Shown piece by piece: positions 1-64,000 of a stretch of 64,000 nt of DNA. The notes under the pieces are model-generated. The model had not been told where the DNA came from. It worked only from the letters and a program-made list of their open reading frames with translations, and made no database searches. The DNA is taken from positions 4,655,501-4,719,500 of the forward strand of contig NZ_CP126080.1 of NCBI RefSeq assembly GCF_030122805.1. The letters run 5' to 3'. The position numbers and the translations under genes are program-made. The stretch's first letter is position 1. Each line of letters starts with the position of its first letter. This stretch comes from Mesobacillus sp. AQ2. GTDB lineage: Bacteria > Bacillota > Bacilli > Bacillales > Cytobacillaceae.

Positions 1-387
1 AAGGTCTTCATACTTTTTCGCGAATGCCTTCATGACCGGCCATGACACGAGGTGCTCGCCGCCCATTCCAAGCGGGAATTTTTCCTCAGCCAAAAGCTTG
101 TCCACGTACTCCTCGATTAAATCAAGGCTCTTCTGGGCATTACCGAATGGCAGCGGGATGTCTCCTGCATCGAAGTAGTTAAGGTCTGCCATCTCGCGGT
201 CAAGATACGGGCTGTATTCTTCAAGGCCGATCGATACCTCACGGATGCGGGTCGGGCCGAAACGTGAACCCGGACGGTAGCTGACAGTCCAGTCCATTGG
301 CATTCCGTAAAGGACAGCCTTGCTTTCTCCATAGTTTGAATGGCTGCCGATAAACACATTGCCAGAATAGGCTTCATCAAAACGCAT
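1..387 (-). CDS. speB: Agmatinase SpeB (3' part beyond window)
   Basis: Hydrolyses agmatine to putrescine and urea in the cytoplasm. Only the N-terminal 129 codons are inside the window, and the reading frame is open through base 1. The visible part carries the ureohydrolase/agmatinase N-terminal pattern: GMPMDWTVSYRPGSRFGP, then a GGEHLVSWP stretch that supplies the first metal-binding His. The ATG at 385-387 is preceded by an AGAGGTG ribosome site. It lies directly downstream of speE, as in B. subtilis, so putrescine made here can feed spermidine synthase. A hairpin between the two genes may attenuate expression. Confidence 0.93.
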   Translation of the reverse strand, partial: MRFDEAYSGNVFIGSHSNYGESKAVLYGMPMDWTVSYRPGSRFGPTRIREVSIGLEEYSPYLDREMADLNYFDAGDIPLPFGNAQKSLDLIEEYVDKLLAEEKFPLGMGGEHLVSWPVMKAFAKKYEDL

Positions 388-420
388 TGCAAACACCTCT
401 TTTTAAAAATATTTTTACAG

Positions 421-450
421 TAAAACGGCCCCCGGGAAACCGGGAAGCCG
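421..450 (-). terminator. Hairpin between speE and speB
   Basis: Read on the minus strand, an 11-bp stem (two G-U pairs) with a 3-nt loop is followed by TTTTA. It lies 13 nt after the speE stop and about 35 nt before the speB start. It could be a leaky terminator that lowers speB relative to speE. Confidence 0.5.
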
Positions 451-463
451 ATTGAGATTTTGA

Positions 464-1291
464 TTATTTTACAAGGTCGCCAACAAATTTAGGCAAGACG
501 AAAGCTGCTTTGTGAAGCTCTTTCGTGTAGTACTTTGTTTCGATGTCGTGGAAACGCTCCTCGCCCACTTCAAGCGGATCGTGCTTCTTGGATCCAAGTG
601 TGAATGCCCACATTCCGCTTGGGTATGTCGGGATATTCGCCACATAAAGGCGAGTGATCGGAAAGATTTCCTTTACATCCTTTTGAACGTTGCGGATCAG
701 GTCAGCCTTGAACCATGGGTTGTCAGACTGGGCAACGAAAATTCCGTCTTCCTTCAGTGCCTTTGAAATTCCAGCGTAAAAGCCTTTTGTGAAAAGGTTC
801 ACCGCAGGGCCAACTGGTTCAGTCGAGTCAACCATGATGACATCATACTGGTTGTCGCTTTCGGCGATATGCATGAAGCCGTCGCCAACCTGGACATCGA
901 CGCGCGGGTCGTCCAGCTTGCCTGCGATTTCAGGCAGGTATTTCTTTGAGTACTCGATGACTTTCCCATCGATATCGACAAGAGTCGCCTTTTTCACGCT
1001 TGGGTGCTTAAGCACTTCACGGATGACACCGCCGTCGCCGCCGCCTACTACCAATACCTGCTCAGGGTTCGGGTGTGTGAACAACGGAATATGCGCAACC
1101 ATTTCGTGGTAAACGAACTCATCTTTTACAGAAGTCATAACCATGTCATCAAGCAGAAGCATATTGCCCCACTCTTCTGTTTCAACCATGTCAAGCTTCT
1201 GGAATTCTGTCTGTTCTGTATGTAACGTCTTGTTCACTTTCATTGTAATACCAAAGTTTTCTGTCTGCTTTTCTGTAAACCAAAGACCCAT
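464..1291 (-). CDS. speE: Spermidine synthase SpeE
   Basis: Transfers the aminopropyl group from decarboxylated S-adenosylmethionine to putrescine. The start is ATG at 1291 (MGLWFTEKQ), chosen over an upstream in-frame ATG because a GGAAGGAAG ribosome site sits just before it. This gives 275 residues, the usual family length. The Rossmann nucleotide-binding motif GGGDGG is at residues 83-88 and the catalytic Asp is in MVDSTEP at about residue 155. It heads a speE-speB unit transcribed away from pbpG. Function is assigned from strong family resemblance and the conserved neighbourhood. Confidence 0.96.
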
Positions 1292-1549
1292 TTTTCTTCC
1301 TTCCTTTCGGCAAAAAAATTTTCCGTTATGTTGCGGCGAATTTTTCATGGTGGGAGCCACTGACCAAATTTTATATGAATCAAGCATTGCGCTTACATTT
1401 ATTTGTTATACTTCCCCAACATCACGAATACAAACATCAGAAAAAGTATAGTTGAATCTAGCAAAAATGCAAGCAAAATTTGATTCTATGTTTAAAAACA
1501 GCTGTTTTTTTTCATACTGATACTATCTATCTTTTTAGGGGGAAGCAGT

Positions 1550-3613
1550 ATGGAGCTGATGACCGACCAGCGGTTTCGCAAAACAATCAAATATTTGCGT
1601 GCTTTGATCTTTTTCGGGCTTGCGGGGCTTGCATTGGCGATGATCGTCTATTTTTCGCTGATCGGCTATGCGAAAATCCAGGGTCCGCCCCCTCTCGCCG
1701 TGCCGCAATCGACCTTGTTATTTTCAAACGATGGGACGGTAATCGGCGAAAGCCATTCGGGACAGAAGCGCTATTGGGTGGCGCTCAAGGATATCTCGCC
1801 CCATTTGATCAATGCGACGGTTTCGATAGAGGATAAGACCTTTTTTACCCATAACGGGTTTGATTATAAGCGAATTGCAGGTGCCGCAATTGCGGATATG
1901 AAGGCAATGTCCAAAGTCCAGGGCGCGAGCACGATCACACAGCAGTATGCAAGGAACCTTTTCCTCGAGCATGATAAGACATGGTCACGGAAAGCGACCG
2001 AGGCGCTCTACACCTTGCGCCTTGAGATGAATTATTCCAAAGATGAGATTCTCGAAGGCTATCTGAATACGATTTATTACGGCCACGGAGCATACGGCGT
2101 CCAGGCAGCGAGCCTTTATTATTTTGGCAAGGATGCAAAGGATTTATCCCTGGCGGAAGCTTCCATGCTTGCAGGGATTCCGAAAGGACCAAGCATCTAC
2201 TCGCCTTTTTCATCTATGGAAAAAGCAAAGCAGCGTCAGCAGACGATTTTAAATACAATGAAATCCAATGGGTATATCACAGAGCTTGCCGCGCAAAAAG
2301 CAGGCACGGAAAAGCTGAAGCTTGTCGGTGAGCACCAGCATAACCGGATTGGCACGGCACCTTACTTCCAGGATGCTGTTCAAAATGCACTCCGGAACTC
2401 GTTGAATTTTGATGACCGGACGATTTCACTCGGCGGTTTGAGGGTTTACACAACACTTGACCTTGAGCAGCAGGAAGTGGCCGAAAAATCGATCAGCAAA
2501 ATGATCGCGACTGATTCAGAAATCCAGGCAGGATTGGTGGCGATGAATCCGAAAAATGGTTATGTAAAGGCACTCGTCGGCGGCAGGGATTATAAGGTGA
2601 GCCCTTTTAACCGGGCAGTGCAGGCTGTCAGGCAGCCAGGGTCGACGATGAAGCCAATCCTGTACTATGCTGCTCTCGAGAATGGCTTCACGCCGTCGAC
2701 AACGATGAAAAGCCAGTTGACGACCTTCCTGTTCGATGATGGTCGTTCGGAGTATACGCCGCATAATTTCAACAATAAATACGCTGAAGAGGATATCACA
2801 ATGGCGCAGGCCCTGGCATTGTCGGATAACGTCTATGCCGTAAAAACCCATCTGTTCCTGGGCGAGGATACGCTGATCAAGACAGCGAAGCGCTTTGGAA
2901 TCAAGACAGAGATGGAGAAGGTTCCCTCTCTCGCCCTGGGTACCTCAGGCGTCAGAGTCATCGAGATGGCCAATGCATACAGCATTTTAGCCAATGGCGG
3001 GAAAAAAGTAGAACCAGTCCTGATCACAAAGGTCGAAAACCATAAAGGCGAGGTCATCTATGAATATGAGGGTGAAAAGAAAGAGGTATTGAAGCCCGAA
3101 CTCGCATCGGTGATGACCCATATGCTGACAGGCATCTTCGATAAAAAATTGAATGGCTATTCTTCCGTGACAGGAAGCACGCTGATCAAAAAGATGACTC
3201 GGCCATACGCAGCAAAATCAGGCACGACAGAAACGGACAGCTGGATGGTTGGCTATACCCCGCAGCTCGTGTCGGCAGTTTGGACGGGATATGACAAAGG
3301 GAAACCGATTGAGCTGACCGTGGAAAAATCCTACGCTAAAAATATCTGGATGGATTTTATGGAAAAATCGCTCGACAATGAACCTGTCAAAAAATTCAAG
3401 GCAGCCAAAGGCACGGTCGCCGTCTATGTGGATCCCGCTAACGGAAACCTCGCCTCCGATGGCTGCCCAGTTAAAAGACTTACTTGGTTCGCGGCAGGAA
3501 CCGAGCCAACCGAATATTGCACAGACCATCTTGCACACGAGGAGCATAAAGAAGAAACATCTGAAATGAAGAAAGAGAAGAAGCCTTGGTACAAGCGCTG
3601 GTTCGGATTATAG
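1550..3613 (+). CDS. pbpG: Class A penicillin-binding protein 2D-like (PbpG)
   Basis: Bifunctional peptidoglycan glycosyltransferase/transpeptidase. A single N-terminal membrane anchor (residues about 18-40) is followed by a GT51 domain with catalytic Glu in EDKTFF (about 94) and the GASTITQQYARNLF motif (125-138). The transpeptidase domain has all three signatures: STMK at 365-368, SDN at 425-427 and KSGT at 556-559. The length of 687 residues matches B. subtilis PBP2d, also next to speE. There it is a sporulation protein made in the forespore. A weak sigma-F/G-like pair (TGTTTA at 1489, CATACTG at 1513) is present upstream but unconvincing. Ribosome site AGGGGGAAG precedes ATG. Confidence 0.93.
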   Translation: MELMTDQRFRKTIKYLRALIFFGLAGLALAMIVYFSLIGYAKIQGPPPLAVPQSTLLFSNDGTVIGESHSGQKRYWVALKDISPHLINATVSIEDKTFFTHNGFDYKRIAGAAIADMKAMSKVQGASTITQQYARNLFLEHDKTWSRKATEALYTLRLEMNYSKDEILEGYLNTIYYGHGAYGVQAASLYYFGKDAKDLSLAEASMLAGIPKGPSIYSPFSSMEKAKQRQQTILNTMKSNGYITELAAQKAGTEKLKLVGEHQHNRIGTAPYFQDAVQNALRNSLNFDDRTISLGGLRVYTTLDLEQQEVAEKSISKMIATDSEIQAGLVAMNPKNGYVKALVGGRDYKVSPFNRAVQAVRQPGSTMKPILYYAALENGFTPSTTMKSQLTTFLFDDGRSEYTPHNFNNKYAEEDITMAQALALSDNVYAVKTHLFLGEDTLIKTAKRFGIKTEMEKVPSLALGTSGVRVIEMANAYSILANGGKKVEPVLITKVENHKGEVIYEYEGEKKEVLKPELASVMTHMLTGIFDKKLNGYSSVTGSTLIKKMTRPYAAKSGTTETDSWMVGYTPQLVSAVWTGYDKGKPIELTVEKSYAKNIWMDFMEKSLDNEPVKKFKAAKGTVAVYVDPANGNLASDGCPVKRLTWFAAGTEPTEYCTDHLAHEEHKEETSEMKKEKKPWYKRWFGL

Positions 3614-3631
3614 AACCACATATATCAAAAG

Positions 3632-3664
3632 AAAAACCCCGGAAGCATAGCTCCGGGGTTTTTC
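3632..3664 (+). terminator. Terminator after pbpG
   Basis: AAAAACCCCGGA pairs with TCCGGGGTTTTT around a short loop, followed by a T-rich tail. A strong rho-independent terminator 18 nt after the pbpG stop. Confidence 0.92.
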
Positions 3665-3795
3665 TCGTCCTAGCATAAAATGTGTTTTACGCTGTTATCA
3701 GTTTACTTTTTTTATTGAAATTGAGCAAGCCAGATATTGTCACTTGCTATCAAATGTCACAATTTAGACACTTTTTTAGAATAATTATCCAATCG

Positions 3796-4308
3796 CTACT
3801 CTGCGGATAAATCAGTCTTCAACTTCTCTTCAGACCGCTCCCACATTCCAGGGTCATGGTTCTTCAGGAAGTCTCTGAGAATTTTCTTGGATTTTTCATC
3901 CATATGGTCGACGATGATATGGCGCTTGATTGACTTGTCGAGACGGTTCACATGTTCCGGAAGCGATTTATAGCCACGGCGGATTTCACGGTTGACGGTC
4001 ATTTCACAGGCAGTGACGCCAGCGTAATATGGCCCCTCTTCCTTCCTGTCAATTGTCACCCAGACAACCCAGTATAGCTTGGCATCCGACACTTCATTGC
4101 GGTCAGGAAGGAACTTGATGCCTTTTTCAACAGCACTTCGGGCATGCATTGCACCGACTTCAACAGCTGCCTCGCCTGCATCCACGTCAATGATGACCGG
4201 TGATACATTATCAAGTGTAAGGACGCCTTTACCAAAACCCTTATGGCCATCCATAGGGTCATTTTTTATAATATTGAAGCCAATATTCTTTCCCTTTTTT
4301 TCTTCCAT
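3796..4308 (-). CDS. ywhD: YwhD family protein
   Basis: A 170-residue protein matching the Bacillus YwhD family, for which I know no established biochemical function. It has no signal peptide, membrane segment or obvious catalytic motif. The C-terminal third is charged and basic. Its ATG has an AGGAGG site 7 nt upstream. It starts only 12 nt after the ywhC stop, so the two are surely cotranscribed as in B. subtilis, and the partner is an intramembrane metalloprotease-like protein. The identification rests on resemblance and synteny. Confidence 0.85.
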   Translation of the reverse strand: MEEKKGKNIGFNIIKNDPMDGHKGFGKGVLTLDNVSPVIIDVDAGEAAVEVGAMHARSAVEKGIKFLPDRNEVSDAKLYWVVWVTIDRKEEGPYYAGVTACEMTVNREIRRGYKSLPEHVNRLDKSIKRHIIVDHMDEKSKKILRDFLKNHDPGMWERSEEKLKTDLSAE

Positions 4309-4320
4309 GAAAAATACCTC

Positions 4321-4959
4321 CTAGAAAAACAGATTGGATATTCCATCAGTCACAGCCGGAATCAAATAGCTGAAAATCGGCTGGATTGTATATTGGTCAA
4401 GGGGTGTGATCACCAGGATCAAGAAAATGATTGAACCGTATGCTTCGTATTGGGTCATTTTTGCCCGGATGTCCGCTGGTGCCAGGTCCTCGATGATCCG
4501 GTAGCCATCAAGCGGCGGGAACGGCAGAAGGTTGAATACGAACAGCATCGCATTCAGCCCGATAAATATATTCAGGAATTCCAGGAAAAATTCCGGAACT
4601 CCCTGGGCCAAACCGAGCGTGACAAATATGTACCAGATTGCAAAAGCCAGGAACACAAGAATAAGATTGCTTATTGGCCCGGCAACCGATACAAGCACAC
4701 CGGCAAGCCTGGGATTCTTGAACATGAATCGATTGACTGGAACCGGCCTTGCCCACCCGAATCCAGCGATAAAAATCAAGATAGTCCCCAGCGGATCCAG
4801 ATGCTTGATCGGATTCAAGGTCAACCGTCCCTGTCTCTGGGCAGTCGGGTCGCCAAACTTATACGCCACCCAGGCGTGCGCGAATTCATGGACCGCGAAA
4901 GCGATCATCAAAGCTGCAGCTACAAACGGAATTTGTTCTAACGAATAGGGTAAGCTCAC
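4321..4959 (-). CDS. ywhC: Site-2-protease-family membrane zinc protease YwhC
   Basis: Predicted M50 intramembrane zinc metalloprotease of 212 residues. The HEFAHAW motif (HExxH) in the first hydrophobic segment supplies zinc ligands and catalytic Glu, and a later NLLPFPPLDGYR segment supplies the third ligand (NPDG-like). Several hydrophobic segments span the membrane. The frame extends upstream to an ATG at 5028, but a GTG at 4959 preceded by AAAGGGGA fits the family length (about 219) and the homologue start VSLPYS better. Substrate unknown; the family cleaves membrane-bound regulators. First gene of the ywhC-ywhD pair. Confidence 0.88.
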   Translation of the reverse strand: MSLPYSLEQIPFVAAALMIAFAVHEFAHAWVAYKFGDPTAQRQGRLTLNPIKHLDPLGTILIFIAGFGWARPVPVNRFMFKNPRLAGVLVSVAGPISNLILVFLAFAIWYIFVTLGLAQGVPEFFLEFLNIFIGLNAMLFVFNLLPFPPLDGYRIIEDLAPADIRAKMTQYEAYGSIIFLILVITPLDQYTIQPIFSYLIPAVTDGISNLFF

Positions 4960-5113
4960 ATTCCATTCCCCTTTTATTGTCTTTTCCCTAAAGTATAACC
5001 CATTCTCGTTGGAATGTGAAAAAGACAATCTTTCACCAGACTTGCGAATTTCCGCGAATTATGAAAAACTCAATTTAGATTTACATATCTTTCATTTTAA
5101 GGAGGCAAAACAA

Positions 5114-5299
5114 ATGCCATACGTAACAGTAAAAATGATTGAAGGCCGCACAGAGGACCAAAAGAAAGCACTAGTTGAAAAGGTAACAGACGCTGTCAGC
5201 GAAACAACAGGCGCACCAAAGGAGAAAGTCGTTGTGTTCATCGAGGAAATGGCGAAGAACCATTATGCGGTAGCTGGCAAAAGGTTAAGTGACGAATAG
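5114..5299 (+). CDS. ywhB: 4-oxalocrotonate tautomerase family protein YwhB
   Basis: Small enol-keto tautomerase of 61 residues. The mature N-terminus MPYVTVKM exposes the catalytic Pro after Met removal. Conserved Arg in EGRTEDQK and the VFIEEM segment fit the family, which acts as a hexamer on 2-hydroxymuconate-type substrates. AAGGAGG ends 8 nt before the ATG. The frame stays open upstream, but that extension has no ribosome site. It is divergent from ywhC, as in B. subtilis. Physiological substrate in Bacillus is uncertain. Confidence 0.9.
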   Translation: MPYVTVKMIEGRTEDQKKALVEKVTDAVSETTGAPKEKVVVFIEEMAKNHYAVAGKRLSDE

Positions 5300-5306
5300 G
5301 ACTCCT

Positions 5307-5340
5307 AAAAGCTCAGAGAAATCTGGGCTTTTTTCTTTTT
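5307..5340 (+). terminator. Terminator after ywhB
   Basis: AAGCTCAGA pairs with TCTGGGCTT around a GAAA loop, followed by TTTTTTCTTTTT. Confidence 0.85.
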
Positions 5341-5510
5341 GTGCCCGTAAACCGTGATTTTCTCGTTTTACGTGCACATGTTTCCCTTTCTTGTGACCGT
5401 GATCCACGATTTTCTCTTTTCACGGGCACATGTTTCCCTTTCTTGTGACCGTGACCTCGGCTTCTCCTTTGCACGGGCACATGTTTCCCTATTATATGGC
5501 CGCCATTTCA
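5341..5510. repeat. 52-bp tandem repeat array A (about 3 units)
   Basis: The landmark GCACATGTTTCCC recurs at 5374, 5426 and 5477, a spacing of 52 and 51 bp. Within each unit CACGGGCACA can pair with TGTGACCGTG (one mismatch) across a 13-nt loop. The rest of the unit is pyrimidine-rich on the plus strand (ATTTTCTCTTTT). It lies between the convergent genes ywhB and ywgA. No credible gene is present; short ORFs here are repeat artefacts. Confidence 0.9.
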
Positions 5511-5556
5511 ATTTCACACCTCTAACGGTCGCATAATACCTTTTCTTTTTTTACAT

Positions 5557-5597
5557 AAAAAAACCGAGCACAAAACCCTATAAGGGCCCATACTCGA
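5557..5597 (-). terminator. Terminator after ywgA
   Basis: On the minus strand an interrupted stem (CGAG/CTCG outer, GCCCTTATAGGGT inner) is followed by GGTTTTTTTATG. It lies just after the ywgA stop. Confidence 0.7.
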
Positions 5598-5615
5598 TTC
5601 CAAGTAAAAATCTGC

Positions 5616-6131
5616 TTATGCTAATAATTGCTTTGACTTGCTTTTCAAACTCGCGATATAATCATAAGCCTCATCAATTTCTTCGTCTGTGTATTTCTGG
5701 CTCTTTTTCACGGTCTGGATTTTCTCGCGGACTTCGGCTTCTGGCAAGTTATCAAAATATAAAACCGTTGAAACGAGTTCAAGGAATCTTGCATTCTGGT
5801 CGTTGATGTCGGTCAGGCAGTCGCCGAGGCACGGCATCTCGATGCTGTTTTCACCGAGGAATTCCTGGCCTGCTTCTGTCAGGGTGTAGCGGTATTGATA
5901 GTAGCCGCCTTTCTTTTCCTTCACTTCGTCGAGGAAGCCCATATTGCATAGCTCTTCCACCCTAAGGGTCAGTTCTTCGGAATAGGGTCCGTAAAAATGG
6001 AACTGGAATCGTTCCTGGAATGGGAACTCCATCTTTTTGGCGATATAGATCATCTTCTGAAGCTTTTTCCTGCCGATGACTTCTCCAGAAACTGAAATGG
6101 CATGTATGATTTTAGCGTGGTCTTTTAACAA
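5616..6131 (-). CDS. ywgA: YwgA family protein
   Basis: A 171-residue protein of the YwgA family; function not established. The N-terminal half (GRKKLQKMIYIAKK, FHFYGPYSEEL) resembles a winged-helix-like fold seen in SMEK/YwgA-type proteins. No membrane segment or enzyme motif is visible. The start is TTG at 6131 with AGGAG about 10 nt upstream. It starts 18 nt after the ywfO stop and is almost certainly in the same operon, as in B. subtilis. Confidence 0.83.
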   Translation of the reverse strand: MLKDHAKIIHAISVSGEVIGRKKLQKMIYIAKKMEFPFQERFQFHFYGPYSEELTLRVEELCNMGFLDEVKEKKGGYYQYRYTLTEAGQEFLGENSIEMPCLGDCLTDINDQNARFLELVSTVLYFDNLPEAEVREKIQTVKKSQKYTDEEIDEAYDYIASLKSKSKQLLA

Positions 6132-6149
6132 AACGAGTCAACTCCTGTA

Positions 6150-7466
6150 TCAAATGGTCCCATTGTCTAAGTTCAGTTCAAGAATCTGTGCAATCTGCCT
6201 GATTTCAGGTCGGGCTTTTTCCCTTTCCAGGAAATCGGCAGGATAATAAAGTTTGTGGTCGGTCCTTCTTTTTCCGGAAATGGCGTCGACAATCTCTGAC
6301 TCGCGTGAAAGTTCGCGGATTTCGCCGTTTTTCTTCAGCAGGTGGATTGGGAGGCGTTCTTCCTCCTCGCCAGGACGGTAAAAATCGTATGGAAGGTCTG
6401 ATGATGAATCGACCACCAGGTAGTATTCAGGGTCAAGACCAGCCTGCTCGAATAACACAGAAAGCTTTGCCAGCTTCTTGTATTCTTTTGCAGGGTCGAA
6501 CTCGACATATTTAAATAGATTTCGGTTATTGAAGCGGCGGCACAAATCGCTCAGGATCTGGTCCTCCTCTTCCTCCCATATCTGGAAATAATAGAGGAAC
6601 ACGGCTTCATCCAATTTTAAATAGTCTTGCAAAGTCATGCGGTCCTCAAAGATTGAGTAAAAATGGTGCGGTTTATGTTTAAATGTGTAGTTTTGCTCAT
6701 GAAGGTGTTTGGCACGGTGCAGGATTTTCGTCAGGATGACCTCGGCACTCCTTGTCACTGGGTGGAAATAAACTTGCCAATACATCTGGTAGCGGCTCAT
6801 TATGTAGTCCTCGACCGCATGCATCCCGCTCTGTTTGATGACGACCTGGTCCTCGCGCGGGCGCATGACGCGCAAAATCCGTTCCATATCAAAATGTCCG
6901 TAGCTGACCCCGGTAAAATAAGCATCCCTTTGCAGGTAATCCATCCGGTCGGCATCAATCTGGCTCGAAATCAGGCTGATGACAAGCTTATTCTCATAGG
7001 TTTTTTCGATCACTTCAGCAACCTTCTTCGGGAAATCTGCGGCAACCTTTGAAAGCACCTGATTCACTTCTGTATCGCCAAGGATGATTTCCCTTGTGAA
7101 ATCCTCATGATCAAGGTCGAATACCTTCTCGAACGAGTGCGAAAACGGTCCATGGCCAAGGTCATGAAGCAGGGCGGCGCATAACGATAGCAGGCGCTCT
7201 CCTTCATTCCATTCAGGGCGGGATGCGAACGCATTGTCAACGATCCGCCGGGTGATTTCATAGACTCCCAGTGAATGGTTGAAGCGGCTGTGTTCAGCTC
7301 CGTGGAAGGTCAGGTACGTTGTGCCGAGCTGCTTGATCCTTCTCAGGCGCTGGAATTCCTTTGTCCCGATCAAATCCCAGATGACACGGTCACGGACATG
7401 GACATACCGGTGTACTGGATCTTTGAATACTTTTTCTTCAAGTAATTTTTCTTCCGAATATTCCAT
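6150..7466 (-). CDS. ywfO: HD-domain dNTP triphosphohydrolase-like protein YwfO
   Basis: Metal-dependent phosphohydrolase of 438 residues, related to dGTPase/SAMHD1-type enzymes that cleave dNTPs to nucleoside and triphosphate. The HD ligands are visible: His 64 in RFNHSLGVYE, His-Asp 101-102 in LLHDLGHGPFSH, and Asp 171 in SQIDADRMDY. AGAAGGAGAACG precedes the ATG. It heads a two-gene unit with ywgA. Substrate choice cannot be read from sequence; the family in Bacillus and Enterococcus has been shown to act on dNTPs. Confidence 0.9.
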   Translation of the reverse strand: MEYSEEKLLEEKVFKDPVHRYVHVRDRVIWDLIGTKEFQRLRRIKQLGTTYLTFHGAEHSRFNHSLGVYEITRRIVDNAFASRPEWNEGERLLSLCAALLHDLGHGPFSHSFEKVFDLDHEDFTREIILGDTEVNQVLSKVAADFPKKVAEVIEKTYENKLVISLISSQIDADRMDYLQRDAYFTGVSYGHFDMERILRVMRPREDQVVIKQSGMHAVEDYIMSRYQMYWQVYFHPVTRSAEVILTKILHRAKHLHEQNYTFKHKPHHFYSIFEDRMTLQDYLKLDEAVFLYYFQIWEEEEDQILSDLCRRFNNRNLFKYVEFDPAKEYKKLAKLSVLFEQAGLDPEYYLVVDSSSDLPYDFYRPGEEEERLPIHLLKKNGEIRELSRESEIVDAISGKRRTDHKLYYPADFLEREKARPEIRQIAQILELNLDNGTI

Positions 7467-7636
7467 CGTTCTCCTTCTTCCTGATTAGCTTGTTTTTATT
7501 ATAGCCTGTTTCATTCGTCAAATCATCTCGATTTTCTGCATTTTTTTACAAAAATTGCATACTGTTATTAAAATCCTATTCCCTTCATTCCAATATTCCC
7601 GGATGTATAAACTAGTTTGCAAGTTTGCGCGGGAAA

Positions 7637-7676
7637 AAAAATCACCTCTAAACGGTGGTTTAAAGGTGATTTATCT
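7637..7676 (-). terminator. Terminator after the DUF1450 gene
   Basis: On the minus strand AAATCACCTTTAAACC pairs with the GGTTTAGAGGTGATTT side (CACC/GGTG core), followed by a run of eight T. Confidence 0.85.
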
Positions 7677-7694
7677 ATTTTATAAGGAAAAAGT

Positions 7695-7916
7695 TTATTT
7701 AAGCTTCTTTTGCACTTTTTCCATGAGCTCTTCCTCAGACAGTGCAGCGACTGGCCGATTGTTGACGAATGCGAAAGTCTTCTTCCTGCCTGGTCCGCAG
7801 TAGGACTGGCAGCCGATGTCAACTGTTGCTTCAGGATCAAGCTGCTTGAGCTTCGGTATCAATGTTTTAAGGTTTACGGCCTGACAATCGTCGCAAACAC
7901 GGAATTCGTTTGCCAT
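7695..7916 (-). CDS. DUF1450 family protein
   Basis: A 73-residue protein of the DUF1450 family. Four Cys are visible: CDDC near the N-terminus and [11 protein letters not shown] in the middle, an arrangement reminiscent of thioredoxin-like [2Fe-2S] or metal-binding folds. The ATG is preceded by AAAGAAAGGGTTG. It is a stand-alone gene followed by a strong terminator. Biochemical role unknown; redox or Fe-S handling is an inference from the cysteine spacing alone. Confidence 0.8.
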
Positions 7917-8249
7917 TTAGGACAACCCTTTCTTTAAAAACTGTCCAGCTGCGCCGCCCCTCCAAGTGCCTTAGCAGGAATCCGGATTGCTGTCCCGATC
8001 CAGCTTTGCTTTATGGCTGACAAGGCGGTTGCGCTTTTCTTTAAGACTAAAGCGTATTTTACCTCTAATTGGACTTGAATGCAAGCTGTTGAACAGGCCC
8101 ACTTGCTTATCTATCTATATGGAAAACACGTATTTCCCGCAAAAAATCTACTATCCTCCAATTATACGATGTATAAGGTTTCCAATTTCAGGACAAGATT
8201 GAAATAGAAGTTTCAATAGTTAACCAAAGTAAAAGGGAGTTGAAGAAGA
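7917..8249. other. Intergenic region upstream of rsfA
   Basis: This 333-bp gap holds a degenerate GC-rich dispersed repeat at about 7941-8044 and the leader of rsfA. No convincing promoter box could be assigned for the divergent genes. Short ORFs in it lack ribosome sites. Confidence 0.6.
7941..8044. repeat. Degenerate dispersed Bacillaceae repeat
   Basis: Begins CTGTCCAGCTGCGCCGCCCC and ends near CAAGGCGGTTGCGCTTTTCT, so the ends can pair (GCGCCGCC with GGCGGTTGCGC). It is distinctly GC-rich against its AT-rich surroundings. From memory, similar sequences with ends like CAGCGCCTAGCCCC and GGCGCTTGCGCTTTTC are scattered through Bacillaceae genomes. I could not align them here. Confidence 0.5.
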
Positions 8250-9110
8250 ATGAAAACACGCCAGGATGCCTGGACAGATGAAAATGATTTATTGCTGGCT
8301 GAAACCGTGCTCCGCCATGTAAGAGAAGGCAGCACCCAATTGAATGCTTTTGAAGAGGTGGGCGACAAGCTCGACCGTACTTCCGCTGCCTGCGGATTCC
8401 GCTGGAACGCCGTTGTGAGGCATAACTATGAAAAAGCCTTGCAGCTTGCCAAAAAGCAGCGTAAACAGAGACAGAGAATCCTAGGAAAAGATCAGGGCGG
8501 CAAGAAAAAACTGCTATACAACCCGCCGGTTCCAACATTGGATGAAAGTTTGACAGGATCGTTGCCAGCAGAAGAACTAACTGAAATGGCCCAGCCTACC
8601 TTCGACCTATCCGTTCTTGAACAAGATGATAAACAGATCGATGCTGCACTCATGGCAGAAATGCAAGAATTAGTGAACAAGGAGAACGCGCAAAAGGATT
8701 ACTCAGTGGAAACGGCTGAAGAAGTGTCCGAAATGCCGGTCCAGGCTGTACAAACACGAGTAACCCATACGGCACCTGTCCGTCACACTGTCCCGCCAAC
8801 CGGCCTGACAATGGGACATGTCATCGCCTATCTGCAAAGCCTGAACGGCTCATCGCTGCAGGTTGATATTTATAAGAGCGAGAATGAAAGATTGAAGCGT
8901 GAAATCCATAGTTTAAGAAAACACAATGAAGAACTGCAGCAAAAAATCAACAGGCTTGAGGAAAATACGAACACCATGCAGGAAGATTACGAAACACTCA
9001 TGAAAATCATGAACCGCGCCCGCAAGCTTGCCCTGTTTGAAGAAGAAGAGCGTCCGGCAACCAAATTCAAGATGGACCGCAATGGCAATCTCGAAAAAGT
9101 AGCCGAATAG
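8250..9110 (+). CDS. rsfA: Prespore-specific transcription regulator RsfA
   Basis: Forespore regulator that in B. subtilis is made under sigma-F and tunes sigma-F-dependent genes. Residues 1-60 form a Myb/SANT-like DNA-binding domain ([17 protein letters not shown], then [14 protein letters not shown]), followed by a basic stretch. The middle is acidic and low-complexity. A C-terminal coiled coil is evident ([19 protein letters not shown]). It has 286 residues, slightly longer than B. subtilis RsfA, mostly in the middle linker. AGGGAGTTGAAGAAG precedes the ATG. Synteny with lipL and pta supports the call. Confidence 0.92.
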
Positions 9111-9183
9111 ATATCTAGTTATAAAATAAATAGATAATAGATGGAGAAGGAGACTTTGGCAGCTGCCCCCTCTTATGTTTTTT

Positions 9184-9217
9184 AAAAAAAGCCGGAAATC
9201 ACAGATTTCCGGCTTTC
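9184..9217. terminator. Bidirectional terminator between rsfA and lipL
   Basis: AAAGCCGGAAATC pairs with GATTTCCGGCTTT around ACA. A-run and T-run flanks let it serve both convergent genes. Confidence 0.9.
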
Positions 9218-9223
9218 ATTGCA

Positions 9224-10060
9224 TTAATCCAGGAATTTTTCATTCCGTTCGATGACACGATTATAATAATGATCAAAAAGCCCAATCTCGTCTCCGTTCA
9301 AATATCCTGAAGTGAGCTCGTTGCTGTTGGCATGCAGGAATGTCAAAAACCGCAGCATAACATCCTGAATGGTCAGCTCAATCCCGAATAATTCGGACAA
9401 GGAGGCCATGACCTCTGGCTGGACTTCCGGATAGGTGAATTTCGTGATCTCCCCTTTTTTGGCGCGATCGTAAAATCCACGGATCAATTCAGCCCTCTGG
9501 CTGCCGCTTCCCGTCACACAAAGATAGATTTGCACAGCTACCCCTTTTTTCAGGCGGCGTTGCGAGATGCCAGCGAATTTTTTACCGGCGATGCTCAAAT
9601 CATAGCTTCCAGGACAATAGGAAGCAGAAATTTCCCTTGCCTCAATCTTTTTATTGAAGTCAGCGAACATCTCCTTGATCAATAACCACATAGCATCATA
9701 GCCGCGATTGATGTCAATCCCTTTTTCCTTTTCAGGTAAAATGAGTGAAAGATTCAGGACACCTTCGTCCAGCACGACAGCAAGTCCGCCTGAATTGCGG
9801 ACGATATACTGATAGCCCTGCTCCTCGAGGTAGTCGAGACCTTCCTGGAGATGAGGAAGCCTTGTATCCTGGATTCCGAGGACAACTGTGTCATGATGGA
9901 CCCATGCCCTTGCAGTTGCCGGTGACTGTCCTTTGCCGACCGATTCGCATAATGTATCATCCGTCCCGAATGACTGCAGGGCATGAAATTGCGTGCCGAG
10001 CGCCGACTGGTCGATCAATCTCCATTTATCCTGACGCAGTAAATTAAGCGCCTCATCCAT
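9224..10060 (-). CDS. lipL: Octanoyl-[GcvH]:protein N-octanoyltransferase LipL
   Basis: Moves the octanoyl group from GcvH to E2 subunits in the lipoate relay typical of Bacillus. The protein has 278 residues. The acceptor Cys is in [12 protein letters not shown] (residue 149; Cys 150 in B. subtilis), and the following [11 protein letters not shown] contains the conserved Lys/Arg of the LplA/LipB fold. [10 protein letters not shown] near residue 90 is the family RRxGGGxVxH-like region, with RNSGG as expected for LipL. GAGGAAACC precedes the ATG. Its position between rsfA and pta matches B. subtilis ywfL. Confidence 0.94.
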
Positions 10061-10141
10061 CGTGGTTTCCTCTTTTCTATCTCTAGCTTTTTCGTTGATA
10101 TTATAGCATATCTGGGCCGGCAGCTAATACGATAGCCGATT

Positions 10142-10174
10142 TAAAAAAGCCGATCGAAAAGTTCCGACCGGCTC
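10142..10174 (-). terminator. Terminator after pta
   Basis: On the minus strand AGCCGGTC pairs with GATCGGCT across a short loop and is followed by TTTTTTAAA. Confidence 0.85.
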
Positions 10175-10189
10175 AGAAATTCATTATTT

Positions 10190-11167
10190 TTACTTCGTAA
10201 GTGCCTGTGCTGCCGTTATGAGCGCAAGCTTGTACACGTCTTCTTCGCTGCAGCCGCGGGACAGGTCGTTTACCGGACGGTTCAAGCCCTGCAAAATTGG
10301 TCCAACTGCTTCGAATCCTCCTAAGCGCTGAGCAATCTTATAGCCGATATTCCCTGCTTCAAGGCTTGGGAATACGAAAACATTCGCATTGCCCATGATC
10401 ACTGAATCGGGAGCTTTCTTTTCAGCAACAGATGGAACGAAAGCTGCATCGAATTGGAACTCTCCGTCAACGATTAATAATGGGTCGCGAAGCTTGGCTT
10501 CTTCGACTGCTTTGGACACTCTTTCAGTCTCAGGAGAAACAGCTGAGCCTTTTGTGGAGAAGCTAAGCATGGCCACGCGCGGCTCTACATCGAACATTCT
10601 TGCTGTCTTTGCACTTTCGACCGCGATTTCAGCAAGGTCCTGGCTGTCGGGAGCGATATTGATCGCGCAGTCAGCGAAGACATACTTCTCATCTTCACGT
10701 ACCATAATGAAGACACCGGAGGTTTTGCGTACGCCTTCCTTCGTCTTGATGATCTGCAATGCCGGTCTTACTGTGTCCGCAGTCGAGTGTGCCGCACCGC
10801 TTACAAGACCGTCTGCTTTGTTCGAATACACGAGCATCGTACCGAAGTAGTTTTCATCGAGAAGGATTTTGCGCGCCTGCTCTTCTGTTGCTTTTCCTTT
10901 CCTTCTCTCAACGAATGCAGCGACAAGCTCATCCATCATCGCGAAGTTGACAGGATCATAAATTTCTGCCGCATCCAACGATACACCCATATCAGCAGCT
11001 TTCGCCTGAATCTGTTCAATATTACCTACTAAAATTGGTGTTAATACTCCGTCTGCAGCCAGTCTTCCCGCTGCAGCAAGAATCCGTTCGTCGAGGCCTT
11101 CCGGAAACACGATCCGTAAATTTTGTCCGCTTAATTTGGCTTTTAAGCCTTCAAATAAATCACTCAT
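10190..11167 (-). CDS. pta: Phosphate acetyltransferase Pta
   Basis: Interconverts acetyl-CoA and acetyl phosphate in overflow metabolism; acts with acetate kinase (not in this window). The 325 residues match the short Gram-positive form (B. subtilis 323). Conserved PTA signatures are present, e.g. GLVSGAAHSTADTVRPALQI and MLSFSTKGS, with a C-terminal GLNRPVNDLSRG loop. AGGAGGAGTCAGC precedes the ATG. A perfect catabolite-response element lies about 66 bp upstream, so CcpA control is likely, as known for B. subtilis pta. Confidence 0.96.
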   Translation of the reverse strand: MSDLFEGLKAKLSGQNLRIVFPEGLDERILAAAGRLAADGVLTPILVGNIEQIQAKAADMGVSLDAAEIYDPVNFAMMDELVAAFVERRKGKATEEQARKILLDENYFGTMLVYSNKADGLVSGAAHSTADTVRPALQIIKTKEGVRKTSGVFIMVREDEKYVFADCAINIAPDSQDLAEIAVESAKTARMFDVEPRVAMLSFSTKGSAVSPETERVSKAVEEAKLRDPLLIVDGEFQFDAAFVPSVAEKKAPDSVIMGNANVFVFPSLEAGNIGYKIAQRLGGFEAVGPILQGLNRPVNDLSRGCSEEDVYKLALITAAQALTK

Positions 11168-11226
11168 GCTGACTCCTCCTTTTATCTATACTTATAGCAT
11201 ACTTTACCAGTCCTAAAATTCAAGAA

Positions 11227-11240
11227 TGTTACCGTTTACA
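11227..11240 (-). promoter_or_regulatory. cre site upstream of pta
   Basis: TGTAAACGGTAACA (minus strand) matches the cre consensus TGNAANCGNTNNCA at every fixed position. It lies just upstream of a plausible promoter (TTGAAT at 11223-11218, 16-nt spacer, TATGCT at 11201-11196). In B. subtilis CcpA activates pta from an upstream cre, so activation is the expected effect here. Confidence 0.8.
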
Positions 11241-11421
11241 GCCCTGAAGTCTTTTTATTGAAAATTTTCAAGCATGTTTTTCCTGCCCCTTTTACTATTT
11301 GCAATCTTTAACAAAATATCCTTTTTCCCATCAGGATAAACAAACGGGGTTTATTAACATGACGAATGGCGAAACTATGATATGATATTGGTATATTGTT
11401 GATTTATAGGAGTGATATAAA

Positions 11422-12165
11422 ATGACTGAAGCAGCACAGACTTTGGATGGCTGGTATGCCCTTCATGATTTCCGCACTGTTGATTGGACAACCTGGAAAA
11501 TGCTTCCGGCTGAAGAGCGCCAGGAAATCATCCAGGAATTCCTCGGCCTTGTGGAAAAGTGGAATAAAACGCAGGCTGAAAAACAAGGCAGCCATGCCCT
11601 GTATACAATCGTTGGCCAAAAAGCAGATTTCATGATGATGATCCTGCGCCCTACGATGGAAGAATTGAATGAAATCGAGACAGAATTCAACAAATCCAGA
11701 CTTGCTGAATACACGATTCCTGCTCATTCTTATGTTTCTGTTGTCGAGCTCAGCAACTATCTGCCAGCAGGCGAAGATCCTTACCAGAACCCGCAAATCC
11801 TTGCCCGCCTTTACCCTGAACTTCCAAAGGCGAAGTATGTTTGCTTCTATCCAATGGACAAGCGCCGTCAGGGCGAAGACAACTGGTACATGCTGCCTAT
11901 GGAAGACCGCCGCAATATGATGCGCAGCCACGGCATGATCGGCCGCCAGTATGCAGGCAAAGTCAAGCAGATCATCACTGGTTCCGTCGGCTTCGACGAC
12001 TATGAGTGGGGCGTAACATTGTTCGCGGACGATGTCCTTCAATTCAAAAAGCTAGTATATGAAATGCGTTTTGACGAAGTCAGCGCACGCTATGGCGAAT
12101 TCGGTTCATTCTTCGTAGGAAACCTGCTGGAAGAAGACCGCGTTGTTTCATTCCTGAATGTCTAA
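11422..12165 (+). CDS. hemQ: Coproheme decarboxylase HemQ
   Basis: Last enzyme of the Gram-positive coproporphyrin-dependent heme pathway; decarboxylates two propionates of coproheme using peroxide. It is a 247-residue chlorite-dismutase-fold protein. Tyr 143 in [11 protein letters not shown] corresponds to the catalytic Tyr, and His 170 in [12 protein letters not shown] is the proximal heme ligand. AGGAG lies about 10 nt before the ATG. It is divergent from pta, as B. subtilis ywfI is. It supplies heme for the cytochromes encoded further along the window (FdhI-type, NosC). Confidence 0.96.
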
Positions 12166-12174
12166 TGATTCGAT

Positions 12175-12207
12175 AAATCCCCGGGCTGATGCCCGGGGAT
12201 TTTTTTG
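12175..12207 (+). terminator. Terminator after hemQ
   Basis: AATCCCCGGGC pairs with GCCCGGGGATT around TGAT, followed by TTTTTTT. Confidence 0.93.
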
Positions 12208-12417
12208 TCCGTTCTCATGAATATGAAGCATTGTTTATGCCCCTTTCTTACGCCCCTCCATCCAAAATATTTGAGTCATAAAATGCAGCTTCCCTCATAT
12301 GAATGAAATAGTGAGGATTCATTTTACTTGTACCCTATCCTATTAAAGCTCAATTTCACCATTTACATAAATAAGGTGAAATGAATGAAAAGAAAATAAT
12401 TTTAAGGAGGCTACACA

Positions 12418-12954
12418 ATGACTCAATACAATAACCCATACTATAACTACAGAACCTATCCACAGATGTATCAGCCTTATAGCGGCACAGAAGAAAAATC
12501 GGCAGCACAAGCCCAGGTGCCGCAGATGTCTCAGATGGGACAGATGGGGCAAATGGGGCAAATGGGCCAGCCAGGATTCCCGCAGGCAACATCATTCCCA
12601 ACCCAGTCTGGCGGTGCCTTTCCAGGTACAAGTGCAGGTGCAGTTGGAGGTGTCCAGGTACCAGGAATGCTTCCAATTGAAGCATCCTACATCGAGAATA
12701 TCCTTCGCCTGAACAAAGGAAAACTCGCAACAGTGTATGCTACTTTTGAAAACAATACCGAATGGAATGCGAAAATTTTCCAGGGACTCATAGAAGCTGC
12801 TGGACGTGACCATCTCATCCTCAGTGACCCGCAAACAGGAAAACGGATTCTCCTGCCAATGATTTACCTTGATTATGTTACTTTCGATGAAGAAATCGAG
12901 TACGAATATCCATTCGGCGGCGGAGCTGGACTGACGGTATACCCACCAAGATAA
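12418..12954 (+). CDS. gerQ: Spore coat protein GerQ
   Basis: Inner coat protein needed for correct localisation of the cortex-lytic enzyme CwlJ and cross-linked by transglutaminase in B. subtilis. The 178 residues have a low-complexity N-terminal half rich in Tyr, Pro, Gln and Met, with a tandem MGQ repeat around residues 38-51. A compact conserved C-terminal domain (about 85-178) contains SYIENILRLNKGK and GRDHLILSDPQTGKR. TAAGGAGG precedes the ATG. The repeat tract is a likely site of length variation between strains. Confidence 0.93.
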   Translation: MTQYNNPYYNYRTYPQMYQPYSGTEEKSAAQAQVPQMSQMGQMGQMGQMGQPGFPQATSFPTQSGGAFPGTSAGAVGGVQVPGMLPIEASYIENILRLNKGKLATVYATFENNTEWNAKIFQGLIEAAGRDHLILSDPQTGKRILLPMIYLDYVTFDEEIEYEYPFGGGAGLTVYPPR

Positions 12955-12973
12955 TGAAAACTACTAATTCTCC

Positions 12974-12998
12974 AAAGCGGCTTCGGCCGTTTTTTTGT
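12974..12998 (+). terminator. Terminator after gerQ
   Basis: CGGC-TTCG-GCCG hairpin flanked by AAAG and a run of seven T. Confidence 0.8.
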
Positions 12999-13191
12999 TG
13001 TGGTATCATTCATTATTTTTAAACAACCTTTTTTCTGACAGGATGACAGAAAACATGTAGTTGGGACAGTTAATCATGATCCAATCAGTTAAAAAGCAGG
13101 TCATAGTTCAACCTACAGATTCTTGACAATGATTCTACTCGGAAAATAAAATTTATATACTTACTATATCCGTTTAAGGAAGCTGGTGTAT

Positions 13192-14712
13192 GTGATGGTT
13201 TCAAATGAAAGCAATATTAGGCTTGTAGTGGCAGGTTTGCTGCTTGGGATCTTGATGGCTGCAATGGATAATACGATTGTGGCGACGGCAATGGGAACAA
13301 TTGTTGCGGACCTTGGCGACTTTGACAAGTTTATCTGGGTGACCTCTGCTTATATGGTTACCGTGATGGCCGGAATGCCCATTTTTGGGAAGCTGTCAGA
13401 TATGTATGGCCGGAAACGATTTTACATATTTGGCTTGCTCGTTTTTTTAATAGGCTCCGCGCTTTGCGGAATTGCCCAAACAATGGTGCAGCTAAGCATT
13501 TTCAGGGCGATCCAGGGAATCGGCGGCGGAGCTTTGATGCCGATTGCGTTCACGATTGTTTTTGATATCTTCCCTCCCGAAAGGCGCGGCAAAATGACTG
13601 GACTGCTTGGCGCCGTTTTCGGGACTTCAAGTGTCCTTGGACCACTCCTTGGTGCTTATATCACTGACTGGTTCAGCTGGCATTGGGTGTTTTACATTAA
13701 TGTCCCGATTGGCATTGTCTCTTTAATCTTTATTGGGAAGTATTATCATGAATCCACTCAGCATTCCAGGCAGAAAATTGACTGGGCTGGCGCCTTCACA
13801 TTAGTTGTCGCAGTTGTCAGCTTAATGTTCGCCCTCGAACTCGGCGGAAAAGAATATGACTGGGGCTCAGTCCAAATCATTGGTTTGTTTTCAAGTTTCG
13901 CTCTATTCTTTTTAGTATTTATTTTTGCTGAAAGAAAAGCAGAGGAACCGATCATTTCTTTTTGGATGTTTAAAAGGCGGCTGTTTGCTGCATCACAGGT
14001 TCTGGCCTTCCTCTACGGAGCAACATTCATCATTCTCGCAGTCTATATCCCTATTTTTGTACAGGCGGTTTATGGGGGCTCGGCTAAAACGGCTGGACTG
14101 ATTTTGACACCGATGATGCTAGGTTCTGTTGCCGGCAGTGCGGTTGGCGGCATATTCCAGACAAAGACCAGCTATCGGAACCTTATGTTCATTTCGGTTA
14201 TCGCCTACTTTGCAGGGATGCTGCTGCTCAGCATGATGTCACCTGATACGTCGAGACTGGTCCTGACACTTTGCATGATATTGGTCGGATTTGGAATGGG
14301 ATTCTCTTTCTCCCTCCTCCCTACAGCTTCCATACACAACCTCGACCCGCGGCACCGAGGATCGGCGAATTCAACTAATTCATTCCTTCGCTCGCTTGGA
14401 ATGACACTGGGCATCACCATATTTGGGACTATCCAGAATAATAGTTTTATGGACCAGCTAAAAAGTGCCTTTGCTGGAATGGGCGGCGGCCAAGGGAACC
14501 AGCTGATGGGAGACCCGCAGCAATTATTCCAGTCTGGACAACGTTCGCAAATCCCGGGATTTGTCCTGGATAAAATCGTCGAGGCGATGTCTTCTTCAAT
14601 CACTCATATTTTCGCACTTGCTTTAATTCCAATTGCTATTTCGGCAATTGCGGTCTTTTTCATGGGAAAAGAGCGTGTTGAAATCAATAAGACGATTGTC
14701 AAAGAATCTTAA
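13192..14712 (+). CDS. DHA2-family multidrug efflux transporter (MFS)
   Basis: Proton-coupled drug exporter of the EmrB/QacA (14-helix) family, about 506 residues. Motif D1-like MAAMDNTIVATAM is in helix 1 and motif A GKLSDMYGRKRF follows helix 2. GAVFGTSSVLGPLLGAYI represents motif C, typical of antiporters. Regular hydrophobic helices run to the C-terminus. Start is uncertain: GTG 13186, GTG 13192 and ATG 13195 all follow AAGGAAG, and 13192 gives the best spacing. It sits between gerQ and ywdK, where B. subtilis has no such gene, so it is a probable lineage-specific insertion. Substrates unknown. Confidence 0.88.
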   Translation: MMVSNESNIRLVVAGLLLGILMAAMDNTIVATAMGTIVADLGDFDKFIWVTSAYMVTVMAGMPIFGKLSDMYGRKRFYIFGLLVFLIGSALCGIAQTMVQLSIFRAIQGIGGGALMPIAFTIVFDIFPPERRGKMTGLLGAVFGTSSVLGPLLGAYITDWFSWHWVFYINVPIGIVSLIFIGKYYHESTQHSRQKIDWAGAFTLVVAVVSLMFALELGGKEYDWGSVQIIGLFSSFALFFLVFIFAERKAEEPIISFWMFKRRLFAASQVLAFLYGATFIILAVYIPIFVQAVYGGSAKTAGLILTPMMLGSVAGSAVGGIFQTKTSYRNLMFISVIAYFAGMLLLSMMSPDTSRLVLTLCMILVGFGMGFSFSLLPTASIHNLDPRHRGSANSTNSFLRSLGMTLGITIFGTIQNNSFMDQLKSAFAGMGGGQGNQLMGDPQQLFQSGQRSQIPGFVLDKIVEAMSSSITHIFALALIPIAISAIAVFFMGKERVEINKTIVKES

Positions 14713-14721
14713 TGAGCCTGT

Positions 14722-14752
14722 AAAAAGAGCATGCCAGCCGGCATGCTCTTTG
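14722..14752. terminator. Bidirectional terminator between MFS gene and ywdK
   Basis: AAAGAGCATGCC pairs perfectly with GGCATGCTCTTT around a 4-nt loop. An A5 run on one side acts as the T-run for ywdK. Confidence 0.85.
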
Positions 14753-14753
14753 A

Positions 14754-15125
14754 TTATAAGTATTTAACTGCGGCAATGATCAACAATACCCAGGCGGCGA
14801 GGAATGATACTCCGCCAAGCGGGGTGATGGCCCCAAGGATGCTGATTTTTGTAAGGGTCAAGGCATACAGGCTTCCGGAAAACAGGATGATTCCGATCAG
14901 CATCAGCCAGCCTGACCAGTTCAGCAGTGAAGTTGCAGGGAGTTTTCCCAGCAGGACTCCAATTATCAAGATTCCGGTTGCGTGGAACATCTGGTATGTA
15001 ACACCGGTTTTCCAGGTTTCTAGATATTTTGGTTCGACCTTGCCTTCCAGCCCATGTGCTCCAAAGGCTCCGAGTGCGACTGCAAGAAAGGCATTGATTG
15101 CCCCTATTATGATAAATAACTTCAT
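14754..15125 (-). CDS. ywdK: DUF423 membrane protein YwdK
   Basis: Small integral membrane protein (123 residues) with four hydrophobic helices; function unknown. The family hallmark ALGAFGAHGLE is present after helix 1. The start is taken as the ATG at 15125 (MKLFIII), since GAGGTG is best spaced to it; two upstream in-frame starts (15128 and GTG 15134) are less well spaced. It lies between gerQ and ywdI, as in B. subtilis. A MITE has inserted 26 bp upstream of its start, between it and ywdI, so its promoter may have been altered. Confidence 0.88.
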   Translation of the reverse strand: MKLFIIIGAINAFLAVALGAFGAHGLEGKVEPKYLETWKTGVTYQMFHATGILIIGVLLGKLPATSLLNWSGWLMLIGIILFSGSLYALTLTKISILGAITPLGGVSFLAAWVLLIIAAVKYL

Positions 15126-15151
15126 CATTTCCACCTCTATCTTTAAATTAA

Positions 15152-15332
15152 GGCTCTTTTCTCAAACTATGTTGCCATTGATTACAAAATGGGATTGAAT
15201 GACCTAGTTTTCTGCATAAAAAAGCTTATTATGAGAAAAGAGCTTGCACACTTAAAAACGAACTGCAAAATGGCTTAATAGCACGTTAAAATCGGCTTTA
15301 AGATTTTAACAACAATCTTTACGAAAACAACC
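15152..15332 (+). mobile_element. MITE-A copy 1 (181 bp)
   Basis: Non-coding element beginning GGCTCTTTTCTCAAA and ending TTTACGAAAACAACC, so the termini are imperfect inverted repeats. It is flanked by TAAATTAA (15144-15151) and TAAATTAG (15333-15340), a 7/8-matching 8-bp target duplication. Inside, TGAGAAAAGAGC repeats the left end in inverse orientation, and GTTAAAATC/GATTTTAAC forms a second hairpin. Two relatives lie at 42703 (inverted) and 50866. The right duplication contains the ywdI stop codon. Confidence 0.85.
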
Positions 15333-15336
15333 TAAA

Positions 15337-15660
15337 TTAGAAATCGAATAGCGAGTCTCCGTTTGAATCATCATCCATTTCCAGTTTTTTCGGCTGCGGA
15401 ACCATTGTTGATGGCTGGCTTACTGGCATCTGCTGCTGAGGAAAGACTGGTTGAGCAGGAATAAGTTGCTGTGCTGGCTGCTGGATGATATGGCTTTGCC
15501 AGGGCTTGCCTGACCCCTGCTGTGGTTCATCAAGAACAAGTTCACAAAGCGTTTTAATCGACTGGATTCGTTCCCGCTGTGCAGCTTCAGATTGTGCCGA
15601 TTTGGCCCGGCTTAATTCTTCTTCCATTTTCAAAAGCAATTTTTGCAGTGAAATATTCAT
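15337..15660 (-). CDS. ywdI: YwdI family protein (DUF5327-like)
   Basis: A 107-residue protein resembling B. subtilis YwdI; function unknown. The N-terminal half is an amphipathic helix/coiled coil (LLKMEEELSRAKSAQSEA). The middle is rich in Gln and Pro (low complexity) and the C-terminus is acidic (DDDSNGDSLFDF). GGAGGTGAG precedes the ATG. It lies next to ung, as in B. subtilis. Its stop codon sits inside the target duplication of the adjacent MITE, so the coding sequence survived the insertion unchanged. Confidence 0.8.
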   Translation of the reverse strand: MNISLQKLLLKMEEELSRAKSAQSEAAQRERIQSIKTLCELVLDEPQQGSGKPWQSHIIQQPAQQLIPAQPVFPQQQMPVSQPSTMVPQPKKLEMDDDSNGDSLFDF

Positions 15661-15772
15661 TAACTCACCTCCACGGGCGGTACCTTATATGTAGGATCCG
15701 ACTCGATCATGCTGTACGGTTCCATTCTACAATAAATCTGTTATATTTTCGACTGTATAAGAATTTGCTGTC

Positions 15773-15788
15773 AGTTCCACGTGGAACA
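15773..15788. promoter_or_regulatory. parS-like palindrome
   Basis: AGTTCCACGTGGAACA matches the Bacillus parS sequence TGTTCCACGTGAAACA at 14 of 16 positions, and its 14-bp core GTTCCACGTGGAAC is a perfect palindrome. It is intergenic, between ung and ywdI. B. subtilis carries parS sites scattered around the origin, including the arm where these genes lie, so the position is compatible with a Spo0J/ParB loading site. The substitution pair relative to consensus leaves activity uncertain. Confidence 0.5.
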
Positions 15789-15822
15789 TGTCGATTTTTA
15801 AAAAAAGAACTCAGTCGACCAG

Positions 15823-15845
15823 AAAAAAACTCTGGTCCCCCAGAG
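15823..15845 (-). terminator. Terminator after ung
   Basis: On the minus strand CTCTGG pairs with CCAGAG around a 4-nt loop, followed by TTTTTTTC. It begins immediately after the ung stop. Confidence 0.85.
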
Positions 15846-16529
15846 CTAATAATTTTTCATATCGTCGATTTGCCAATCGATTTCCTGTCTGCCCCACTCT
15901 CGCAAAATCTCGTTTACTCTTGAGAATGGCTTGCTTCCAAAGAAACCTCTTCTTGCGGACAAAGGGCTTGGATGTGCAGACGTGATGATCTTATGTTTGC
16001 TTTCATCAATCAACTTCAATTTACTTTGAGCCGGTTTGCCCCAAAGGATGAAAATGACTGGTTCCTGACGGTCATTCAACAGGGTGATGACTTTATCGGT
16101 GAAGGTTTCCCAGCCTTTCCCCTTGTGGGAATGCGCTTCACCCTTCCTGACTGTAAGCACCGTATTCAAAAGCAGCACACCCTGGTCTGCCCACTTTTTC
16201 AAATATCCGTGATTGGGTATCTCACAGCCAAGGTCAGCCTTTAGCTCCTTGAACATGTTCCGGAGTGATGGCGGGATTTCAACCTCTGGTTTTACCGAAA
16301 AACTTAAGCCATGTGCCTGACCCGGTCCATGGTATGGATCCTGGCCAAGGATGACCACTTTTACCTTATCATAGTCTGTATACCGCAATGCATTGAAGAT
16401 GTCTTCCTTATCGGGATAAACCGTTTTGTTCTGGTATTCTTCCATCAAGAACTCTCTTAAATCCAAATAATAAGCTTTTTCAAACTCCTCTGCCAGCAGT
16501 GGTGCCCAGCCGTTTTGCATCGAACGCAT
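15846..16529 (-). CDS. ung: Uracil-DNA glycosylase Ung
   Basis: Excises uracil from DNA in base-excision repair. It has 227 residues, as expected for family 1. The water-activating motif [16 protein letters not shown] holds Asp 64 and His 67, and the minor-groove intercalation loop is [18 protein letters not shown] with the conserved catalytic His. AAGGAG lies 8 nt before the ATG. It is in the same neighbourhood as in B. subtilis (ywdI, pdxK). Encoded alone and followed by a strong terminator. Confidence 0.97.
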
Positions 16530-16598
16530 CGTGATCGCTCCTTTCTCTACTATCTAACTACCCGATTTCCAAAAAGGTATGTGAACATTTTCCAGCAT

Positions 16599-16623
16599 GT
16601 TTAATAGAGCAAATAACGGTTAT
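16599..16623 (+). promoter_or_regulatory. Candidate sigma-B promoter
   Basis: GTTTAA, 13-nt spacer, GGTTAT. This matches the sigma-B consensus GTTTAA-N12-15-GGGTAT at 11 of 12 positions. It lies 78 bp upstream of a general-stress-protein gene, which is the expected target type. Confidence 0.6.
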
Positions 16624-16701
16624 ATAAATAGTGTAGACGCGGAAGGCTATAAAAGCATCCCAAACTAGTATAGGTTAAAAACACTTAAGGAGGAAGATAT
16701 T

Positions 16702-17031
16702 ATGTTGAAAGTAGAAGTTGTGGAAAACGGCGTACAGGCAACTGAAAAAATCAGCTCTCTGGAAGCTGCAGGTTTCGGAAAAGAAAACATTTATATTTTC
16801 GCTCATGATGAAGACCGAAGCGAGCACTTGACAGATGCTACCGAAACAGGCGGTATGGGCTTCAAGGAACAGGGCTTCTTTGATTCCATCGGCAATATGT
16901 TCAAGTCCCGCGGAGACGAACTGCGAAACAAATTCGAATCCCTCGGACTTTCAAAGCAAGAAGCTGAGCAGTATGAGGTCGAATTGGACAAAGGCCGTTT
17001 AGTCCTTGTCGCAACCGATGAAGTAAAATAA
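16702..17031 (+). CDS. General stress protein 17M / YflT-like
   Basis: A 109-residue soluble protein with the GSP17M/YflT domain. It begins with the family pattern MLKVEVVENGVQATEKISSL, then a G-F-x-KENIYIFAHDE strand and a C-terminal DKGRLVLVATDE strand. Homologues are heat- and general-stress-induced and controlled by sigma-B; biochemical role unknown. AAGGAGGAAGATATT precedes the ATG. A near-consensus sigma-B promoter is present upstream. Flanked by its own bidirectional terminator. Confidence 0.87.
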   Translation: MLKVEVVENGVQATEKISSLEAAGFGKENIYIFAHDEDRSEHLTDATETGGMGFKEQGFFDSIGNMFKSRGDELRNKFESLGLSKQEAEQYEVELDKGRLVLVATDEVK

Positions 17032-17082
17032 AGCCATTAATCAGCAATGGTATATCCGATCCGCTGTGATCGTTTATCATAG

Positions 17083-17112
17083 AAACCCCCTGCCGAAGCC
17101 GGCAGGGGGTTT
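17083..17112. terminator. Bidirectional terminator between stress gene and moeB
   Basis: AAACCCCCTGCC pairs perfectly with GGCAGGGGGTTT around a 6-nt loop. It terminates the stress gene and probably the long molybdenum/formate dehydrogenase operon. Confidence 0.9.
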
Positions 17113-17128
17113 GCGAGTTTAAAGATTT

Positions 17129-18148
17129 CTAGCCAAAGAAGCGCTGGTAGATGCTGCGGGCCTGTGCCAGATCCTTCGTTCCATGGATCAATGCACGTCC
17201 ATCCTGGAAAATGACCATCCTGTTATCATCCATTTCAACAGATACCAGATAAGGGTTTCCTTTTACCTGATAACCCAAATCCCTCATTTTTTCAGCCGTC
17301 TCCTGGAGGTTAAGCTGCTGCTGTTTCGGCGGCCTGATCTGTACGGTATCACGGCCGCACAGGACAGTCGTTTTGGTCATATTTTCAACATCCAAATACG
17401 GATATTCCGGATTGTCGCCGCATGAGAGACAGCCAGGGTCCTTCGCTTTTGACATTTTCATGCTTGTATACTGATTCCGCCACAGATCAAAGCTGACAAA
17501 AGAAGTTCTGACCGCATCCCAGTCTTCCACAAGGATCTTCAGTGCTTCGGCACCCTGGTGGGCAATGACCATCTGTACGGCAGGCCCGATGATTCCGCCG
17601 GTATCGCAGGTCAGCCCGTGCAGCGGCACCGTCTTCAGCAAACAGTTCAGACATGGTGTTTTTCCAGGAATAATGGAGAAACTCATGCCAAAGCTGGCAA
17701 CGCAGGCACCATATATCCACGGAATCTGGTACTTCTGCGAAATATCATTAATGGCCATCCTTGTTTCAAAATTATCGGTAGCATCGATAATCAAATCGAC
17801 GCCATCAACAAGCTCAGCCAGTTTTTCGGGAGTGGCATCCGCAATCAATGCGGTGATTTCAACGTCAGAGTTGATCGCCTTCAATCTTTTTTCAGCCGCT
17901 GCAGCCTTTGGAAGCTTCTCAGCGACATCCTCTTCAGTATATAATTGCTGTCTTTGCAGGTTGCTTGCTTCGACATAATCCCGGTCGACAATCGTCAGAC
18001 GGCCGATACCTGCTCTAACCAGCAGCTCGGCATTCCCTGAACCAAGTGCACCTGCGCCAATCATCAGGACATGCTTGCTGCGGATTTTGTCCTGGCCTCC
18101 CTTGCCTATTTGAGGAAACAGCGTCTGGCGTGAATATCTTTCTGACAT
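17129..18148 (-). CDS. moeB: Molybdopterin-synthase adenylyltransferase MoeB (ThiF/E1 family)
   Basis: Adenylates the C-terminal Gly of MoaD so that sulfur can be loaded for molybdopterin synthesis. It has 339 residues. The ATP-binding Rossmann motif GAGALGSGNAE lies near residue 32, then the DRDYVEASNLQRQ segment. A Cys-containing GLTCDTGG loop precedes the C-terminal zinc pairs PCLNC and CLSCG. The last 80 residues form a small extra domain. It is the final gene of a minus-strand run with moaE and moaD. ThiF involvement in thiamine synthesis is an alternative, but the context points to MoeB. Confidence 0.92.
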   Translation of the reverse strand: MSERYSRQTLFPQIGKGGQDKIRSKHVLMIGAGALGSGNAELLVRAGIGRLTIVDRDYVEASNLQRQQLYTEEDVAEKLPKAAAAEKRLKAINSDVEITALIADATPEKLAELVDGVDLIIDATDNFETRMAINDISQKYQIPWIYGACVASFGMSFSIIPGKTPCLNCLLKTVPLHGLTCDTGGIIGPAVQMVIAHQGAEALKILVEDWDAVRTSFVSFDLWRNQYTSMKMSKAKDPGCLSCGDNPEYPYLDVENMTKTTVLCGRDTVQIRPPKQQQLNLQETAEKMRDLGYQVKGNPYLVSVEMDDNRMVIFQDGRALIHGTKDLAQARSIYQRFFG

Positions 18149-18233
18149 AGGGTGTACCCCCTCCTGTAAAACAAACGCCCTGATTCCATCGACAATCCTG
18201 TCAACGGAACGGGGCGCCGTAATTTGCTATGGA

Positions 18234-18467
18234 TCAACCGCCGGAAACAGGCGGTATGAAGGCAATTGTGTCTCCTTCTTTAATGACTTCATCATTAGAT
18301 GAAAATTCTTCATTGATCGCTGTCATTGAAGTATCAAGCTTTTGGACACCATATTTTTCTGCGACTATTTGCTTCAGTTCGGCAACTGTCTTGCCTGCTG
18401 CTTCGATTTCGACTGATTCATGGCCTGCTTCGTCACGCAGGTGGGCAAAAAATAATATTTTATTCAT
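18234..18467 (-). CDS. moaD: Molybdopterin synthase small subunit MoaD
   Basis: Ubiquitin-fold sulfur carrier of 77 residues. It ends in PPVSGG; the C-terminal Gly-Gly becomes the thiocarboxylate that donates sulfur to precursor Z. The start ATG is preceded by GAGAAGGATCTC, inside the end of moaE; the two genes overlap by 8 bp, so translation is coupled. Adenylated by MoeB encoded next. Confidence 0.94.
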   Translation of the reverse strand: MNKILFFAHLRDEAGHESVEIEAAGKTVAELKQIVAEKYGVQKLDTSMTAINEEFSSNDEVIKEGDTIAFIPPVSGG

Positions 18468-18924
18468 TGAGATCCTTCTCCTCCGGTTTCCCTGTCGGAT
18501 ATGGGACAGTTTCTAGTTGGTTGCCAATCCATTCTTCCCCGTCTTCCCAATGCTCTTTCTTCCAGATTGGGACGATTTCCTTGATGCGCTCGATCGCATA
18601 ACGATTGGCTTCATATGCATCGTTGCGGTGAGGTGTGGAAACGGCGATCACGACAGCAATATCCGTGATGTCGAGCTTGCCGACCCGATGGGTGATCGCG
18701 ACCTGCGCGCCATCCCAGCGTTCCTGGATTTCCGTGCCAATCTGCTCAAGCTTTTTGACAGCCATCGGCTCATAAGCTTCATATATAAGATAAAGGGTTT
18801 TCTTTCCCTTCGTCAATTCACGGACAGTGCCAATGAATGTCGTGATTGCCCCTGCTTCACGCTGGACCACTTTATCAATGACAGATTGAACGTTGATTGG
18901 ATCTTTCGCTATTTCATAATTCAT
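18460..18924 (-). CDS. moaE: Molybdopterin synthase large subunit MoaE
   Basis: Catalytic subunit that converts cyclic pyranopterin monophosphate to molybdopterin, using MoaD as sulfur donor. From ATG 18924 (MNYEIAKDP) it is 154 residues; GAGGTGATTTTG precedes this start, whereas the frame extends 18 codons upstream without a ribosome site. Family motifs AITTFIGTVRE, YEAYEPMA and ITHRVGKLDI are present, with the conserved Lys/Arg of the active site. It overlaps moaD by 8 bp. The upstream gap to moeA contains a MITE and a single repeat unit. Confidence 0.94.
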   Translation of the reverse strand: MNYEIAKDPINVQSVIDKVVQREAGAITTFIGTVRELTKGKKTLYLIYEAYEPMAVKKLEQIGTEIQERWDGAQVAITHRVGKLDITDIAVVIAVSTPHRNDAYEANRYAIERIKEIVPIWKKEHWEDGEEWIGNQLETVPYPTGKPEEKDLNE

Positions 18925-18968
18925 CAAAATCACCTCAATAAACTGATCCGGATCAGGATTTAATATGT

Positions 18969-19020
18969 TTATGGACACTTTTTCCGGGTTCTGGCTCCGT
19001 TTTGTCCATTAGAGTGTCCC
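18969..19020. repeat. Single 52-bp repeat unit
   Basis: Contains TATGGACACTTTTTC and TTTTGTCCATTAGAG, the same landmarks and spacing as the six-unit array at 30.8-31.1 kb. It shows that the unit also occurs singly and dispersed. It abuts the left target duplication of the MITE at 19030. Confidence 0.75.
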
Positions 19021-19029
19021 TTTAAAAAT

Positions 19030-19212
19030 GGCTCTGTTAAACAAGACTGTTGATTTTCGTTCCAGGCGCATCGCTTTCCGCGGGGCTGGCGCTGAGCCTC
19101 CTCGTCGCTCTGCTCCTGCGGGGTCTCACCTGACCAGCTGCGCCCGCAGGAGTCTACGCGCCTTCCACTACAATCAACAGGTGTATAAACATCATTGGGC
19201 TTTAACAGAGCC
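19030..19212. mobile_element. MITE-B, GC-rich 183-bp element
   Basis: Bounded by terminal inverted repeats GGCTCTGTTAAAC and GCTTTAACAGAGCC and flanked by a perfect 8-bp duplication TTAAAAAT (19022-19029 and 19213-19220). The GC-rich interior has GTTGATT and AATCAAC near its ends, so the whole can fold on itself. It encodes no transposase; a 62-codon ORF across it lacks a ribosome site. The right duplication includes the TAA stop of the adjacent moeA-type gene. I recall closely similar repeats as widespread in Bacillaceae. Confidence 0.88.
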
Positions 19213-21132
19213 TTAAAAATAAACAGGCTCAGGATTCTCAACAACTGCGTATCCGCCAATTTTGTCGACTTCGGCTTTGAAGGACTGTGATTGGATCACT
19301 GACCTTAACCATATACCCTTTTCGCTTTCGAAGAATGCTTTTGTCATCAGCAAATCGTAGCTTTCGTCTGCGACCGGGATGAAGTCGAGCCCCATTGCCC
19401 TGGCAGCCGGGAATATGCCGAGTCCCGCCGCATTGTCGTTCCCCTTCACTTCAGCAGCGACGCTCAAATGGGAGAACATTTCACGGTCATAGCCGTTGAC
19501 CTGGTCTGCGTCAATGCCTGCATCTTTTAACATTAAATCAAACAGGATCCGTGTACCGGCGCCTTTTTGCCTGTTGGCATAATCTGCGCCCTTCACAGCG
19601 ATGTCGCTGACATTTTCGATTCCGAGCGGATTGCCTTTTGGCAGCATCCAGCCCTGGGTTCTTTTCAAGAAAGGATAAAGGACTGCGTCTTGCCCGGCAA
19701 GAAATTTCCTTACGTAGGTAACATTATATTCTTTCGTCTCCGGGTCAAGCAAATGAATGCCCGCTACATGGGCTTCCCCTTTTCTGATTGCCATCAAACC
19801 GGCCATGCTGCCAACATGGGAAGAAACAATTTTCATGTCGGTGCGCTGATTTTTGAGCTGGGAGGACAAAAGGTCAATCGTCAAGTCATGGCTGCCGCTG
19901 AAGACGATCGCGTTCTTGATTTCTTCAACCGGTCTGTATAGCTCGACCTCGACGGTATCTCCCTGTTCATATCCTAACTCCTCGGGCGGAACAACGAGCA
20001 AGCCGTCCGCACGCACCAGTGACATCGTGACGCCCGCCGCGCGTGTCAGCGGATTGGCGACAAATTGTCCATCCACATAGCCGATATTCATTCGGACAAA
20101 GTCCTCCGCCCCCATTGTGGAGACGATCCTGCGGCCAAGCTTCACTTCTAGCTTTGGCCTTTCGGGTTCTGGTATCCCCAGATACTTGCAAACGAGCGGC
20201 CTGACGAACCACTCAAGCGCCATGTAGGCCGACACTGGATATCCAGGCACGCCTACGACCACTTTATCTTTAATTTTCCCAAGGATGACTGGCTTACCCG
20301 GCCTTGTCGCGACACCATGGGTAAAAACAGTGCCTAGCTCCTCAAGGATGTGTACGGTATAATCTTTTGAACCTGCGGAAGAACCAGCATTAATCACGAC
20401 AATATCAGATGTTTCTACCGCGTTCAGCAATGCTTCCCTGATTTTTTCCGGTTCATCCTTCACGATTGGATGCAAATAAGGGTTGCCGCCCCAATCTTCT
20501 ACATATGCGCTAAAAACGGTGCCATTGAACTCGATGATCCTTCCTGAAGACAGCGACGCATCTGCGCTGACCAGTTCATTTCCTGTCGGGATGATCGTTA
20601 CCAGCGGTTTCTTCACAACGCACACTTCGGTCACCTGTGCTGCAAGGAGTGCGCCAAGGTCGGCAGGACGCAGCTGATGCCCCTGCGTGAACAACATCTC
20701 CTCCTGGACGATATCCTCACCGATCGGGCGGATATGCTGCCAGGGAGTTGCCGGCTCGATGATTTCGATGGTCTCATCGTCAATGACATGAATGTTTTCG
20801 ACCATAATGACGGCATTGAACTCTTGCGGGATCGCATTACCGGTATCAACGTATTTAAACTGCTCATCCTTTTTTAAATGGAGCGGGCGCTGCTCATGGG
20901 CTTCATAAGTATCCTCAGCGTTGACAGCAACTCCATCCATCGCGGATGCATGGTAAAAAGGCATCGACACATTGGCGAAAACAGGTTCAGCAGTAATTCG
21001 GCCAAGGGCAGCGGCAGCCGGAATCCATTCTTTTTCCTGAGGCAGGTCGAACGCAGCCAGCACTTCATCTCTGGCTTGCACGCGCGGCTTGTCTTCAAGA
21101 TAAATCTTTCGGTTATAACGTATTTGGTCCAT
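19213..21132 (-). CDS. MoeA-type molybdopterin molybdotransferase fused to a periplasmic-binding-like domain
   Basis: A 639-residue two-part protein. Residues about 1-400 are MoeA-like: SMPFYHASAMDGVAVNAEDT near the N-terminus, then PTGNELV, INAGSSAGSKDYT and the VGVPGYPVSAYMALEWF loop of the MogA-like domain. Residues about 410-639 resemble a type-2 periplasmic-binding / LysR-effector fold (SGSHDLTIDLLSS, GSMAGLMAIRKGEAHVAGIHL, GAGTRILFDLML). This domain may sense or deliver oxyanion or cofactor. It begins 13 nt after a canonical moeA. Its stop codon lies in a MITE target duplication. Precise function unproven. Confidence 0.9.
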   Translation of the reverse strand: MDQIRYNRKIYLEDKPRVQARDEVLAAFDLPQEKEWIPAAAALGRITAEPVFANVSMPFYHASAMDGVAVNAEDTYEAHEQRPLHLKKDEQFKYVDTGNAIPQEFNAVIMVENIHVIDDETIEIIEPATPWQHIRPIGEDIVQEEMLFTQGHQLRPADLGALLAAQVTEVCVVKKPLVTIIPTGNELVSADASLSSGRIIEFNGTVFSAYVEDWGGNPYLHPIVKDEPEKIREALLNAVETSDIVVINAGSSAGSKDYTVHILEELGTVFTHGVATRPGKPVILGKIKDKVVVGVPGYPVSAYMALEWFVRPLVCKYLGIPEPERPKLEVKLGRRIVSTMGAEDFVRMNIGYVDGQFVANPLTRAAGVTMSLVRADGLLVVPPEELGYEQGDTVEVELYRPVEEIKNAIVFSGSHDLTIDLLSSQLKNQRTDMKIVSSHVGSMAGLMAIRKGEAHVAGIHLLDPETKEYNVTYVRKFLAGQDAVLYPFLKRTQGWMLPKGNPLGIENVSDIAVKGADYANRQKGAGTRILFDLMLKDAGIDADQVNGYDREMFSHLSVAAEVKGNDNAAGLGIFPAARAMGLDFIPVADESYDLLMTKAFFESEKGIWLRSVIQSQSFKAEVDKIGGYAVVENPEPVYF

Positions 21133-21145
21133 GATGCTGCTCCCC

Positions 21146-22378
21146 CTATCTCGTCAAAATGACTGGAACGTATTCGCCTTGAGAAATCCCCTCTTTTTCG
21201 GAAACAATCTCCACGATTCCATCGCTTTTTACCAAAGTTGTGATCAGGCCTGATTTGCCGATGATCGGCTCGGCCCACCATTCTCCATCTCTTTCCTCAA
21301 GTCTCACCCTGATATAGTCAGATCGCCCTGGTGAGGAGGCAATATTTTTAACAATCCGGGCAAAAATCCGCTCGGGCTTCTGTTCGTATTTTTCACCCTT
21401 CAGCTTCCTGAAGACCTGTTCGCCAAACAGCTTGAAGATGATCATTGCCGATGCTGGATGCCCCGGCAGTCCGATGACCGGTTTTCCATCCGCCACCGCT
21501 AGAATCGTCGGCTTGCCTGGCTTGATCGAGATTCCATGGACAAATACGCCTGGATCTCCAAGTGACTGGATGACCTCGGTCGTGTAATCCTTCGTGCCAA
21601 CAGAACTTCCCCCTGATAAAATAAGGCAGTCCGCCTGTTCATACAATTCGCGGGCCTTGCTTGCGAACTCCTGATAGTCATCGCGGGTGATGCCGCCATA
21701 TATGACCTCGATGTCCCATTCATTGGCCAGGCCTTTGACAGTCAGGTAATTGATATCGCGGATTTGCCCGGTTTCAAGTGTTTTGGTTTCATAAGGAACG
21801 ATTTCGTCCCCTGAAGAAAGGTAAGCAGCTTTCAGTTTGCGGTAGACTTTCACCTCGGAAACGCCTAGTGCCGCCAGGGCTCCGAGCTCCTGAGGCCGCA
21901 ATTTTGTCCCTTGTGTCAACAGCACCTCGCCTGAGCGGATATCTTCCCCTGATCGGATGACGTTTTCGCCCGGGGCAATCTGCTTGTAAGTATTCAACAG
22001 CCCGCCGATTTCCTCGCTATGCTCGATCATCAGGACGCTGTCGCTGCCCGGAGGAAGCATTCCGCCCGTCGGGACATAGATTGCTTCTCCCCTGCCCACC
22101 GGTTTTACTGCTTCTTCGCCCATATGGACCTCACCGGCGACATTCAGGAATCCAGGCATGGATTCAGAAGAGCCATAGGTGTCCCTGGCGATGACGGCAT
22201 AACCATCAACGGTCGATCGGTCAAAGCCCGGCACATTTTCTTCTGCTCTGATGTCCTCGGCCAGGATGTAATGAAGTGCCTCATCAAGCGTGCGAACCTC
22301 GGTTTCTTTGATCTTGCTGATTTTCTCATCAATTAACGCAAAGGTATCTTCAACCGTTTTCACTTTGAAAAATTGCAT
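21146..22378 (-). CDS. moeA: Molybdopterin molybdotransferase MoeA
   Basis: Inserts molybdate into adenylylated molybdopterin. It has 410 residues from ATG 22378 (MQFFKVKT), with AGGAAAG upstream; an in-frame upstream ATG would add 23 residues unlike the family. Motifs: PGFDRSTVDGYAV, VPTGGMLPPGSDSV, LSSGDEIV, LSGGSSVGTKDYT and GLPGHPASAMI, all typical of MoeA. C-terminal domain IV follows. It lies between mobA and the MoeA-fusion gene in the formate dehydrogenase operon, so two MoeA-like enzymes are made together. Confidence 0.95.
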   Translation of the reverse strand: MQFFKVKTVEDTFALIDEKISKIKETEVRTLDEALHYILAEDIRAEENVPGFDRSTVDGYAVIARDTYGSSESMPGFLNVAGEVHMGEEAVKPVGRGEAIYVPTGGMLPPGSDSVLMIEHSEEIGGLLNTYKQIAPGENVIRSGEDIRSGEVLLTQGTKLRPQELGALAALGVSEVKVYRKLKAAYLSSGDEIVPYETKTLETGQIRDINYLTVKGLANEWDIEVIYGGITRDDYQEFASKARELYEQADCLILSGGSSVGTKDYTTEVIQSLGDPGVFVHGISIKPGKPTILAVADGKPVIGLPGHPASAMIIFKLFGEQVFRKLKGEKYEQKPERIFARIVKNIASSPGRSDYIRVRLEERDGEWWAEPIIGKSGLITTLVKSDGIVEIVSEKEGISQGEYVPVILTR

Positions 22379-22409
22379 GCTGCCTATCTTCCTTTCTGGC
22401 ACCTGAAAA

Positions 22410-23009
22410 CTATTCCCCGGATTCCGTCCACTTCTTCGCATTTTCATATTCTTCGGGATGGTTCATATTGAAAAAGACGCGTTCAAGATTGTTTCCGCAA
22501 TAGAGTTGCAAATCTGACTCATCGAGGTATCGGACATTCAGTTTTTCAAGCATATGCCTGATCCTCAACGTTCCGTCCTCAATGCATTTCACCGCTTCGC
22601 GGGCCACGCGTTTTTGGTACGCCGCAAAAAGCGGATGCTTCCGGCCATCACTGACGGGCACGACTGCATCGTGGTGCTTGAGGGCTTTCACAAGGTTCTC
22701 GGCAAGCTCTGCGGATACAAATGGCATATCACAGGCAACGATGAAATTCTCTTCGTAATCTGATGCCTCGAGCCCCGCATGTATTCCCGCCAGCGGTCCA
22801 GAACCCGGATATTGGTCTGTCACACTTTTGATATTTAAAAATTGATAGGTTTCAGGATCATTTGTTACTAGAATTATATCATCAAAAACGTGCTGTAACT
22901 CATCCTTAATTCTCTCAATATTCGTTTTTTCGTGAAATTTCAGGAGAGCTTTATTCGTTCCCATCCTGCTAGATTTGCCGCCTGCTAAAATAATCGCTCC
23001 GGCTTTCAT
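22410..23009 (-). CDS. mobA: Molybdenum cofactor guanylyltransferase MobA
   Basis: Adds GMP to molybdenum cofactor to make the bis-MGD form used by DMSO-reductase-family enzymes such as the formate dehydrogenase encoded here. It has 199 residues from ATG 23009 with AGAAGGTG upstream. The nucleotidyltransferase signature LAGGKSSRMGTNKALL is at the N-terminus, followed by PGSGPLAGIHAGLE and VACDMPFVS metal-binding Asp. It starts 16 nt after the fdhE stop. Confidence 0.94.
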   Translation of the reverse strand: MKAGAIILAGGKSSRMGTNKALLKFHEKTNIERIKDELQHVFDDIILVTNDPETYQFLNIKSVTDQYPGSGPLAGIHAGLEASDYEENFIVACDMPFVSAELAENLVKALKHHDAVVPVSDGRKHPLFAAYQKRVAREAVKCIEDGTLRIRHMLEKLNVRYLDESDLQLYCGNNLERVFFNMNHPEEYENAKKWTESGE

Positions 23010-23025
23010 CCCACAGCACCTTCTT

Positions 23026-23835
23026 TTAATTTGTCTGTTTGGTTTCCCCAGCGGCTTTGTAGCCATTTTCCTGTGCAACAAAATCGAGGTGGATTGTATT
23101 CAAGTCTAGCATTGCCGGTGTCGGCTTCACAATATATTGTCTTGTATCGATTACTTTCGTGTAGCCCTTGCATTCCTCACAAACCTGGATCTGGGCAGCG
23201 GACTCACCCTCGATGGTCAGGAACTGGACTGTTTCATGATCTTCATTGCCACAATGCGAGCATGTAATGCGTTTATCATGCCAGTGGGCCAGACAGCGAG
23301 GGCAATGCAATACCTTTTTTCCTCCGTCTTCCAGCTGAGCAAGGCGGACTGGTTCACCGCAGACAGGACATCCGGCGCCGTGAACAGCATATTGGATTTC
23401 ATCCTGGACTTTTTCAGCGGTCAGCTGCAAATAGGGACGCAGCACGGTTTCGGCGATAAATTGGGGAATCCACGCATCGACACCCTGCTCTTCTGCAAAG
23501 CTGGCAAAATAAATATGGTTAAAAGCAAAAGCCTCATCAATCCAGCGTGTTGCTGTCTCTTCATCTAATAGTCTCTTGATTGATTCCATTGTTTTTTCGA
23601 GCTCTGGTTGATACTTCGCTAAAAGTTCACCTATATCCTCTATCCACTGTAAGAATAGGGGAATATCAAAATCAATGGCCGTCAATGCAGCGACAGGCAC
23701 CCCTGTTTCCATGGCCGCTTTGTCAAGCTTAGGCTCGATACGGTCAGGGTTGAGTGATGTTTTCCATTGTTCCTGCAACGTGATAATATCTTTCTGCAGT
23801 TTCTGGTACTCTTTTGAGACAACGGACTTTTTCAT
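23026..23835 (-). CDS. fdhE: Formate dehydrogenase accessory protein FdhE
   Basis: Needed for assembly of respiratory formate dehydrogenases; binds iron through rubredoxin-like Cys pairs. It has 269 residues. Four CxxC motifs are visible in the C-terminal half: CPVC, CPRC, CSHC and CEEC. The N-terminal half is helical. It follows the membrane subunit gene after a hairpin, which may set lower expression of the accessory gene. The operon position supports FdhE over other zinc-ribbon proteins. Confidence 0.92.
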   Translation of the reverse strand: MKKSVVSKEYQKLQKDIITLQEQWKTSLNPDRIEPKLDKAAMETGVPVAALTAIDFDIPLFLQWIEDIGELLAKYQPELEKTMESIKRLLDEETATRWIDEAFAFNHIYFASFAEEQGVDAWIPQFIAETVLRPYLQLTAEKVQDEIQYAVHGAGCPVCGEPVRLAQLEDGGKKVLHCPRCLAHWHDKRITCSHCGNEDHETVQFLTIEGESAAQIQVCEECKGYTKVIDTRQYIVKPTPAMLDLNTIHLDFVAQENGYKAAGETKQTN

Positions 23836-23887
23836 TGCTGTAGCCTCTTTTCATCAGATTTTATTAAGCGGCGACGATTTAAATTTT

Positions 23888-23922
23888 GAGGGAATGGGCC
23901 CATTTGGTGAACCCATTCCCTC
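23888..23922. terminator. Inverted repeat between cytochrome subunit and fdhE
   Basis: GAGGGAATGGG pairs perfectly with CCCATTCCCTC around a 13-nt loop. On the minus strand it is followed by AAAATTTAAATC rather than a T-run, so it may be a stabilising or attenuating mRNA hairpin within the operon rather than a true terminator. Confidence 0.5.
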
Positions 23923-23933
23923 TGTCAAAGGTT

Positions 23934-24641
23934 TTAAGCGCCTTTTTTCTTGTTCTTGCCTTTGTCAAGATCAGGGAAGTTGCCTTTCTTGACTTCTTCT
24001 TCATACCATTCTGTATAGTGGTCTTTTGCCCACTCTGCCGGAACCTCACCTGTAATGACGCCCGTATATCCTGGACGTGAATTTTTGTGGATGACACTCA
24101 GATAGATGTGGCCGACCACGACTGCGATCGCAAGACCGAAGCCAACGTTATGGGCGACATATGCCCACTGAACCATTGCTTTCGGGAACAAGGCCGGGAA
24201 CCACATCGGGAATCCCGAACCGATGATCAAAATTGCTGTGAAGATCTGGATGATCGAGTTGATTTTTTCACCCGCGTTGAAGAATGTCTGTTTTACATGC
24301 TTGAACTTAAAGCCGAACAGTTCTTTAACGAACTCCGTGAAAAACTGGATATCCCTCTTTTTCCAGGTAACGAGTTCCTTGCCCCAGCGAAGCAGGCCTT
24401 TTGGATCCATGATCATCCAGATGAAAGTCGGCGTGACGAACGCGACAGCGAAAATCCTATGGAGCAATCTGGCACCTTCTGGTCCGCCAAGCACAGGGTA
24501 TAGCCAGTCAAACCATTCTGTATACATCGGCAAGGCCGTGATATACAGGGCGAAGAATGAAATGGCGTTCACAGCATGCGCTAAGACAAAGCCTTTTGAA
24601 AAACGTTTGACCTTCACACCTGAGTACTGCGTTTTACTCAT
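23934..24641 (-). CDS. Formate dehydrogenase cytochrome b subunit (gamma)
   Basis: Membrane subunit that passes electrons from the iron-sulfur subunit to menaquinone. It has 235 residues from ATG 24641 (MSKTQYSG), chosen for its GGAGGTGG site. Four membrane segments can be seen. Candidate heme His residues are in FVLAHAVNAISFF, ARLLHRIFAV, AYVAHNVGF and VVGHIYLSVIH, the di-heme b pattern of FdnI-type subunits. The C-terminus is very basic (KGKNKKKGA). It overlaps the beta subunit gene by 8 bp. Confidence 0.92.
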   Translation of the reverse strand: MSKTQYSGVKVKRFSKGFVLAHAVNAISFFALYITALPMYTEWFDWLYPVLGGPEGARLLHRIFAVAFVTPTFIWMIMDPKGLLRWGKELVTWKKRDIQFFTEFVKELFGFKFKHVKQTFFNAGEKINSIIQIFTAILIIGSGFPMWFPALFPKAMVQWAYVAHNVGFGLAIAVVVGHIYLSVIHKNSRPGYTGVITGEVPAEWAKDHYTEWYEEEVKKGNFPDLDKGKNKKKGA

Positions 24642-25467
24642 GGCTGCCACCTCCATCTTCTTCATGGCCTTTGTCCTCTTTATTGAACAGCTTATTGCTG
24701 ACGAATGCGCCAACAAGTGCCATGCTTGTCGCTCCAAGCATCATTTTGCCGATTGGCTGTGCGTAATCCTTCCAGACTACCGCTGAAGTTGGAACCTTAG
24801 GCTTTTCAGGCAATCCGTAAACGGAAGGCTTTTCAGCTAGGACATAAATCGTATGTGTACCGCCGACTCCTTCTGGGTTGTAGATCATGGCGTTAGGGAA
24901 ACGGCCCTTGATTTCGCTCAGGCGCTTTTCAGCTTTCTTGAGCATTTCATCTTTTGTGCCGAACTCCATTGCGTCTGTATGGCAGGTAGTGACACAAGCC
25001 GGCTGCATGCCTTCCTCAAGGCGGTCAACACACATCGTGCATTTCTGGGCCTTCTTGTATTCCTTGCCATTCTTGTCTTTGTATGTTGCCAGCTGGACGA
25101 CATCGAATGGGCAGTTCTGTACACAGTAGCCGCAGCCAACGCATTTATCCGTGTTCACATCGACCGTGCCGAATTCTGTGTAGTGCATGGCATCCTCCGG
25201 GCACACCTTAACGCAGGCAGCTTCCGTACAATGGAAACAGGATGAATGACGGAAAAGGTATTCAAGATTTCCTTTTCCGTTTTCGTGTTCAATGAATGAC
25301 AGCACGTTCCAGGTATTTGCCGTTACATTCGCATGTGATTGGACGCTGCCCTGGAAAGCTTCCGGCTCAGCCGGAAGGTCATTCCAGTTTTTGCAGGCGA
25401 CCATACATGCGCGGCAGCCATCACACTTGGTCACGTCAACAAATTTTACATATTCAGCCTTCGCCAT
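24634..25467 (-). CDS. Formate dehydrogenase iron-sulfur subunit (beta)
   Basis: Electron-transfer subunit with four [4Fe-4S] clusters. Cys motifs in order: CDGCRACMVACKNW (12-25), CFHCTEAACVKVCP, CVGCGYCVQNCPFD and CTMC with a later CVTTC. A hydrophobic helix near the C-terminus (MLGATSMALVGAFV) anchors it to the membrane. It has 277 residues. It overlaps both neighbours (1 bp with the alpha gene, 8 bp with the cytochrome gene), so the three structural genes are translationally coupled. Confidence 0.95.
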   Translation of the reverse strand: MAKAEYVKFVDVTKCDGCRACMVACKNWNDLPAEPEAFQGSVQSHANVTANTWNVLSFIEHENGKGNLEYLFRHSSCFHCTEAACVKVCPEDAMHYTEFGTVDVNTDKCVGCGYCVQNCPFDVVQLATYKDKNGKEYKKAQKCTMCVDRLEEGMQPACVTTCHTDAMEFGTKDEMLKKAEKRLSEIKGRFPNAMIYNPEGVGGTHTIYVLAEKPSVYGLPEKPKVPTSAVVWKDYAQPIGKMMLGATSMALVGAFVSNKLFNKEDKGHEEDGGGSHE

Positions 25468-28448
25468 TAGTCAGCCCTCCTTACGTCGCAGAGGAATGCC
25501 TTATATTCAGGAATCATCGTGTTGGCGTCCCCAATATGAGGTGTTAAGCGGTTTGCTGTATCCCCTGTTGCATATCCTTTATATCCGAAGTGCCAAGGCA
25601 TGCCAATCTGGTGGACTTTCTTGCCGTTTACAGTGTGCGGCTTGAAGCGTTTCGTCACCATCGCATAGGCTTTAACCTCGCCGCGAGCTGATGTCACGAT
25701 AACCTCGTCCTTGTTCTTGATGCCTTTTTCCTTCGCTAGCTCTTCACTCATCTCGATGTACATATGGCCCATCAATTCTGACAGCCATTGCTGGTTCCTT
25801 GTCATCGAGCCTGATTGCCAGTGTTCACTTACACGATACGTTGTCGCCACGATCGGGTACTGCTTCTTCGTGCCTTTAAGGTTGAAGTCGCCATCCCAGA
25901 CCTTGATGGTCGGGTTGAATTCCTGGCTGGAGAACGCATTCGGCACCGGACTTTCAAACGGCTCATAGTGTTCTGGGAACGGTCCGTCATTGAGCGTTGG
26001 AGCAAACATGCCGCCGACGCCATCCTTCAGCATGATGAATGGATTCGTGCCTCCCTTGTCAGAAGGAGCGACCACTGCCTTGAAGTCAGGAATATCATGT
26101 CCAGTCCATTTTTTAGCCAGGCCATCCCACCAGATGACTGCCTTATCCTTGTTCCATGGCTTGCCGGCTGGATCTGCAGATGCGCGATTATAAAGAATCC
26201 GGCGGTTCATAGGCCATGCATAAGACCAGTTCAGGAAGTTGCCCATGCCATTATCCTTGTTGTCACGGCGCTTGGACAGGTTGCCTTCTTCCGGATAGAA
26301 GCCTGAATAAATCCAGTTTCCGGAGCATGTGGACCCGTCATCAGCAAGCGAACCGAAGTTCTCGACCTGTTTGCCTGTCTTAGTGTAATAACCGTTGATT
26401 TCACGGGCGACTAGATCGAATTCTGGATGATCATGTTCACCGTAATTCCAGTACAGTGCATTGATAGCTTTTGCAGCAGGTGAGCTTTCATTTTTGTACA
26501 TGCCTTTGATTCTTTGCATCAGCATATGGATGATTTCCATGTCTGCCTTTGATTCGCCTTTAGGCTCAATTGCCTTCCAGCGGTACTGCATCCAGCGTCC
26601 GCTGTTCGAAACCGTTCCTTCTTTCTCGTATGAGGATGCGGCCGGAAGCAGGAATACCTCTGTGTTGATTTTTGATGGATCGCTGCCAGCTTCTTTTTGC
26701 CAGAATGCTGAAGTTTCTGTCTCCCAAAGGTCAATTGCAACCAGCCAGTCAAGGTTGCTGAGTGCTTCTTTTTCCTTGCCTGCATTCGGGCCGCCGACTA
26801 CAGGATTGGTTCCAAACAGGAATGCGCCATCCAATTCGCCTTTATACATCGCATTGAAAAGGGCGATATGGGAGTAATTCTTGTTTCCTTTAGGAAGATA
26901 TTGATAGCAGAACTCATTGTCCTTTGTCGCGTTAGGGCCATACCATGCCTTGAGAAGGCTGACGACGAATTTTGGCTTATTGCTCCAATATCCAGCAGCA
27001 GGCGTTTCTTTTTCAAGATAGGCCTTAAGAGTTGCATGTTCAGGAAGCTCTTTCGGCGCTCCCAGATATCCTGGAAGATCCCCGAACAAAAGACCGAAGT
27101 CTGTTGAGCCTTGTACGTTTGATTCACCGCGAAGCGCGTTTACTCCGCCGCCAGGCATACCGATGTTGCCAAGAAGCAGCTGCAGCATGGCATATGAGCG
27201 GACGTTCTGGGTACCGACCGTATGCTGGGTTGTACCCATCGCATAAAGGATCGTACCTGCTTTTCCAGGCTTTCCTGTTGAACAGAAAGCGTCAGCCACC
27301 TTCAGGTAGTCTTCCTTAGGTGTTCCTGTCACTGTTGACACAGTGTCAACATCATAACGGGAATAATGCTTTTTCATCAGCTGGAACACGCTGCGAGGAT
27401 GCTGTAGTGTTTCATCCTTGACCGGGGTCCCGTCTTCTTGTGTTTCAAAAGACCAGCTAGCCTTGTCATATGAACGGGTTTTTGAATCATATCCGCTGAA
27501 CAAGCCGTCCTCGAATTCGAAGCCTTCCTTGACGATAAAGGAGGCATTTGTATATTTAGCAACATACTCTTTGTGGAAAAGGTTATTTTCGATCGCATAA
27601 CTGATCAAACCGCCGATAAAAGGAATATCGGTTCCAGAACGGAGCGGAGCATAAGTGTCAGCCTGTGATGACGTTCTTGTGAAACGCGGATCGACTGATA
27701 GTATTTTCCCTCCGTTTTCCCTTGCCTTTAAAAGCCATCTAAAGCTGACTGGATGGTTTTCAGCAGGGTTCGCGCCAATGATCAGCGCACAATCGGTATG
27801 CTGCAGATCATTCCAGTGATTTGTCATTGCTCCACGACCAAATGAAGGTGCCAGACCGGCAACCGTTGAACTGTGTCATATTCGTGCCTGGTGCTCTAAA
27901 TAGGTGACACCAAGCCCTCTCATCATTTTCGCGAGCAAATAAGTTTCTTCATTATCAAGTGCCGCGCCGCCTAGGCTTGCGATCGCTTCTGTTTTATTGA
28001 CAAAAATTCCGTTTGTTTTTTCAACGAATGTCTTGTCACGTGTTTCCTTCACGCGCTTGGCAATGGTATCAAGCATCCATCCCCAATCTTTTTCTTCCCA
28101 CTTATCGCTTCCAGGAGCCCGGTAACGAGGCTTCAGGACGCGTTTTTCTGAGGTGAATAATTGTCTGATCGTTGTCCCTTTACTGCACAGGCTTCCTTCG
28201 TTGATGGGATGATCCGGATCCCCTTCCGTATATACCACATCATTGTTTTTCGTATGGACTAAAATCCCGCAGCCCACAGCGCAGTATGGACAAATGGTTG
28301 GTGTAACAGTAGCTTTGGCAATCTTGAATTCTTTTGTTTTCGCATGGACTTCTTTTTCGTTGAAGCCAAGTTCAACAATCGCCAGGGTTGCCGCAGTGGC
28401 TCCTGACAGCTTCAAAAACTGCCTGCGATTCAGGTTGATTTCAACCAT
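25467..28448 (-). CDS. Selenocysteine-containing formate dehydrogenase alpha subunit (UGA at 27876-27878 read through)
   Basis: Catalytic bis-MGD subunit oxidising formate to CO2. The gene looks broken into two ORFs (190 and 786 codons) by a UGA. Reading UGA as Sec joins them into one 993-residue FdnG-like protein. The context HQARI-Sec-HSSTVAGLAPSFGRGA matches the Sec site of E. coli FdnG. A SelB-type hairpin follows the UGA. The N-terminus has a Tat motif NRRQFLK and a hydrophobic segment, so export as a folded complex is expected. [4Fe-4S] ligands are Cys 53, 56, 60 and 88; Sec is residue 191. selA, selB, selC and selD are not in the window. Confidence 0.95.
27847..27864 (-). promoter_or_regulatory. 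SECIS-type hairpin for SelB
   Basis: On the mRNA, GGUUGCCGGUCUGGCACC begins 11 nt after the UGA. It folds as GGU/ACC and GCC/GGC stems with a bulged U and a GGUCU loop. E. coli fdhF has the same distance, the same bulged U and the same GGUCU loop, the features read by SelB. Confidence 0.88.
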
Positions 28449-28502
28449 CTCTCTCTCTCCTTCCCAATAGTTGCTTGAACATCCGTAATCCCACAGTTGG
28501 TG

Positions 28503-29306
28503 TTAATTCAATACTTGCTGGGCTTCCCCCCTTTCAAGCAGGTCATCCGCAGCAGCGGGCGGGGTTAAATCATTGTTGATCCTCCCGGCCGATGTATAAA
28601 TCGTCGCCATTTTCCCGCGAAGGTAGCCGACAACCTCAATATTGAGGAATCTTGCCAGCTGTACCGCCTGCTTGGTGGCAGCTGTACGGGAACCGATGAC
28701 GGCAAAGCCAAATTTTGCTGCTTTTGAGAGCATTTCATATGAAACCCTGCCGGTCGTCAGCAGGACGAGCCGGTCGGGCTGCAAACGCTTTCGAATTGCG
28801 TGTCCGATAATCTTATCGACAGCATTATGCCTGCCGATGTCTTCCCGGACCTTGATACTGCCATCCTCCAGGATGATACATGCGCCATGCATGCCGCCTG
28901 TTTCCAGGTACAATGGCGAATTTTGCGCGAATTCCGCCCGTTTTTTCAATAAATAGGTCAACGAATAGGTTTCATCGGAATTCACTTTATTGAACTTTTT
29001 GACATCCGTCATTGAAAAGAAGGTCACTCCCCGGCCGCAGCCCGCTGTATAGTGCTTCTTTTTCGAAAACATCTGTTCAGGATCGAAGGAATTGCATAAC
29101 GACACATTCAATGTGCCAGTCTTTTCACTAAAATCAACACTGACGACATCCTCCGGGCCATCGATCAACCCTTCTGAGAAAAGGTAGCCGTATACCCAAT
29201 CTTCGAGATCCTGATTGGTCAGCTGGAAAACCGCAATTTCATATCCATTCAGCTTCAGGCTGATTGGATATTCTTCAGGACAGCCTTTCTTTGTCATGTT
29301 CTTCAC
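28503..29306 (-). CDS. fdhD: Formate dehydrogenase sulfurtransferase FdhD
   Basis: Transfers sulfur from a cysteine desulfurase to the molybdenum cofactor of formate dehydrogenase. It has 267 residues. Family motifs: DWVYGYLFSEGLI, YTAGCGRGVTFF, TGGMHGACI, REDIGRHNAVDKIIGHA, and a C-terminal nucleotide-binding segment with TTGRVSYEM and SRTAATKQAV. Only one Cys is present in the loop where E. coli FdhD has CxxC. First gene of the operon, 54 bp before the alpha subunit. GGGGTGAAGAAC precedes the ATG. Confidence 0.94.
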   Translation of the reverse strand: MKNMTKKGCPEEYPISLKLNGYEIAVFQLTNQDLEDWVYGYLFSEGLIDGPEDVVSVDFSEKTGTLNVSLCNSFDPEQMFSKKKHYTAGCGRGVTFFSMTDVKKFNKVNSDETYSLTYLLKKRAEFAQNSPLYLETGGMHGACIILEDGSIKVREDIGRHNAVDKIIGHAIRKRLQPDRLVLLTTGRVSYEMLSKAAKFGFAVIGSRTAATKQAVQLARFLNIEVVGYLRGKMATIYTSAGRINNDLTPPAAADDLLERGEAQQVLN

Positions 29307-29378
29307 CCCTTATCTGTTCGGTCATCTCTGGGTCCGGTTCAGCAATCGATATCTCCCAGTTCATTGGAATTGAAAGAC

Positions 29379-29394
29379 TGTGATCAATCTCGCA
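29379..29394. promoter_or_regulatory. Fnr-like box upstream of fdhD
   Basis: TGTGATCAATCTCGCA matches TGTGA-N6-TCACA at 9 of 10 fixed positions. It lies 73-88 bp upstream of the fdhD start. It fits anaerobic induction of the formate dehydrogenase operon, but no good -10 box at the expected distance could be assigned. Confidence 0.5.
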
Positions 29395-29560
29395 AACTGG
29401 CAATCTCTATAATTCACTCAGTAACATTAAATGCTTTGAAATCCTTGAAAACGGCCTTTCTGAATCAATTACAAGGTTGCTGTGCCATACATTAAAAAAC
29501 ATTTCACTATGCAAAAAGGAATAATACCCCTATGCCTTAAATGTACGGGAAAACGAATGG

Positions 29561-29584
29561 TTGTAACCGTTTCAATTGTTACAA
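29561..29584. promoter_or_regulatory. Palindrome of unknown binder
   Basis: TTGTAAC, 10 nt, GTTACAA: a perfect 7-bp inverted repeat with one helical turn plus arms between centres. It lies midway between fdhD and pdxK. The spacing does not fit Rex or Fnr. Confidence 0.45.
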
Positions 29585-29895
29585 TAATATAGATGAAAAT
29601 TGTCTATTTCTTTAACAAATGCTTAAATCTATATTTTCGTTTTACGAAAAATTTGTTCTGAGCCAAATTACACATTTCCCATGCTATATCAAATTATTTT
29701 TCCGCTCAGTAACTTTCATCACGTCAACGCACTAATGCCACAGAATTGTCAAAAGTTAATTTTTACCTAATACACCTTTCTCAAAAACCAATTCTTTGTC
29801 TATTCTTACAGAATTGGTATAATTATAAGAAAGTGTTGAAGGCGACAGGCCTGTCCATTCAGGCAGCCGCCATTCTATAAATGGAGGTAGTTCAC

Positions 29896-30720
29896 ATGAG
29901 TTTGAAAAAGGTGTTAACAATCGCAGGATCCGATACAAGCGGCGGCGCCGGCATCCAGGCTGACCTAAAAACGTTCCAGGAACTTGGCGTTTACGGAATG
30001 ACCGCTCTAACAACGGTCGTGACAATGGACCCAAAGAATCACTGGCATCATGAAGTCTTCCCTCAGCCAGTGGAGCTGGTCGAAAAACAGCTGGAAACAA
30101 TCCTTTCCGTCGGAATTGACGCCATGAAGACAGGAATGCTGGGAACGGTTGAGATCATCGAGCTTTCTGCCCGTAAAATCGATGAATATAACTTGGACAG
30201 AGTTGTCATCGACCCTGTCATGGTCTGCAAGGGAGAAGATGAGGTTTTGATGCCTGAAAACACAGATGCTATGAGGGAATTGCTTCTTCCAAGAGCGACT
30301 GTTGTTACGCCTAACCTTTTCGAAGCATGGCAGCTGGCACAGACAGGACCAATCCGCACAATTGATGACATGAAAGAAGCAGCTGCTAAAATCCATGACC
30401 TTGGCGCGAAGAACGTCATGATCAAGGGCGGAAACAAACTGAACCATGAAAAAGCAGTCGACCTTCTATATGATGGAAAAGACTTCACTCTATTCGAATC
30501 AGAAAAAGTTGAAACAAGCTTCACGCATGGCGCAGGCTGCACATTCGCGTCAGCGATCACAGCTCAGCTGGCAAAAGGCAAAACAGTCCCTGAAGCACTG
30601 GAAGTCGCAAAAAAATTCATCACAGAAGCAATCAAGCATGGCTTCAGACTGAACGAATATGTAGGACCAACCGCGCATCTTGCTTACAACAAATACGCAG
30701 ACGGCAACCGCGGAGAATAA
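29896..30720 (+). CDS. pdxK: Pyridoxine/pyridoxal kinase PdxK (ThiD-like)
   Basis: Phosphorylates B6 vitamers (and in this family often hydroxymethylpyrimidine). It has 274 residues from ATG 29896 with GGAGGTAG upstream; an earlier in-frame ATG lies within that ribosome site. Ribokinase-fold motifs: TIAGSDTSGGAGIQADLKTF at the N-terminus, VVIDPVMVCKG, and the catalytic loop THGAGCTFASAI with the dual Cys/His arrangement. Closely resembles B. subtilis YwdB/PdxK, which is also near ung. ThiD activity cannot be excluded. Confidence 0.92.
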   Translation: MSLKKVLTIAGSDTSGGAGIQADLKTFQELGVYGMTALTTVVTMDPKNHWHHEVFPQPVELVEKQLETILSVGIDAMKTGMLGTVEIIELSARKIDEYNLDRVVIDPVMVCKGEDEVLMPENTDAMRELLLPRATVVTPNLFEAWQLAQTGPIRTIDDMKEAAAKIHDLGAKNVMIKGGNKLNHEKAVDLLYDGKDFTLFESEKVETSFTHGAGCTFASAITAQLAKGKTVPEALEVAKKFITEAIKHGFRLNEYVGPTAHLAYNKYADGNRGE

Positions 30721-30728
30721 ACCATAAT

Positions 30729-30756
30729 AAAAAGGATGGCAGCCGCCATCCTTTTT
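30729..30756 (+). terminator. Terminator after pdxK
   Basis: AAAAGGATGGC pairs with GCCATCCTTTT around AGCC with a trailing T-run. Confidence 0.92.
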
Positions 30757-30814
30757 TCTATCCCTATTTCTGTTTCTAATGATATTTTAAAAGCCTTTTT
30801 GCCTGGTAGAGCCC

Positions 30815-31125
30815 TTTTTATGGACACTTTTCTGGGATTCTTCTATATTTTTGTCCATTAGAGCCCCTCTCATGGACACTTCTTCAGGAATTTCTCTTGT
30901 TTTTGTCCATTAGAGCCCTTCTTACGGACACTTTTTCAGGAATTCCTCATGTTTTTGTCCATTAGGGCCCTTCTCATGGACACTTTTCTGGGATTTCTCT
31001 TTATTTTTGTCCATTAGAGCCCCTCTTACGGACATTTTTCAGGGAATTCGTCATCTTTTTGTCCGTTAGAGCTCTTCTAATGGACACCAGCAATCGTCAT
31101 CTTTTTGTCCAATAGACTCTTCTCC
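30815..31125. repeat. 52-bp tandem repeat array C (6 units)
   Basis: The landmark (T/C)GGACA recurs at 30821, 30873, 30925, 30977, 31029 and 31081, exactly 52 bp each time. Between units TGTCCAT and ATGGACA can pair across a 13-nt TAGAGCCC-type loop; changes in one arm leave G-U or paired bases. The remainder is T/C-rich on the plus strand. It fills the gap between the convergent genes pdxK and yndM. No coding gene is supported. Confidence 0.95.
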
Positions 31126-31184
31126 TGCCCACTATACAGCGACCTCCAAGAGTCTAACAGCTATTATCCAGCCTATTTTTTCTA

Positions 31185-31541
31185 TTATATTTTCCGGTTG
31201 ATATGAAGAACCCGATCTGCGACATAACTATGGAAGAACCATTCACCAGAGGCGATCAGGGCAGCTGCAAAAAGTGACGCTCCAATCAAGCCATTAGTCT
31301 GTTCAAACAACAACAGCCCCAGTCCCCATATTACGAGAAACGACAATGCAAAATCTGCAAGTGAAGCTGTCAGATTGCTTGTTTTTGGAAGAATAAACAA
31401 ATCACCAGCCAGGTAGGATATAGCTCCAAGGACAAGGGTGATGATCAGGATGTCTCCTAACCCTGCATAACTGCCCAAAAACAGAAGCAGGATGGCAAAT
31501 GTCATGATGGCTTTAATCAGCAATGCTTTTGAGTGCTCCAT
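31185..31541 (-). CDS. DUF2512 membrane protein (YndM-like)
   Basis: A 118-residue protein with four membrane helices filling most of its length, of the DUF2512/YndM type; function unknown. The start is ATG 31541 (MEHSKALLI) with AAAAGGAGGGAG just upstream; the frame extends a further 26 codons without a ribosome site. A conserved GDLFILP turn lies between helices 2 and 3. B. subtilis YndM is associated with sporulation-era expression, but nothing here proves that. Confidence 0.78.
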   Translation of the reverse strand: MEHSKALLIKAIMTFAILLLFLGSYAGLGDILIITLVLGAISYLAGDLFILPKTSNLTASLADFALSFLVIWGLGLLLFEQTNGLIGASLFAAALIASGEWFFHSYVADRVLHINRKI

Positions 31542-31690
31542 ATGCTCCCTCCTTTTCCCTTCACTATTTCCATTTACTTTCCTGATTAAACACTTACTGT
31601 AAAACCTCCGAGCGTACATTTCGCTTTAAGAAAGATTTTTTAGTAATATAGATATAATCGATTTTAAAAAGATTGATGCAATCAAAAGCA

Positions 31691-31767
31691 GAAGGACGAA
31701 GCCGCGAAAACTTGTCGATAGACCGAAAGGCGAATCATTCATTTTTCACATAGAAGGCTGTCCCTTC
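31691..31767 (+). other. Possible structured leader RNA upstream of yojF
   Basis: GAAGGACGAAGCC (31691-31703) can pair with GGCTGTCCCTTC (31756-31767), giving 11 pairs with small bulges and enclosing about 50 nt. It ends 47 nt before the yojF start. It does not match any riboswitch class I can recall, and no terminator hairpin follows. Low certainty. Confidence 0.3.
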
Positions 31768-31814
31768 GGCTATTATAAATTGAAAACATCGAAATCCGGG
31801 AAGGAGGAACAAGG

Positions 31815-32162
31815 ATGGATCCGGTGATTTTGTCAGATGTCCAGGAAGCATTGGACCGTTTTAAAGACAAAGAAGTCTATATTCATTTGGAAACAACAAA
31901 TGGGGCATACGCATCCCATAACGATGAGTCGTTCTTTTCATCAGGCGCATATATTCGAAATGCGAAGGTCACTTATGAACGCGCGAAGATTGCTGGCGAA
32001 GGTCCATATCGGGCTGGTTTAAAGATACCCTTCGGCTGGGTTTACGCAGAAGGAATCACCCATTTTGAAATTGATGATAAAGGCAGGCTGCTGCTTGCAG
32101 GCCATGATTTTAATGGGAAGTTAGCCGTCGCCCTTGAAATAAGCGAAACGCCGTTCGAATAA
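31815..32162 (+). CDS. yojF: YojF family protein (DUF1806)
   Basis: A 115-residue protein of the DUF1806/YojF family, found next to bshB2 in many Bacillaceae. No catalytic motif or membrane segment is visible; the fold is probably all-beta (IHLETTNGAY, FFSSGAYIRNAKV, FEIDDKGRLLLAG). GGAAGGAGGAACAAGG precedes the ATG. It lies 28 bp upstream of bshB2, implying a shared transcript and a possible accessory role in bacillithiol synthesis, which is an inference from context. Confidence 0.88.
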   Translation: MDPVILSDVQEALDRFKDKEVYIHLETTNGAYASHNDESFFSSGAYIRNAKVTYERAKIAGEGPYRAGLKIPFGWVYAEGITHFEIDDKGRLLLAGHDFNGKLAVALEISETPFE

Positions 32163-32190
32163 ATAGCGTACAGAAAGGAGAGATCTTACG

Positions 32191-32856
32191 ATGGAAAAAG
32201 AAAGGCAGGTACTTGTCGTGTTCCCTCATCCTGATGATGAGGCATTTGGTGTTTCAGGAACAATCGCATCCCATGTCAATATGGGTACACCTGTTACATA
32301 TGCGTGTTTGACACTTGGACAGATGGGACGAAATATGGGAAATCCGCCATTCGCAAACAGGGAAACCCTTCCTGCGATCCGTGAGCAAGAATTAGACAAC
32401 GCAGCACGGGCTATGGGCATCAACGATTTGCGGAAGCTTGGATTCCGTGACAAAACGGTTGAGTTCGAGGATGAAAATATGCTGACAAACCTTATGTCCT
32501 CACTGATTGCTGAATTGAACCCTTCACTCGTCATCACATTCTACCCTGGCTATTCCGTACACCCGGACCACGAGGCAACAGGTGCAGCAGTGGTGCGCGC
32601 AGTAGAGAAAATCCCTGAAGCAGACCGGCCAAAACTGCATTGCGTAGCGTTCTCGCGCAACTGTGTTGAAGAGCTCGGTGAACCGGATATCGTCCATAAT
32701 ATCAGCGCCGTTGCCGATATCAAGCTGGATGCTATTCGTGCCCACCGCTCGCAAACCGAGCTGATGCTTGAGAATATGGCGGAAAAGCTGAAAGAGAAAG
32801 ATCCACAAACGATGGCGTGGCTCAATAATGAACGCTTTTGGACCTATAAATTTTAA
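32191..32856 (+). CDS. bshB2: N-acetylglucosaminyl-malate deacetylase BshB2
   Basis: Zinc deacetylase of the LmbE/PIG-L fold that removes acetyl from GlcNAc-malate, step two of bacillithiol synthesis. It has 221 residues. The N-terminal metal motif FPHPDDEAFG gives His 13, Asp 15 and Asp/Glu ligands; the third ligand lies in HPDHEATGAAV. ACTLGQMGRN follows the second strand. AAAGGAGAG precedes the ATG. The YojG/BshB2 type is distinguished from BshB1 by the yojF pairing. Confidence 0.93.
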   Translation: MEKERQVLVVFPHPDDEAFGVSGTIASHVNMGTPVTYACLTLGQMGRNMGNPPFANRETLPAIREQELDNAARAMGINDLRKLGFRDKTVEFEDENMLTNLMSSLIAELNPSLVITFYPGYSVHPDHEATGAAVVRAVEKIPEADRPKLHCVAFSRNCVEELGEPDIVHNISAVADIKLDAIRAHRSQTELMLENMAEKLKEKDPQTMAWLNNERFWTYKF

Positions 32857-32880
32857 TCCACCTGTTGCAGGTGGATTTTT
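32857..32880 (+). terminator. Terminator after bshB2
   Basis: AATCCACCTG pairs with CAGGTGGATT around TTG, then TTTTTC. Its T-run touches the stop codon of the opposing gene. Confidence 0.9.
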
Positions 32881-33251
32881 CATTTTCTTTCATATACTCC
32901 TTCAATCATCAGGCCTTTCACGAACACCACTTCCTCGGCTGGCTCTCCTTTGATTTTCCACACTGATTCCTTGAATCCAAGGAATTTACTGTTGTTTGTC
33001 TTGCCGATCAACCTGTCGATTTCGAAATTCCGTTCCCCATTATGATAAAATTTCTGATACGTTTCATAGCCGGTATGGAATTCCTGGTCCTTAAAGATCA
33101 GGACCCCGCTTGTTTTGCTGGTATACACATCAAGGTTCACATCATAGAAGTAAAGGCCAGCGATTAACAAGACCGGAGCAAGAATCAATACCCATCTCTT
33201 CTTTTTCAGGAACAAGCAACCACTTCCCCATTTTTTAAAATTTTCAGTCAC
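32880..33251 (-). CDS. Membrane-anchored protein of unknown function
   Basis: A protein of up to 123 residues that I do not recognise. A basic stretch (KKKRW) precedes one hydrophobic helix (about 20-36), and the remaining 85 residues look like a small extracytoplasmic beta domain. Start uncertain: the frame opens at GTG 33251, whose ribosome site would overlap it, while an internal TTG in GSGCLF is preceded by GGGGAAG. Convergent with bshB2 and divergent from the ABC operon. Codon use resembles neighbours. Confidence 0.6.
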   Translation of the reverse strand: MTENFKKWGSGCLFLKKKRWVLILAPVLLIAGLYFYDVNLDVYTSKTSGVLIFKDQEFHTGYETYQKFYHNGERNFEIDRLIGKTNNSKFLGFKESVWKIKGEPAEEVVFVKGLMIEGVYERK

Positions 33252-33310
33252 TTCCTATAATAGCATATTACCCTGGCTTCAATTAAAATTGTCGGATTAT
33301 AAGTGAATTT

Positions 33311-33376
33311 GTGAGTGATTACTCACTATACAAATTTATGTGAATGCATTATGCTCTTAGTGAGTGATTACTCACT
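33311..33376 (+). promoter_or_regulatory. Promoter with two TetR-type operators
   Basis: GTGAGTGATTACTCAC occurs twice, at 33311-33326 and 33360-33375, with arms GTGAGT/ACTCAC. Between them lies a candidate promoter TATACA (33327), 17-nt spacer, TATGCT (33350). The operators thus abut the -35 box and cover the start region, an ideal repressor layout. The TetR gene at the end of the operon is the obvious binder. Confidence 0.75.
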
Positions 33377-33399
33377 TCTAAAAAGGAAGGTGAACTCAA

Positions 33400-34122
33400 A
33401 TGATTGTTTCGATAAAAAACGTAAGTAAACGTTACGGTACTCATGAAGTCTTAAAAGATCTCAATCTCGAGATTGAAAGCGGGGAAATCTTTGGACTGCT
33501 GGGTCCCTCAGGTGCTGGAAAAACCACTCTTGTCAGGCAGCTCGTCGGACTGGAAACACCGACAGAAGGCGAAAACTATCTTTTCGGTGAAAAAATGCCA
33601 TCATTGCAGCTGATTGAAAGAATTGGCTATATGGCTCAATCCGACGCGCTTTATACCGAATTATCCGCCAAGGAAAACCTTGAATTCTTCGCTTCATTGT
33701 TCGGCCTGAAGGGTGCGCAGCGAAAAAAGCGAATTCTGGAAGTGATGGAGCTGGTGGACTTGTCCGACCATCTTAACAAACTGGTAACCAATTACTCTGG
33801 CGGCATGAAGCGGCGCCTCTCCCTTGCTGCGGCATTGCTGCACGAGCCTGAGCTGCTGATCCTCGATGAGCCGACCGTTGGGATCGACCCTGTTCTCCGT
33901 CAAAGTATTTGGTCAGGATTTTATGATTTGAAAAACAGCGGCAAAACGCTGATTGTCACAACACATGTCATGGATGAAGCAGAAAAGTGCGACAGGCTGG
34001 GGCTGATCCGCGACGGAAAACTGATTGCAGTCGGCACTCCTGCCGAGTTGAAGGAAAAGACCGGTTCAGCCAGCGTCGAGGAAGCATTTTTAGCATACGG
34101 AGGTGTCCAACATGCGAATTAG
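33400..34122 (+). CDS. ABC transporter ATP-binding protein
   Basis: ATPase subunit of 240 residues for the ABC-2-type permease encoded next. Walker A GPSGAGKTT is near residue 36, the signature YSGGMKRRLS near 128, Walker B LLILDEPTVGID near 150, and the switch His in VTTHVMDEAEKC. AAAGGAAGGTGAAC precedes the ATG. The operon ABC ATPase - permease - TetR with paired operators suggests an inducible exporter of a toxic compound; the substrate is unknown. Confidence 0.92.
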   Translation: MIVSIKNVSKRYGTHEVLKDLNLEIESGEIFGLLGPSGAGKTTLVRQLVGLETPTEGENYLFGEKMPSLQLIERIGYMAQSDALYTELSAKENLEFFASLFGLKGAQRKKRILEVMELVDLSDHLNKLVTNYSGGMKRRLSLAAALLHEPELLILDEPTVGIDPVLRQSIWSGFYDLKNSGKTLIVTTHVMDEAEKCDRLGLIRDGKLIAVGTPAELKEKTGSASVEEAFLAYGGVQHAN

Positions 34123-35143
34123 AGCTCTGGCAACCAGGATTATCCGGCAATTTCTGAGGGATAAAAGGACGCTTGCGATGATGCTCGTTGCTCCTCTCTT
34201 GATCTTGACGATGCTCCACCTTGTCTTTAATGGCGAAAACTATATTCCCAAGGTCGGTTTGGTCAATGCCCCTGATACAATCATTAACAAACTGAATTTA
34301 AAAGATGTCAAAATGACAGAATATGACTCTGAAAAAATTGCGAAAGAAGCCGCCCTCGACCATACTCTTGACGGATATGTTGTATTTGAAGGTCCAATGG
34401 TGGATAAAATTGTGCTTGAAGGAAGCGACCCATCCGGTAACGGTGCTTTTATGAAGTGGTTCCAACAGGCTGCCAAGCAGCTAATGCCTTCACAAGGCAA
34501 TCCTGAATTGAACGCTGAATACCTGCACGGATCGGAGGATATGGGACAATTTGATTATTTTGGGCCTGTCTTGCTTGGATTCTTCGCCTTCTTCTTTGTA
34601 TTCATCATTTCCGGGATTTCATTTTTGCGGGAGAGAACGAGCGGCACCCTTGAAAAATTGCTGTCGAGTCCATTGAGGAAATGGGAGATTGTTGTCGGCT
34701 ATATTCTTGGATTTGGGCTGTTCACCTTGCTGCAGGCTACCTTGATCGCCTGGTATGCGATCTATATTCTCGGAATGCTGATGGAAGGTTCGTTCATCTA
34801 TGTACTGCTGATTACGCTGATGCTTTCCATGACGGCCCTGACACTCGGGACACTGCTGTCGGCGTTCGCGAACAACGAGTTCCAGATGATTCAGTTCATC
34901 CCGATCATCATCGTGCCGCAGTTTTTCTTCTCCGGCCTGATCAATCTTGAGACGATTTCCGATTGGCTGAGCTGGCTTGGACCGATCACACCGCTCTATT
35001 ATGCTGCTGATGCATTGCGTGATATTATGGTGAGAGGATACGGATGGGATGCTATTTACGGGAATATGCTGATGCTTGCCGGGTTCTCTGCTCTGTTCAT
35101 GTTCCTGAATATTTTAGCGCTGAGAAAGCACCGCGCAGTCTAA
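34112..35143 (+). CDS. ABC-2 type permease
   Basis: Membrane subunit of 343 residues, start ATG 34112 (MRIRALATR) with CGGAGGTG upstream; it overlaps the ATPase gene by 11 bp. One N-terminal helix (about 23-40) is followed by a large extracytoplasmic domain (about 45-150) and five to six C-terminal helices. The segment FLRERTSGTLEKLLSSPLRKWEI is split by the membrane boundary and is the coupling region typical of ABC-2 (DrrB/YhgE-like) exporters. Drug or lipid export is likely; the exact substrate is unknown. Confidence 0.9.
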   Translation: MRIRALATRIIRQFLRDKRTLAMMLVAPLLILTMLHLVFNGENYIPKVGLVNAPDTIINKLNLKDVKMTEYDSEKIAKEAALDHTLDGYVVFEGPMVDKIVLEGSDPSGNGAFMKWFQQAAKQLMPSQGNPELNAEYLHGSEDMGQFDYFGPVLLGFFAFFFVFIISGISFLRERTSGTLEKLLSSPLRKWEIVVGYILGFGLFTLLQATLIAWYAIYILGMLMEGSFIYVLLITLMLSMTALTLGTLLSAFANNEFQMIQFIPIIIVPQFFFSGLINLETISDWLSWLGPITPLYYAADALRDIMVRGYGWDAIYGNMLMLAGFSALFMFLNILALRKHRAV

Positions 35144-35165
35144 ACACCGGCGAAAGGAGTAAACA

Positions 35166-35822
35166 ATGACAGATCCAGACTTAACAATAGATGAGTTGAT
35201 GGACGGAGAAGAGCTGACAGATAAGCAGAAGAAGATTATTGTCTCTGCGATTGAATCCTTCGCCGAAAAAGGATTTTCAGCTACATCAACCAGCGAAATC
35301 GCCAAAAAGGCAGGCGTAGCGGAAGGAACGATCTTCAGGCATTATAAAACGAAAAAGGATTTGCTGCTGGCGATTGTTTCACCAGTAATGGCAAAGTTCG
35401 TGGCTCCTTTTATCATAAAAGATTTAAAAAAGATCCTTCATCAGGATTATGAGCATTTTGAAGACTTCCTTACAGCAATGCTTATGAATCGCCGTGATTT
35501 CCTTGTCAAAAACCTTGCTACCGTTAAAATTCTGGTGCAGGAAATTCCGTTCCACCCTGAATTGAAGGAATTATTCAAGGAACATATCGCCCTTAAAGTA
35601 TATGCCCAATTCGAAAGGCTTGTTGAGCATTATCAGGCTAAAGGCCAAATTATTGATATTCCAGCCTACAGTGTATTCAGGATGACGTTTTCCTCTATCT
35701 TCGGCTATTTGATTGCACGCTATATGATTCTGCCCGAAGCAGACTGGGACGATGAAGCAGAAACAGAACGGACAATCCAGTTCATCATGCATGGATTGGC
35801 AGGACCAAACAGTAAGAATTGA
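35166..35822 (+). CDS. TetR family transcriptional regulator
   Basis: A repressor of 218 residues. The helix-turn-helix is at about 25-65: IIVSAIESFAEKGFSATSTS, then EIAKKAGVAEGTIFRHYKTKKDLL as the recognition segment. The C-terminal ligand domain is diverse. CGAAAGGAG precedes the ATG. It ends the ABC operon and most likely represses it through the twin operators at 33311 and 33360. Its inducer is probably the exported compound. Confidence 0.92.
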   Translation: MTDPDLTIDELMDGEELTDKQKKIIVSAIESFAEKGFSATSTSEIAKKAGVAEGTIFRHYKTKKDLLLAIVSPVMAKFVAPFIIKDLKKILHQDYEHFEDFLTAMLMNRRDFLVKNLATVKILVQEIPFHPELKELFKEHIALKVYAQFERLVEHYQAKGQIIDIPAYSVFRMTFSSIFGYLIARYMILPEADWDDEAETERTIQFIMHGLAGPNSKN

Positions 35823-35848
35823 ACCGGGTGTGGGTGCCCGGTTTATTT
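35822..35848 (+). terminator. Terminator after tetR gene
   Basis: AACCGGG pairs with CCCGGTT around an 8-nt loop, followed by TATTTAATT. Confidence 0.7.
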
Positions 35849-35878
35849 AATTGGAAAAAATCACGGAAAATTACCAGT

Positions 35879-35955
35879 TCGCCAATAAATTTTGATTTTC
35901 GCCAATAAAGTTGTGAACTTCGCCAATAAAACTCGATTTTCGCCAATAAAATGAT
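35879..35955. repeat. 21-bp-class repeat array F (4 units)
   Basis: TTCGCCAATAAA recurs with GCCAATAAA at 35881, 35901, 35922 and 35942, spacing 20-21 bp, separated by variable A/T-rich octamers. It lies between the convergent tetR gene and the PQQ-type dehydrogenase gene. Confidence 0.88.
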
Positions 35956-35997
35956 TAGCGCCTTTATAATAGGAAGTTAAAACTCTCCTTTCTCCCC

Positions 35998-36031
35998 AAA
36001 AAAGAAAAGAAGCACCGTTTTAAGTGCTTCT
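35998..36031 (-). terminator. Terminator after PQQ-type dehydrogenase gene
   Basis: On the minus strand AGAAGCAC pairs with GTGCTTCT across TTAAAACG, followed by TTTCTTTTTTGG. Confidence 0.88.
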
Positions 36032-36042
36032 TCTGTACAATT

Positions 36043-37140
36043 TTAACGCAATTCTTCAAGTTTAACGCGATATAGTTTGTCATCGCCCTCACTTGGGGTG
36101 CCGCGGCCGTCTGTATTATTGCTGATAAAATACAGATACTCCCCATCCGCCATTACGTCCCTGATCCGGCCGACTCCGGTAACGACCTCTTTCGTCGTTT
36201 TTGCAGCTGGATCGAATTCACGGAGTGCATTGCCCCTTAACGTTGCGACATATAGCTTGCCATCATGCGCTGCCATGCCAGATGGTGCCCATGTATCGCT
36301 GCCAGACTGGAAAATGGGTGTTTCCATGCCCTGCTTTGTATCATCGCCTGTAATCTCCGGCCAGCCGTAGTTTTTACCCGCTTCAATCCGATTGATTTCA
36401 TCATGAGCGGAAGGCCCGTGCTCGCTGGAATACATCGTTCCATCCTCCGACCAGGCGATTCCCTGAGGATTGCGGTGGCCGTAGCTGTATACGTATGAAT
36501 TTTTGAACGGGTTATCCTCGGGAACAGACCCATCAAGGTTCATCCGCAGAATTTTTCCGCCGAGCGAGGTTAAATCCTGAGCGATTTCCGGGTTTGTTGC
36601 CGCGTCCCCTGCAGTGGCATATAATTTTCCGTCCGGACCGATTTTCAGCCTGCCGCCATGATGGAAGCGTCCGCTCGGGATGTTATCGAGCAACAACTTC
36701 CCTTCCGTCCATTCATCATTTTTCAAAGTTAGCTCGACAATCCGATTGAACTGGCCGGTGCCATTCTTGTATGTGTAGTATGCAAATGCCTTCTGCGATT
36801 GCTCGAAACCTGGTGCCAGGACAAATCCAAGCAAACCGGCTTCAGAGGCTTGTGATAAGTCCTTTTTCAATGAAACATTTTGTCGCGTCATGTTTTCACC
36901 AGACACTTTTACAATCGAACCAGGACGCTCACTGAGGTAAAAGCTTTCCCCGCTTTTATTGATCGACCACGGCACTTGCAAATTTTCCGCCACAACCTCA
37001 AGCTCGCCAACCTGGGCCACAGCTTCCTCGTCCGCTTGATTATCATTCGCTTCACCGGCAGGCTTTGTTTCTTCATCACTGCCTGTACATCCTGATAAAA
37101 CCATCAGCATCGCCAGCAGCACATACAAAATTCTTTTCAT
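36043..37140 (-). CDS. PQQ-dependent sugar dehydrogenase-like lipoprotein
   Basis: Predicted extracytoplasmic beta-propeller of the GSDH/sorbosone dehydrogenase (YliI-like) family, 365 residues. The N-terminus has a lipoprotein signal with lipobox LSGC at about 15-18, then a charged linker. Family segments: FHHGGRLKIGPDGKLYAT, GGKILRMNLDG, YSYGHRNPQGIAW and SEHGPSAHDEINRI, with metal and PQQ-contacting residues. Bacillaceae usually lack PQQ synthesis, so either imported PQQ or a PQQ-free role is possible. AAAGGACTGG precedes the ATG. Its partner may be the HAD gene 20 bp upstream. Confidence 0.87.
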   Translation of the reverse strand: MKRILYVLLAMLMVLSGCTGSDEETKPAGEANDNQADEEAVAQVGELEVVAENLQVPWSINKSGESFYLSERPGSIVKVSGENMTRQNVSLKKDLSQASEAGLLGFVLAPGFEQSQKAFAYYTYKNGTGQFNRIVELTLKNDEWTEGKLLLDNIPSGRFHHGGRLKIGPDGKLYATAGDAATNPEIAQDLTSLGGKILRMNLDGSVPEDNPFKNSYVYSYGHRNPQGIAWSEDGTMYSSEHGPSAHDEINRIEAGKNYGWPEITGDDTKQGMETPIFQSGSDTWAPSGMAAHDGKLYVATLRGNALREFDPAAKTTKEVVTGVGRIRDVMADGEYLYFISNNTDGRGTPSEGDDKLYRVKLEELR

Positions 37141-37160
37141 GACACCAGTCCTTTCTTAAA

Positions 37161-38021
37161 TCAGTCTTCCAACACCTTCATAATCGCCTTTCCTACACCG
37201 CTCTCTTCATTCGTCAATGTCACTTCGCCGCATATGACTTTTATTTCTTCAGCTGCATTGCCCATTGCGACCGGTTTCCCGACTTTTTCAAGCATCGACA
37301 CATCATTGAAATTATCTCCGAGGGCCATCGTTTCTTCGAGGCTTATCCCTCTTGATTGAACGAATTTTTCAAGAGCGATGCCTTTTTGGGCGTCAAGGCT
37401 TGTGATTTCGATATTCTCCCGTCCGGATGAACTTACTGCTAATCCGGCAATTTCCTTCAAACCAGACCTGGCAGCACCAAGCTTGGCATCATCGAGAGAA
37501 AAAGCCAGAAGTTTGTATATTTCGTATTGGTCATCCTCGAATAACTGGTCATATTGATCAATCTTTGTAATTAGTCCTTTATGCATCCTTTCCTCAGCCG
37601 CAGCGGCAATCTGTTCGATTGGCACTTCTGGATTGGCTGTTGAAAAAATATCGGCGATGATCGAGACCGCTTTATCTTCATCTTCCGTGAATGTTCCTTT
37701 GTTTGTATACACCTCGAAATAGACACCGTTTTCCACAAGACGCAGTGCAGCCTGACGGGCCTTTGCCTTTTCCAGTGGATTCGAGGCAACAACCTCGCCT
37801 GCTTCCGAACGGACCTCGGCACCATTCACACAGATCATCGGCAGCTTAAGTCCTGCTTCCTCCACCACGAATCTTGCCTCCTGGTAAGAGCGCCCGGTCG
37901 CGACAACTACTTCGACCCCCTGCTCCTTCGCTTTTAAAATCGCTTCGCGGTTTTCAGGCGTAATCTCCTGGGTTGCCGTCAATAATGTTCCATCCATATC
38001 AGTTGCTATGCACTTAATCAT
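37161..38021 (-). CDS. Cof-type HAD-IIB phosphatase
   Basis: Haloacid-dehalogenase phosphatase of 286 residues, likely acting on sugar phosphates or phosphorylated cofactors. Motif I DMDGTLL has the nucleophile Asp at residue 8, motif II is VVATGRSYQ, motif III a Lys in the SLDAQKGIALEKF region, and motif IV GDNFNDVSML. A large C2 cap lies between motifs II and III. GAAGGTGAAGAC precedes the ATG. The exact substrate is not predictable; B. subtilis has many paralogues. Confidence 0.9.
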   Translation of the reverse strand: MIKCIATDMDGTLLTATQEITPENREAILKAKEQGVEVVVATGRSYQEARFVVEEAGLKLPMICVNGAEVRSEAGEVVASNPLEKAKARQAALRLVENGVYFEVYTNKGTFTEDEDKAVSIIADIFSTANPEVPIEQIAAAAEERMHKGLITKIDQYDQLFEDDQYEIYKLLAFSLDDAKLGAARSGLKEIAGLAVSSSGRENIEITSLDAQKGIALEKFVQSRGISLEETMALGDNFNDVSMLEKVGKPVAMGNAAEEIKVICGEVTLTNEESGVGKAIMKVLED

Positions 38022-38216
38022 GTCTTCACCTTCTGCTATTATTTTTCAGTATTATCATCCATGATAGACCTTCAAACCCACCACAAGCAAATAATACGTG
38101 TATATACATCATGCTATGCTTTGATCTCCAACTATCTAACTTTTTGGCAAACTTAAATTCTCTGAAACTTTCATATTGTCATCGGAAAAATCATATGCTA
38201 TTATGTAGCCACAAGC

Positions 38217-38230
38217 TGCAATCGTTTGCA
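38217..38230. promoter_or_regulatory. cre / LacI-family operator 1
   Basis: TGCAATCGTTTGCA fits TGNAANCGNTNNCA at all fixed positions and is nearly palindromic. Binder could be CcpA or the LacI-type regulator encoded at 41645. Confidence 0.7.
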
Positions 38231-38304
38231 TACAAGGGCAGCACTCTTCTATTTTTGCCAAAAAGTCCAATAACGCTAGTGTTTGCAGACTTTTTACCCT
38301 TTTA

Positions 38305-38318
38305 TGTAAGCGTTTTTA
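38305..38318. promoter_or_regulatory. cre / LacI-family operator 2
   Basis: TGTAAGCGTTTTTA fits the cre consensus with one mismatch (T for C at position 13). It lies 123 bp upstream of the operon start codon. Confidence 0.5.
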
Positions 38319-38363
38319 AGGTGTTGTATATTATCAATATCTTCCTAGAATCTATGCAAAATA

Positions 38364-38377
38364 TGCAAACGCTTTCG
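38364..38377. promoter_or_regulatory. cre / LacI-family operator 3
   Basis: TGCAAACGCTTTCG fits the cre consensus with one mismatch (final A). It sits 51 bp before the binding-protein start codon, where a bound repressor would block transcription. Confidence 0.55.
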
Positions 38378-38427
38378 GAACGCAGGTATTGCACGCAAAA
38401 AACAAAATATTTGGGGGTATCTCAGCA

Positions 38428-39732
38428 ATGAAAGCAAAAAAGCTATTTCCAGCAGTTCTTTCTCTTGGGCTTTTAGTTGGCGGCGGACTGGCAGGATGTT
38501 CATCAGATGATGACGCGAAAAAATCAGGAGATGGCGGCGGCGACCAGGTTACCGTTGACATTTTCCAATTCAAGGTTGAATTCAAGGATCAGTTCGAAGA
38601 CATTGCAAAGGCTTATGAAGAAGCTAATAAAGATGTTGACATCAACATCACTACTGTCGGCGGCGGGGAAGATTACGGTGCAGCACTTAAATCCAAGTTC
38701 GCTTCTGGCAATGAACCTACCATCTACAACGTTGGCGGACCACAGGACGTTGCAGACTGGGAAGATAAGCTGGCAGACCTTTCTGACACAGATGCTGCTA
38801 AAGCAGCTCTTAGCGGAACTCTTGAAGGCGTAACAAAAGACGACAAAGTACTTGGACTTCCATACAACCAGGAAGGCTATGGCTTCATCTATAACAAAGG
38901 CATTTTTGAAAAAGCTGGTATCGATCCAAAGAGCATCACTAGCTACAAAGCTTTAGAAGATGCAGTAAAGACTTTAGACAGCAAGAAGAAAGACCTTGGT
39001 CTTACATCTGTATTCGCTCTACCTGCAAAAGAAACTTGGGTAACAGGACTTCACCTTTCAAACGTCTTCCTGGCACCTGAATTTGACCAGAACGTAATCA
39101 ACGCATTCAATGCGAAGGAAGTCACTTTCAAGCATGGTGATGCGTTCAAGAAGATTCTTGACCTGCAAAACAAATATTCTGACCAGCCTACTGTAAGCCT
39201 TGACTATGCTAAACAAGTTGAAGAATTATTCTCTACTGGCAAAGCAGCGATCATTCAGCAAGGTAACTGGGTATCTGGTTCAATCGCTGGAATCGACGAA
39301 GAGCTTGCTAACAGCGGCGTAGGAATCCTTCCTATTCCAGTTGAAGGCTACAAAGAAGATTCAATCCCGGTTGGCGTGCCAATGTATTGGGCTGTAAACA
39401 GCAACAAGGATGACAAAGAAGTCGCAGCAGCTAAGGAATTCTTAGACTGGCTATATACTTCTGAAGAAGGAAAAACTGCTGTAATCGAAGATTTCAAATT
39501 CATTCCAGCATATGAAGGATACGACGCTGGCAAGATCTCTGACCCTCTTGCAAAAGAAATCTATGAATACTCTTCAGCTGGCAAGACTTTGGCTTGGACA
39601 TTCATGGGTTACCCAACTGGCTGGGGACAAGAAAAGCTTGGTGTCAACATCCAGAAGTATGTAAGCGGTGAAATGAGCTGGGATGAACTAGTAAAAGAGT
39701 CTTCCAAAGCTTGGGCAGACGCTCGTAAATAA
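38428..39732 (+). CDS. mdxE: Maltodextrin ABC transporter substrate-binding lipoprotein
   Basis: Extracytoplasmic solute-binding protein (434 residues) that captures sugars for the permeases encoded next. The start is ATG 38428 (MKAKKLFPA) with TTGGGGGTATC upstream; an in-frame ATG 39 bp earlier lies in the operator region. Lipobox LAGC is at about 18-21, then an Asp-rich linker. Type-1 extracellular binding protein fold with VDIFQFKVEFKDQF and AIIQQGNWVSGS. Maltose/maltodextrin as substrate is inferred from alpha-glucosidase, phosphorylase and LacI neighbours. No ATPase gene is linked; a shared MsmX-like ATPase elsewhere would be needed. Confidence 0.88.
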   Translation: MKAKKLFPAVLSLGLLVGGGLAGCSSDDDAKKSGDGGGDQVTVDIFQFKVEFKDQFEDIAKAYEEANKDVDINITTVGGGEDYGAALKSKFASGNEPTIYNVGGPQDVADWEDKLADLSDTDAAKAALSGTLEGVTKDDKVLGLPYNQEGYGFIYNKGIFEKAGIDPKSITSYKALEDAVKTLDSKKKDLGLTSVFALPAKETWVTGLHLSNVFLAPEFDQNVINAFNAKEVTFKHGDAFKKILDLQNKYSDQPTVSLDYAKQVEELFSTGKAAIIQQGNWVSGSIAGIDEELANSGVGILPIPVEGYKEDSIPVGVPMYWAVNSNKDDKEVAAAKEFLDWLYTSEEGKTAVIEDFKFIPAYEGYDAGKISDPLAKEIYEYSSAGKTLAWTFMGYPTGWGQEKLGVNIQKYVSGEMSWDELVKESSKAWADARK

Positions 39733-39750
39733 TAGCTTTTCATCAGAGAA

Positions 39751-39793
39751 GGAAACAGAACGGCCGCGGCTGTTTTGTTTCCTATCTTTTTTC
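39751..39793 (+). terminator. Intra-operon terminator-like hairpin after mdxE
   Basis: GGAAACAGAACGGCC can pair base by base (two G-U) with GGCTGTTTTGTTTCC, followed by TATCTTTTTTC. Probably a leaky terminator that makes the binding protein more abundant than the permeases. Confidence 0.75.
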
Positions 39794-39826
39794 TGGGAGG
39801 CTATCGCTCCGCCGCTGATTTTTGCG

Positions 39827-39866
39827 GAATTATGAAAAAGCCCTGCTGCTGGTTTTTTCATAATTC
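39827..39866 (+). other. Long hairpin between mdxE and mdxF
   Basis: GAATTATGAAAAAGCC pairs over 16 bp (one G-U) with GGTTTTTTCATAATTC around CTGCTGCT. It has no T-run. It is suited to shielding the 3' end of mdxE mRNA after processing. Confidence 0.7.
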
Positions 39867-39938
39867 TTCTGCAGCGCTATTGGAGCATCATTTATTTAAA
39901 TTAGATTATTACACCATTAAGAATAGGAGGATTTACAG

Positions 39939-40799
39939 ATGCGCAACCGGAATCTTTGGTACTGGCTTTTCCTTGCTCCAGCTTTGCTTGCCCTGGCTGT
40001 GGTGGTTCTTCTGCCGCTGGCTTACGGCGTTTATTACTCATTTACAGACTGGAATGGGATTAAGACCCCATCTTTTGTAGGTCTAGAACATTATAAAGCA
40101 CTATTTGCTGAAGAAGAATTCAGGGATGCCCTGTGGTTCACTACAAAATTCACTGTTGTTTCTGTGTTCCTGATCAACTTTTTTGGCCTTTCCCTGGCTT
40201 TGCTGGTTACACAGAAATTCAGGACGAACAATATCCTGAGAACGATTTTCTTCATGCCGAACCTGATCGGCGGATTGATCCTTGGATTCATCTGGCAGTT
40301 CATTTTCACAAAGGTTTTCGCCAGCATTGGTGAATTGATCGGGGTGGAAGGTCTCCAGGGCTGGCTGTCGACTGAAACGACCGGCTTCTGGGCAATGGCA
40401 ATTTTAATGAGCTGGCAAATGGCCGGTTACATCATGGTCATCTATATCTCATTCCTGGAAGGCGTGCCGCAGGAATTGCTTGAAGCAGCTGAAATTGACG
40501 GTGCGAACAGCTTCCAGCGCTTTTACCATGTCACGTTCCCGCTGGTCATGCCGGCTTTCACGGTCAGCTTGTTCCTGACACTGTCTAACTCTTTCAAGCT
40601 TTATGATCAGAACTTATCACTTACTGGTGGAGGTCCTTACAACTCCACCCAGATGGTCGCAATGGAAATTTTCAAGACCGCGTTCGTCGAAAACGCCATG
40701 GCTTTCGCACAGGCAAAAGCAGTCATCTTCTTCCTGATCGTCGCGGCCATTTCGTTGACACAGGTGTATATCAATAAGAAACGGGAGGTCGAGATGTAA
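39939..40799 (+). CDS. mdxF: Maltodextrin ABC permease, MalF type
   Basis: Membrane subunit of 286 residues with six hydrophobic helices. The cytoplasmic EAA loop reads LLEAAEIDGANSFQRFYHVTFP at about 184-205 in two halves and contacts the ATPase. AGGAGGATTTACAG precedes the ATG. It overlaps the next gene by one base (TAATG). It forms the channel with the MalG-type subunit and works with the binding lipoprotein encoded upstream. Confidence 0.92.
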   Translation: MRNRNLWYWLFLAPALLALAVVVLLPLAYGVYYSFTDWNGIKTPSFVGLEHYKALFAEEEFRDALWFTTKFTVVSVFLINFFGLSLALLVTQKFRTNNILRTIFFMPNLIGGLILGFIWQFIFTKVFASIGELIGVEGLQGWLSTETTGFWAMAILMSWQMAGYIMVIYISFLEGVPQELLEAAEIDGANSFQRFYHVTFPLVMPAFTVSLFLTLSNSFKLYDQNLSLTGGGPYNSTQMVAMEIFKTAFVENAMAFAQAKAVIFFLIVAAISLTQVYINKKREVEM

Positions 40800-41620
40800 T
40801 GAAAAAGAAGAAGCAAAGCCGAATCATTCTTGAAATTCTCGGCATCATTCTTGCGCTGATCTGGCTTTCCCCGTTTTATTTGATGATCGTCAACTCGTTT
40901 AAGACGAAACGGGAAATGTTCGAGGACACTTTGAAGCTTCCGGATGTTTTTTCATTCGAAAACTATACGATTGCGTTTGAGCGGCTTGATTTTATCAAAA
41001 CATTTTTCAACTCTGTGCTGATTACTGTGCTAGCAGTTGCAGTGATCATCATTTTCTCCTCGATGGCTGCTTATGCCCTATCAAGACGAGGCGGAAAAAC
41101 GAGCGGAATCATCTTCATGCTGTTCGTTGCGGCAATGCTGATTCCTTTCCAATCGGTCATGATCCCGCTCGTATCCATTTTCGGAAAGCTCGAAATGCTG
41201 AACAGAGCCGGCCTGGTTTTCATGTATCTTGGTTTTGGCGCGAGCCTGTCCATTTTCCTTTATCATGGAACATTGAGCGGGATTTCAAAGTCGCTTGATG
41301 AAGCGGCGACAATCGACGGAGCGAACCGGTTCCAGATTTTCTGGTACATCATTTTCCCGATGTTAAAGCCTGTTTCCGTTACTGTGGCAATTTTAAACAT
41401 CATCTGGATCTGGAACGACTACCTGCTTCCTTCTCTTGTCATCAACCAGCAGGGAATGGAAACAATACCGCTAAAGATGTTCTTCTTCTTTGGGGAATAT
41501 ACAAAGCAATGGCATCTGGCGCTCGCAGGATTGACGATCGCGATCATCCCGGTCATCATCATCTACTTCTTCCTGCAAAAACAAATCATTAAGGGAGTTT
41601 CAGAAGGTTCGGTAAAATAA
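40799..41620 (+). CDS. mdxG: Maltodextrin ABC permease, MalG type
   Basis: Second membrane subunit, 273 residues and six helices. The EAA loop is SLDEAATIDGANRFQIFWYI, typical of carbohydrate (CUT1) importers. Its ATG overlaps the stop of mdxF; CGGGAGGTCGAG inside the end of mdxF is the ribosome site. It ends 24 bp before the regulator gene, so the regulator is probably part of the same transcript. Confidence 0.92.
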   Translation: MKKKKQSRIILEILGIILALIWLSPFYLMIVNSFKTKREMFEDTLKLPDVFSFENYTIAFERLDFIKTFFNSVLITVLAVAVIIIFSSMAAYALSRRGGKTSGIIFMLFVAAMLIPFQSVMIPLVSIFGKLEMLNRAGLVFMYLGFGASLSIFLYHGTLSGISKSLDEAATIDGANRFQIFWYIIFPMLKPVSVTVAILNIIWIWNDYLLPSLVINQQGMETIPLKMFFFFGEYTKQWHLALAGLTIAIIPVIIIYFFLQKQIIKGVSEGSVK

Positions 41621-41644
41621 TCGATACTATAGGAGAGACGACCA

Positions 41645-42670
41645 ATGGCAGTCACAATCAAAGATGTAGCCAGGGCAGCCGGTGTGTCACCTTCCACCGT
41701 TTCCCGGGTAATTGGGGACCATCCTCATATCAATGACGAAACGAAGAAACGTGTGCGAAAGGTGATGGATGAAAAGGGGTATCATCCTAATTACCAGGCA
41801 CGCAGTCTCGTGGGAAAAAGTACAGAAACGATCGGGATCGTCATGCCAAATTCGGCTACCCAGGCATTGCAAAATCCTTTTTTCCCTGAAGTCATCAGGG
41901 GAATAAGCATGAAAGCCCATGAACACCAATTTGGGGTATATTTAACAACCGGCATCACCGATGAAGAAATTTATCAGCAGGTCGTTTCGATGGTACAGGG
42001 CCGCAGGGTTGACGGTATCATCCTCCTCTACTCGAAGACCGACGATAAGATCATGAAATATCTGCTGAATCAAAAATTCCCTTTTACCGTCATCGGCCGT
42101 CCGAGCAAGAATGCCGAGCGGATTACGTATGTCGATAATGATAATATCTATATCACCAGGCAAGTGACAGACTATCTGATCAGCCTTGGCCACAGAAGGA
42201 TCGCGTTTATCGGGGTCAATACTGAATATGTTTTCACGATTGACCGGCTTGAAGGCTTCAAACAGGCTCTTGAGGAAGCGAACATTCCTTTTGAAAAGGA
42301 ATATATCATTCATGAACAATGCTTGAAATCCGAGGGGAAAGAAGGCATTCAGTCGTTCCTTTCCTCTCATGAGCCCCCTACTGCCCTGGTAGTAGCGGAT
42401 GATTTTACAGCAATCGAACTGATGAGTTATTCAGAGGAATTGAATATATTGGTTCCGGATGATATCTCGATTGTCAGCTTCAATGACGTACCGCTGGCAG
42501 AGCATATGAAACCGCAGCTGACTTCAGTCAATATCGACATTTTCCAGCTGGGATTCGAAGCGGCCAACTGTTTAATCGAGCTTATCAAGAATCCGGACGC
42601 TTTGCCGAAAAGGGTCACAATCCCGGCAAAAATGATTGAGCGAAAATCTTGCAGTGAAATTAATAAGTAA
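41645..42670 (+). CDS. malR: LacI family regulator of maltose genes
   Basis: A DNA-binding regulator of 341 residues. The LacI helix-turn-helix is at residues 3-24 (TIKDVARAAGVSPSTVSRVI), followed by the hinge helix RSLVGKSTETIGIV and a sugar-binding core (DGIILLYS, RRIAFIGVN, SIVSFNDVPLAEHMKPQLTSV). ATAGGAGAGACGACC precedes the ATG. It probably represses the operon through the 14-mers at 38217-38377 and is relieved by maltose. The assignment as MalR is inferred from position. Confidence 0.88.
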   Translation: MAVTIKDVARAAGVSPSTVSRVIGDHPHINDETKKRVRKVMDEKGYHPNYQARSLVGKSTETIGIVMPNSATQALQNPFFPEVIRGISMKAHEHQFGVYLTTGITDEEIYQQVVSMVQGRRVDGIILLYSKTDDKIMKYLLNQKFPFTVIGRPSKNAERITYVDNDNIYITRQVTDYLISLGHRRIAFIGVNTEYVFTIDRLEGFKQALEEANIPFEKEYIIHEQCLKSEGKEGIQSFLSSHEPPTALVVADDFTAIELMSYSEELNILVPDDISIVSFNDVPLAEHMKPQLTSVNIDIFQLGFEAANCLIELIKNPDALPKRVTIPAKMIERKSCSEINK

Positions 42671-42702
42671 GTTACTGGCAGCGCAAAATGATTAAAATGA
42701 AA

Positions 42703-42885
42703 GGCTGTTTTCGTAAAGATTGTTGTTAAAATCCTAAAGCCGATTTTAACGTGATAATAGCCATTTTGTATGTCGGTACTAAGTTTGCAAGCTCTTTTCT
42801 CAGCATAAGCGTTAATTGTGTGAATAATCTTAGGTAATTCAATCCTATTATTTAGGCAATAGCAACAAAGTTTGAGAAAAGAGCC
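42703..42885 (-). mobile_element. MITE-A copy 2 (183 bp, inverted)
   Basis: Reads in the opposite direction to copies 1 and 3: GGCTGTTTTCGTAAAGATTG on the left, TTTGAGAAAAGAGCC on the right. Flanks AAATGAAA (42695-42702) and TTATGAAA (42886-42893) match at 6 of 8. The same internal hairpins are present (GTTAAAATC/GATTTTAAC; AAGCTCTTTTCTCA near 42790). It separates malR from malL within the maltose gene set. Confidence 0.85.
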
Positions 42886-42936
42886 TTATGAAATGACAGG
42901 TTACATCAGGATTAAACAATGAAATGAGGGTTCACA

Positions 42937-44595
42937 TTGAAACATACATGGTGGAAAGAGGCTGTTGCCTATCAGGTATATCCAAGGAGCTTCATGGATT
43001 CCAACGGTGACGGCATCGGCGATTTGCAAGGAATGATTTCAAAGCTTGATTACTTAAAGGATTTAGGGATCGATGTCATCTGGATTTGCCCGATGTACAA
43101 GTCCCCTAATGACGATAACGGTTATGATATCAGCGATTATCAGGATATCATGGATGAGTTCGGAACGATGGAGGACTTTGACCAACTGCTTGCTGAGACG
43201 CACAAGCGCGGCATGAAGCTGATCATTGACCTTGTCATCAACCATACGAGCGATGAGCATCAATGGTTTATCGAATCCCGTGAATCCAAGGAAAGCCCTA
43301 AGCGCGACTGGTATATCTGGCGCGATGGCAAGGACGGCGCTGAGCCTAACAACTGGGAGAGCATTTTTGGCGGATCTGCCTGGGAGTATGATGAGACGAC
43401 AGATCAGTACTTCCTGCATATCTTCTCCCGCAAACAGCCGGACCTGAACTGGGAAAACAAAGAGGTCCGCACGGCATTGTACGACATGATCAACTGGTGG
43501 CTTGATAAGGGAATTGATGGTTTCCGTGTTGATGCGATCAGCCATATCAAAAAGGAAGAAGGCCTGAAGGATATGCCAAACCCTGAAGGACTGCAGTATG
43601 TGTCTTCCTTTGACAAGCATATGAATGTCAATGGAATCCAGACTTTCCTTGAGGAGCTGAAACAGGAGACCTTTTCAAAATACGACATCATGACAGTCGG
43701 CGAAGCAAATGGTGTCAGCATCGAGGAAGCGGATCTCTGGGTCGGCGAGGAACAGGGCAAGTTCAATATGGTCTTCCAGTTTGAACACCTTGACCTGTGG
43801 GACTCTGAAAAGAAAGCACTGGATCTGGCAAAATTGAAGAATACTTTTACCCGCTGGCAAAAAGGCCTTGAAGGCCACGGCTGGAATGCATTATTCATTG
43901 AAAACCATGATAAGGCGCGGATTGTTTCGACCTGGGGAGATGACAAGGAGTATTGGCGCGAAAGTGCGACAGCGCTTGCGTCAATGTATTTCCTGATGCA
44001 GGGTACACCATTCATCTATCAGGGACAGGAAATTGGCATGACGAATGTCCAGTTCCCTTCCATCGATGACTATGATGATGTTGCCATCAAAAACCTGTAC
44101 AAAATCCGCCGTGAAAACGGAGTCTCTCATGAAGAAATCATGGATTTCATTTGGGCAACAAGCCGTGACAACTCAAGGACACCTATGCAATGGTCCGATG
44201 CTGAAAATGCCGGGTTCACGACAGGAAATCCATGGCTGGGCATGAACCCGAATTACACCGGCATCAATGTCGAAGCACAACTAAAGGACCCAGATTCCAT
44301 CCTTCATTTTTACAAAAAAATGATCCAGATGAAAAAGGCCCATGAAGTGTTCACTTACGGCATATATGATTTGGTTGTGGAAGACCATGACCAACTCTAT
44401 GCATATACGCGAACATTGGGCGACAAGCAGGCAATTGTGATTTCAAACCTTTCTGGTGAACCGGCAAGCTTTGAATTTGGTGGATTCCCGCTTGAGACAA
44501 GCAAGCTTTTGCTTAACAATTATGAAGTGGAAGAGCATGGACATGCGACAGAGTTAACATTAAAGCCTTATGAAACAAGGGTTTATATTAAATAA
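42937..44595 (+). CDS. malL: Alpha-glucosidase / oligo-1,6-glucosidase MalL (GH13)
   Basis: Cytoplasmic glucosidase that cleaves maltose-type and isomalto-oligosaccharides. It has 552 residues. Catalytic residues by GH13 motif: nucleophile Asp 199 in GFRVDAISHI, acid/base Glu 256 in TVGEANGV, and Asp 325 in FIENHDKAR. Region I is DLVINHTSDEH. The start is TTG 42937 with ATGAGGG upstream. The alpha-1,4 versus alpha-1,6 preference cannot be fixed. It follows the regulator but is separated by a MITE, so it may be transcribed from a separate promoter. Confidence 0.94.
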   Translation: MKHTWWKEAVAYQVYPRSFMDSNGDGIGDLQGMISKLDYLKDLGIDVIWICPMYKSPNDDNGYDISDYQDIMDEFGTMEDFDQLLAETHKRGMKLIIDLVINHTSDEHQWFIESRESKESPKRDWYIWRDGKDGAEPNNWESIFGGSAWEYDETTDQYFLHIFSRKQPDLNWENKEVRTALYDMINWWLDKGIDGFRVDAISHIKKEEGLKDMPNPEGLQYVSSFDKHMNVNGIQTFLEELKQETFSKYDIMTVGEANGVSIEEADLWVGEEQGKFNMVFQFEHLDLWDSEKKALDLAKLKNTFTRWQKGLEGHGWNALFIENHDKARIVSTWGDDKEYWRESATALASMYFLMQGTPFIYQGQEIGMTNVQFPSIDDYDDVAIKNLYKIRRENGVSHEEIMDFIWATSRDNSRTPMQWSDAENAGFTTGNPWLGMNPNYTGINVEAQLKDPDSILHFYKKMIQMKKAHEVFTYGIYDLVVEDHDQLYAYTRTLGDKQAIVISNLSGEPASFEFGGFPLETSKLLLNNYEVEEHGHATELTLKPYETRVYIK

Positions 44596-44599
44596 TCAT

Positions 44600-44631
44600 A
44601 AAGGGAGTGCCTTAATAGAGGCACTCCCTTT
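44600..44631 (+). terminator. Hairpin after malL
   Basis: AAAGGGAGTGCC pairs perfectly with GGCACTCCCTTT around an 8-nt loop. The T-run is weak (TTTGCTT). Confidence 0.75.
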
Positions 44632-44929
44632 GCTTATACCATTAAACATGTTTGATAAGTAACCTCTTCCCCATCCTGTTTTTTGTTCCAAGAGTACATT
44701 CATTCGTCGAAAACAAGGTTTTAGTCCTGTTAGAAATCCTGCTTTTATTGATGGATTCCTTTTGTAAATAATGAATTTGACTAAAAAGGTGTCTGTTTAC
44801 AGTTTAGCTTGCTAGCTTTAGGAGAATATAACACAGGAAGGAATTGGACTGAGAAAAGGGTTGGCAAATCAGGGGCAATGAATTAAAATGTTTTTTGGCT
44901 TATAAATATGTATTAAGGGTGAATGAATT
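44632..44929. other. Intergenic region upstream of yjiH-like gene
   Basis: A 298-bp AT-rich gap. A TTGACT hexamer at 44777 has no good -10 partner. Nothing else recognisable is present. Confidence 0.5.
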
Positions 44930-46291
44930 TTGGAAAAACCATTGCGTAAAACAAGATCAACAGGGGATTTATTAGCGTTCCTCATCCCCTCTTTAATAGG
45001 AATATTCTTTTTCATGATACCAATCTCCTATAAAGGAGAAATTACGATTCCCATCGCGGTATTGTCAGGCTGGGTCCAGGAATTGCTTGGCGGCACACTG
45101 CCAGCGATCATGACTGTCATCATTGTGTTGACATTAATCGGTACACTTTTAATAAAAACCATCCGGCCGGAAATCCTGAATCGCAATCATTTTCTTAAAG
45201 CATTATTCGATGTTCCGATGGTCTGGTTTGTTGCGCGTATCTTAGGCGCCACTTTTGCGATTATGACCTTATTCAAATTAGGTCCAGAAGCCGTTTGGTC
45301 GCCGAACACAGGCGGACTGCTGCTCAATGACCTTTTGCCAATCCTGTTCGCTGTCTTCCTGTTTGCGGGCTTGTTCCTTCCATTGCTCTTGAACTTCGGT
45401 TTGCTTGAGTTATTTGGAACATTGCTGACAAAAGTGATGCGCCCGATTTTTAAATTGCCTGGCCGCTCTTCGATTGACTGTCTGACATCATGGCTGGGCG
45501 ATGGTACAATCGGTGTCCTGCTGACAAGCAAGCAGTATGAAGAGGGCTACTATACAAAAAGAGAAGCCGCTGTCATCGGTACGACCTTCTCGGTTGTTTC
45601 GATCACTTTCAGCCTGGTTGTCATTTCCCAGGTTGACCTGGCCCGCATGTTTGTCCCGTTTTATCTTACGGTGACAGGTGCTGGCGTCGTGGCTGCGATC
45701 CTGCTCCCGAGAATCCCGCCTCTTTCAAGGAAGCAGGATACGTATTTCGTGGAGCAGAACAATGACTACTCTGAGGAAAACATCCCGGAAGGCTATACAC
45801 CATTCTCCTGGGGGATGGCCCAGGCTGTCGAAAAAGCAGGCAGCAATAAAAGCCTCAAGGATTTCCTCCTTGCCGGTGTCCGCAATATCCTTGATATGTG
45901 GATGGGCGTTGCCCCAATCGTCATGGCGCTTGGAACCCTGGCATTGATCGTCGCTGAATACACACCAGTATTCCAATGGCTAGGAATGCCGTTCATTCCG
46001 CTGCTTGAACTTATGCAGGTTCCTGAAGCGAAGGCTGCATCCGAAACACTGGTCGTCGGCTTTGCAGACATGTTCCTTCCTTCCGTTATCGGTGCCGATA
46101 TAGCAAGCCCGATGACAAGGTTCATTGTTGCGGCTGTTTCCGTAACCCAGCTGATCTACATGTCAGAGGTCGGCGGATTATTGCTAGGATCAAAAATTCC
46201 CGTTTCATTCTGGGAACTATTCATCATCTTCCTGCAGCGTACAATTGTGACACTGCCAATCATCGTACTGGTTGCGCATATGCTCTTTTAA
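44930..46291 (+). CDS. YjiH family membrane protein (nucleoside-recognition GATE domain)
   Basis: Polytopic membrane protein of 453 residues with about ten hydrophobic segments and the nucleoside-recognition (GATE) fold typical of YjiH and SpmA/SpmB relatives. The conserved signature LPGRSSIDCLTSWLGDGT lies near the middle. The start is TTG 44930 with AAGGGTG upstream. Transport of a small solute is assumed for the family, but no substrate is known to me. Single gene with its own terminator. Confidence 0.82.
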   Translation: MEKPLRKTRSTGDLLAFLIPSLIGIFFFMIPISYKGEITIPIAVLSGWVQELLGGTLPAIMTVIIVLTLIGTLLIKTIRPEILNRNHFLKALFDVPMVWFVARILGATFAIMTLFKLGPEAVWSPNTGGLLLNDLLPILFAVFLFAGLFLPLLLNFGLLELFGTLLTKVMRPIFKLPGRSSIDCLTSWLGDGTIGVLLTSKQYEEGYYTKREAAVIGTTFSVVSITFSLVVISQVDLARMFVPFYLTVTGAGVVAAILLPRIPPLSRKQDTYFVEQNNDYSEENIPEGYTPFSWGMAQAVEKAGSNKSLKDFLLAGVRNILDMWMGVAPIVMALGTLALIVAEYTPVFQWLGMPFIPLLELMQVPEAKAASETLVVGFADMFLPSVIGADIASPMTRFIVAAVSVTQLIYMSEVGGLLLGSKIPVSFWELFIIFLQRTIVTLPIIVLVAHMLF

Positions 46292-46337
46292 GTAATTTTG
46301 GCAAACAACGATCCATCTAGAAGATGTAAATCAATAT

Positions 46338-46369
46338 AAACCGGTTGGCACAGTGCCAGCCGGTTTTTT
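46338..46369 (+). terminator. Terminator after yjiH-like gene
   Basis: AAACCGGTTGGCA pairs with TGCCAGCCGGTTT around CAG, followed by TTTTTTC. Confidence 0.9.
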
Positions 46370-46380
46370 CATCGTAAAGC

Positions 46381-46440
46381 AATTCCGCGAAAATCGCACT
46401 GAATTCCGCGAAAACAAAACCAAATTCCGCGAACTGAAAA
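46381..46440. repeat. 21-bp-class repeat array G (3 units)
   Basis: ATTCCGCGAA recurs at 46382, 46403 and 46424, exactly 21 bp apart, with A-rich variable parts. It lies between the convergent yjiH-like gene and the glycine-rich protein gene. Confidence 0.88.
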
Positions 46441-46460
46441 AAACCCGTGATTTTTCCCAG

Positions 46461-46488
46461 TTAAAAAAGAGAAGCAAAACGCTTCTCT
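46461..46488 (-). terminator. Terminator after the glycine-rich protein gene
   Basis: On the minus strand AGAGAAGC pairs with GCTTCTCT around GTTTT, followed by TTTTTAAC. Confidence 0.88.
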
Positions 46489-46503
46489 TCTCAATTCCTC
46501 TTA

Positions 46504-47031
46504 TTAACACTGGAATGACCGAATCTGTCTCAGGTCTATGCCGAAGTAAACCCATCCGCGGCGGCGGCTCCATCTCCAGCCGGCAACTGAATTGCGGCCC
46601 AGGAAGACTGGATAGAACCAGAAGCTTCTGCCATCAATCAGCCAGATGTAAGTGAAACGGAACATGCATCTCCGGATTCCTCCCGGGTCGACCGCAAAGG
46701 CAGTCGCCTGTTCTTGCGGTACAAAGGCTGGCGGCGGTGACGATGGCGGGCCTCCTGCCTGGCCTCCGCCTGGTGAACCGCCGGGACCTCCCGGGAATCC
46801 TCCTGCACCGCCCGGAAACCCGCCAGGGCCTCCTGGGAATCCTCCTGGACTGCCCGGAAACCCACCAGGGCCTCCCGGGAATCCTCCTGGGCTGCCTGGA
46901 AATCCTCCAGGAAACCCGCCAACTGTCCTCATATCCACATTCTGGTCGTACTCATTTTCATAGCAATCATAATCATTTTCAAATTGTTGATTAGGTCCGT
47001 ATGGGTAGAAGTTGTTGTTATCCAAACTCAT
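46504..47031 (-). CDS. Glycine/proline-rich GFPG-repeat protein
   Basis: A 175-residue protein of unknown function. From ATG 47031 (MSLDNNNFYPYG; AGAGGGG upstream) it has an Asn/Tyr/Asp-rich head, then about a dozen tandem GGFPG/GSPGG units (roughly residues 37-95), a Pro-rich spacer, and a compact C-terminal domain rich in aromatic and basic residues with two Cys (RRCMFRFTYIWLIDGRSF, then FQC at the very end). The design resembles spore-surface or coat-associated proteins, but no signal peptide is visible. The repeat tract is GC-rich and likely to vary in length. Confidence 0.75.
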   Translation of the reverse strand: MSLDNNNFYPYGPNQQFENDYDCYENEYDQNVDMRTVGGFPGGFPGSPGGFPGGPGGFPGSPGGFPGGPGGFPGGAGGFPGGPGGSPGGGQAGGPPSSPPPAFVPQEQATAFAVDPGGIRRCMFRFTYIWLIDGRSFWFYPVFLGRNSVAGWRWSRRRGWVYFGIDLRQIRSFQC

Positions 47032-47084
47032 ATCCCCTCTCTTGATGTATTCCATGTAATCTATGCGAATCGCCCAGTTTGGTG

Positions 47085-48182
47085 CTAGATGGCACCAAGT
47101 TTTTCAAATTCTTTTTTGATCTTGCCGGTGAGTTCATCTACCTTTGCAAAGTCCATGGCTTCGATATAGATGGCCTCCAATTGGTCGCGCAGTTCTTTTG
47201 CATTTGCCAGTGAGGCGATTGCTTCATTCATTTTATCTTTGTACCTTCCGCCGACATCCTTGATTTCTGCGGCATACCTCTCGTCAGTTCCCGGTGTGAT
47301 CAGCTCATCGTACATATCGATAATTTCATCGGTTTCTCTTTCAGGAAAATACTCATGTGGTGCGGTACTGTCAAAAATCGCAAAATCAAGCTCGCGGACA
47401 ATCACCATATCAATGCTGTGGGGATCAAATCCGCAGTGGTAAACTTCTACATCATATCCTCGAGACTGCGCTTCCGCTGCCAACTTTTTCAGCATCGTCG
47501 ACTTTCCAGAGCCTGGACGTCCTTTAATGAAGTATCTTTTCCCGACGGTCTCTGTCAGGTTCGGAACAAAATCAACTGCTCCAGCTGGTGTTGCGGCACC
47601 GAGAAACCGGTCATACACTCGCCCATTTCCTGTTTCTGACCTGCTGTCGCCAAAGAAGCTCTCGATCAATCTGTTTGTCAGGCCATTCGCTTTTTCAAAA
47701 TCCATATTTTCTATATAGATTTTTTCCCATTCATCATGAATTCTCAGCGCTTCAGCAAAAAGGCTGTATGCTGTGTTGAATGCTCCGCTGATTTTTTCAG
47801 TCAGCTCCGTGATTGTCTCCTTATGCTCCTGCAGCTTCCCGGAATTCCATGCTTCCCCAAGATTGATATACTCCTCTACCGCCCCCGGAGCCTTAGGCTC
47901 GATGACATGCGGGGCTGTGCCGTCCACAATTCCCGCGTTCAATTCAGGAATCAGTACACCATCAATCGATTTATTATCAGAGGAGCAATGCAGAAATTGA
48001 ATATCATATCCTTTTTCCTGCCATTCATTACCGATCTTTTTCATGAGAGATGACTTCCCTGTTCCAGGACCGCCCTTTAATATGAACAACCGTGACAAGC
48101 CCTGCAAGCTTGAATCATACAAGCTGTAAAAACCGCGGGCAGTGTTGCCTCCGGCGAAAAAGTTGAGGATTCTTCCTGCCAT
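47085..48182 (-). CDS. Tandem P-loop ATPase of unknown function
   Basis: A 365-residue protein with two similar halves. Each half has a Walker A (GGPGTGKSS at about 37-45, GRPGSGKST near 218) followed by a matching segment: YDIQFLHCSSDNKSIDGV in the first half and YDVEVYHCGFDPHSIDMV in the second, then APHVIEP or APHEYFP. Internal duplication is therefore clear. I recognise it as a conserved Bacillota ATPase without assigned role. GGAGGGAGTGCG precedes the ATG. Divergent from the nos operon. Confidence 0.82.
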   Translation of the reverse strand: MAGRILNFFAGGNTARGFYSLYDSSLQGLSRLFILKGGPGTGKSSLMKKIGNEWQEKGYDIQFLHCSSDNKSIDGVLIPELNAGIVDGTAPHVIEPKAPGAVEEYINLGEAWNSGKLQEHKETITELTEKISGAFNTAYSLFAEALRIHDEWEKIYIENMDFEKANGLTNRLIESFFGDSRSETGNGRVYDRFLGAATPAGAVDFVPNLTETVGKRYFIKGRPGSGKSTMLKKLAAEAQSRGYDVEVYHCGFDPHSIDMVIVRELDFAIFDSTAPHEYFPERETDEIIDMYDELITPGTDERYAAEIKDVGGRYKDKMNEAIASLANAKELRDQLEAIYIEAMDFAKVDELTGKIKKEFEKLGAI

Positions 48183-48371
48183 TTAATCGCACTCCCTCCA
48201 GCCGTTGACCATAACGGCAAGTTTTTGCTTCCCCATTACTATATGCAGGGCTTAAGCGCTGGGTGAATGCCCAACTGCAAATGTAATTTTGTCTATTTTT
48301 AAACTTTATTTCCCGGGCAAGTGATGTTCTTCACATCCCCTCATAGCGCTTTCACAAATCATTCACAATAA

Positions 48372-48385
48372 ACACAAATTTGTGT
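48372..48385. promoter_or_regulatory. Perfect palindrome overlapping nos Fnr box
   Basis: ACACAAATTTGTGT, a 14-bp perfect palindrome whose right end overlaps the Fnr-like box by 3 bp. A second regulator could compete here; the binder is unknown. Confidence 0.45.
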
Positions 48386-48398
48386 GCCGTACATCACA
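48383..48398 (+). promoter_or_regulatory. Fnr-like box of the nos operon
   Basis: TGTGCCGTACATCACA matches TGTGA-N6-TCACA at 9 of 10 fixed positions. A -10-like TAGGAT at 48420-48425 would put the box centre close to -41.5, the normal place for Fnr activation. The nosC start is 25 bp beyond the inferred +1. Confidence 0.65.
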
Positions 48399-48456
48399 CT
48401 GACGTTTTTTTGAAAAAGTTAGGATGTAATTGTAAATCAATCTAGGGGGGAAGAAA

Positions 48457-48903
48457 GTGAACAAACCAGTCATTCATTTCATCTTAAGTGCTGTACTCGG
48501 ACTCGGTATTGGTTATATAGCCTACGACGTCATCCCGCAAGGCAATGGGCAGGAAAAAGAAGTCACGGCTGTCGATCAGTCACCAAAGGCTAAGGAACCC
48601 GCCAAGGAAGAAAAGAAGTCAACTGAGACTTCTACAGCTTCTGCTGGTGATGAAAGCATCCTGCAATCAAAAGGCTGCCTTGGCTGCCACTCTGTCGAAG
48701 CATTGAACCTTAAAGGCGGAGCAACCGGACCGGACCTGTCCCAGGCATTCAATAATGTCGAAGGAAAGCATGGCAAACCTGTCAATGAATTTTTGAAAGA
48801 GCCTACCTCCGCAGTCATGTCAGGCGTCATCGGCGGCAACCCGCTGACAGATGAAGAAATCAATCAAGTCGTAGAAATTTTGAAGGAAGCTTCTGAAAAA
48901 TAA
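48457..48903 (+). CDS. nosC: Membrane-anchored c-type cytochrome NosC
   Basis: A 148-residue monoheme cytochrome c that probably delivers electrons to NosZ. An uncleaved N-terminal helix (about 5-25) is followed by a charged, low-complexity linker and a heme domain with CLGCH near residue 74. A Met in AVMSGVIGG is the likely sixth ligand. The start is GTG 48457 with GGGGGGAAGAAA upstream. First gene of the cluster, 21 bp before nosZ. Confidence 0.9.
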   Translation: MNKPVIHFILSAVLGLGIGYIAYDVIPQGNGQEKEVTAVDQSPKAKEPAKEEKKSTETSTASAGDESILQSKGCLGCHSVEALNLKGGATGPDLSQAFNNVEGKHGKPVNEFLKEPTSAVMSGVIGGNPLTDEEINQVVEILKEASEK

Positions 48904-48924
48904 ACCAAAGGTGGTGCAGTGTTA

Positions 48925-50799
48925 ATGAAAAAATGGGTTCCCGCAGCTTCAGGGCTGCTCGCCGGTTTTATGGCGGCAACAGTATTTTTCGCTGATTTTT
49001 CACCAGGACCTAAAGGAACGGCAAGCAGTGATAACAACTCAAAGAAGTCAAATGCTGAAAAAGTGTATGTACCGTATGGCGAGCTGGATGAGTATTACAT
49101 GCTTTCATCAGGAGGACATTCTGGCCAGCTATTTGTATACGGACTGCCTTCCATGAGGAAAATTCGCACCGTGCCTGTATTCTCGCCAGATCCGGCCACA
49201 GGTTATGGTTTTGACAAAGACTCGAAAGAAATGCTGGGCAAATATACTTGGGGGGATTTCCACCACCCAGCAATTTCTGAGACAAACGCTGAATATGACG
49301 GCAAATTCTTGTTTGCGAATGATGTAGCCAATAACCGGATCGCCGCAGTCGACTTAAGTGTATTCCATACCGCCGATATCATGGAAATGCCGAATATGGG
49401 CGGACCGCACGCCGGTACGTTCGTCACCCAGAATACGGAATACATTGTGATGCCTACCCGCTTCTCGGTACCGATTGGAAAAGAATATGCTCCTCTTGAT
49501 GAATTCGAGGAGAAATATAAAGGCGTTGTATCCATGGTCACTTTTGACCAGAAAAAGAAGAACCTTGACCTTGCTTACCAGATCATGCTTCCGCCATGGT
49601 CCTATGACCTGTCTGACGCCGGCAAAAAGATGTCTGGCGACTGGATTGTCATGACGACTTACAACACAGAATTCGCGACAACCAATAACGAAATCAACGC
49701 ATCCCAGAATGACCGTGACTATATTGTTTTATTGAACTGGAAAGAGCTTGAGAAAAAAGTAGCAGCAGGAGAGTATGAGGAAGTCAACGGTGCGAAGATG
49801 ATTGACCCGCGCAAGCACAAAGGATCCATTTACGCTGTACCTGTCGCAAAATCACCGCACGGCGTTGACGTCACTCCAGATGGAACACGCTTCATCGCGT
49901 CCGGAAAACTGGCTCCTTTGATGACAGTGTTCTCTTTTGAAAAAGCATTCGAAGCCATCAAGTCTGGCAATTTTGAAACAGAGAAGTTCGGAATTCCTGT
50001 CCTGCCATACGACAAGGTAGTTGAACGTGAAGTCGATCCTCCGGGAGCATTGGGGCCGCTTCACACTCAATTTGACGACAGAGGCAATGCATACAATACG
50101 ATGTTCATTTCATCTGAGATCGTTAAATGGAAAATCGATACTGGTGAAATTTTAGACCGTACACCTGTCCACTATTCACCAGGACACTCAACAGCAACGG
50201 AGGGTGACACAGCCTCTCCTGATGGCAAATGGATCGTATCCTTGAATAAAATTGCGAAGGACAATTTCCTGTCTGTCGGACCTTCACACCCTGAATCAAT
50301 GGAATTGATCGATATCTCCGGCGACAAGATGTCACTGACTTATACAGCTCCGGTCGATCCTGAACCGCATTATGCGCAGACGATCCACCGTGACAAGATC
50401 AAGACGCTGAAGATTTATGAAAAGGATGTAAACCGCGAAAACTCAGTTTGGAAACAGGAAGATACACGGATCGAACGCAAGGGCAACGAAGTCCATGTTT
50501 ACGGAATCGCGATGCGTTCCAAGTTCGTCTTCGATGCAAAAGCGAAGCGCCCGGATGAAATCAAGGTCAACCAGGGAGACAAAGTCGTCATCCACCTGAC
50601 GAACATCGACCTTGACCAGGATATCACCCACGGCTTCGGCATCATGGACCATGACCTGAACTATGAAGTACAGCCAGGCCAGACGAGCACCATCGAATTT
50701 ACAGCTGACAAAGCCGGTACATTCCCAATTTATTGCACAAACTTCTGTTCAGCGCTTCACCAGGAAATGAGCGGCTACCTGCTTGTTGAACCGAAGTAA
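48925..50799 (+). CDS. nosZ: Nitrous-oxide reductase NosZ, clade II (Sec type)
   Basis: Reduces N2O to N2 at a copper-sulfide centre outside the membrane. It has 624 residues from ATG 48925 (MKKWVPAAS); GGTGGTG is correctly spaced to it. The leader lacks twin Arg, marking the Sec-dependent clade II form. CuZ His residues are seen in FHHPAIS, GPHAGT, SPHGVDVTPDG, PLHTQFD and EPHYAQ. The C-terminal cupredoxin domain ends with the CuA motif CTNFCSALHQEMSGY. A terminator hairpin and MITE follow. Confidence 0.96.
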   Translation: MKKWVPAASGLLAGFMAATVFFADFSPGPKGTASSDNNSKKSNAEKVYVPYGELDEYYMLSSGGHSGQLFVYGLPSMRKIRTVPVFSPDPATGYGFDKDSKEMLGKYTWGDFHHPAISETNAEYDGKFLFANDVANNRIAAVDLSVFHTADIMEMPNMGGPHAGTFVTQNTEYIVMPTRFSVPIGKEYAPLDEFEEKYKGVVSMVTFDQKKKNLDLAYQIMLPPWSYDLSDAGKKMSGDWIVMTTYNTEFATTNNEINASQNDRDYIVLLNWKELEKKVAAGEYEEVNGAKMIDPRKHKGSIYAVPVAKSPHGVDVTPDGTRFIASGKLAPLMTVFSFEKAFEAIKSGNFETEKFGIPVLPYDKVVEREVDPPGALGPLHTQFDDRGNAYNTMFISSEIVKWKIDTGEILDRTPVHYSPGHSTATEGDTASPDGKWIVSLNKIAKDNFLSVGPSHPESMELIDISGDKMSLTYTAPVDPEPHYAQTIHRDKIKTLKIYEKDVNRENSVWKQEDTRIERKGNEVHVYGIAMRSKFVFDAKAKRPDEIKVNQGDKVVIHLTNIDLDQDITHGFGIMDHDLNYEVQPGQTSTIEFTADKAGTFPIYCTNFCSALHQEMSGYLLVEPK

Positions 50800-50819
50800 C
50801 AGCTGGAATTGAAGGCGGA

Positions 50820-50860
50820 AAAGGGTATTGAGTATTCGCCGATACCCTTTCTCCCTTTTT
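50820..50860 (+). terminator. Terminator after nosZ
   Basis: AAAGGGTAT pairs with ATACCCTTT around a 13-nt loop, then TCTCCCTTTTT. The MITE target duplication lies in its T-run, so downstream nos genes need read-through or another promoter. Confidence 0.82.
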
Positions 50861-50865
50861 AAAAA

Positions 50866-51046
50866 GGCTCTTTTCTAAAACTTTGCTGCTATTACTGCAA
50901 AATTGCAGTGATGACCTAGGTAACTTCGCTAAATGGACGATTTGGATGAGAAAAGAGCTTTCAAACTAGATACCGACCAGCAATATGCCTGATCATACGT
51001 TAAAATCGGCTTTAGGATTTTAACAACAATCATTACGAAAACAGCC
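50866..51046 (+). mobile_element. MITE-A copy 3 (181 bp)
   Basis: Begins GGCTCTTTTCTAAAACTTTG and ends CATTACGAAAACAGCC. Flanks TTTAAAAA (50858-50865) and TTTAATAA (51047-51054) match at 7 of 8. It shares the internal TGAGAAAAGAGC and the GTTAAAATC/GATTTTAAC hairpin with copies 1 and 2. It sits inside the nos cluster, right after the nosZ terminator. Confidence 0.87.
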
Positions 51047-51121
51047 TTTAATAAAGATTGTAAATCGAGAAATGACCAGCCTGATCGAGGCAATGCGCAT
51101 TTCTTTTAGGAGATGATTCAG

Positions 51122-51685
51122 ATGGCAAAGAAAATATCTGCCGGTTCTATGGCTAGTCTTATCGGGGCTGCAGCATTCCTATTTGCCTCTATCAAGTTCC
51201 CCTGGTGGGGGATGAAATTTTTCGCACCGCAATATCCTGAAGGTCTTGATATTGTCGTTTATCCAAGCAAGCTTGACGGCGACATCGATATCGTCAACGG
51301 CCTGAACCATTATATCGGCATGTCTCCCTTCAGCAATGAAAGCTTTCCTGAGCTTCAATACCTGCCCAGCCTGATCATCGGGATGGCAATTCTTTTCATC
51401 ATCATTGCTTTAGTCAGAAGGAAAAGCCTGCTTTATTTTCCGATTGGACTGCTGGCTGTTGGTGGTGCTCTTGGCATCTATGACATGCACCGCTGGCTGA
51501 CGAAGTTCGGAACTGAGCTTGATCCGAAAGCACCGATTGAACTTGATCCATTCGTACCGCCGATCATTGGAGAAAACATCCTTGCTAATTTTGTGACCCA
51601 CAGCTATTTCACAACAGGTTCCTTCCTGCTCGGGGCAGCCTTCATCCTTACACTTCTGCCGTTCTGGCTGGAGCGCCGAAGATGA
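51122..51685 (+). CDS. Nos-cluster membrane protein (NosB-like)
   Basis: A 187-residue membrane protein with three to four hydrophobic segments. Between helices 1 and 2 lies an extracytoplasmic loop with FPWWGMKFFAPQYPEGLD, and DMHRWLTKFG follows helix 3. ATG 51122 is preceded by TTAGGAGATG; an in-frame ATG at 51113 is too close to that site. Clade II nos clusters carry a membrane protein often called NosB; this is probably its counterpart, by position. It overlaps nosD by 4 bp. Function unknown. Confidence 0.78.
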   Translation: MAKKISAGSMASLIGAAAFLFASIKFPWWGMKFFAPQYPEGLDIVVYPSKLDGDIDIVNGLNHYIGMSPFSNESFPELQYLPSLIIGMAILFIIIALVRRKSLLYFPIGLLAVGGALGIYDMHRWLTKFGTELDPKAPIELDPFVPPIIGENILANFVTHSYFTTGSFLLGAAFILTLLPFWLERRR

Positions 51686-52995
51686 ACAGGCTACTGATCC
51701 TTTTTGTTGGGATAGGCGTCTGGATTTTATCCACCCTGCCTGTCTCGGCAGATGCCTCCCTGCAGCAGCTGATTGATGAAACTCCAATTAACGGCGAATT
51801 GATTTTAGAGAACAAGCAATACGATGGCAATGTTGAGATTAAGAAACCAATCACAATCATTGGAAAAAAAGGCACGACGATCCGGGGCGACGGGAAAGGA
51901 AATGTCGTCCTGATCAAAGCTTCGAATGTTACGTTGAAAAACTTAAAGATTGAACACGGCAGCCTAAACAGGAGCTCCGACGAGGAATATTCGGGGATCC
52001 GCACGATGGGAGAGCATAACCAGTTTATTAATCTAGTTATCCACGATGTTTACCATGGACTCTATATTAATAGTTCAAAGTACACTCTCGTCAAAAATAT
52101 CAAAGTCACTGGCCAGGGAACAGGCAAGCTTGGCAGCCAGGGAAACGGCATCCAGCTTGTACGCACATCCAACAATATTATTGAAGACTCTACGATTTCC
52201 AATACACGCGACGGCATTTATGTCGAATACGCCGATAAAAATGAAATCCGCAATAATTTTGTAAGTGAAACAAGGTACGGACTGCACTATATGTACTCTA
52301 ATGACAATGTTTTTTATAAAAACCGCTTCAATAAGAATACCGGCGGCGCGGCCATCATGCATTCGCAGAACATCTTATTGAAGGAGAACCAGTTTTCTTT
52401 CAACCAGGGATCCCGTTCATTCGGGCTCATCATCCAGACGAGCACAAGCAATACCGTCCTGGACAATGAATTTTACCTGAACCAGCGCGGCATTTACCTG
52501 GAGCAATCCACGCAGAACAAGATTGAGGGAAACAAGTTTTTCCACAATGACATCGGCGTGGAATTATGGACGACTTCGACATCCCAGGTATTCACGAAAA
52601 ATCATTTCAAGCAAAATGTCGCCAATGTCCTGACGATTGGCGCGGAATCATATAACCAATGGAATCAAAACGGGGCGGGCAACTACTGGGGCACAGAGCT
52701 ATCTGTCCTCGACCTGGACCAGAACCAGGTCGGTGACTCCCCTGTTGAATATAAATCATCACTTTACAAACTGGTAGAAGAAAATGAGCTGGCCTACTTG
52801 TTTTTAAAAAGTCCGGCAATCACAATCTATGAAAAAATCAATGAAGTTTTAAGCACCCAGAAAGTCATGGTCGTGGATGAATTCCCGCTGATTGAAGTGA
52901 AGCAGGAATCTGGACCGTGGGGCCTGCTGGTGATTCCGGCATTCGCTATTTTCGGGTGGATATTTACCAAGAAGAGAAGGAGGCGTTCATCATGA
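51682..52995 (+). CDS. nosD: Copper-insertion protein NosD
   Basis: Extracytoplasmic right-handed beta-helix protein needed to build the CuZ centre of NosZ. It has 437 residues: an N-terminal signal sequence (cleavage near VSADAS), then many parallel-beta-helix turns such as NNIIEDSTISNTRDGIYVEY (about 165-185), and a C-terminal membrane helix followed by basic KKRRRRSS. It overlaps the preceding gene by ATGA and nosY by ATGA. It works with the NosFY ABC transporter. Confidence 0.94.
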   Translation: MNRLLILFVGIGVWILSTLPVSADASLQQLIDETPINGELILENKQYDGNVEIKKPITIIGKKGTTIRGDGKGNVVLIKASNVTLKNLKIEHGSLNRSSDEEYSGIRTMGEHNQFINLVIHDVYHGLYINSSKYTLVKNIKVTGQGTGKLGSQGNGIQLVRTSNNIIEDSTISNTRDGIYVEYADKNEIRNNFVSETRYGLHYMYSNDNVFYKNRFNKNTGGAAIMHSQNILLKENQFSFNQGSRSFGLIIQTSTSNTVLDNEFYLNQRGIYLEQSTQNKIEGNKFFHNDIGVELWTTSTSQVFTKNHFKQNVANVLTIGAESYNQWNQNGAGNYWGTELSVLDLDQNQVGDSPVEYKSSLYKLVEENELAYLFLKSPAITIYEKINEVLSTQKVMVVDEFPLIEVKQESGPWGLLVIPAFAIFGWIFTKKRRRRSS

Positions 52996-53789
52996 ACTAC
53001 ATTTGGAAGGAATGGCTTGAACAGTCACGCGGGAAAGGCCTTTGGCTCGGTCTGGCCATGGTCATGCTCTCTTCCATCTTCCTGTTGATGGAAGCACGCT
53101 CCTATCCAGCAGAACTCGGATTTGACGCTTTTCTTCTCTCGCTTTATGACATGAACATATACCTGGTGCCGATTTTCGCGCTGTTCATTTCGTCCTTTTC
53201 GATTTTCCAGGAAAAAGAGCTGAAGACATCGATGATCCTGCTGACAAAAAAGGAATCGAACCTGAGCCTGATGCTGAAAAAAAGCATCGCGATCCAGACC
53301 GTCGTCGTTGGCGTGTTTGTTGGCTGGTACTTCGTGCTTGCCATCGTGATGAAAATGTTCCTGCAATTTGAGATTTCCAGCTTCCTCTATTTTATCGTGA
53401 CGGTCGTCGTGTTATTGCTGATTTTCAACCAACTTGGCCTCTTTTTGGGCAATATCACAAACACGAAGATGCAGCTGATCGGAGCAACGATTTTTACCTG
53501 GTTCCTGTTCGTGTTCCTGATTGACCTGGCTTTCATCCAGTATGTCCCGTCCGTTTCCTATGAAAATGTCAAACTGTTCTCGTGGCTCTACTTCCTGGAC
53601 CCGCTGCACACATTGCGCTTTTACCTGGAAACATCACTCGGCCTGTTCTCGCTGAACAATATGTCACGCCTGATGGAAAAAATGATCTGGATGGCGCCAT
53701 CGAAGTTTCTGTTGATTGACCTGGCCTTCTGGATGGTCGCCTTCTTCGGCCTTGCCATCCTGTTCCGCAGCAAGGGGGAAAAATCATGA
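52992..53789 (+). CDS. nosY: ABC permease NosY
   Basis: Membrane subunit of the NosFY complex supporting NosZ maturation. It has 265 residues from ATG 52992 (MNYIWKEW), with GAAGGAGGCG upstream and an ATGA overlap with nosD; the frame extends upstream within nosD. Six hydrophobic segments. ABC-2 fold with the cytoplasmic segment FQEKELKTSMILLTKK. Overlaps nosF by ATGA, so all nos subunits are coupled. Confidence 0.9.
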   Translation: MNYIWKEWLEQSRGKGLWLGLAMVMLSSIFLLMEARSYPAELGFDAFLLSLYDMNIYLVPIFALFISSFSIFQEKELKTSMILLTKKESNLSLMLKKSIAIQTVVVGVFVGWYFVLAIVMKMFLQFEISSFLYFIVTVVVLLLIFNQLGLFLGNITNTKMQLIGATIFTWFLFVFLIDLAFIQYVPSVSYENVKLFSWLYFLDPLHTLRFYLETSLGLFSLNNMSRLMEKMIWMAPSKFLLIDLAFWMVAFFGLAILFRSKGEKS

Positions 53790-54457
53790 TTGAAATCAAG
53801 AATCTCTCACAATCCTATAAAAATAAACAAGTCTTGAAAGATATTAACCTTACAGTCGAGAAAAATGAATATTGTGCCCTTGTCGGGCGGAACGGTGCCG
53901 GGAAATCCACTTTGATCCGATCGATTCTCGGTTTACAGCCGGTAAAAAAAGGCTTGATAACGCTTGGAGGATTTCCAAATTCAAAAGGAGATTGGAAGAA
54001 AATCGTTTCCTATCTCCCGGAAAAGTTCCACCTGTATCCTCACCTGACTGGTGAAGAAAATATGAGGTTTTTCGCATCGCTTGGAACCGGTGAGGTCAAT
54101 GAAAAGAAAATCGAAGAGAAGCTGAAGCTTGTGTCCTTGTGGGAGGACCGCCATAACCAGATAAAGGGCTACTCCAAGGGGATGCTCCAGCGCCTCGGGC
54201 TGTGCGTCATGCTCTATTACGATACAGAGGTGCTGATCCTCGATGAACCGACGAGCGGACTCGATCCTCTTGGGCGTGAGGAAATCCTGCAAATTTTGAA
54301 ATCCTTGTCCGGGAAAACAATTTTCATGGCCTCCCACCATATGGATGAAATCAAGCAAATCTGTACACATGTCGCCTTTTTGGAAAATGGCGAAATGACG
54401 AAATACACCGTTGATGAATTCCTGGATGAACATTTAAAAGGAGCGGATTCGAAATGA
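53786..54457 (+). CDS. nosF: ABC ATPase NosF
   Basis: ATPase subunit (223 residues) partnering NosY. Walker A GRNGAGKST is near residue 35, the signature YSKGMLQRLG near 130, Walker B VLILDEPTSGLD near 152, and the switch His in MASHHMDEIKQ. AAGGGGGAAAAATC precedes the ATG. It is thought to power sulfur or copper delivery through NosD. Overlaps the next gene by ATGA. Confidence 0.94.
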   Translation: MIEIKNLSQSYKNKQVLKDINLTVEKNEYCALVGRNGAGKSTLIRSILGLQPVKKGLITLGGFPNSKGDWKKIVSYLPEKFHLYPHLTGEENMRFFASLGTGEVNEKKIEEKLKLVSLWEDRHNQIKGYSKGMLQRLGLCVMLYYDTEVLILDEPTSGLDPLGREEILQILKSLSGKTIFMASHHMDEIKQICTHVAFLENGEMTKYTVDEFLDEHLKGADSK

Positions 54458-54816
54458 AAAAATTGATCGCAGGCTTCATGCTGCTGATGTTGGTTCTGGC
54501 CGGCTGCGGATCAGGGTCGGATTTTGAAGTCAGTTTAAAGCAAGCCCCTAAATATAAAGCTGGTGAAAGTTCTCCTGTCGTGATTGAGATTTTACAGAAT
54601 GGCGAGCCCGCTTCCGGTCTCGAATTCACTGCCTATCTTGAAATGGCGAAAATGGACCATGGCACACTCGAGCTAAGTTTCGAGGATAAGGGAAATGGGA
54701 TCTATGAATCCAGCGTCGAACTGCCGATGGCCGGAGAATGGATCGCCAATATCGAAGGCGAAGCCGATGGTTCAGGTTTTGAACATGTGATTACATTCGA
54801 AGCGGAAAAGGAATGA
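54454..54816 (+). CDS. YtkA-like (FixH-type) lipoprotein
   Basis: A 120-residue lipoprotein with lipobox LAGC at about 15-18. The mature part is a small beta-sandwich of the YtkA/FixH type (PVVIEILQNGEP, LEFTAYLEMAKMDHGTLEL, LPMAGEWIANI). The Met-rich MAKMDHG loop with a His suggests copper binding, by analogy with other copper chaperone domains. It occupies the position where other nos clusters have NosL, but lacks a NosL CxxMC motif. A copper-delivery role is an inference from context. Confidence 0.82.
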   Translation: MKKLIAGFMLLMLVLAGCGSGSDFEVSLKQAPKYKAGESSPVVIEILQNGEPASGLEFTAYLEMAKMDHGTLELSFEDKGNGIYESSVELPMAGEWIANIEGEADGSGFEHVITFEAEKE

Positions 54817-54822
54817 TCGAAG

Positions 54823-55539
54823 ATGAAACGCATACTTTTTGCTTTGCTCAGCCTGCTCATGATCAGCTTTGGACTCGCCGCCTGCCAGCAGAATGAAAAA
54901 CAGCCTGCCGCTGAGAGTCGTGCTGGTGCTGAAGGCCAGGCTAGTGCAAGCACTCCCGCAACAAAAGAAGGCTTCACTGCTAAAGACAAAGTCGTCACCA
55001 TCAGCGGCAAAGTCCTTTCCTATGAGGACCTGCAATTCTACCAGCTGATGAACAAGGTCGACATCGAGCTGAACCGCTCTGTTGATGAAAAGAATCTCGA
55101 AGGCGAAAACTTAAAGGAAAAACTGGCTTATTGGGATGAGCAGCTTAAGTATCACGATAACTTCAATGTGAATCTATCAAAAATGATCGAACAGCACGCA
55201 ATGTACCTGCTTGCGAGGGAAAAAGGACTGGATGTTGAAAATGCGGCTGTCGCGAAAACAGTGAAAGACTACACTGCCAAAGCCGCGCAAAATGAAGCAG
55301 CTTCACAGCTTATCTCTGAATTTCCAACCGACGCATATAAAAACCGACTGAACAACTACTTCACCGAAAAGCTGCTGACACAGCAGATTTTCGACACACT
55401 CAAAGCCGATGTGATAAAAGAAAAACCCGAAGCACCAGAAATCGAAATCGCCTATGACACATCAAAAAACTACGAAGAACTCTATCAATCACAAATCGCC
55501 AGCCTGGAAATCAAGATCAATGCAGCAGAAAAACAATAA
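54823..55539 (+). CDS. SurA-N-like lipoprotein, last nos-cluster gene
   Basis: A 238-residue lipoprotein (lipobox LAAC at about 18-21). After an Ala/Glu-rich linker it has a mostly helical domain beginning KVVTISGKVLSYEDLQFYQL, similar to the N-terminal chaperone domain of SurA/PrsA-type proteins, but no rotamase domain follows. AAAGGAATG lies upstream of ATG. It is 6 bp after the YtkA-like gene and so belongs to the operon. It may help fold or metallate NosZ outside the membrane; this is inferred only from position. Confidence 0.78.
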   Translation: MKRILFALLSLLMISFGLAACQQNEKQPAAESRAGAEGQASASTPATKEGFTAKDKVVTISGKVLSYEDLQFYQLMNKVDIELNRSVDEKNLEGENLKEKLAYWDEQLKYHDNFNVNLSKMIEQHAMYLLAREKGLDVENAAVAKTVKDYTAKAAQNEAASQLISEFPTDAYKNRLNNYFTEKLLTQQIFDTLKADVIKEKPEAPEIEIAYDTSKNYEELYQSQIASLEIKINAAEKQ

Positions 55540-55550
55540 ATGAGTAAAAT

Positions 55551-55590
55551 GGGAAACAGCCCCTGCGGACAGAGGCTGTTTCTCATTTTT
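55551..55590 (+). terminator. Terminator of the nos cluster
   Basis: GAAACAGCC pairs with GGCTGTTTC around a 12-nt loop, then TCATTTTTCAT. Confidence 0.85.
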
Positions 55591-55618
55591 CATAGGTTTG
55601 CGCGGGAGATGTGACTGA

Positions 55619-56090
55619 CTTCGGACAGCTTTTCGGTTTTTTCTCTTAAACCTGTCCGAACTCAGGGCTACTTCGGACAGCTTTTTGGGTTTTCCTCGCA
55701 AACCTGTCCGAACTCGGAGCTACTTCGGACAGCTTTTTGGCTTTTTCTCGCAAACCTGTCCGAACTCTGGACTACTTCGGACAGCTTTTCTGGTTTTCCT
55801 CTTAAACCTTTCCGAACTCTGGACTACTTCGGACAGCTTTTCTGGTTTTCCTCTTAAACCTGTCCGAACTCTGGACTACTTCGGACAGCTTTTCAGATTT
55901 TCCTCGCAAACCTGTCCAAACTCGGAGCTACTTCGGACAGCTTTTTGGCTTTTTCTCGCAAACCTGTCCGAACTCTGGACTACTTCGGACAGCTTTTCAT
56001 CTTCTTCCCCCAAACCTGTCCGAACTCCGGCCTGATTCTGACAACTTTTCTGAATTCCCCATGGAACCTGTCCGAACAGTCACATGGTCT
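55619..56090. repeat. 52-bp tandem repeat array D (9 units)
   Basis: TCGGACAG starts at 55621, 55673, 55725, 55777, 55829, 55881, 55933 and 55985, exactly 52 bp each, with a degenerate ninth unit at 56037. Each junction forms CTGTCCGAA / TTCGGACAG, a 9-bp stem with an 11-nt loop. The rest is T/C-rich on the plus strand. It fills the gap between the convergent nos cluster and the tRNA deacylase gene. ORFs through it shift frame every unit and are not genes. Confidence 0.97.
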
Positions 56091-56098
56091 GGTCACGA

Positions 56099-56587
56099 TT
56101 AGTCTTTTTTGGCCGTTACCAAATTGGCATATTTGCCTTCCGTTGCCTGAATCAGCTGATCCGGTTCCAACTCGATCTGGAATCCTATTTTCCCGGCACT
56201 GACGATGATGGTTTCAATTTGCTTCGCGCTCTCATTTAAAAACGTTGGATAGTTCTTTTTCATGCCAATCGGTGAGCAGCCGCCGCGGATATAACCGGTG
56301 AATTTCTGGATGTCTTTGACCGGAAGCATTTCCACTTTCTTCTCGCCAGCTTCCTTTGCCGCTTTTTTTAAGTCCAGCTCGGCTTCAACCGGAATGACAA
56401 AGACGTATAAATTCTTACTTGCCCCTACAGCCACAAGCGTCTTGTAGACCTGTGCTGCATCGCGGCCGATTTTGCCAGCAACAGTCACACCGTCAATTTT
56501 CCCATCATTTGCGTCATAAGAAAGAATCTCATACGGCACCTTCTGCGTATCGAGAATCCGCATCGCATTCGTTTTAACCTTAGCCAT
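56099..56587 (-). CDS. ybaK: Cys-tRNA(Pro)/Cys-tRNA(Cys) deacylase YbaK
   Basis: Trans-editing enzyme that hydrolyses mischarged tRNA. It has 162 residues from ATG 56587 (MAKVKTNAMR) with GGGAGGG upstream; five extra codons upstream are unlikely. The YbaK/EbsC fold shows KTLVAVG, the catalytic Lys region VIPVEAELDLKKAAKEAG, and GGCSPIGMKK, the family loop with Gly-Gly-x-Ser-Pro. Stand-alone gene. Confidence 0.92.
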   Translation of the reverse strand: MAKVKTNAMRILDTQKVPYEILSYDANDGKIDGVTVAGKIGRDAAQVYKTLVAVGASKNLYVFVIPVEAELDLKKAAKEAGEKKVEMLPVKDIQKFTGYIRGGCSPIGMKKNYPTFLNESAKQIETIIVSAGKIGFQIELEPDQLIQATEGKYANLVTAKKD

Positions 56588-56656
56588 CCTGGTCCCTCCC
56601 AAACTGAGGTATTTAGGTTCATTTTACCTTATACTGCCAGTCGGGCACAATGAGCT

Positions 56657-57991
56657 TTAACGCTTGAGACTCTTTAGGCTGTCGTGAACATTCACGGCCT
56701 TCCTGCCGATAGAAAAATACGTCAGTCCAGCTGCTTCTGCCTGGTCGAGGCCATAGCAATTCCGGCCGTCAAAAATGATTGGCTGCCGCATCAATAATGG
56801 AAACCGCGTTAATTCATACTCCGTAATTTGCGGCCATTCGGTCATGATGAAAACCGCATCCGCTCCTTTGATGGCAGTGTCAGCATTTTCAGCATAATAA
56901 ACCCCGCTGCCAAATAGGTGGGCGGCATTGCTCAATGCAGCCGGGTCATAGACAGAGATATCTGCCTGTTCGCCCAGCAGCCTGGCAATCAGCTCAATGG
57001 CAGGCGCCTCGCGGATGTCATCGGTATGCGGCTTGAACGCTAGGCCCAGCACGGCTACCCTTTTTCCCTCAAGGGTCCCAAACAGCTCCTTCGCTTTATG
57101 AAAAAGCTGCTGTTTCTGCCTGCTGTTCACCTCGATGACGGACCGCAGGATTTTAAAGTCATAATCATAGTACTCCGTCAGTTTTTCCAGCGCCTTCGTA
57201 TCCTTCGGGAAACAGGATCCGCCATAGCCAATCCCCGCGTTTAAAAAATGGCTGCCGATCCTGTGGTCCATGCCCATGCCCTTTGCCACATCCTCAATAT
57301 TGGCACCCGTATGTTCACATAAATTCGCGATTTCATTGATAAAACTGATTTTCGTCGCCAGGAAAGCATTGGATGCATACTTGATGAGCTCCGCACTGCG
57401 GACATCGGTCTGTATTACCGGCCTTCCAAATGGGTCATACAGCTTTGCCACCGCGCGGCCAGCCCCATGATCATCTGCTCCAATGACAATCCGGTCCGCG
57501 TGGAAGGTATCAAGGATACCCGAGCCCTCGCGGAGGAACTCAGGATTTGAAACGACGGACACCCGCAATTCACTTGGTATGATTGCCTTCAACTTTTGCC
57601 TGACCCATTCATTGGTCCCAACAGGCACCGTACTTTTAATGACAATGACCCCATCCCTGTCCAAGCTTTTGCCAATCGCGGCGATCGCGGCATCCAGATA
57701 TTCCAGGTTCGCCGACCCGTCTTCATTTTCAGGCGTTCCGACAGCGATGAAAATATAATCAGCCTTCCTGCAGGCGGTTCTTGAATCATTTGTAAAATAA
57801 AGCCTTCTCTCCGCAAGATTCCTTCTCAGCATCTCCTCAAGACCGGGCTCATAAATCGGGCACTTCCCTTCAGAAAGGGCAGTGATTTTACGTTCATCTA
57901 TATCAAAACAAGTGACATTGTAGCCCATTTCGGCAAAACAAACACCGGTGACAAGGCCAACATAGCCTGTCCCAAAAACTGCGATTTCCAT
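56657..57991 (-). CDS. ugd: UDP-glucose 6-dehydrogenase
   Basis: Oxidises UDP-glucose to UDP-glucuronate with two NAD. It has 444 residues. The Rossmann motif GTGYVGLVTGVCFAEMG is at 7-23, the NAD region VAVGTPENEDGSANL near 83, and the catalytic Cys 260 is in GYGGSCFPKDTKAL. The C-terminal UDP-binding domain has GLAFKPHTDDIREAPA. CGGAGGCC precedes the ATG. UDP-glucuronate may feed teichuronic acid or exopolysaccharide, but no such cluster is in the window, so this is probably one of several paralogues. Confidence 0.95.
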   Translation of the reverse strand: MEIAVFGTGYVGLVTGVCFAEMGYNVTCFDIDERKITALSEGKCPIYEPGLEEMLRRNLAERRLYFTNDSRTACRKADYIFIAVGTPENEDGSANLEYLDAAIAAIGKSLDRDGVIVIKSTVPVGTNEWVRQKLKAIIPSELRVSVVSNPEFLREGSGILDTFHADRIVIGADDHGAGRAVAKLYDPFGRPVIQTDVRSAELIKYASNAFLATKISFINEIANLCEHTGANIEDVAKGMGMDHRIGSHFLNAGIGYGGSCFPKDTKALEKLTEYYDYDFKILRSVIEVNSRQKQQLFHKAKELFGTLEGKRVAVLGLAFKPHTDDIREAPAIELIARLLGEQADISVYDPAALSNAAHLFGSGVYYAENADTAIKGADAVFIMTEWPQITEYELTRFPLLMRQPIIFDGRNCYGLDQAEAAGLTYFSIGRKAVNVHDSLKSLKR

Positions 57992-58172
57992 ATTGGCCTC
58001 CGTTATTTTTTATTCTTTATTTTATCATGCTGCACCCGTAATCCTGGCCAATTCGCTCAATTTGGTAAAAACTTGTCTATCCATATTTTTAGGGGGTAAA
58101 AGGAAAAATAGCATGATTCTCACTAAAACAGGAAAAATTAAAGACTATGAAGACTTTTAAGGAGGATTGTTG

Positions 58173-59708
58173 ATGAACGATTATACTTCAAAGCTGCCTC
58201 GTTTCCCTGAACCTTACTGGCGTAAAACAGCTGAACTGCCTTCTTTCCCGAAGCTGCAGGAGGACCTGAAGACAGACGTTGCGATCATTGGAGGCGGAAT
58301 CACAGGCTTGACCTCTGCCTACCTGCTGGCGAAAGCTGGTGCGAAAGTGGCGGTAATTGAAGCCGGCAGTATCTTAAACGGCACAACCGGGCATACAACC
58401 GCAAAGGTGACGGCACAGCACGGGTTAATTTATGACGAGCTCATCAGCCACTTTGGTGAAGATCACGCCCGCCTTTATTATCAGGCCAATTTTGACGCAA
58501 TGCAATTTGTTAAAAATCTGGTGAAAGAACAGCAGATCGATTGCGATTTCACAGAAGAGGATGCCTATTTATTTACCAATTCCGATAAGGAAATGGAAAA
58601 GCTGCTTAAGGAATTCAAGGCCTATGAAAAGCTGGGTGTCGCAGGAAGTGAGTATGTATCAGAAGTACCTATTCCTGTTGAGGCGATGGCAGCCGTGGTC
58701 ATGAGGAACCAGGCCCAGTTCCACCCGCTGAAATTTTTGAAACATCTGGCGGAGCGTTTTACAGAAATGGGCGGCCAAATTTATGAAAATACAACCGCAG
58801 TCGATATGGTGGAGGGCTCTGAGCCTGTCGTTACGACAAGGGACGGACATAAGGTGCACTGCAATCAGATGATCATCAGCACCCACTTCCCATTTTACGA
58901 TCTAAAAGGGTTCTATTTTTCAAGGATGCAGGTCCATCGTTCCTATGTGCTTGCCGTTAAAACTGAAAAAGAATTCCCGGGCGGCATGTACATCAATGCC
59001 GAGACACCGTCACGATCCCTGCGCTATACAGACTGGAATGGCGAAAAACTGGTGCTGTTCGGCGGAGACAGCCATATCACAGGACAGGATGATAATACGC
59101 ATCAGTATTATGAAGCCCTTGAGGCGTTCGCTGCCCAGACGTTCGGCGTAAAGGAAATCCCTTTCCGCTGGAGTGCGCAGGACCCGACTACACTTGATAA
59201 AATACCTTTCGTCGGAAAATACTCATCAAGCACGGATAACATCTTTGTGGCCACAGGATACCGAAAATGGGGAATGAGCAACGGTATCAATGCGGCGCTG
59301 CTGATGTCCGATCTTGTCCTAAGGAAAGACAATCCGTATGTGGATGTGTTCGAACCGCAAAGATTCCATGCAAAACCGGATGTAGCGACATTCGTTGCTG
59401 ACAATGCCACTGTCGCAAAGGAACTGGTTAAAGGGAAACTGGAGCGTCCATTAACCGATCCCGAAAGCCTTGGCCACGACGAAGGCGCCGCCATAACAGT
59501 CAACGGCAAACGGGCAGGAGCCTATCGTGACGAAAACGGCCAGCTGCACGTCGTAGATACTACCTGTACCCATATGGGCTGCGAGCTAAAATGGAACAAC
59601 GGCGATCGCACCTGGGATTGCCCATGCCACGGCTCACGCTTCTCCTATAAAGGAGATGTCATTGACGGGCCTGCCGAACTGCCACTGGAAAAAGTCGATC
59701 TGGAATAA
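58173..59708 (+). CDS. FAD-dependent oxidoreductase with C-terminal Rieske domain (YhfW-like)
   Basis: A 511-residue two-domain redox protein. Residues about 35-400 are a DAO-type FAD domain (GGGITGLTSAYLLAKAG near 37, GATGHTTAK-like GTTGHTTAKVT, and a C-terminal FVATGYRKWGMSNG). Residues about 425-511 are a Rieske [2Fe-2S] domain with CTHMGC and CPCHGSRF. TAAGGAGGATTG precedes ATG 58173. It resembles B. subtilis YhfW; substrate unknown. Electron transfer between flavin and cluster is expected. Confidence 0.92.
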   Translation: MNDYTSKLPRFPEPYWRKTAELPSFPKLQEDLKTDVAIIGGGITGLTSAYLLAKAGAKVAVIEAGSILNGTTGHTTAKVTAQHGLIYDELISHFGEDHARLYYQANFDAMQFVKNLVKEQQIDCDFTEEDAYLFTNSDKEMEKLLKEFKAYEKLGVAGSEYVSEVPIPVEAMAAVVMRNQAQFHPLKFLKHLAERFTEMGGQIYENTTAVDMVEGSEPVVTTRDGHKVHCNQMIISTHFPFYDLKGFYFSRMQVHRSYVLAVKTEKEFPGGMYINAETPSRSLRYTDWNGEKLVLFGGDSHITGQDDNTHQYYEALEAFAAQTFGVKEIPFRWSAQDPTTLDKIPFVGKYSSSTDNIFVATGYRKWGMSNGINAALLMSDLVLRKDNPYVDVFEPQRFHAKPDVATFVADNATVAKELVKGKLERPLTDPESLGHDEGAAITVNGKRAGAYRDENGQLHVVDTTCTHMGCELKWNNGDRTWDCPCHGSRFSYKGDVIDGPAELPLEKVDLE

Positions 59709-59710
59709 AA

Positions 59711-59747
59711 CGAAGCCGCCATTCACATGTTTGAGTGGCGGCTTTCT
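59711..59747 (+). terminator. Terminator after Rieske oxidoreductase gene
   Basis: GAAGCCGCCATTCA pairs with TGAGTGGCGGCTTTC (one wobble) around CATGTT, then TTTTTG. Confidence 0.88.
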
Positions 59748-59758
59748 TTTTGTTTTGT

Positions 59759-60030
59759 CCAGCAGGGAACTTATTTCCCCGGCCGGAAATATATTGGTCT
59801 CTACCAGGAATAAAGTGGTTCCAACCGGGAGTATCTTGCTCCAAATGGAATATCTTGCGTCCAACTGGAGATATCCCGCTCACAACTGGAGATATCCCGC
59901 TCACAACTGGAGATATCCTGCTCACAACTGGAGATATCCTGCTCACGACTGGAGATATCTTCCCCTCAACTGGAGATATCCTCCCTTCCAACCTGCAATT
60001 TCTTCGCCCAACCGGGACAGATTACTTTCA
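59759..60030. repeat. 21-bp-class repeat array H (about 12 units)
   Basis: The core unit AACTGGAGATATCCYGCTCAC is marked by CTGGAG at 59865, 59886, 59907, 59928, 59949 and 59970, exactly 21 bp each. Degenerate units continue on both sides (e.g. CAACCGGGAGTATCTTGCTCC). One plus-strand frame therefore encodes a repeating NWRYPAH heptapeptide, but there is no ribosome site. It lies between convergent flavoprotein genes. Confidence 0.93.
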
Positions 60031-60060
60031 CAAGGATGAAATAACCTTATTAACAGCTAA

Positions 60061-60960
60061 TTATTCCTTTTCCGCTAAAAGTGTCTTATGGATCCAGATG
60101 CTGGCCTGCATGCCGTCTCCCATCGCGATTGTTGTTTGCTCGGAATGGGCTACAAGGTCACCTGCTGCCCAAACGTTTTCGACATTGGTCATCTTGGTCC
60201 TTGGGTCCACTAATACATGCTTGTTTTTATGAAGGTCGACGCCAAGCTGTTGCGCGAGCTGCGATTTTACTTCATTTCCTCCAAAGGCCATGAAGCCGCG
60301 TTCCGACGTCAGCTTCTCACCATTTGCAAGCATAATCCCCCTGAAATCCGGACCATCCGCCAGCACCTTTTCAATTGGACCTTCAACATACTTAATTCCC
60401 TTTTTCTTCATGGCGGACATTATATCCTCGTCCACTTCTTTGTTTTCATGATTCACATAAGTGAGTTTATCTGTGAAATAATTCAGGGTCAGTGCCATGT
60501 TTGCGCCAGGATTCCCCGAGCCCATTACGATTGTCGACTTGTCTTTCACTTCATGTCCATCACAATCCGGACAGATATACACACTGATTCCCAGAGTAGG
60601 CATCAGCTCCGGGAAAGGAGGAATCCGGTCCATGACTCCTGTGGCCAGGAGCAATGTCTTCGCCTCGTAAGTATCTCCACTCTCCGCTTTGACTTCAAAA
60701 CCAGCCCCTGTTTTTTTTGCAGCCTCAGCTTTTCCGATCACAAACTCCACGCCATACTGAGCAGCCTGTTTTCGGCCGATTTCCCTTAACTGTGGACCGC
60801 TTACTCCATCCGGGTAGCCAAGAATATTATGATAACTTTGGCATAATGCGGACCTTCCATCTCCTGCATCAAGCACCATTGTTTTATGATTGTAACGTCC
60901 GAGTTGAATCGCCGCCTGCAGTCCGGCAATCCCCCCTCCAACTATAAGGCAATCGTACAT
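60061..60960 (-). CDS. Thioredoxin-reductase-like FAD/NAD(P) oxidoreductase
   Basis: A flavoprotein of 299 residues. The FAD motif GGGIAGLQAAIQLG is at 8-21, and a redox-type CPDCDG lies near residue 133, matching the CxxC of thioredoxin reductases (usually CATCDG). The NAD(P) motif VMGSGNPGANMAL is near 150 and the C-terminal FAD segment is VWAAGDL. The first Gly-rich NAD(P) loop differs from the usual GxGxxA, so partner and donor may differ from TrxB. AAAGGACGG precedes the ATG. Role unknown. Confidence 0.88.
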   Translation of the reverse strand: MYDCLIVGGGIAGLQAAIQLGRYNHKTMVLDAGDGRSALCQSYHNILGYPDGVSGPQLREIGRKQAAQYGVEFVIGKAEAAKKTGAGFEVKAESGDTYEAKTLLLATGVMDRIPPFPELMPTLGISVYICPDCDGHEVKDKSTIVMGSGNPGANMALTLNYFTDKLTYVNHENKEVDEDIMSAMKKKGIKYVEGPIEKVLADGPDFRGIMLANGEKLTSERGFMAFGGNEVKSQLAQQLGVDLHKNKHVLVDPRTKMTNVENVWAAGDLVAHSEQTTIAMGDGMQASIWIHKTLLAEKE

Positions 60961-61092
60961 ACTACTACACCGTCCTTTTTAAAAATTCCCATAGTAGCAT
61001 ATTTCCCTGTTAAAGAGCGGATAATCCAACAATTACTTTCTGAATGTTTTTACTAATACTAGTTTTGACGAAACCAACAAAATGGCTCTTTT

Positions 61093-61128
61093 AAAAAAAC
61101 CAGCCGCATAGCTGCGACTGGGTTTTGG
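61093..61128 (-). terminator. Terminator after beta-phosphoglucomutase gene
   Basis: On the minus strand CCAGTCGCA pairs with TGCGGCTGG around GCTA, followed by TTTTTTTAAAAG. Confidence 0.88.
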
Positions 61129-61132
61129 AGTG

Positions 61133-61801
61133 TTAACTATTATAAACTTCTACGATTTTCTCAAATGAAAGCTTAGAAGTGCTGGTATAGACAATATCAG
61201 CATTTTCAAAGCTTTCCTTAGGACCGACAGCAACTGCATACATTCCGGCAGCTTTGATGGCCTGTACGCCAGCTGCTGCATCCTCGACACCGATGCAGGC
61301 TTCAGGCTCAACGCCTAGCATTTCGGCAGCACACAGGAAGACTTCCGGATGCGGCTTGCCGTTTACGACTGTTTTTGCGTCAACGATGATATCAAATTCG
61401 GATTTCATCCCGAGCGACTCCATTACGGTGAACGCGTTCTTGCTTGCTGACGCAAGGCCTAGTTTTAGCCCATTATCTTTGATGTCCCTGATCAATTCCT
61501 TGATCGCCGGCAACAGGTCAGCAGGAGTGATGTTCTGGATCAATGTCAGGTAGTGCTCATTTTTCTTCTCAGCCAATGCTTCTTTTTCATCAACTGAAAA
61601 ATCCCCCATCCGGCCGCCAAGCTCAAGAATCTTTTCGAGAGAATCCATCCGGGAAACACCCTTCAGCTCCTCGTTGTCCTCACGGGTAAAAGTAATTCCC
61701 AAATCCTCAGCCAGCGCCTTCCACGCTAAAAAGTGGTATTCCGCTGTATCCGTAATGACCCCATCAAGGTCAAAAATAAAAGCTTTTAGTGGTCTAGTCA
61801 T
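61133..61801 (-). CDS. pgmB: Beta-phosphoglucomutase
   Basis: Converts beta-glucose-1-phosphate, released by maltose phosphorylase, to glucose-6-phosphate. It is a 222-residue HAD enzyme from ATG 61801 (MTRPLKAF) with AAAGGAG upstream. The nucleophile motif FDLDGVITDTAEYHFLAWK has Asp residues at about 11 and 13, the cap loop ELKGVSRMDSLEKI, motif II GLASASKN, and motif IV GVEDAAAGVQAI. Lies downstream of the phosphorylase gene in the same direction but separated by a 663-bp repeat-filled gap. Confidence 0.95.
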   Translation of the reverse strand: MTRPLKAFIFDLDGVITDTAEYHFLAWKALAEDLGITFTREDNEELKGVSRMDSLEKILELGGRMGDFSVDEKEALAEKKNEHYLTLIQNITPADLLPAIKELIRDIKDNGLKLGLASASKNAFTVMESLGMKSEFDIIVDAKTVVNGKPHPEVFLCAAEMLGVEPEACIGVEDAAAGVQAIKAAGMYAVAVGPKESFENADIVYTSTSKLSFEKIVEVYNS

Positions 61802-61854
61802 TGTCAAAACTCCTTTCACGAGTCATCCATGCAGTCTCAGAAGCAGATTCTGAG

Positions 61855-62395
61855 GATCATTGGACATTTCATTCCCACTCAAACACGCAAATGTCTATAT
61901 AATTGCTTTTCTTGACTTCTCTTCGCCATTCACTATCCAAAATGTCTATTAAGACTCGGTTCTTGGACATTTCAACGCTTTCTATTCTTCAAAATGTCCA
62001 TTTAAGCACGTTTCTTGGACATTTCAACAGCTTCTGCTCTTCAAAATGTCTATTAAACCGCTTTTCTTGGACATTTCATCCCTTCACACTCTCCAAAATG
62101 TCCATTAAACCACTTTTCTTGGACATTTCAACAGCTTCTGCTCTCCAAAATGTCCATTAAACCACTTTTCTTGGACATTTCAACCCTTCACACTCTCCAA
62201 AATGTCCATTAAACCACTTTTCTTGGACATTTCAACCCTTCACACTCTCCAAAATGTCCATTAAACCGCTTTTCTTGGACATTTCAACCCTTCACACTCT
62301 CCAAAATGTCCATTAAAGCACCTTTCTTGGACATTTCTACACCTTCCGCTCTTCAAAATGTCTATTAAATCCACCCTTTTTGGCCATTTCACTGC
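61855..62395. repeat. 52-bp tandem repeat array E (about 11 units)
   Basis: TGGACAT starts at 61861, then (degenerate) 61913, 61964, 62016, 62068, 62120, 62172, 62224, 62276, 62328 and 62381. Spacing is 52 bp with single 51- and 53-bp steps. AAATGTCCA pairs with TGGACATTT, a 9-bp stem with a 15-nt loop. The remainder is T/C-rich on the plus strand. It lies between two codirectional genes (phosphorylase and mutase), unlike most of the other arrays. Confidence 0.96.
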
Positions 62396-62427
62396 AATTC
62401 ACACAGTAAAATCTTTCTCCAATGAGA

Positions 62428-62455
62428 GAGACCTTCAGGCTTGCCTAAAGATCTC
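62428..62455 (-). terminator. Hairpin after maltose phosphorylase gene
   Basis: GAGATCTTTAGGC pairs with GCCTGAAGGTCTC (two G-U) around AA on the minus strand. No T-run follows, so termination strength is uncertain. Confidence 0.6.
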
Positions 62456-62464
62456 TTCATCAAC

Positions 62465-64000
62465 TTATTTCAATTTTACAGAAAGCTTGCCTTCTGCAGG
62501 GATTGTTACGTCCTCGCCGTAAAGTTTCAGGGCGAGTTCTGGTCCTTGCTGTGTGAGGATGACGTTTTCCTGGTTCACTTCTACCTTGATGTAGTGGTCG
62601 CGGTAGATGATCTTGAAGCTGTATTGCTCCCAGGCTTTCGGGATGAATGGTGCGAATGACAATGTGCCTTCTGCTGTGCGCATGCCTGCGAAGCCCTGGA
62701 CGATCGCCAGCCATGCACCTGTCATGCTTGTGATGTGCAGCCCGTCTTCTGTATCGTTGTTGTAGTTATCTAGGTCAAGGCGCGCCGTGCGGTTGTACAT
62801 TTCGTATGCCTTTTCTTCCATGCCAAGCTCTGCTGCAAGTACTGCGTGAATACTTGGTGACAATGATGACTCGTGGACGGTCATTGGCTCATAGAATTCA
62901 AAGTTGCGGCGCTTCTCTTCTTCCGAGAATTCATGGTTGAAGAAGTATAGACCCTGAAGAACATCTGCCTGCTTGATGAAGCAGCTGCGCAGGATTTTAT
63001 CCCATGACCAGTTCTGGTTGATTGGGCGATCTTCGGCTGCAAGCTCATCCACCGTCATCAAATCTTTATCAAGGAATGTATCGTGCTGAACGAAGACACC
63101 TTTTTCTTCATCGTAAGGGAAATACATTCTTTCAACGATATCCTGCCACTTAGCAAGTTCTTCAGTAGAGAATTCAAGGCCTTCGAGGCGCGCCTCATGG
63201 CCATTCTGCTTAAGTAAATCGATGACTTCAAGCGTGTATCGCAGTGTCCATACAGCGATACGGTTTGTATACCAGTTGTTGTTAACATTGTTTTCGTATT
63301 CATTCGGACCTGTTACGCCATGGATCATATAGACATTCTTGCTCTTATTGAAGTGAACTCGGTCAGCCCAGAAACGAGAGATGCCAGCGAGCACATCAAT
63401 TCCGTATTCGTGGAGATAATCTTTATCCCCAGTGTAATTCACATAGTTATATATCGCATAGGCGATCGCACCGTTACGATGAATCTCCTCGAACGTGATC
63501 TCCCACTCATTGTGGCACTCCACGCCTGTAAAAGTAACCATTGGGTAAAGTGCACCCTTCAGTCCCTGCTGCTTCGCATTATGGTAGGCTCCTTCCAGCT
63601 GGTTGTGGCGATAGACAAGCAGGTTGCGTGCAACCTCTGACTCTGCAGTAGAAAGGTAGAGCGGAATTGCGTAAGCTTCTGTATCCCAGTAAGTAGCACC
63701 GCCATATTTTTCACCTGTGAAACCTTTAGGGCCGATGTTCAGGCGCGAATCTTCTCCATAATAAGTTGAGAATAACTGGAACAGGTTAAAGCGGATTCCC
63801 TGCTGTGCAGAGTCATCACCGGCAATTTCGATATCAGCAATTTCCCAGCGGCTCAGCCAGCCATTTCTATGCTCTTCCAATAACTGTTCGAACCCTTTTT
63901 CAACAGAACGATCAAGCACTTCACGCCCTTTTGAAACCAGTTCGCCAGCTTCATAGTCACGGTCGGTTGTAACAGCAACATATTTATAAAGGGTTACAGT
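62465..64000 (-). CDS. mdxK: Maltose phosphorylase, GH65 (5' end beyond window)
   Basis: Phosphorolyses maltose to glucose and beta-glucose-1-phosphate. The frame is open through base 64000, so the N-terminus is missing; 511 codons are visible. The GH65 catalytic acid Glu is in [14 protein letters not shown], preceded by [12 protein letters not shown] and [19 protein letters not shown]. The C-terminal beta domain ends with KLSVKLK. The product is the substrate of the mutase encoded next. It belongs functionally with the uptake operon at 38-44.6 kb. Kojibiose or trehalose phosphorylase activity is possible within GH65. Confidence 0.92.

Follow-up and report, generated by a model that had tools for sequence, protein, structure and literature searches.

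Intergenic arrays of 52-bp units in Mesobacillus sp. AQ2 combine conserved inverted arms with A/T steps phased to the DNA helix and may be platforms for a DNA-wrapping protein

The window, that is the whole 64-kb stretch of DNA analysed (positions 4,655,501-4,719,500 of the single 4.80-Mb contig of Mesobacillus sp. AQ2), carries four intergenic arrays of 52-bp units, here called A, C, D and E. Array D, the one from which the original prediction started, is separated from a plus-strand gene (54823-55539) by the intrinsic terminator of that gene. The features of the window needed below are:

5342..5502, minus strand, array A: about three units of 52 bp with a different core, arms CACGGGCACA / TGTGACCGTG
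18971..19009, no strand assigned, single long dyad: ATGGACA-N25-TGTCCAT
30807..31116, minus strand, array C: about six units of 52 bp, arms ATGGACA / TGTCCAT, last unit only 46 bp
35878..35962, no strand assigned, array of 20-21-bp units of a second class, TTCGCCAATAAA core
55549..55594, plus strand, intrinsic terminator of the gene 54823-55539, between gene and array D: hairpin of -23.0 kcal/mol plus T tract
55613..56076, minus strand, array D: about nine units of 52 bp, arms TTCGGACAG / CTGTCCGAA
55620..55660, no strand assigned, first long dyad of array D: TTCGGACAG-N23-CTGTCCGAA, GGACA to TGTCC 30 bp start to start
59828..59982, no strand assigned, 21-bp array of the second (two-turn) class, called by the tandem-repeat finder TRF
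61855..61930, minus strand, degenerate outermost unit(s) of array E, read from the sequence
61931..62391, minus strand, array E: about nine units of 52 bp, arms AAATGTCCA / TGGACATTT

All four arrays for which a 52-bp period had been claimed were recovered by TRF, which called period 52 at 5356-5490 (2.6 copies), 30807-31087 (5.4), 55613-56050 (8.4) and 61931-62391 (8.8). The total of about 29 units given originally included degenerate end units, and about 25 were found by TRF. In agreement with the statement that the units differ between loci or share only a core, GGACA...TGTCC is common to three of the arrays and the single unit, and the array at 5356 has GGGCACA...TGTG. The single unit placed at 18969-19020 is indeed isolated, without a tandem copy, but consists of just one inverted arm pair and forms no array. 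A second copy of the 47-base stretch holding this dyad was not found in the own genome with up to three mismatches allowed, and its reading as a site beside a regulator gene was discarded, the neighbours being moaE- and moeA-like genes with no regulator among them. A GC-rich repeat, GCTTTCCGCGGGG...CCTCCTCG, adjoins the dyad at 19040-19190; similar GC-rich units make up 113- and 128-bp repeats in another genus (L327, L328).

For the census of repeat periods, 80 evenly spaced 20-kb stretches (1.6 Mb, one third of the genome) were analysed together with the window. This own-genome sample yielded 132 non-redundant TRF arrays. Among the long periods, 52 was called 38 times, 53 six times and 104 twice, with one array each of 51, 54, 63 and 159; among the short ones, 20 was called 14 times and 21 29 times, other periods being scattered. 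The genome-wide run of a tandem-repeat finder that had been proposed as a check thus gave a sharp 52/53 peak over unrelated units, and the claim of one length despite unrelated sequences holds genome-wide in the sampled third. Every noncoding array of the sample with a period above 45 had a period of 51-53 or a multiple thereof, or was one overlapping array of 63. The listed arrays of 51, 52, 53, 104 and 159 are noncoding, with an overlap of 0.00-0.01 with genes called by a crude ORF and hexamer procedure that has known misses, e.g., 31185-31619. Of the 43 arrays of 20-21 bp, six were coding by the same calls, as was the 54-bp array, and arrays within genes had periods mostly divisible by three. 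A GC-rich 21/42-bp repeat in the window (46778-46911) lies within a minus-strand ORF (46504-47055) that probably encodes a repeat protein, and a similar one occurs near locus D in genome G086 (L153, 2279-2544).

Merging of overlapping TRF rows left 48 arrays of period 51-53, with a mean unit of 52.08 bp, or 5 x 10.42. The second class comprised 37 noncoding arrays of 20-21 bp in the sample, with several unrelated cores; the mean period of the noncoding short class was 20.77, or 2 x 10.39 (n = 41 arrays, periods 19-22 and 40-42). A further array of this class was seen in the window at 46381-46433.

In the 48 arrays the next copy was found at 52 bp in 70% of positions, at 53 in 24% and at 51 in 4.5%. 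Inverted arms were present in most units, the best stem of the consensus scoring 8.0 on average vs. 4.6 for shuffled units, and 33 of the 48 consensus units exceeded all 30 of their own shuffles. According to their arms the arrays fell into the families TGTCC (20), TGTCA (10), CATAAGGG (7), GGCACAT (6) and CCAAT (4), with one other. Arms of the TGTC families alternate at 30 and 22 bp: with own and other genomes pooled, the F-to-R spacing was 30 in 740/815 cases and the R-to-F spacing 22 in 742/776, most of the other-genome loci having been selected by this geometry itself and the own-genome sample not. The 30/22 geometry is common to the TGTCC and TGTCA families, which seem to be related to each other; the arrays are therefore not all independent. 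The pattern GGACA-N24..26-TGTCC-N16..18-GGACA had 187 and 194 matches on the two strands of the own genome and none when read backwards, which excludes chance. Single-base length changes within a unit were compensated in no case and uncompensated in 31, so that helical compensation of indels was rejected, a finding that speaks against strict enforcement; larger length deviations showed no clean clustering at one turn.

The original prediction knew of no such element in Bacillaceae, and in this it was wrong: tandem repeats of constant size (52 or 20-21 nt), variable sequence and noncoding position were published for Bacillus in 2021 (Subirana & Messeguer, PMC8161180). These authors reported several unrelated families per genome with partial turnover between strains and short signals together with their reverse inside one unit; they remarked that 20-21 nt equals two turns, and left the function open, suggesting protein polymers or sRNA. 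The present arrays are likewise noncoding by the crude gene calls, belong to several families (six groups in the own genome, 'other' included), show partial turnover and occur in Firmicutes, Bacillaceae included, with named matches of the GGACA pattern in Bacillales and other groups; their periods are 51-53 and 20-21, and in the longer class the next copy lies at 51-53 bp in 98.8% of positions. In the 2021 paper 'helical' is used of RNA folds only, and the strings 'palindrom' and 'terminator' are absent. RNA-seq data of B. coagulans have been reported to contain 52-nt repeats (PMC8625621); a satellite survey of prokaryotes does not list the 52-nt class in the part of the text available (PMC6749651), and the accessible part of an article on REPs (PMC3733652) was of no help for 52-bp arrays. 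No description of helical phasing or dyad structure of the 52-nt repeats was found in the literature searched. What is added here to the published account is the A/T phasing, the dyad phase, the 30/22 geometry and the constraint on the arms.

A two-unit GGACA pattern was present in 122 of 193 family genomes, with 0 matches of the control in all of them; the 71 genomes without it are those negative in a search that covered GGACA arms alone. Within the genus, G080 and G086 had 0 and 1 match. Among the 80 listed of at least 118 stretches found were Mesobacillus, Neobacillus, Cytobacillus, Heyndrickxia coagulans, Ureibacillus, Trichococcus and Sedimentibacter, and one listed record labelled Chryseobacterium has its isolate series in common with Bacillus records. 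In 40 stretches of four other genomes, chosen irrespective of the position of arrays, nine period-52 arrays were detected (G015 1, G020 5, G061 3, G037 0) besides single arrays of period 38, 39, 40, 42, 113, 128 and 164. Of the 21 genomes of the genus, 15 have a 52-bp array at locus E, always on the same side of the orthologous gene. At locus D an array was found in 9 of 20 genomes, with TGTCC arms in three and TGTCA arms in six, and was absent in 11. The orthologues of locus D (L141-L160) thus carry TGTCC or TGTCA arms at one intergenic site, differing between congeneric species.

The A/T content of the units is phased with the helix. Fourier power at the fifth harmonic (10.4 bp) was 3.33 when pooled over the 48 own arrays, the highest of 300 shuffle sets reaching 1.43 and 5116 background intergenic 52-mers 1.12. 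Power ranged from 2.1 to 5.3 across the five named families and was 2.26 once the arms were masked; the four arrays of the CCAAT family had more power at the seventh harmonic than at the fifth. The other-genome set (158 loci, 118 chosen by the GGACA pattern and 40 by place) provided 131 arrays, with a power of 2.76 for 106 TGTCC arrays and 2.69 for 25 others, many of them still TGTC-like, vs. 1.33 and 1.68 for the highest shuffle sets. The 27 consensus units taken from the available part of PMC8161180 gave 2.96 (highest of 1000 shuffle sets 1.73), with the fifth harmonic the largest of twelve in 15 of them. Units containing neither TGTC nor GACA behaved alike, at 3.37 (14 own), 2.87 (9 from other genomes) and 2.90 (17 published), the highest of 300 shuffle sets being 1.91, 2.50 and 1.82, respectively. 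The original remark that 52 bp corresponds to about five turns of DNA is therefore no mere numerology, given the 10.4-bp phasing of A/T within the units. Phasing was weak in the 20-21-bp class (A/T 2.33 for two turns per unit and 1.93 for one; AA/TT 1.78 vs. a highest shuffle of 1.79).

The phase is also tied to the dyad. With the arms masked, GC was in phase with the centre of the short dyad in 25/29 own arrays, in 92/99 and 17/19 arrays of other genomes and in 16/16 published units, these sets being what remained of 48 own, 106 and 25 other-genome arrays and of the 19 of 27 published units entered after units with a stem below 6 or an arm distance above 24 had been dropped. Shuffled spacers gave fractions of 0.47-0.50, and background 52-mers with a stem 386/813. 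The TGTC-free subset showed the same phase in 9/11 own, 5/6 other-genome and 9/9 published units. When the filter was omitted and the dyad was chosen by best stem, TGTCA arrays split 6 to 4 and 6/7 CATAAGGG arrays had the opposite sign, because the two dyads of these families have nearly equal arm distances. Anchoring on TGTC[CAT]-N17-[AGT]GACA gave the same sign of phase in 131/131 consensus units of the own and other genomes. Since the members of a family are related, such counts overstate independence; more weight attaches to the agreement seen across unrelated families and genomes. Static curvature, modelled with dinucleotide wedge angles, was 0.103 for tandem units and 0.075 for shuffled ones, and 0.096 for real arrays vs. 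0.087 for background intergenic DNA, an excess too small for curvature to be the whole answer.

The arms are better conserved than the rest of the unit. Stem scores of 6 or more were reached by 43 arrays, in which mismatches to the array consensus amounted to 273/7752 (3.5%) in arm columns and 1636/13507 (12.1%) in the others; arms were better kept than spacers in every one of the 43, and random rotation of the arm positions gave a mean of 0.089 and a minimum of 0.072. At locus E, majority units from 14 genomes (two from one species) were anchored on AAATGTCY with a neighbour 51-53 bp away, so that the anchor arm is kept by construction; the unanchored arm, GGACATTT, was nearly all kept, only its first base varying, and the long spacer drifts. 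Within arrays, changes of left-arm bases were met by the matching partner in 3/100 cases for the short dyad and 4/100 for the long one, with 2.9 expected from the other units of the same array, several arrays contributing many of the 100 changes. At the changed bases there was no excess of G.T over A.C (28 vs. 32). A selected RNA hairpin was rejected on these grounds, as far as changes of the left arm go, and the uncompensated changes point to recognition of half-sites in duplex DNA rather than to pairing in RNA or in a cruciform.

The same results bear on an explanation at the RNA level, according to which the arrays are transcribed and their units fold into stem-loops acting as sRNA, sponge or 3' end element. 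The inverted arms could pair, transcription of such repeats has been reported for B. coagulans (see above), and in 37/46 cases the purine-rich strand of the array coincides with the sense strand of the gene upstream, a soft count given the crude gene calls. A/T phasing with the helix has no obvious meaning for single-stranded RNA, and at the gathering threshold no Rfam family was found on the arrays, a SECIS_3 elsewhere being the sole match in the window.

Terminators bear on this explanation as well. In the own-genome sample an intrinsic terminator was found between stop codon and array at 22/35 sense-side and 11/13 antisense-side gene ends, compared with 234/402 control gene ends, the scan extending up to 400 nt at arrays and over 130 nt at controls. 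Most of the gene ends examined accordingly have a terminator ahead of the array, and 13 of the 35 sense-side ends do not; the majority of arrays, though not all, would from these predicted terminators seem to lie outside the transcripts of their neighbours. Taken together with the uncompensated arms, this makes an RNA-level function quite unlikely. That the arrays replace the intrinsic terminator of the upstream gene was hinted at by locus D, where by eye the nine genomes with an array lacked a terminator before it and 9 of the 11 array-free genomes had one right after the gene. The count of the own-genome sample, in which the sense-side ends are served by terminators much like the controls, largely refutes the idea, and it is now highly improbable.

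The polarity of the arrays mostly follows replication. The purine-rich strand was the leading strand in 44/48 arrays, as it is for array D (minus strand), and in 339/506 background intergenic regions, so that purine polarity is partly general to intergenic DNA. In convergent or divergent gaps the match with the leading strand was 13/15.

Neutral or selfish satellites would offer another account, in which slippage or unequal exchange spreads the units and concerted evolution, with template switching from arm to arm, keeps length and arms without any function. Arrays come and go at one site over the genus, and two genomes of one species have 8.8 and 6.8 copies at E and 8.4 and 8.9 at D; the geometry common to the TGTCC and TGTCA families fits as well, and concerted evolution between arms could likewise lower arm divergence. 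Harder to reconcile with it are the arms kept in 14 genomes while the spacers drift and the A/T phase common to unrelated units of different genomes; in addition, the two-unit GGACA pattern had no match in the viral_contigs collection, and array D none in plasmids or phages. We regard satellites without function as unlikely.

The fixed length, the dyad, the conserved half-sites and the common bending pattern are most simply read as the work of a protein that wraps or polymerises in five-turn steps. We infer that the arrays are platforms of duplex DNA for such a putative reader, and give this a probability of roughly 0.55. Each 52-bp unit would be a dyad-symmetric piece of five helical turns, in which the short dyad is flanked by conserved inverted arms, two turns apart in the TGTC families. 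A/T steps recurring at 10.4-bp intervals, and GC lying in phase with the centre of the dyad, would create one continuous bendable face over the units; a dyad-symmetric protein may wrap or polymerise along that face, one register per unit, and would thereby form, between transcription units, an element of the nucleoid or of DNA topology.

Among known systems, the gyrase sites of E. coli, to which BIME-2 elements belong, show a phased 10-bp variation of G/C interpreted as a code for bending (PMC6379681). The phasing is alike; strong gyrase sites are single and extended, however, and not 52-bp arrays with conserved arms. By analogy with enterobacterial BIME-2, phased A/T in the arrays, which also lie between genes, might favour wrapping by gyrase near gene ends. 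A reader of shape needs no conserved arm sequence, and the 71 family genomes negative for GGACA arms contrast with gyrase, which to our knowledge is universal; such gyrase platforms are very unlikely. REP and BIME elements resemble the arrays as intergenic inverted repeats of alternating orientation, variable copy number and proposed topological role, but the arrays keep a strict 52-bp register and do not go along with the Y1 transposase in their distribution. A search for this REP-associated transposase (PF01797) was negative for G085 (161 array matches), G089 (159) and G088 (39) and positive for G080, which has 0 matches, and a partnership with it was rejected for this mismatch. CRISPRs are likewise regular arrays with palindromic parts. 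Here the spacers are alike within an array, non-arm columns departing from the consensus by the 12.1% given above instead of being unique, the period is 52 and there are 48 arrays in one third of a genome.

Which protein would act as the reader was considered by family, any one candidate being quite unlikely at best. No histone fold (PF00808, the one Pfam family searched) was found in the own genome, and a histone-fold reader was rejected. Lrp/AsnC (PF01037) is present in 19/21 genus genomes; neither G087, a complete genome with 150 array matches, nor G078, an incomplete one, yielded a member, and Lrp/AsnC was dismissed as an obligatory partner on account of the former. RemA of B. subtilis, which acts at the eps and tapA promoters, is an octameric ring-shaped protein thought to wrap DNA, and its footprint covers periodic, AT-rich and poorly conserved repeats with 7 bp protected and a gap of 3 bp (PMC8481266). 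AT-rich periodicity and wrapping are shared with the arrays; RemA sites lie upstream of promoters, and 52-bp dyads are not mentioned in the available part of that article. RemA-like proteins (PF04025) occur in 21/21 genus genomes, array-poor ones included, and presence alone says little. The best RemA match of the array-rich genome G089 is split in two (C1, 2541655-2541874), reflecting a frameshift or an assembly error.

A broader and more tentative possibility is a bacterial wrapping code, in which one rule would govern unrelated 52-bp units: GC would lie in phase with a dyad axis, A/T would recur every 10.4 bp, and inverted half-sites would stand roughly one turn to each side of the short dyad. 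The 20-21-bp class might then be its two-turn version, and a DNA-wrapping Firmicutes protein reading shape might form fixed nucleosome-like beads between transcription units. The published puzzle is that noncoding repeats keep their length while their sequence changes freely; the dyad-anchored 10.4-bp A/T rule turns it into a testable claim, namely that the length is five turns because one face of the DNA is bound. If this is true, dozens of places on the chromosome carry a fixed architectural element that annotation ignores.

Two further features of the window were recorded. An interspersed repeat of about 200 bp is present in three diverged copies (15136-15355, 42697-42893 and 50850-51069), one of them inverted. 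The SECIS_3 match (RF01989; 27823-27881, minus strand) lies beside a 786-codon ORF (25467-27827, minus strand) and some kilobases from MoaE-, MoeA- and ThiF-like genes, and the ORF possibly encodes a selenocysteine-containing molybdoenzyme.
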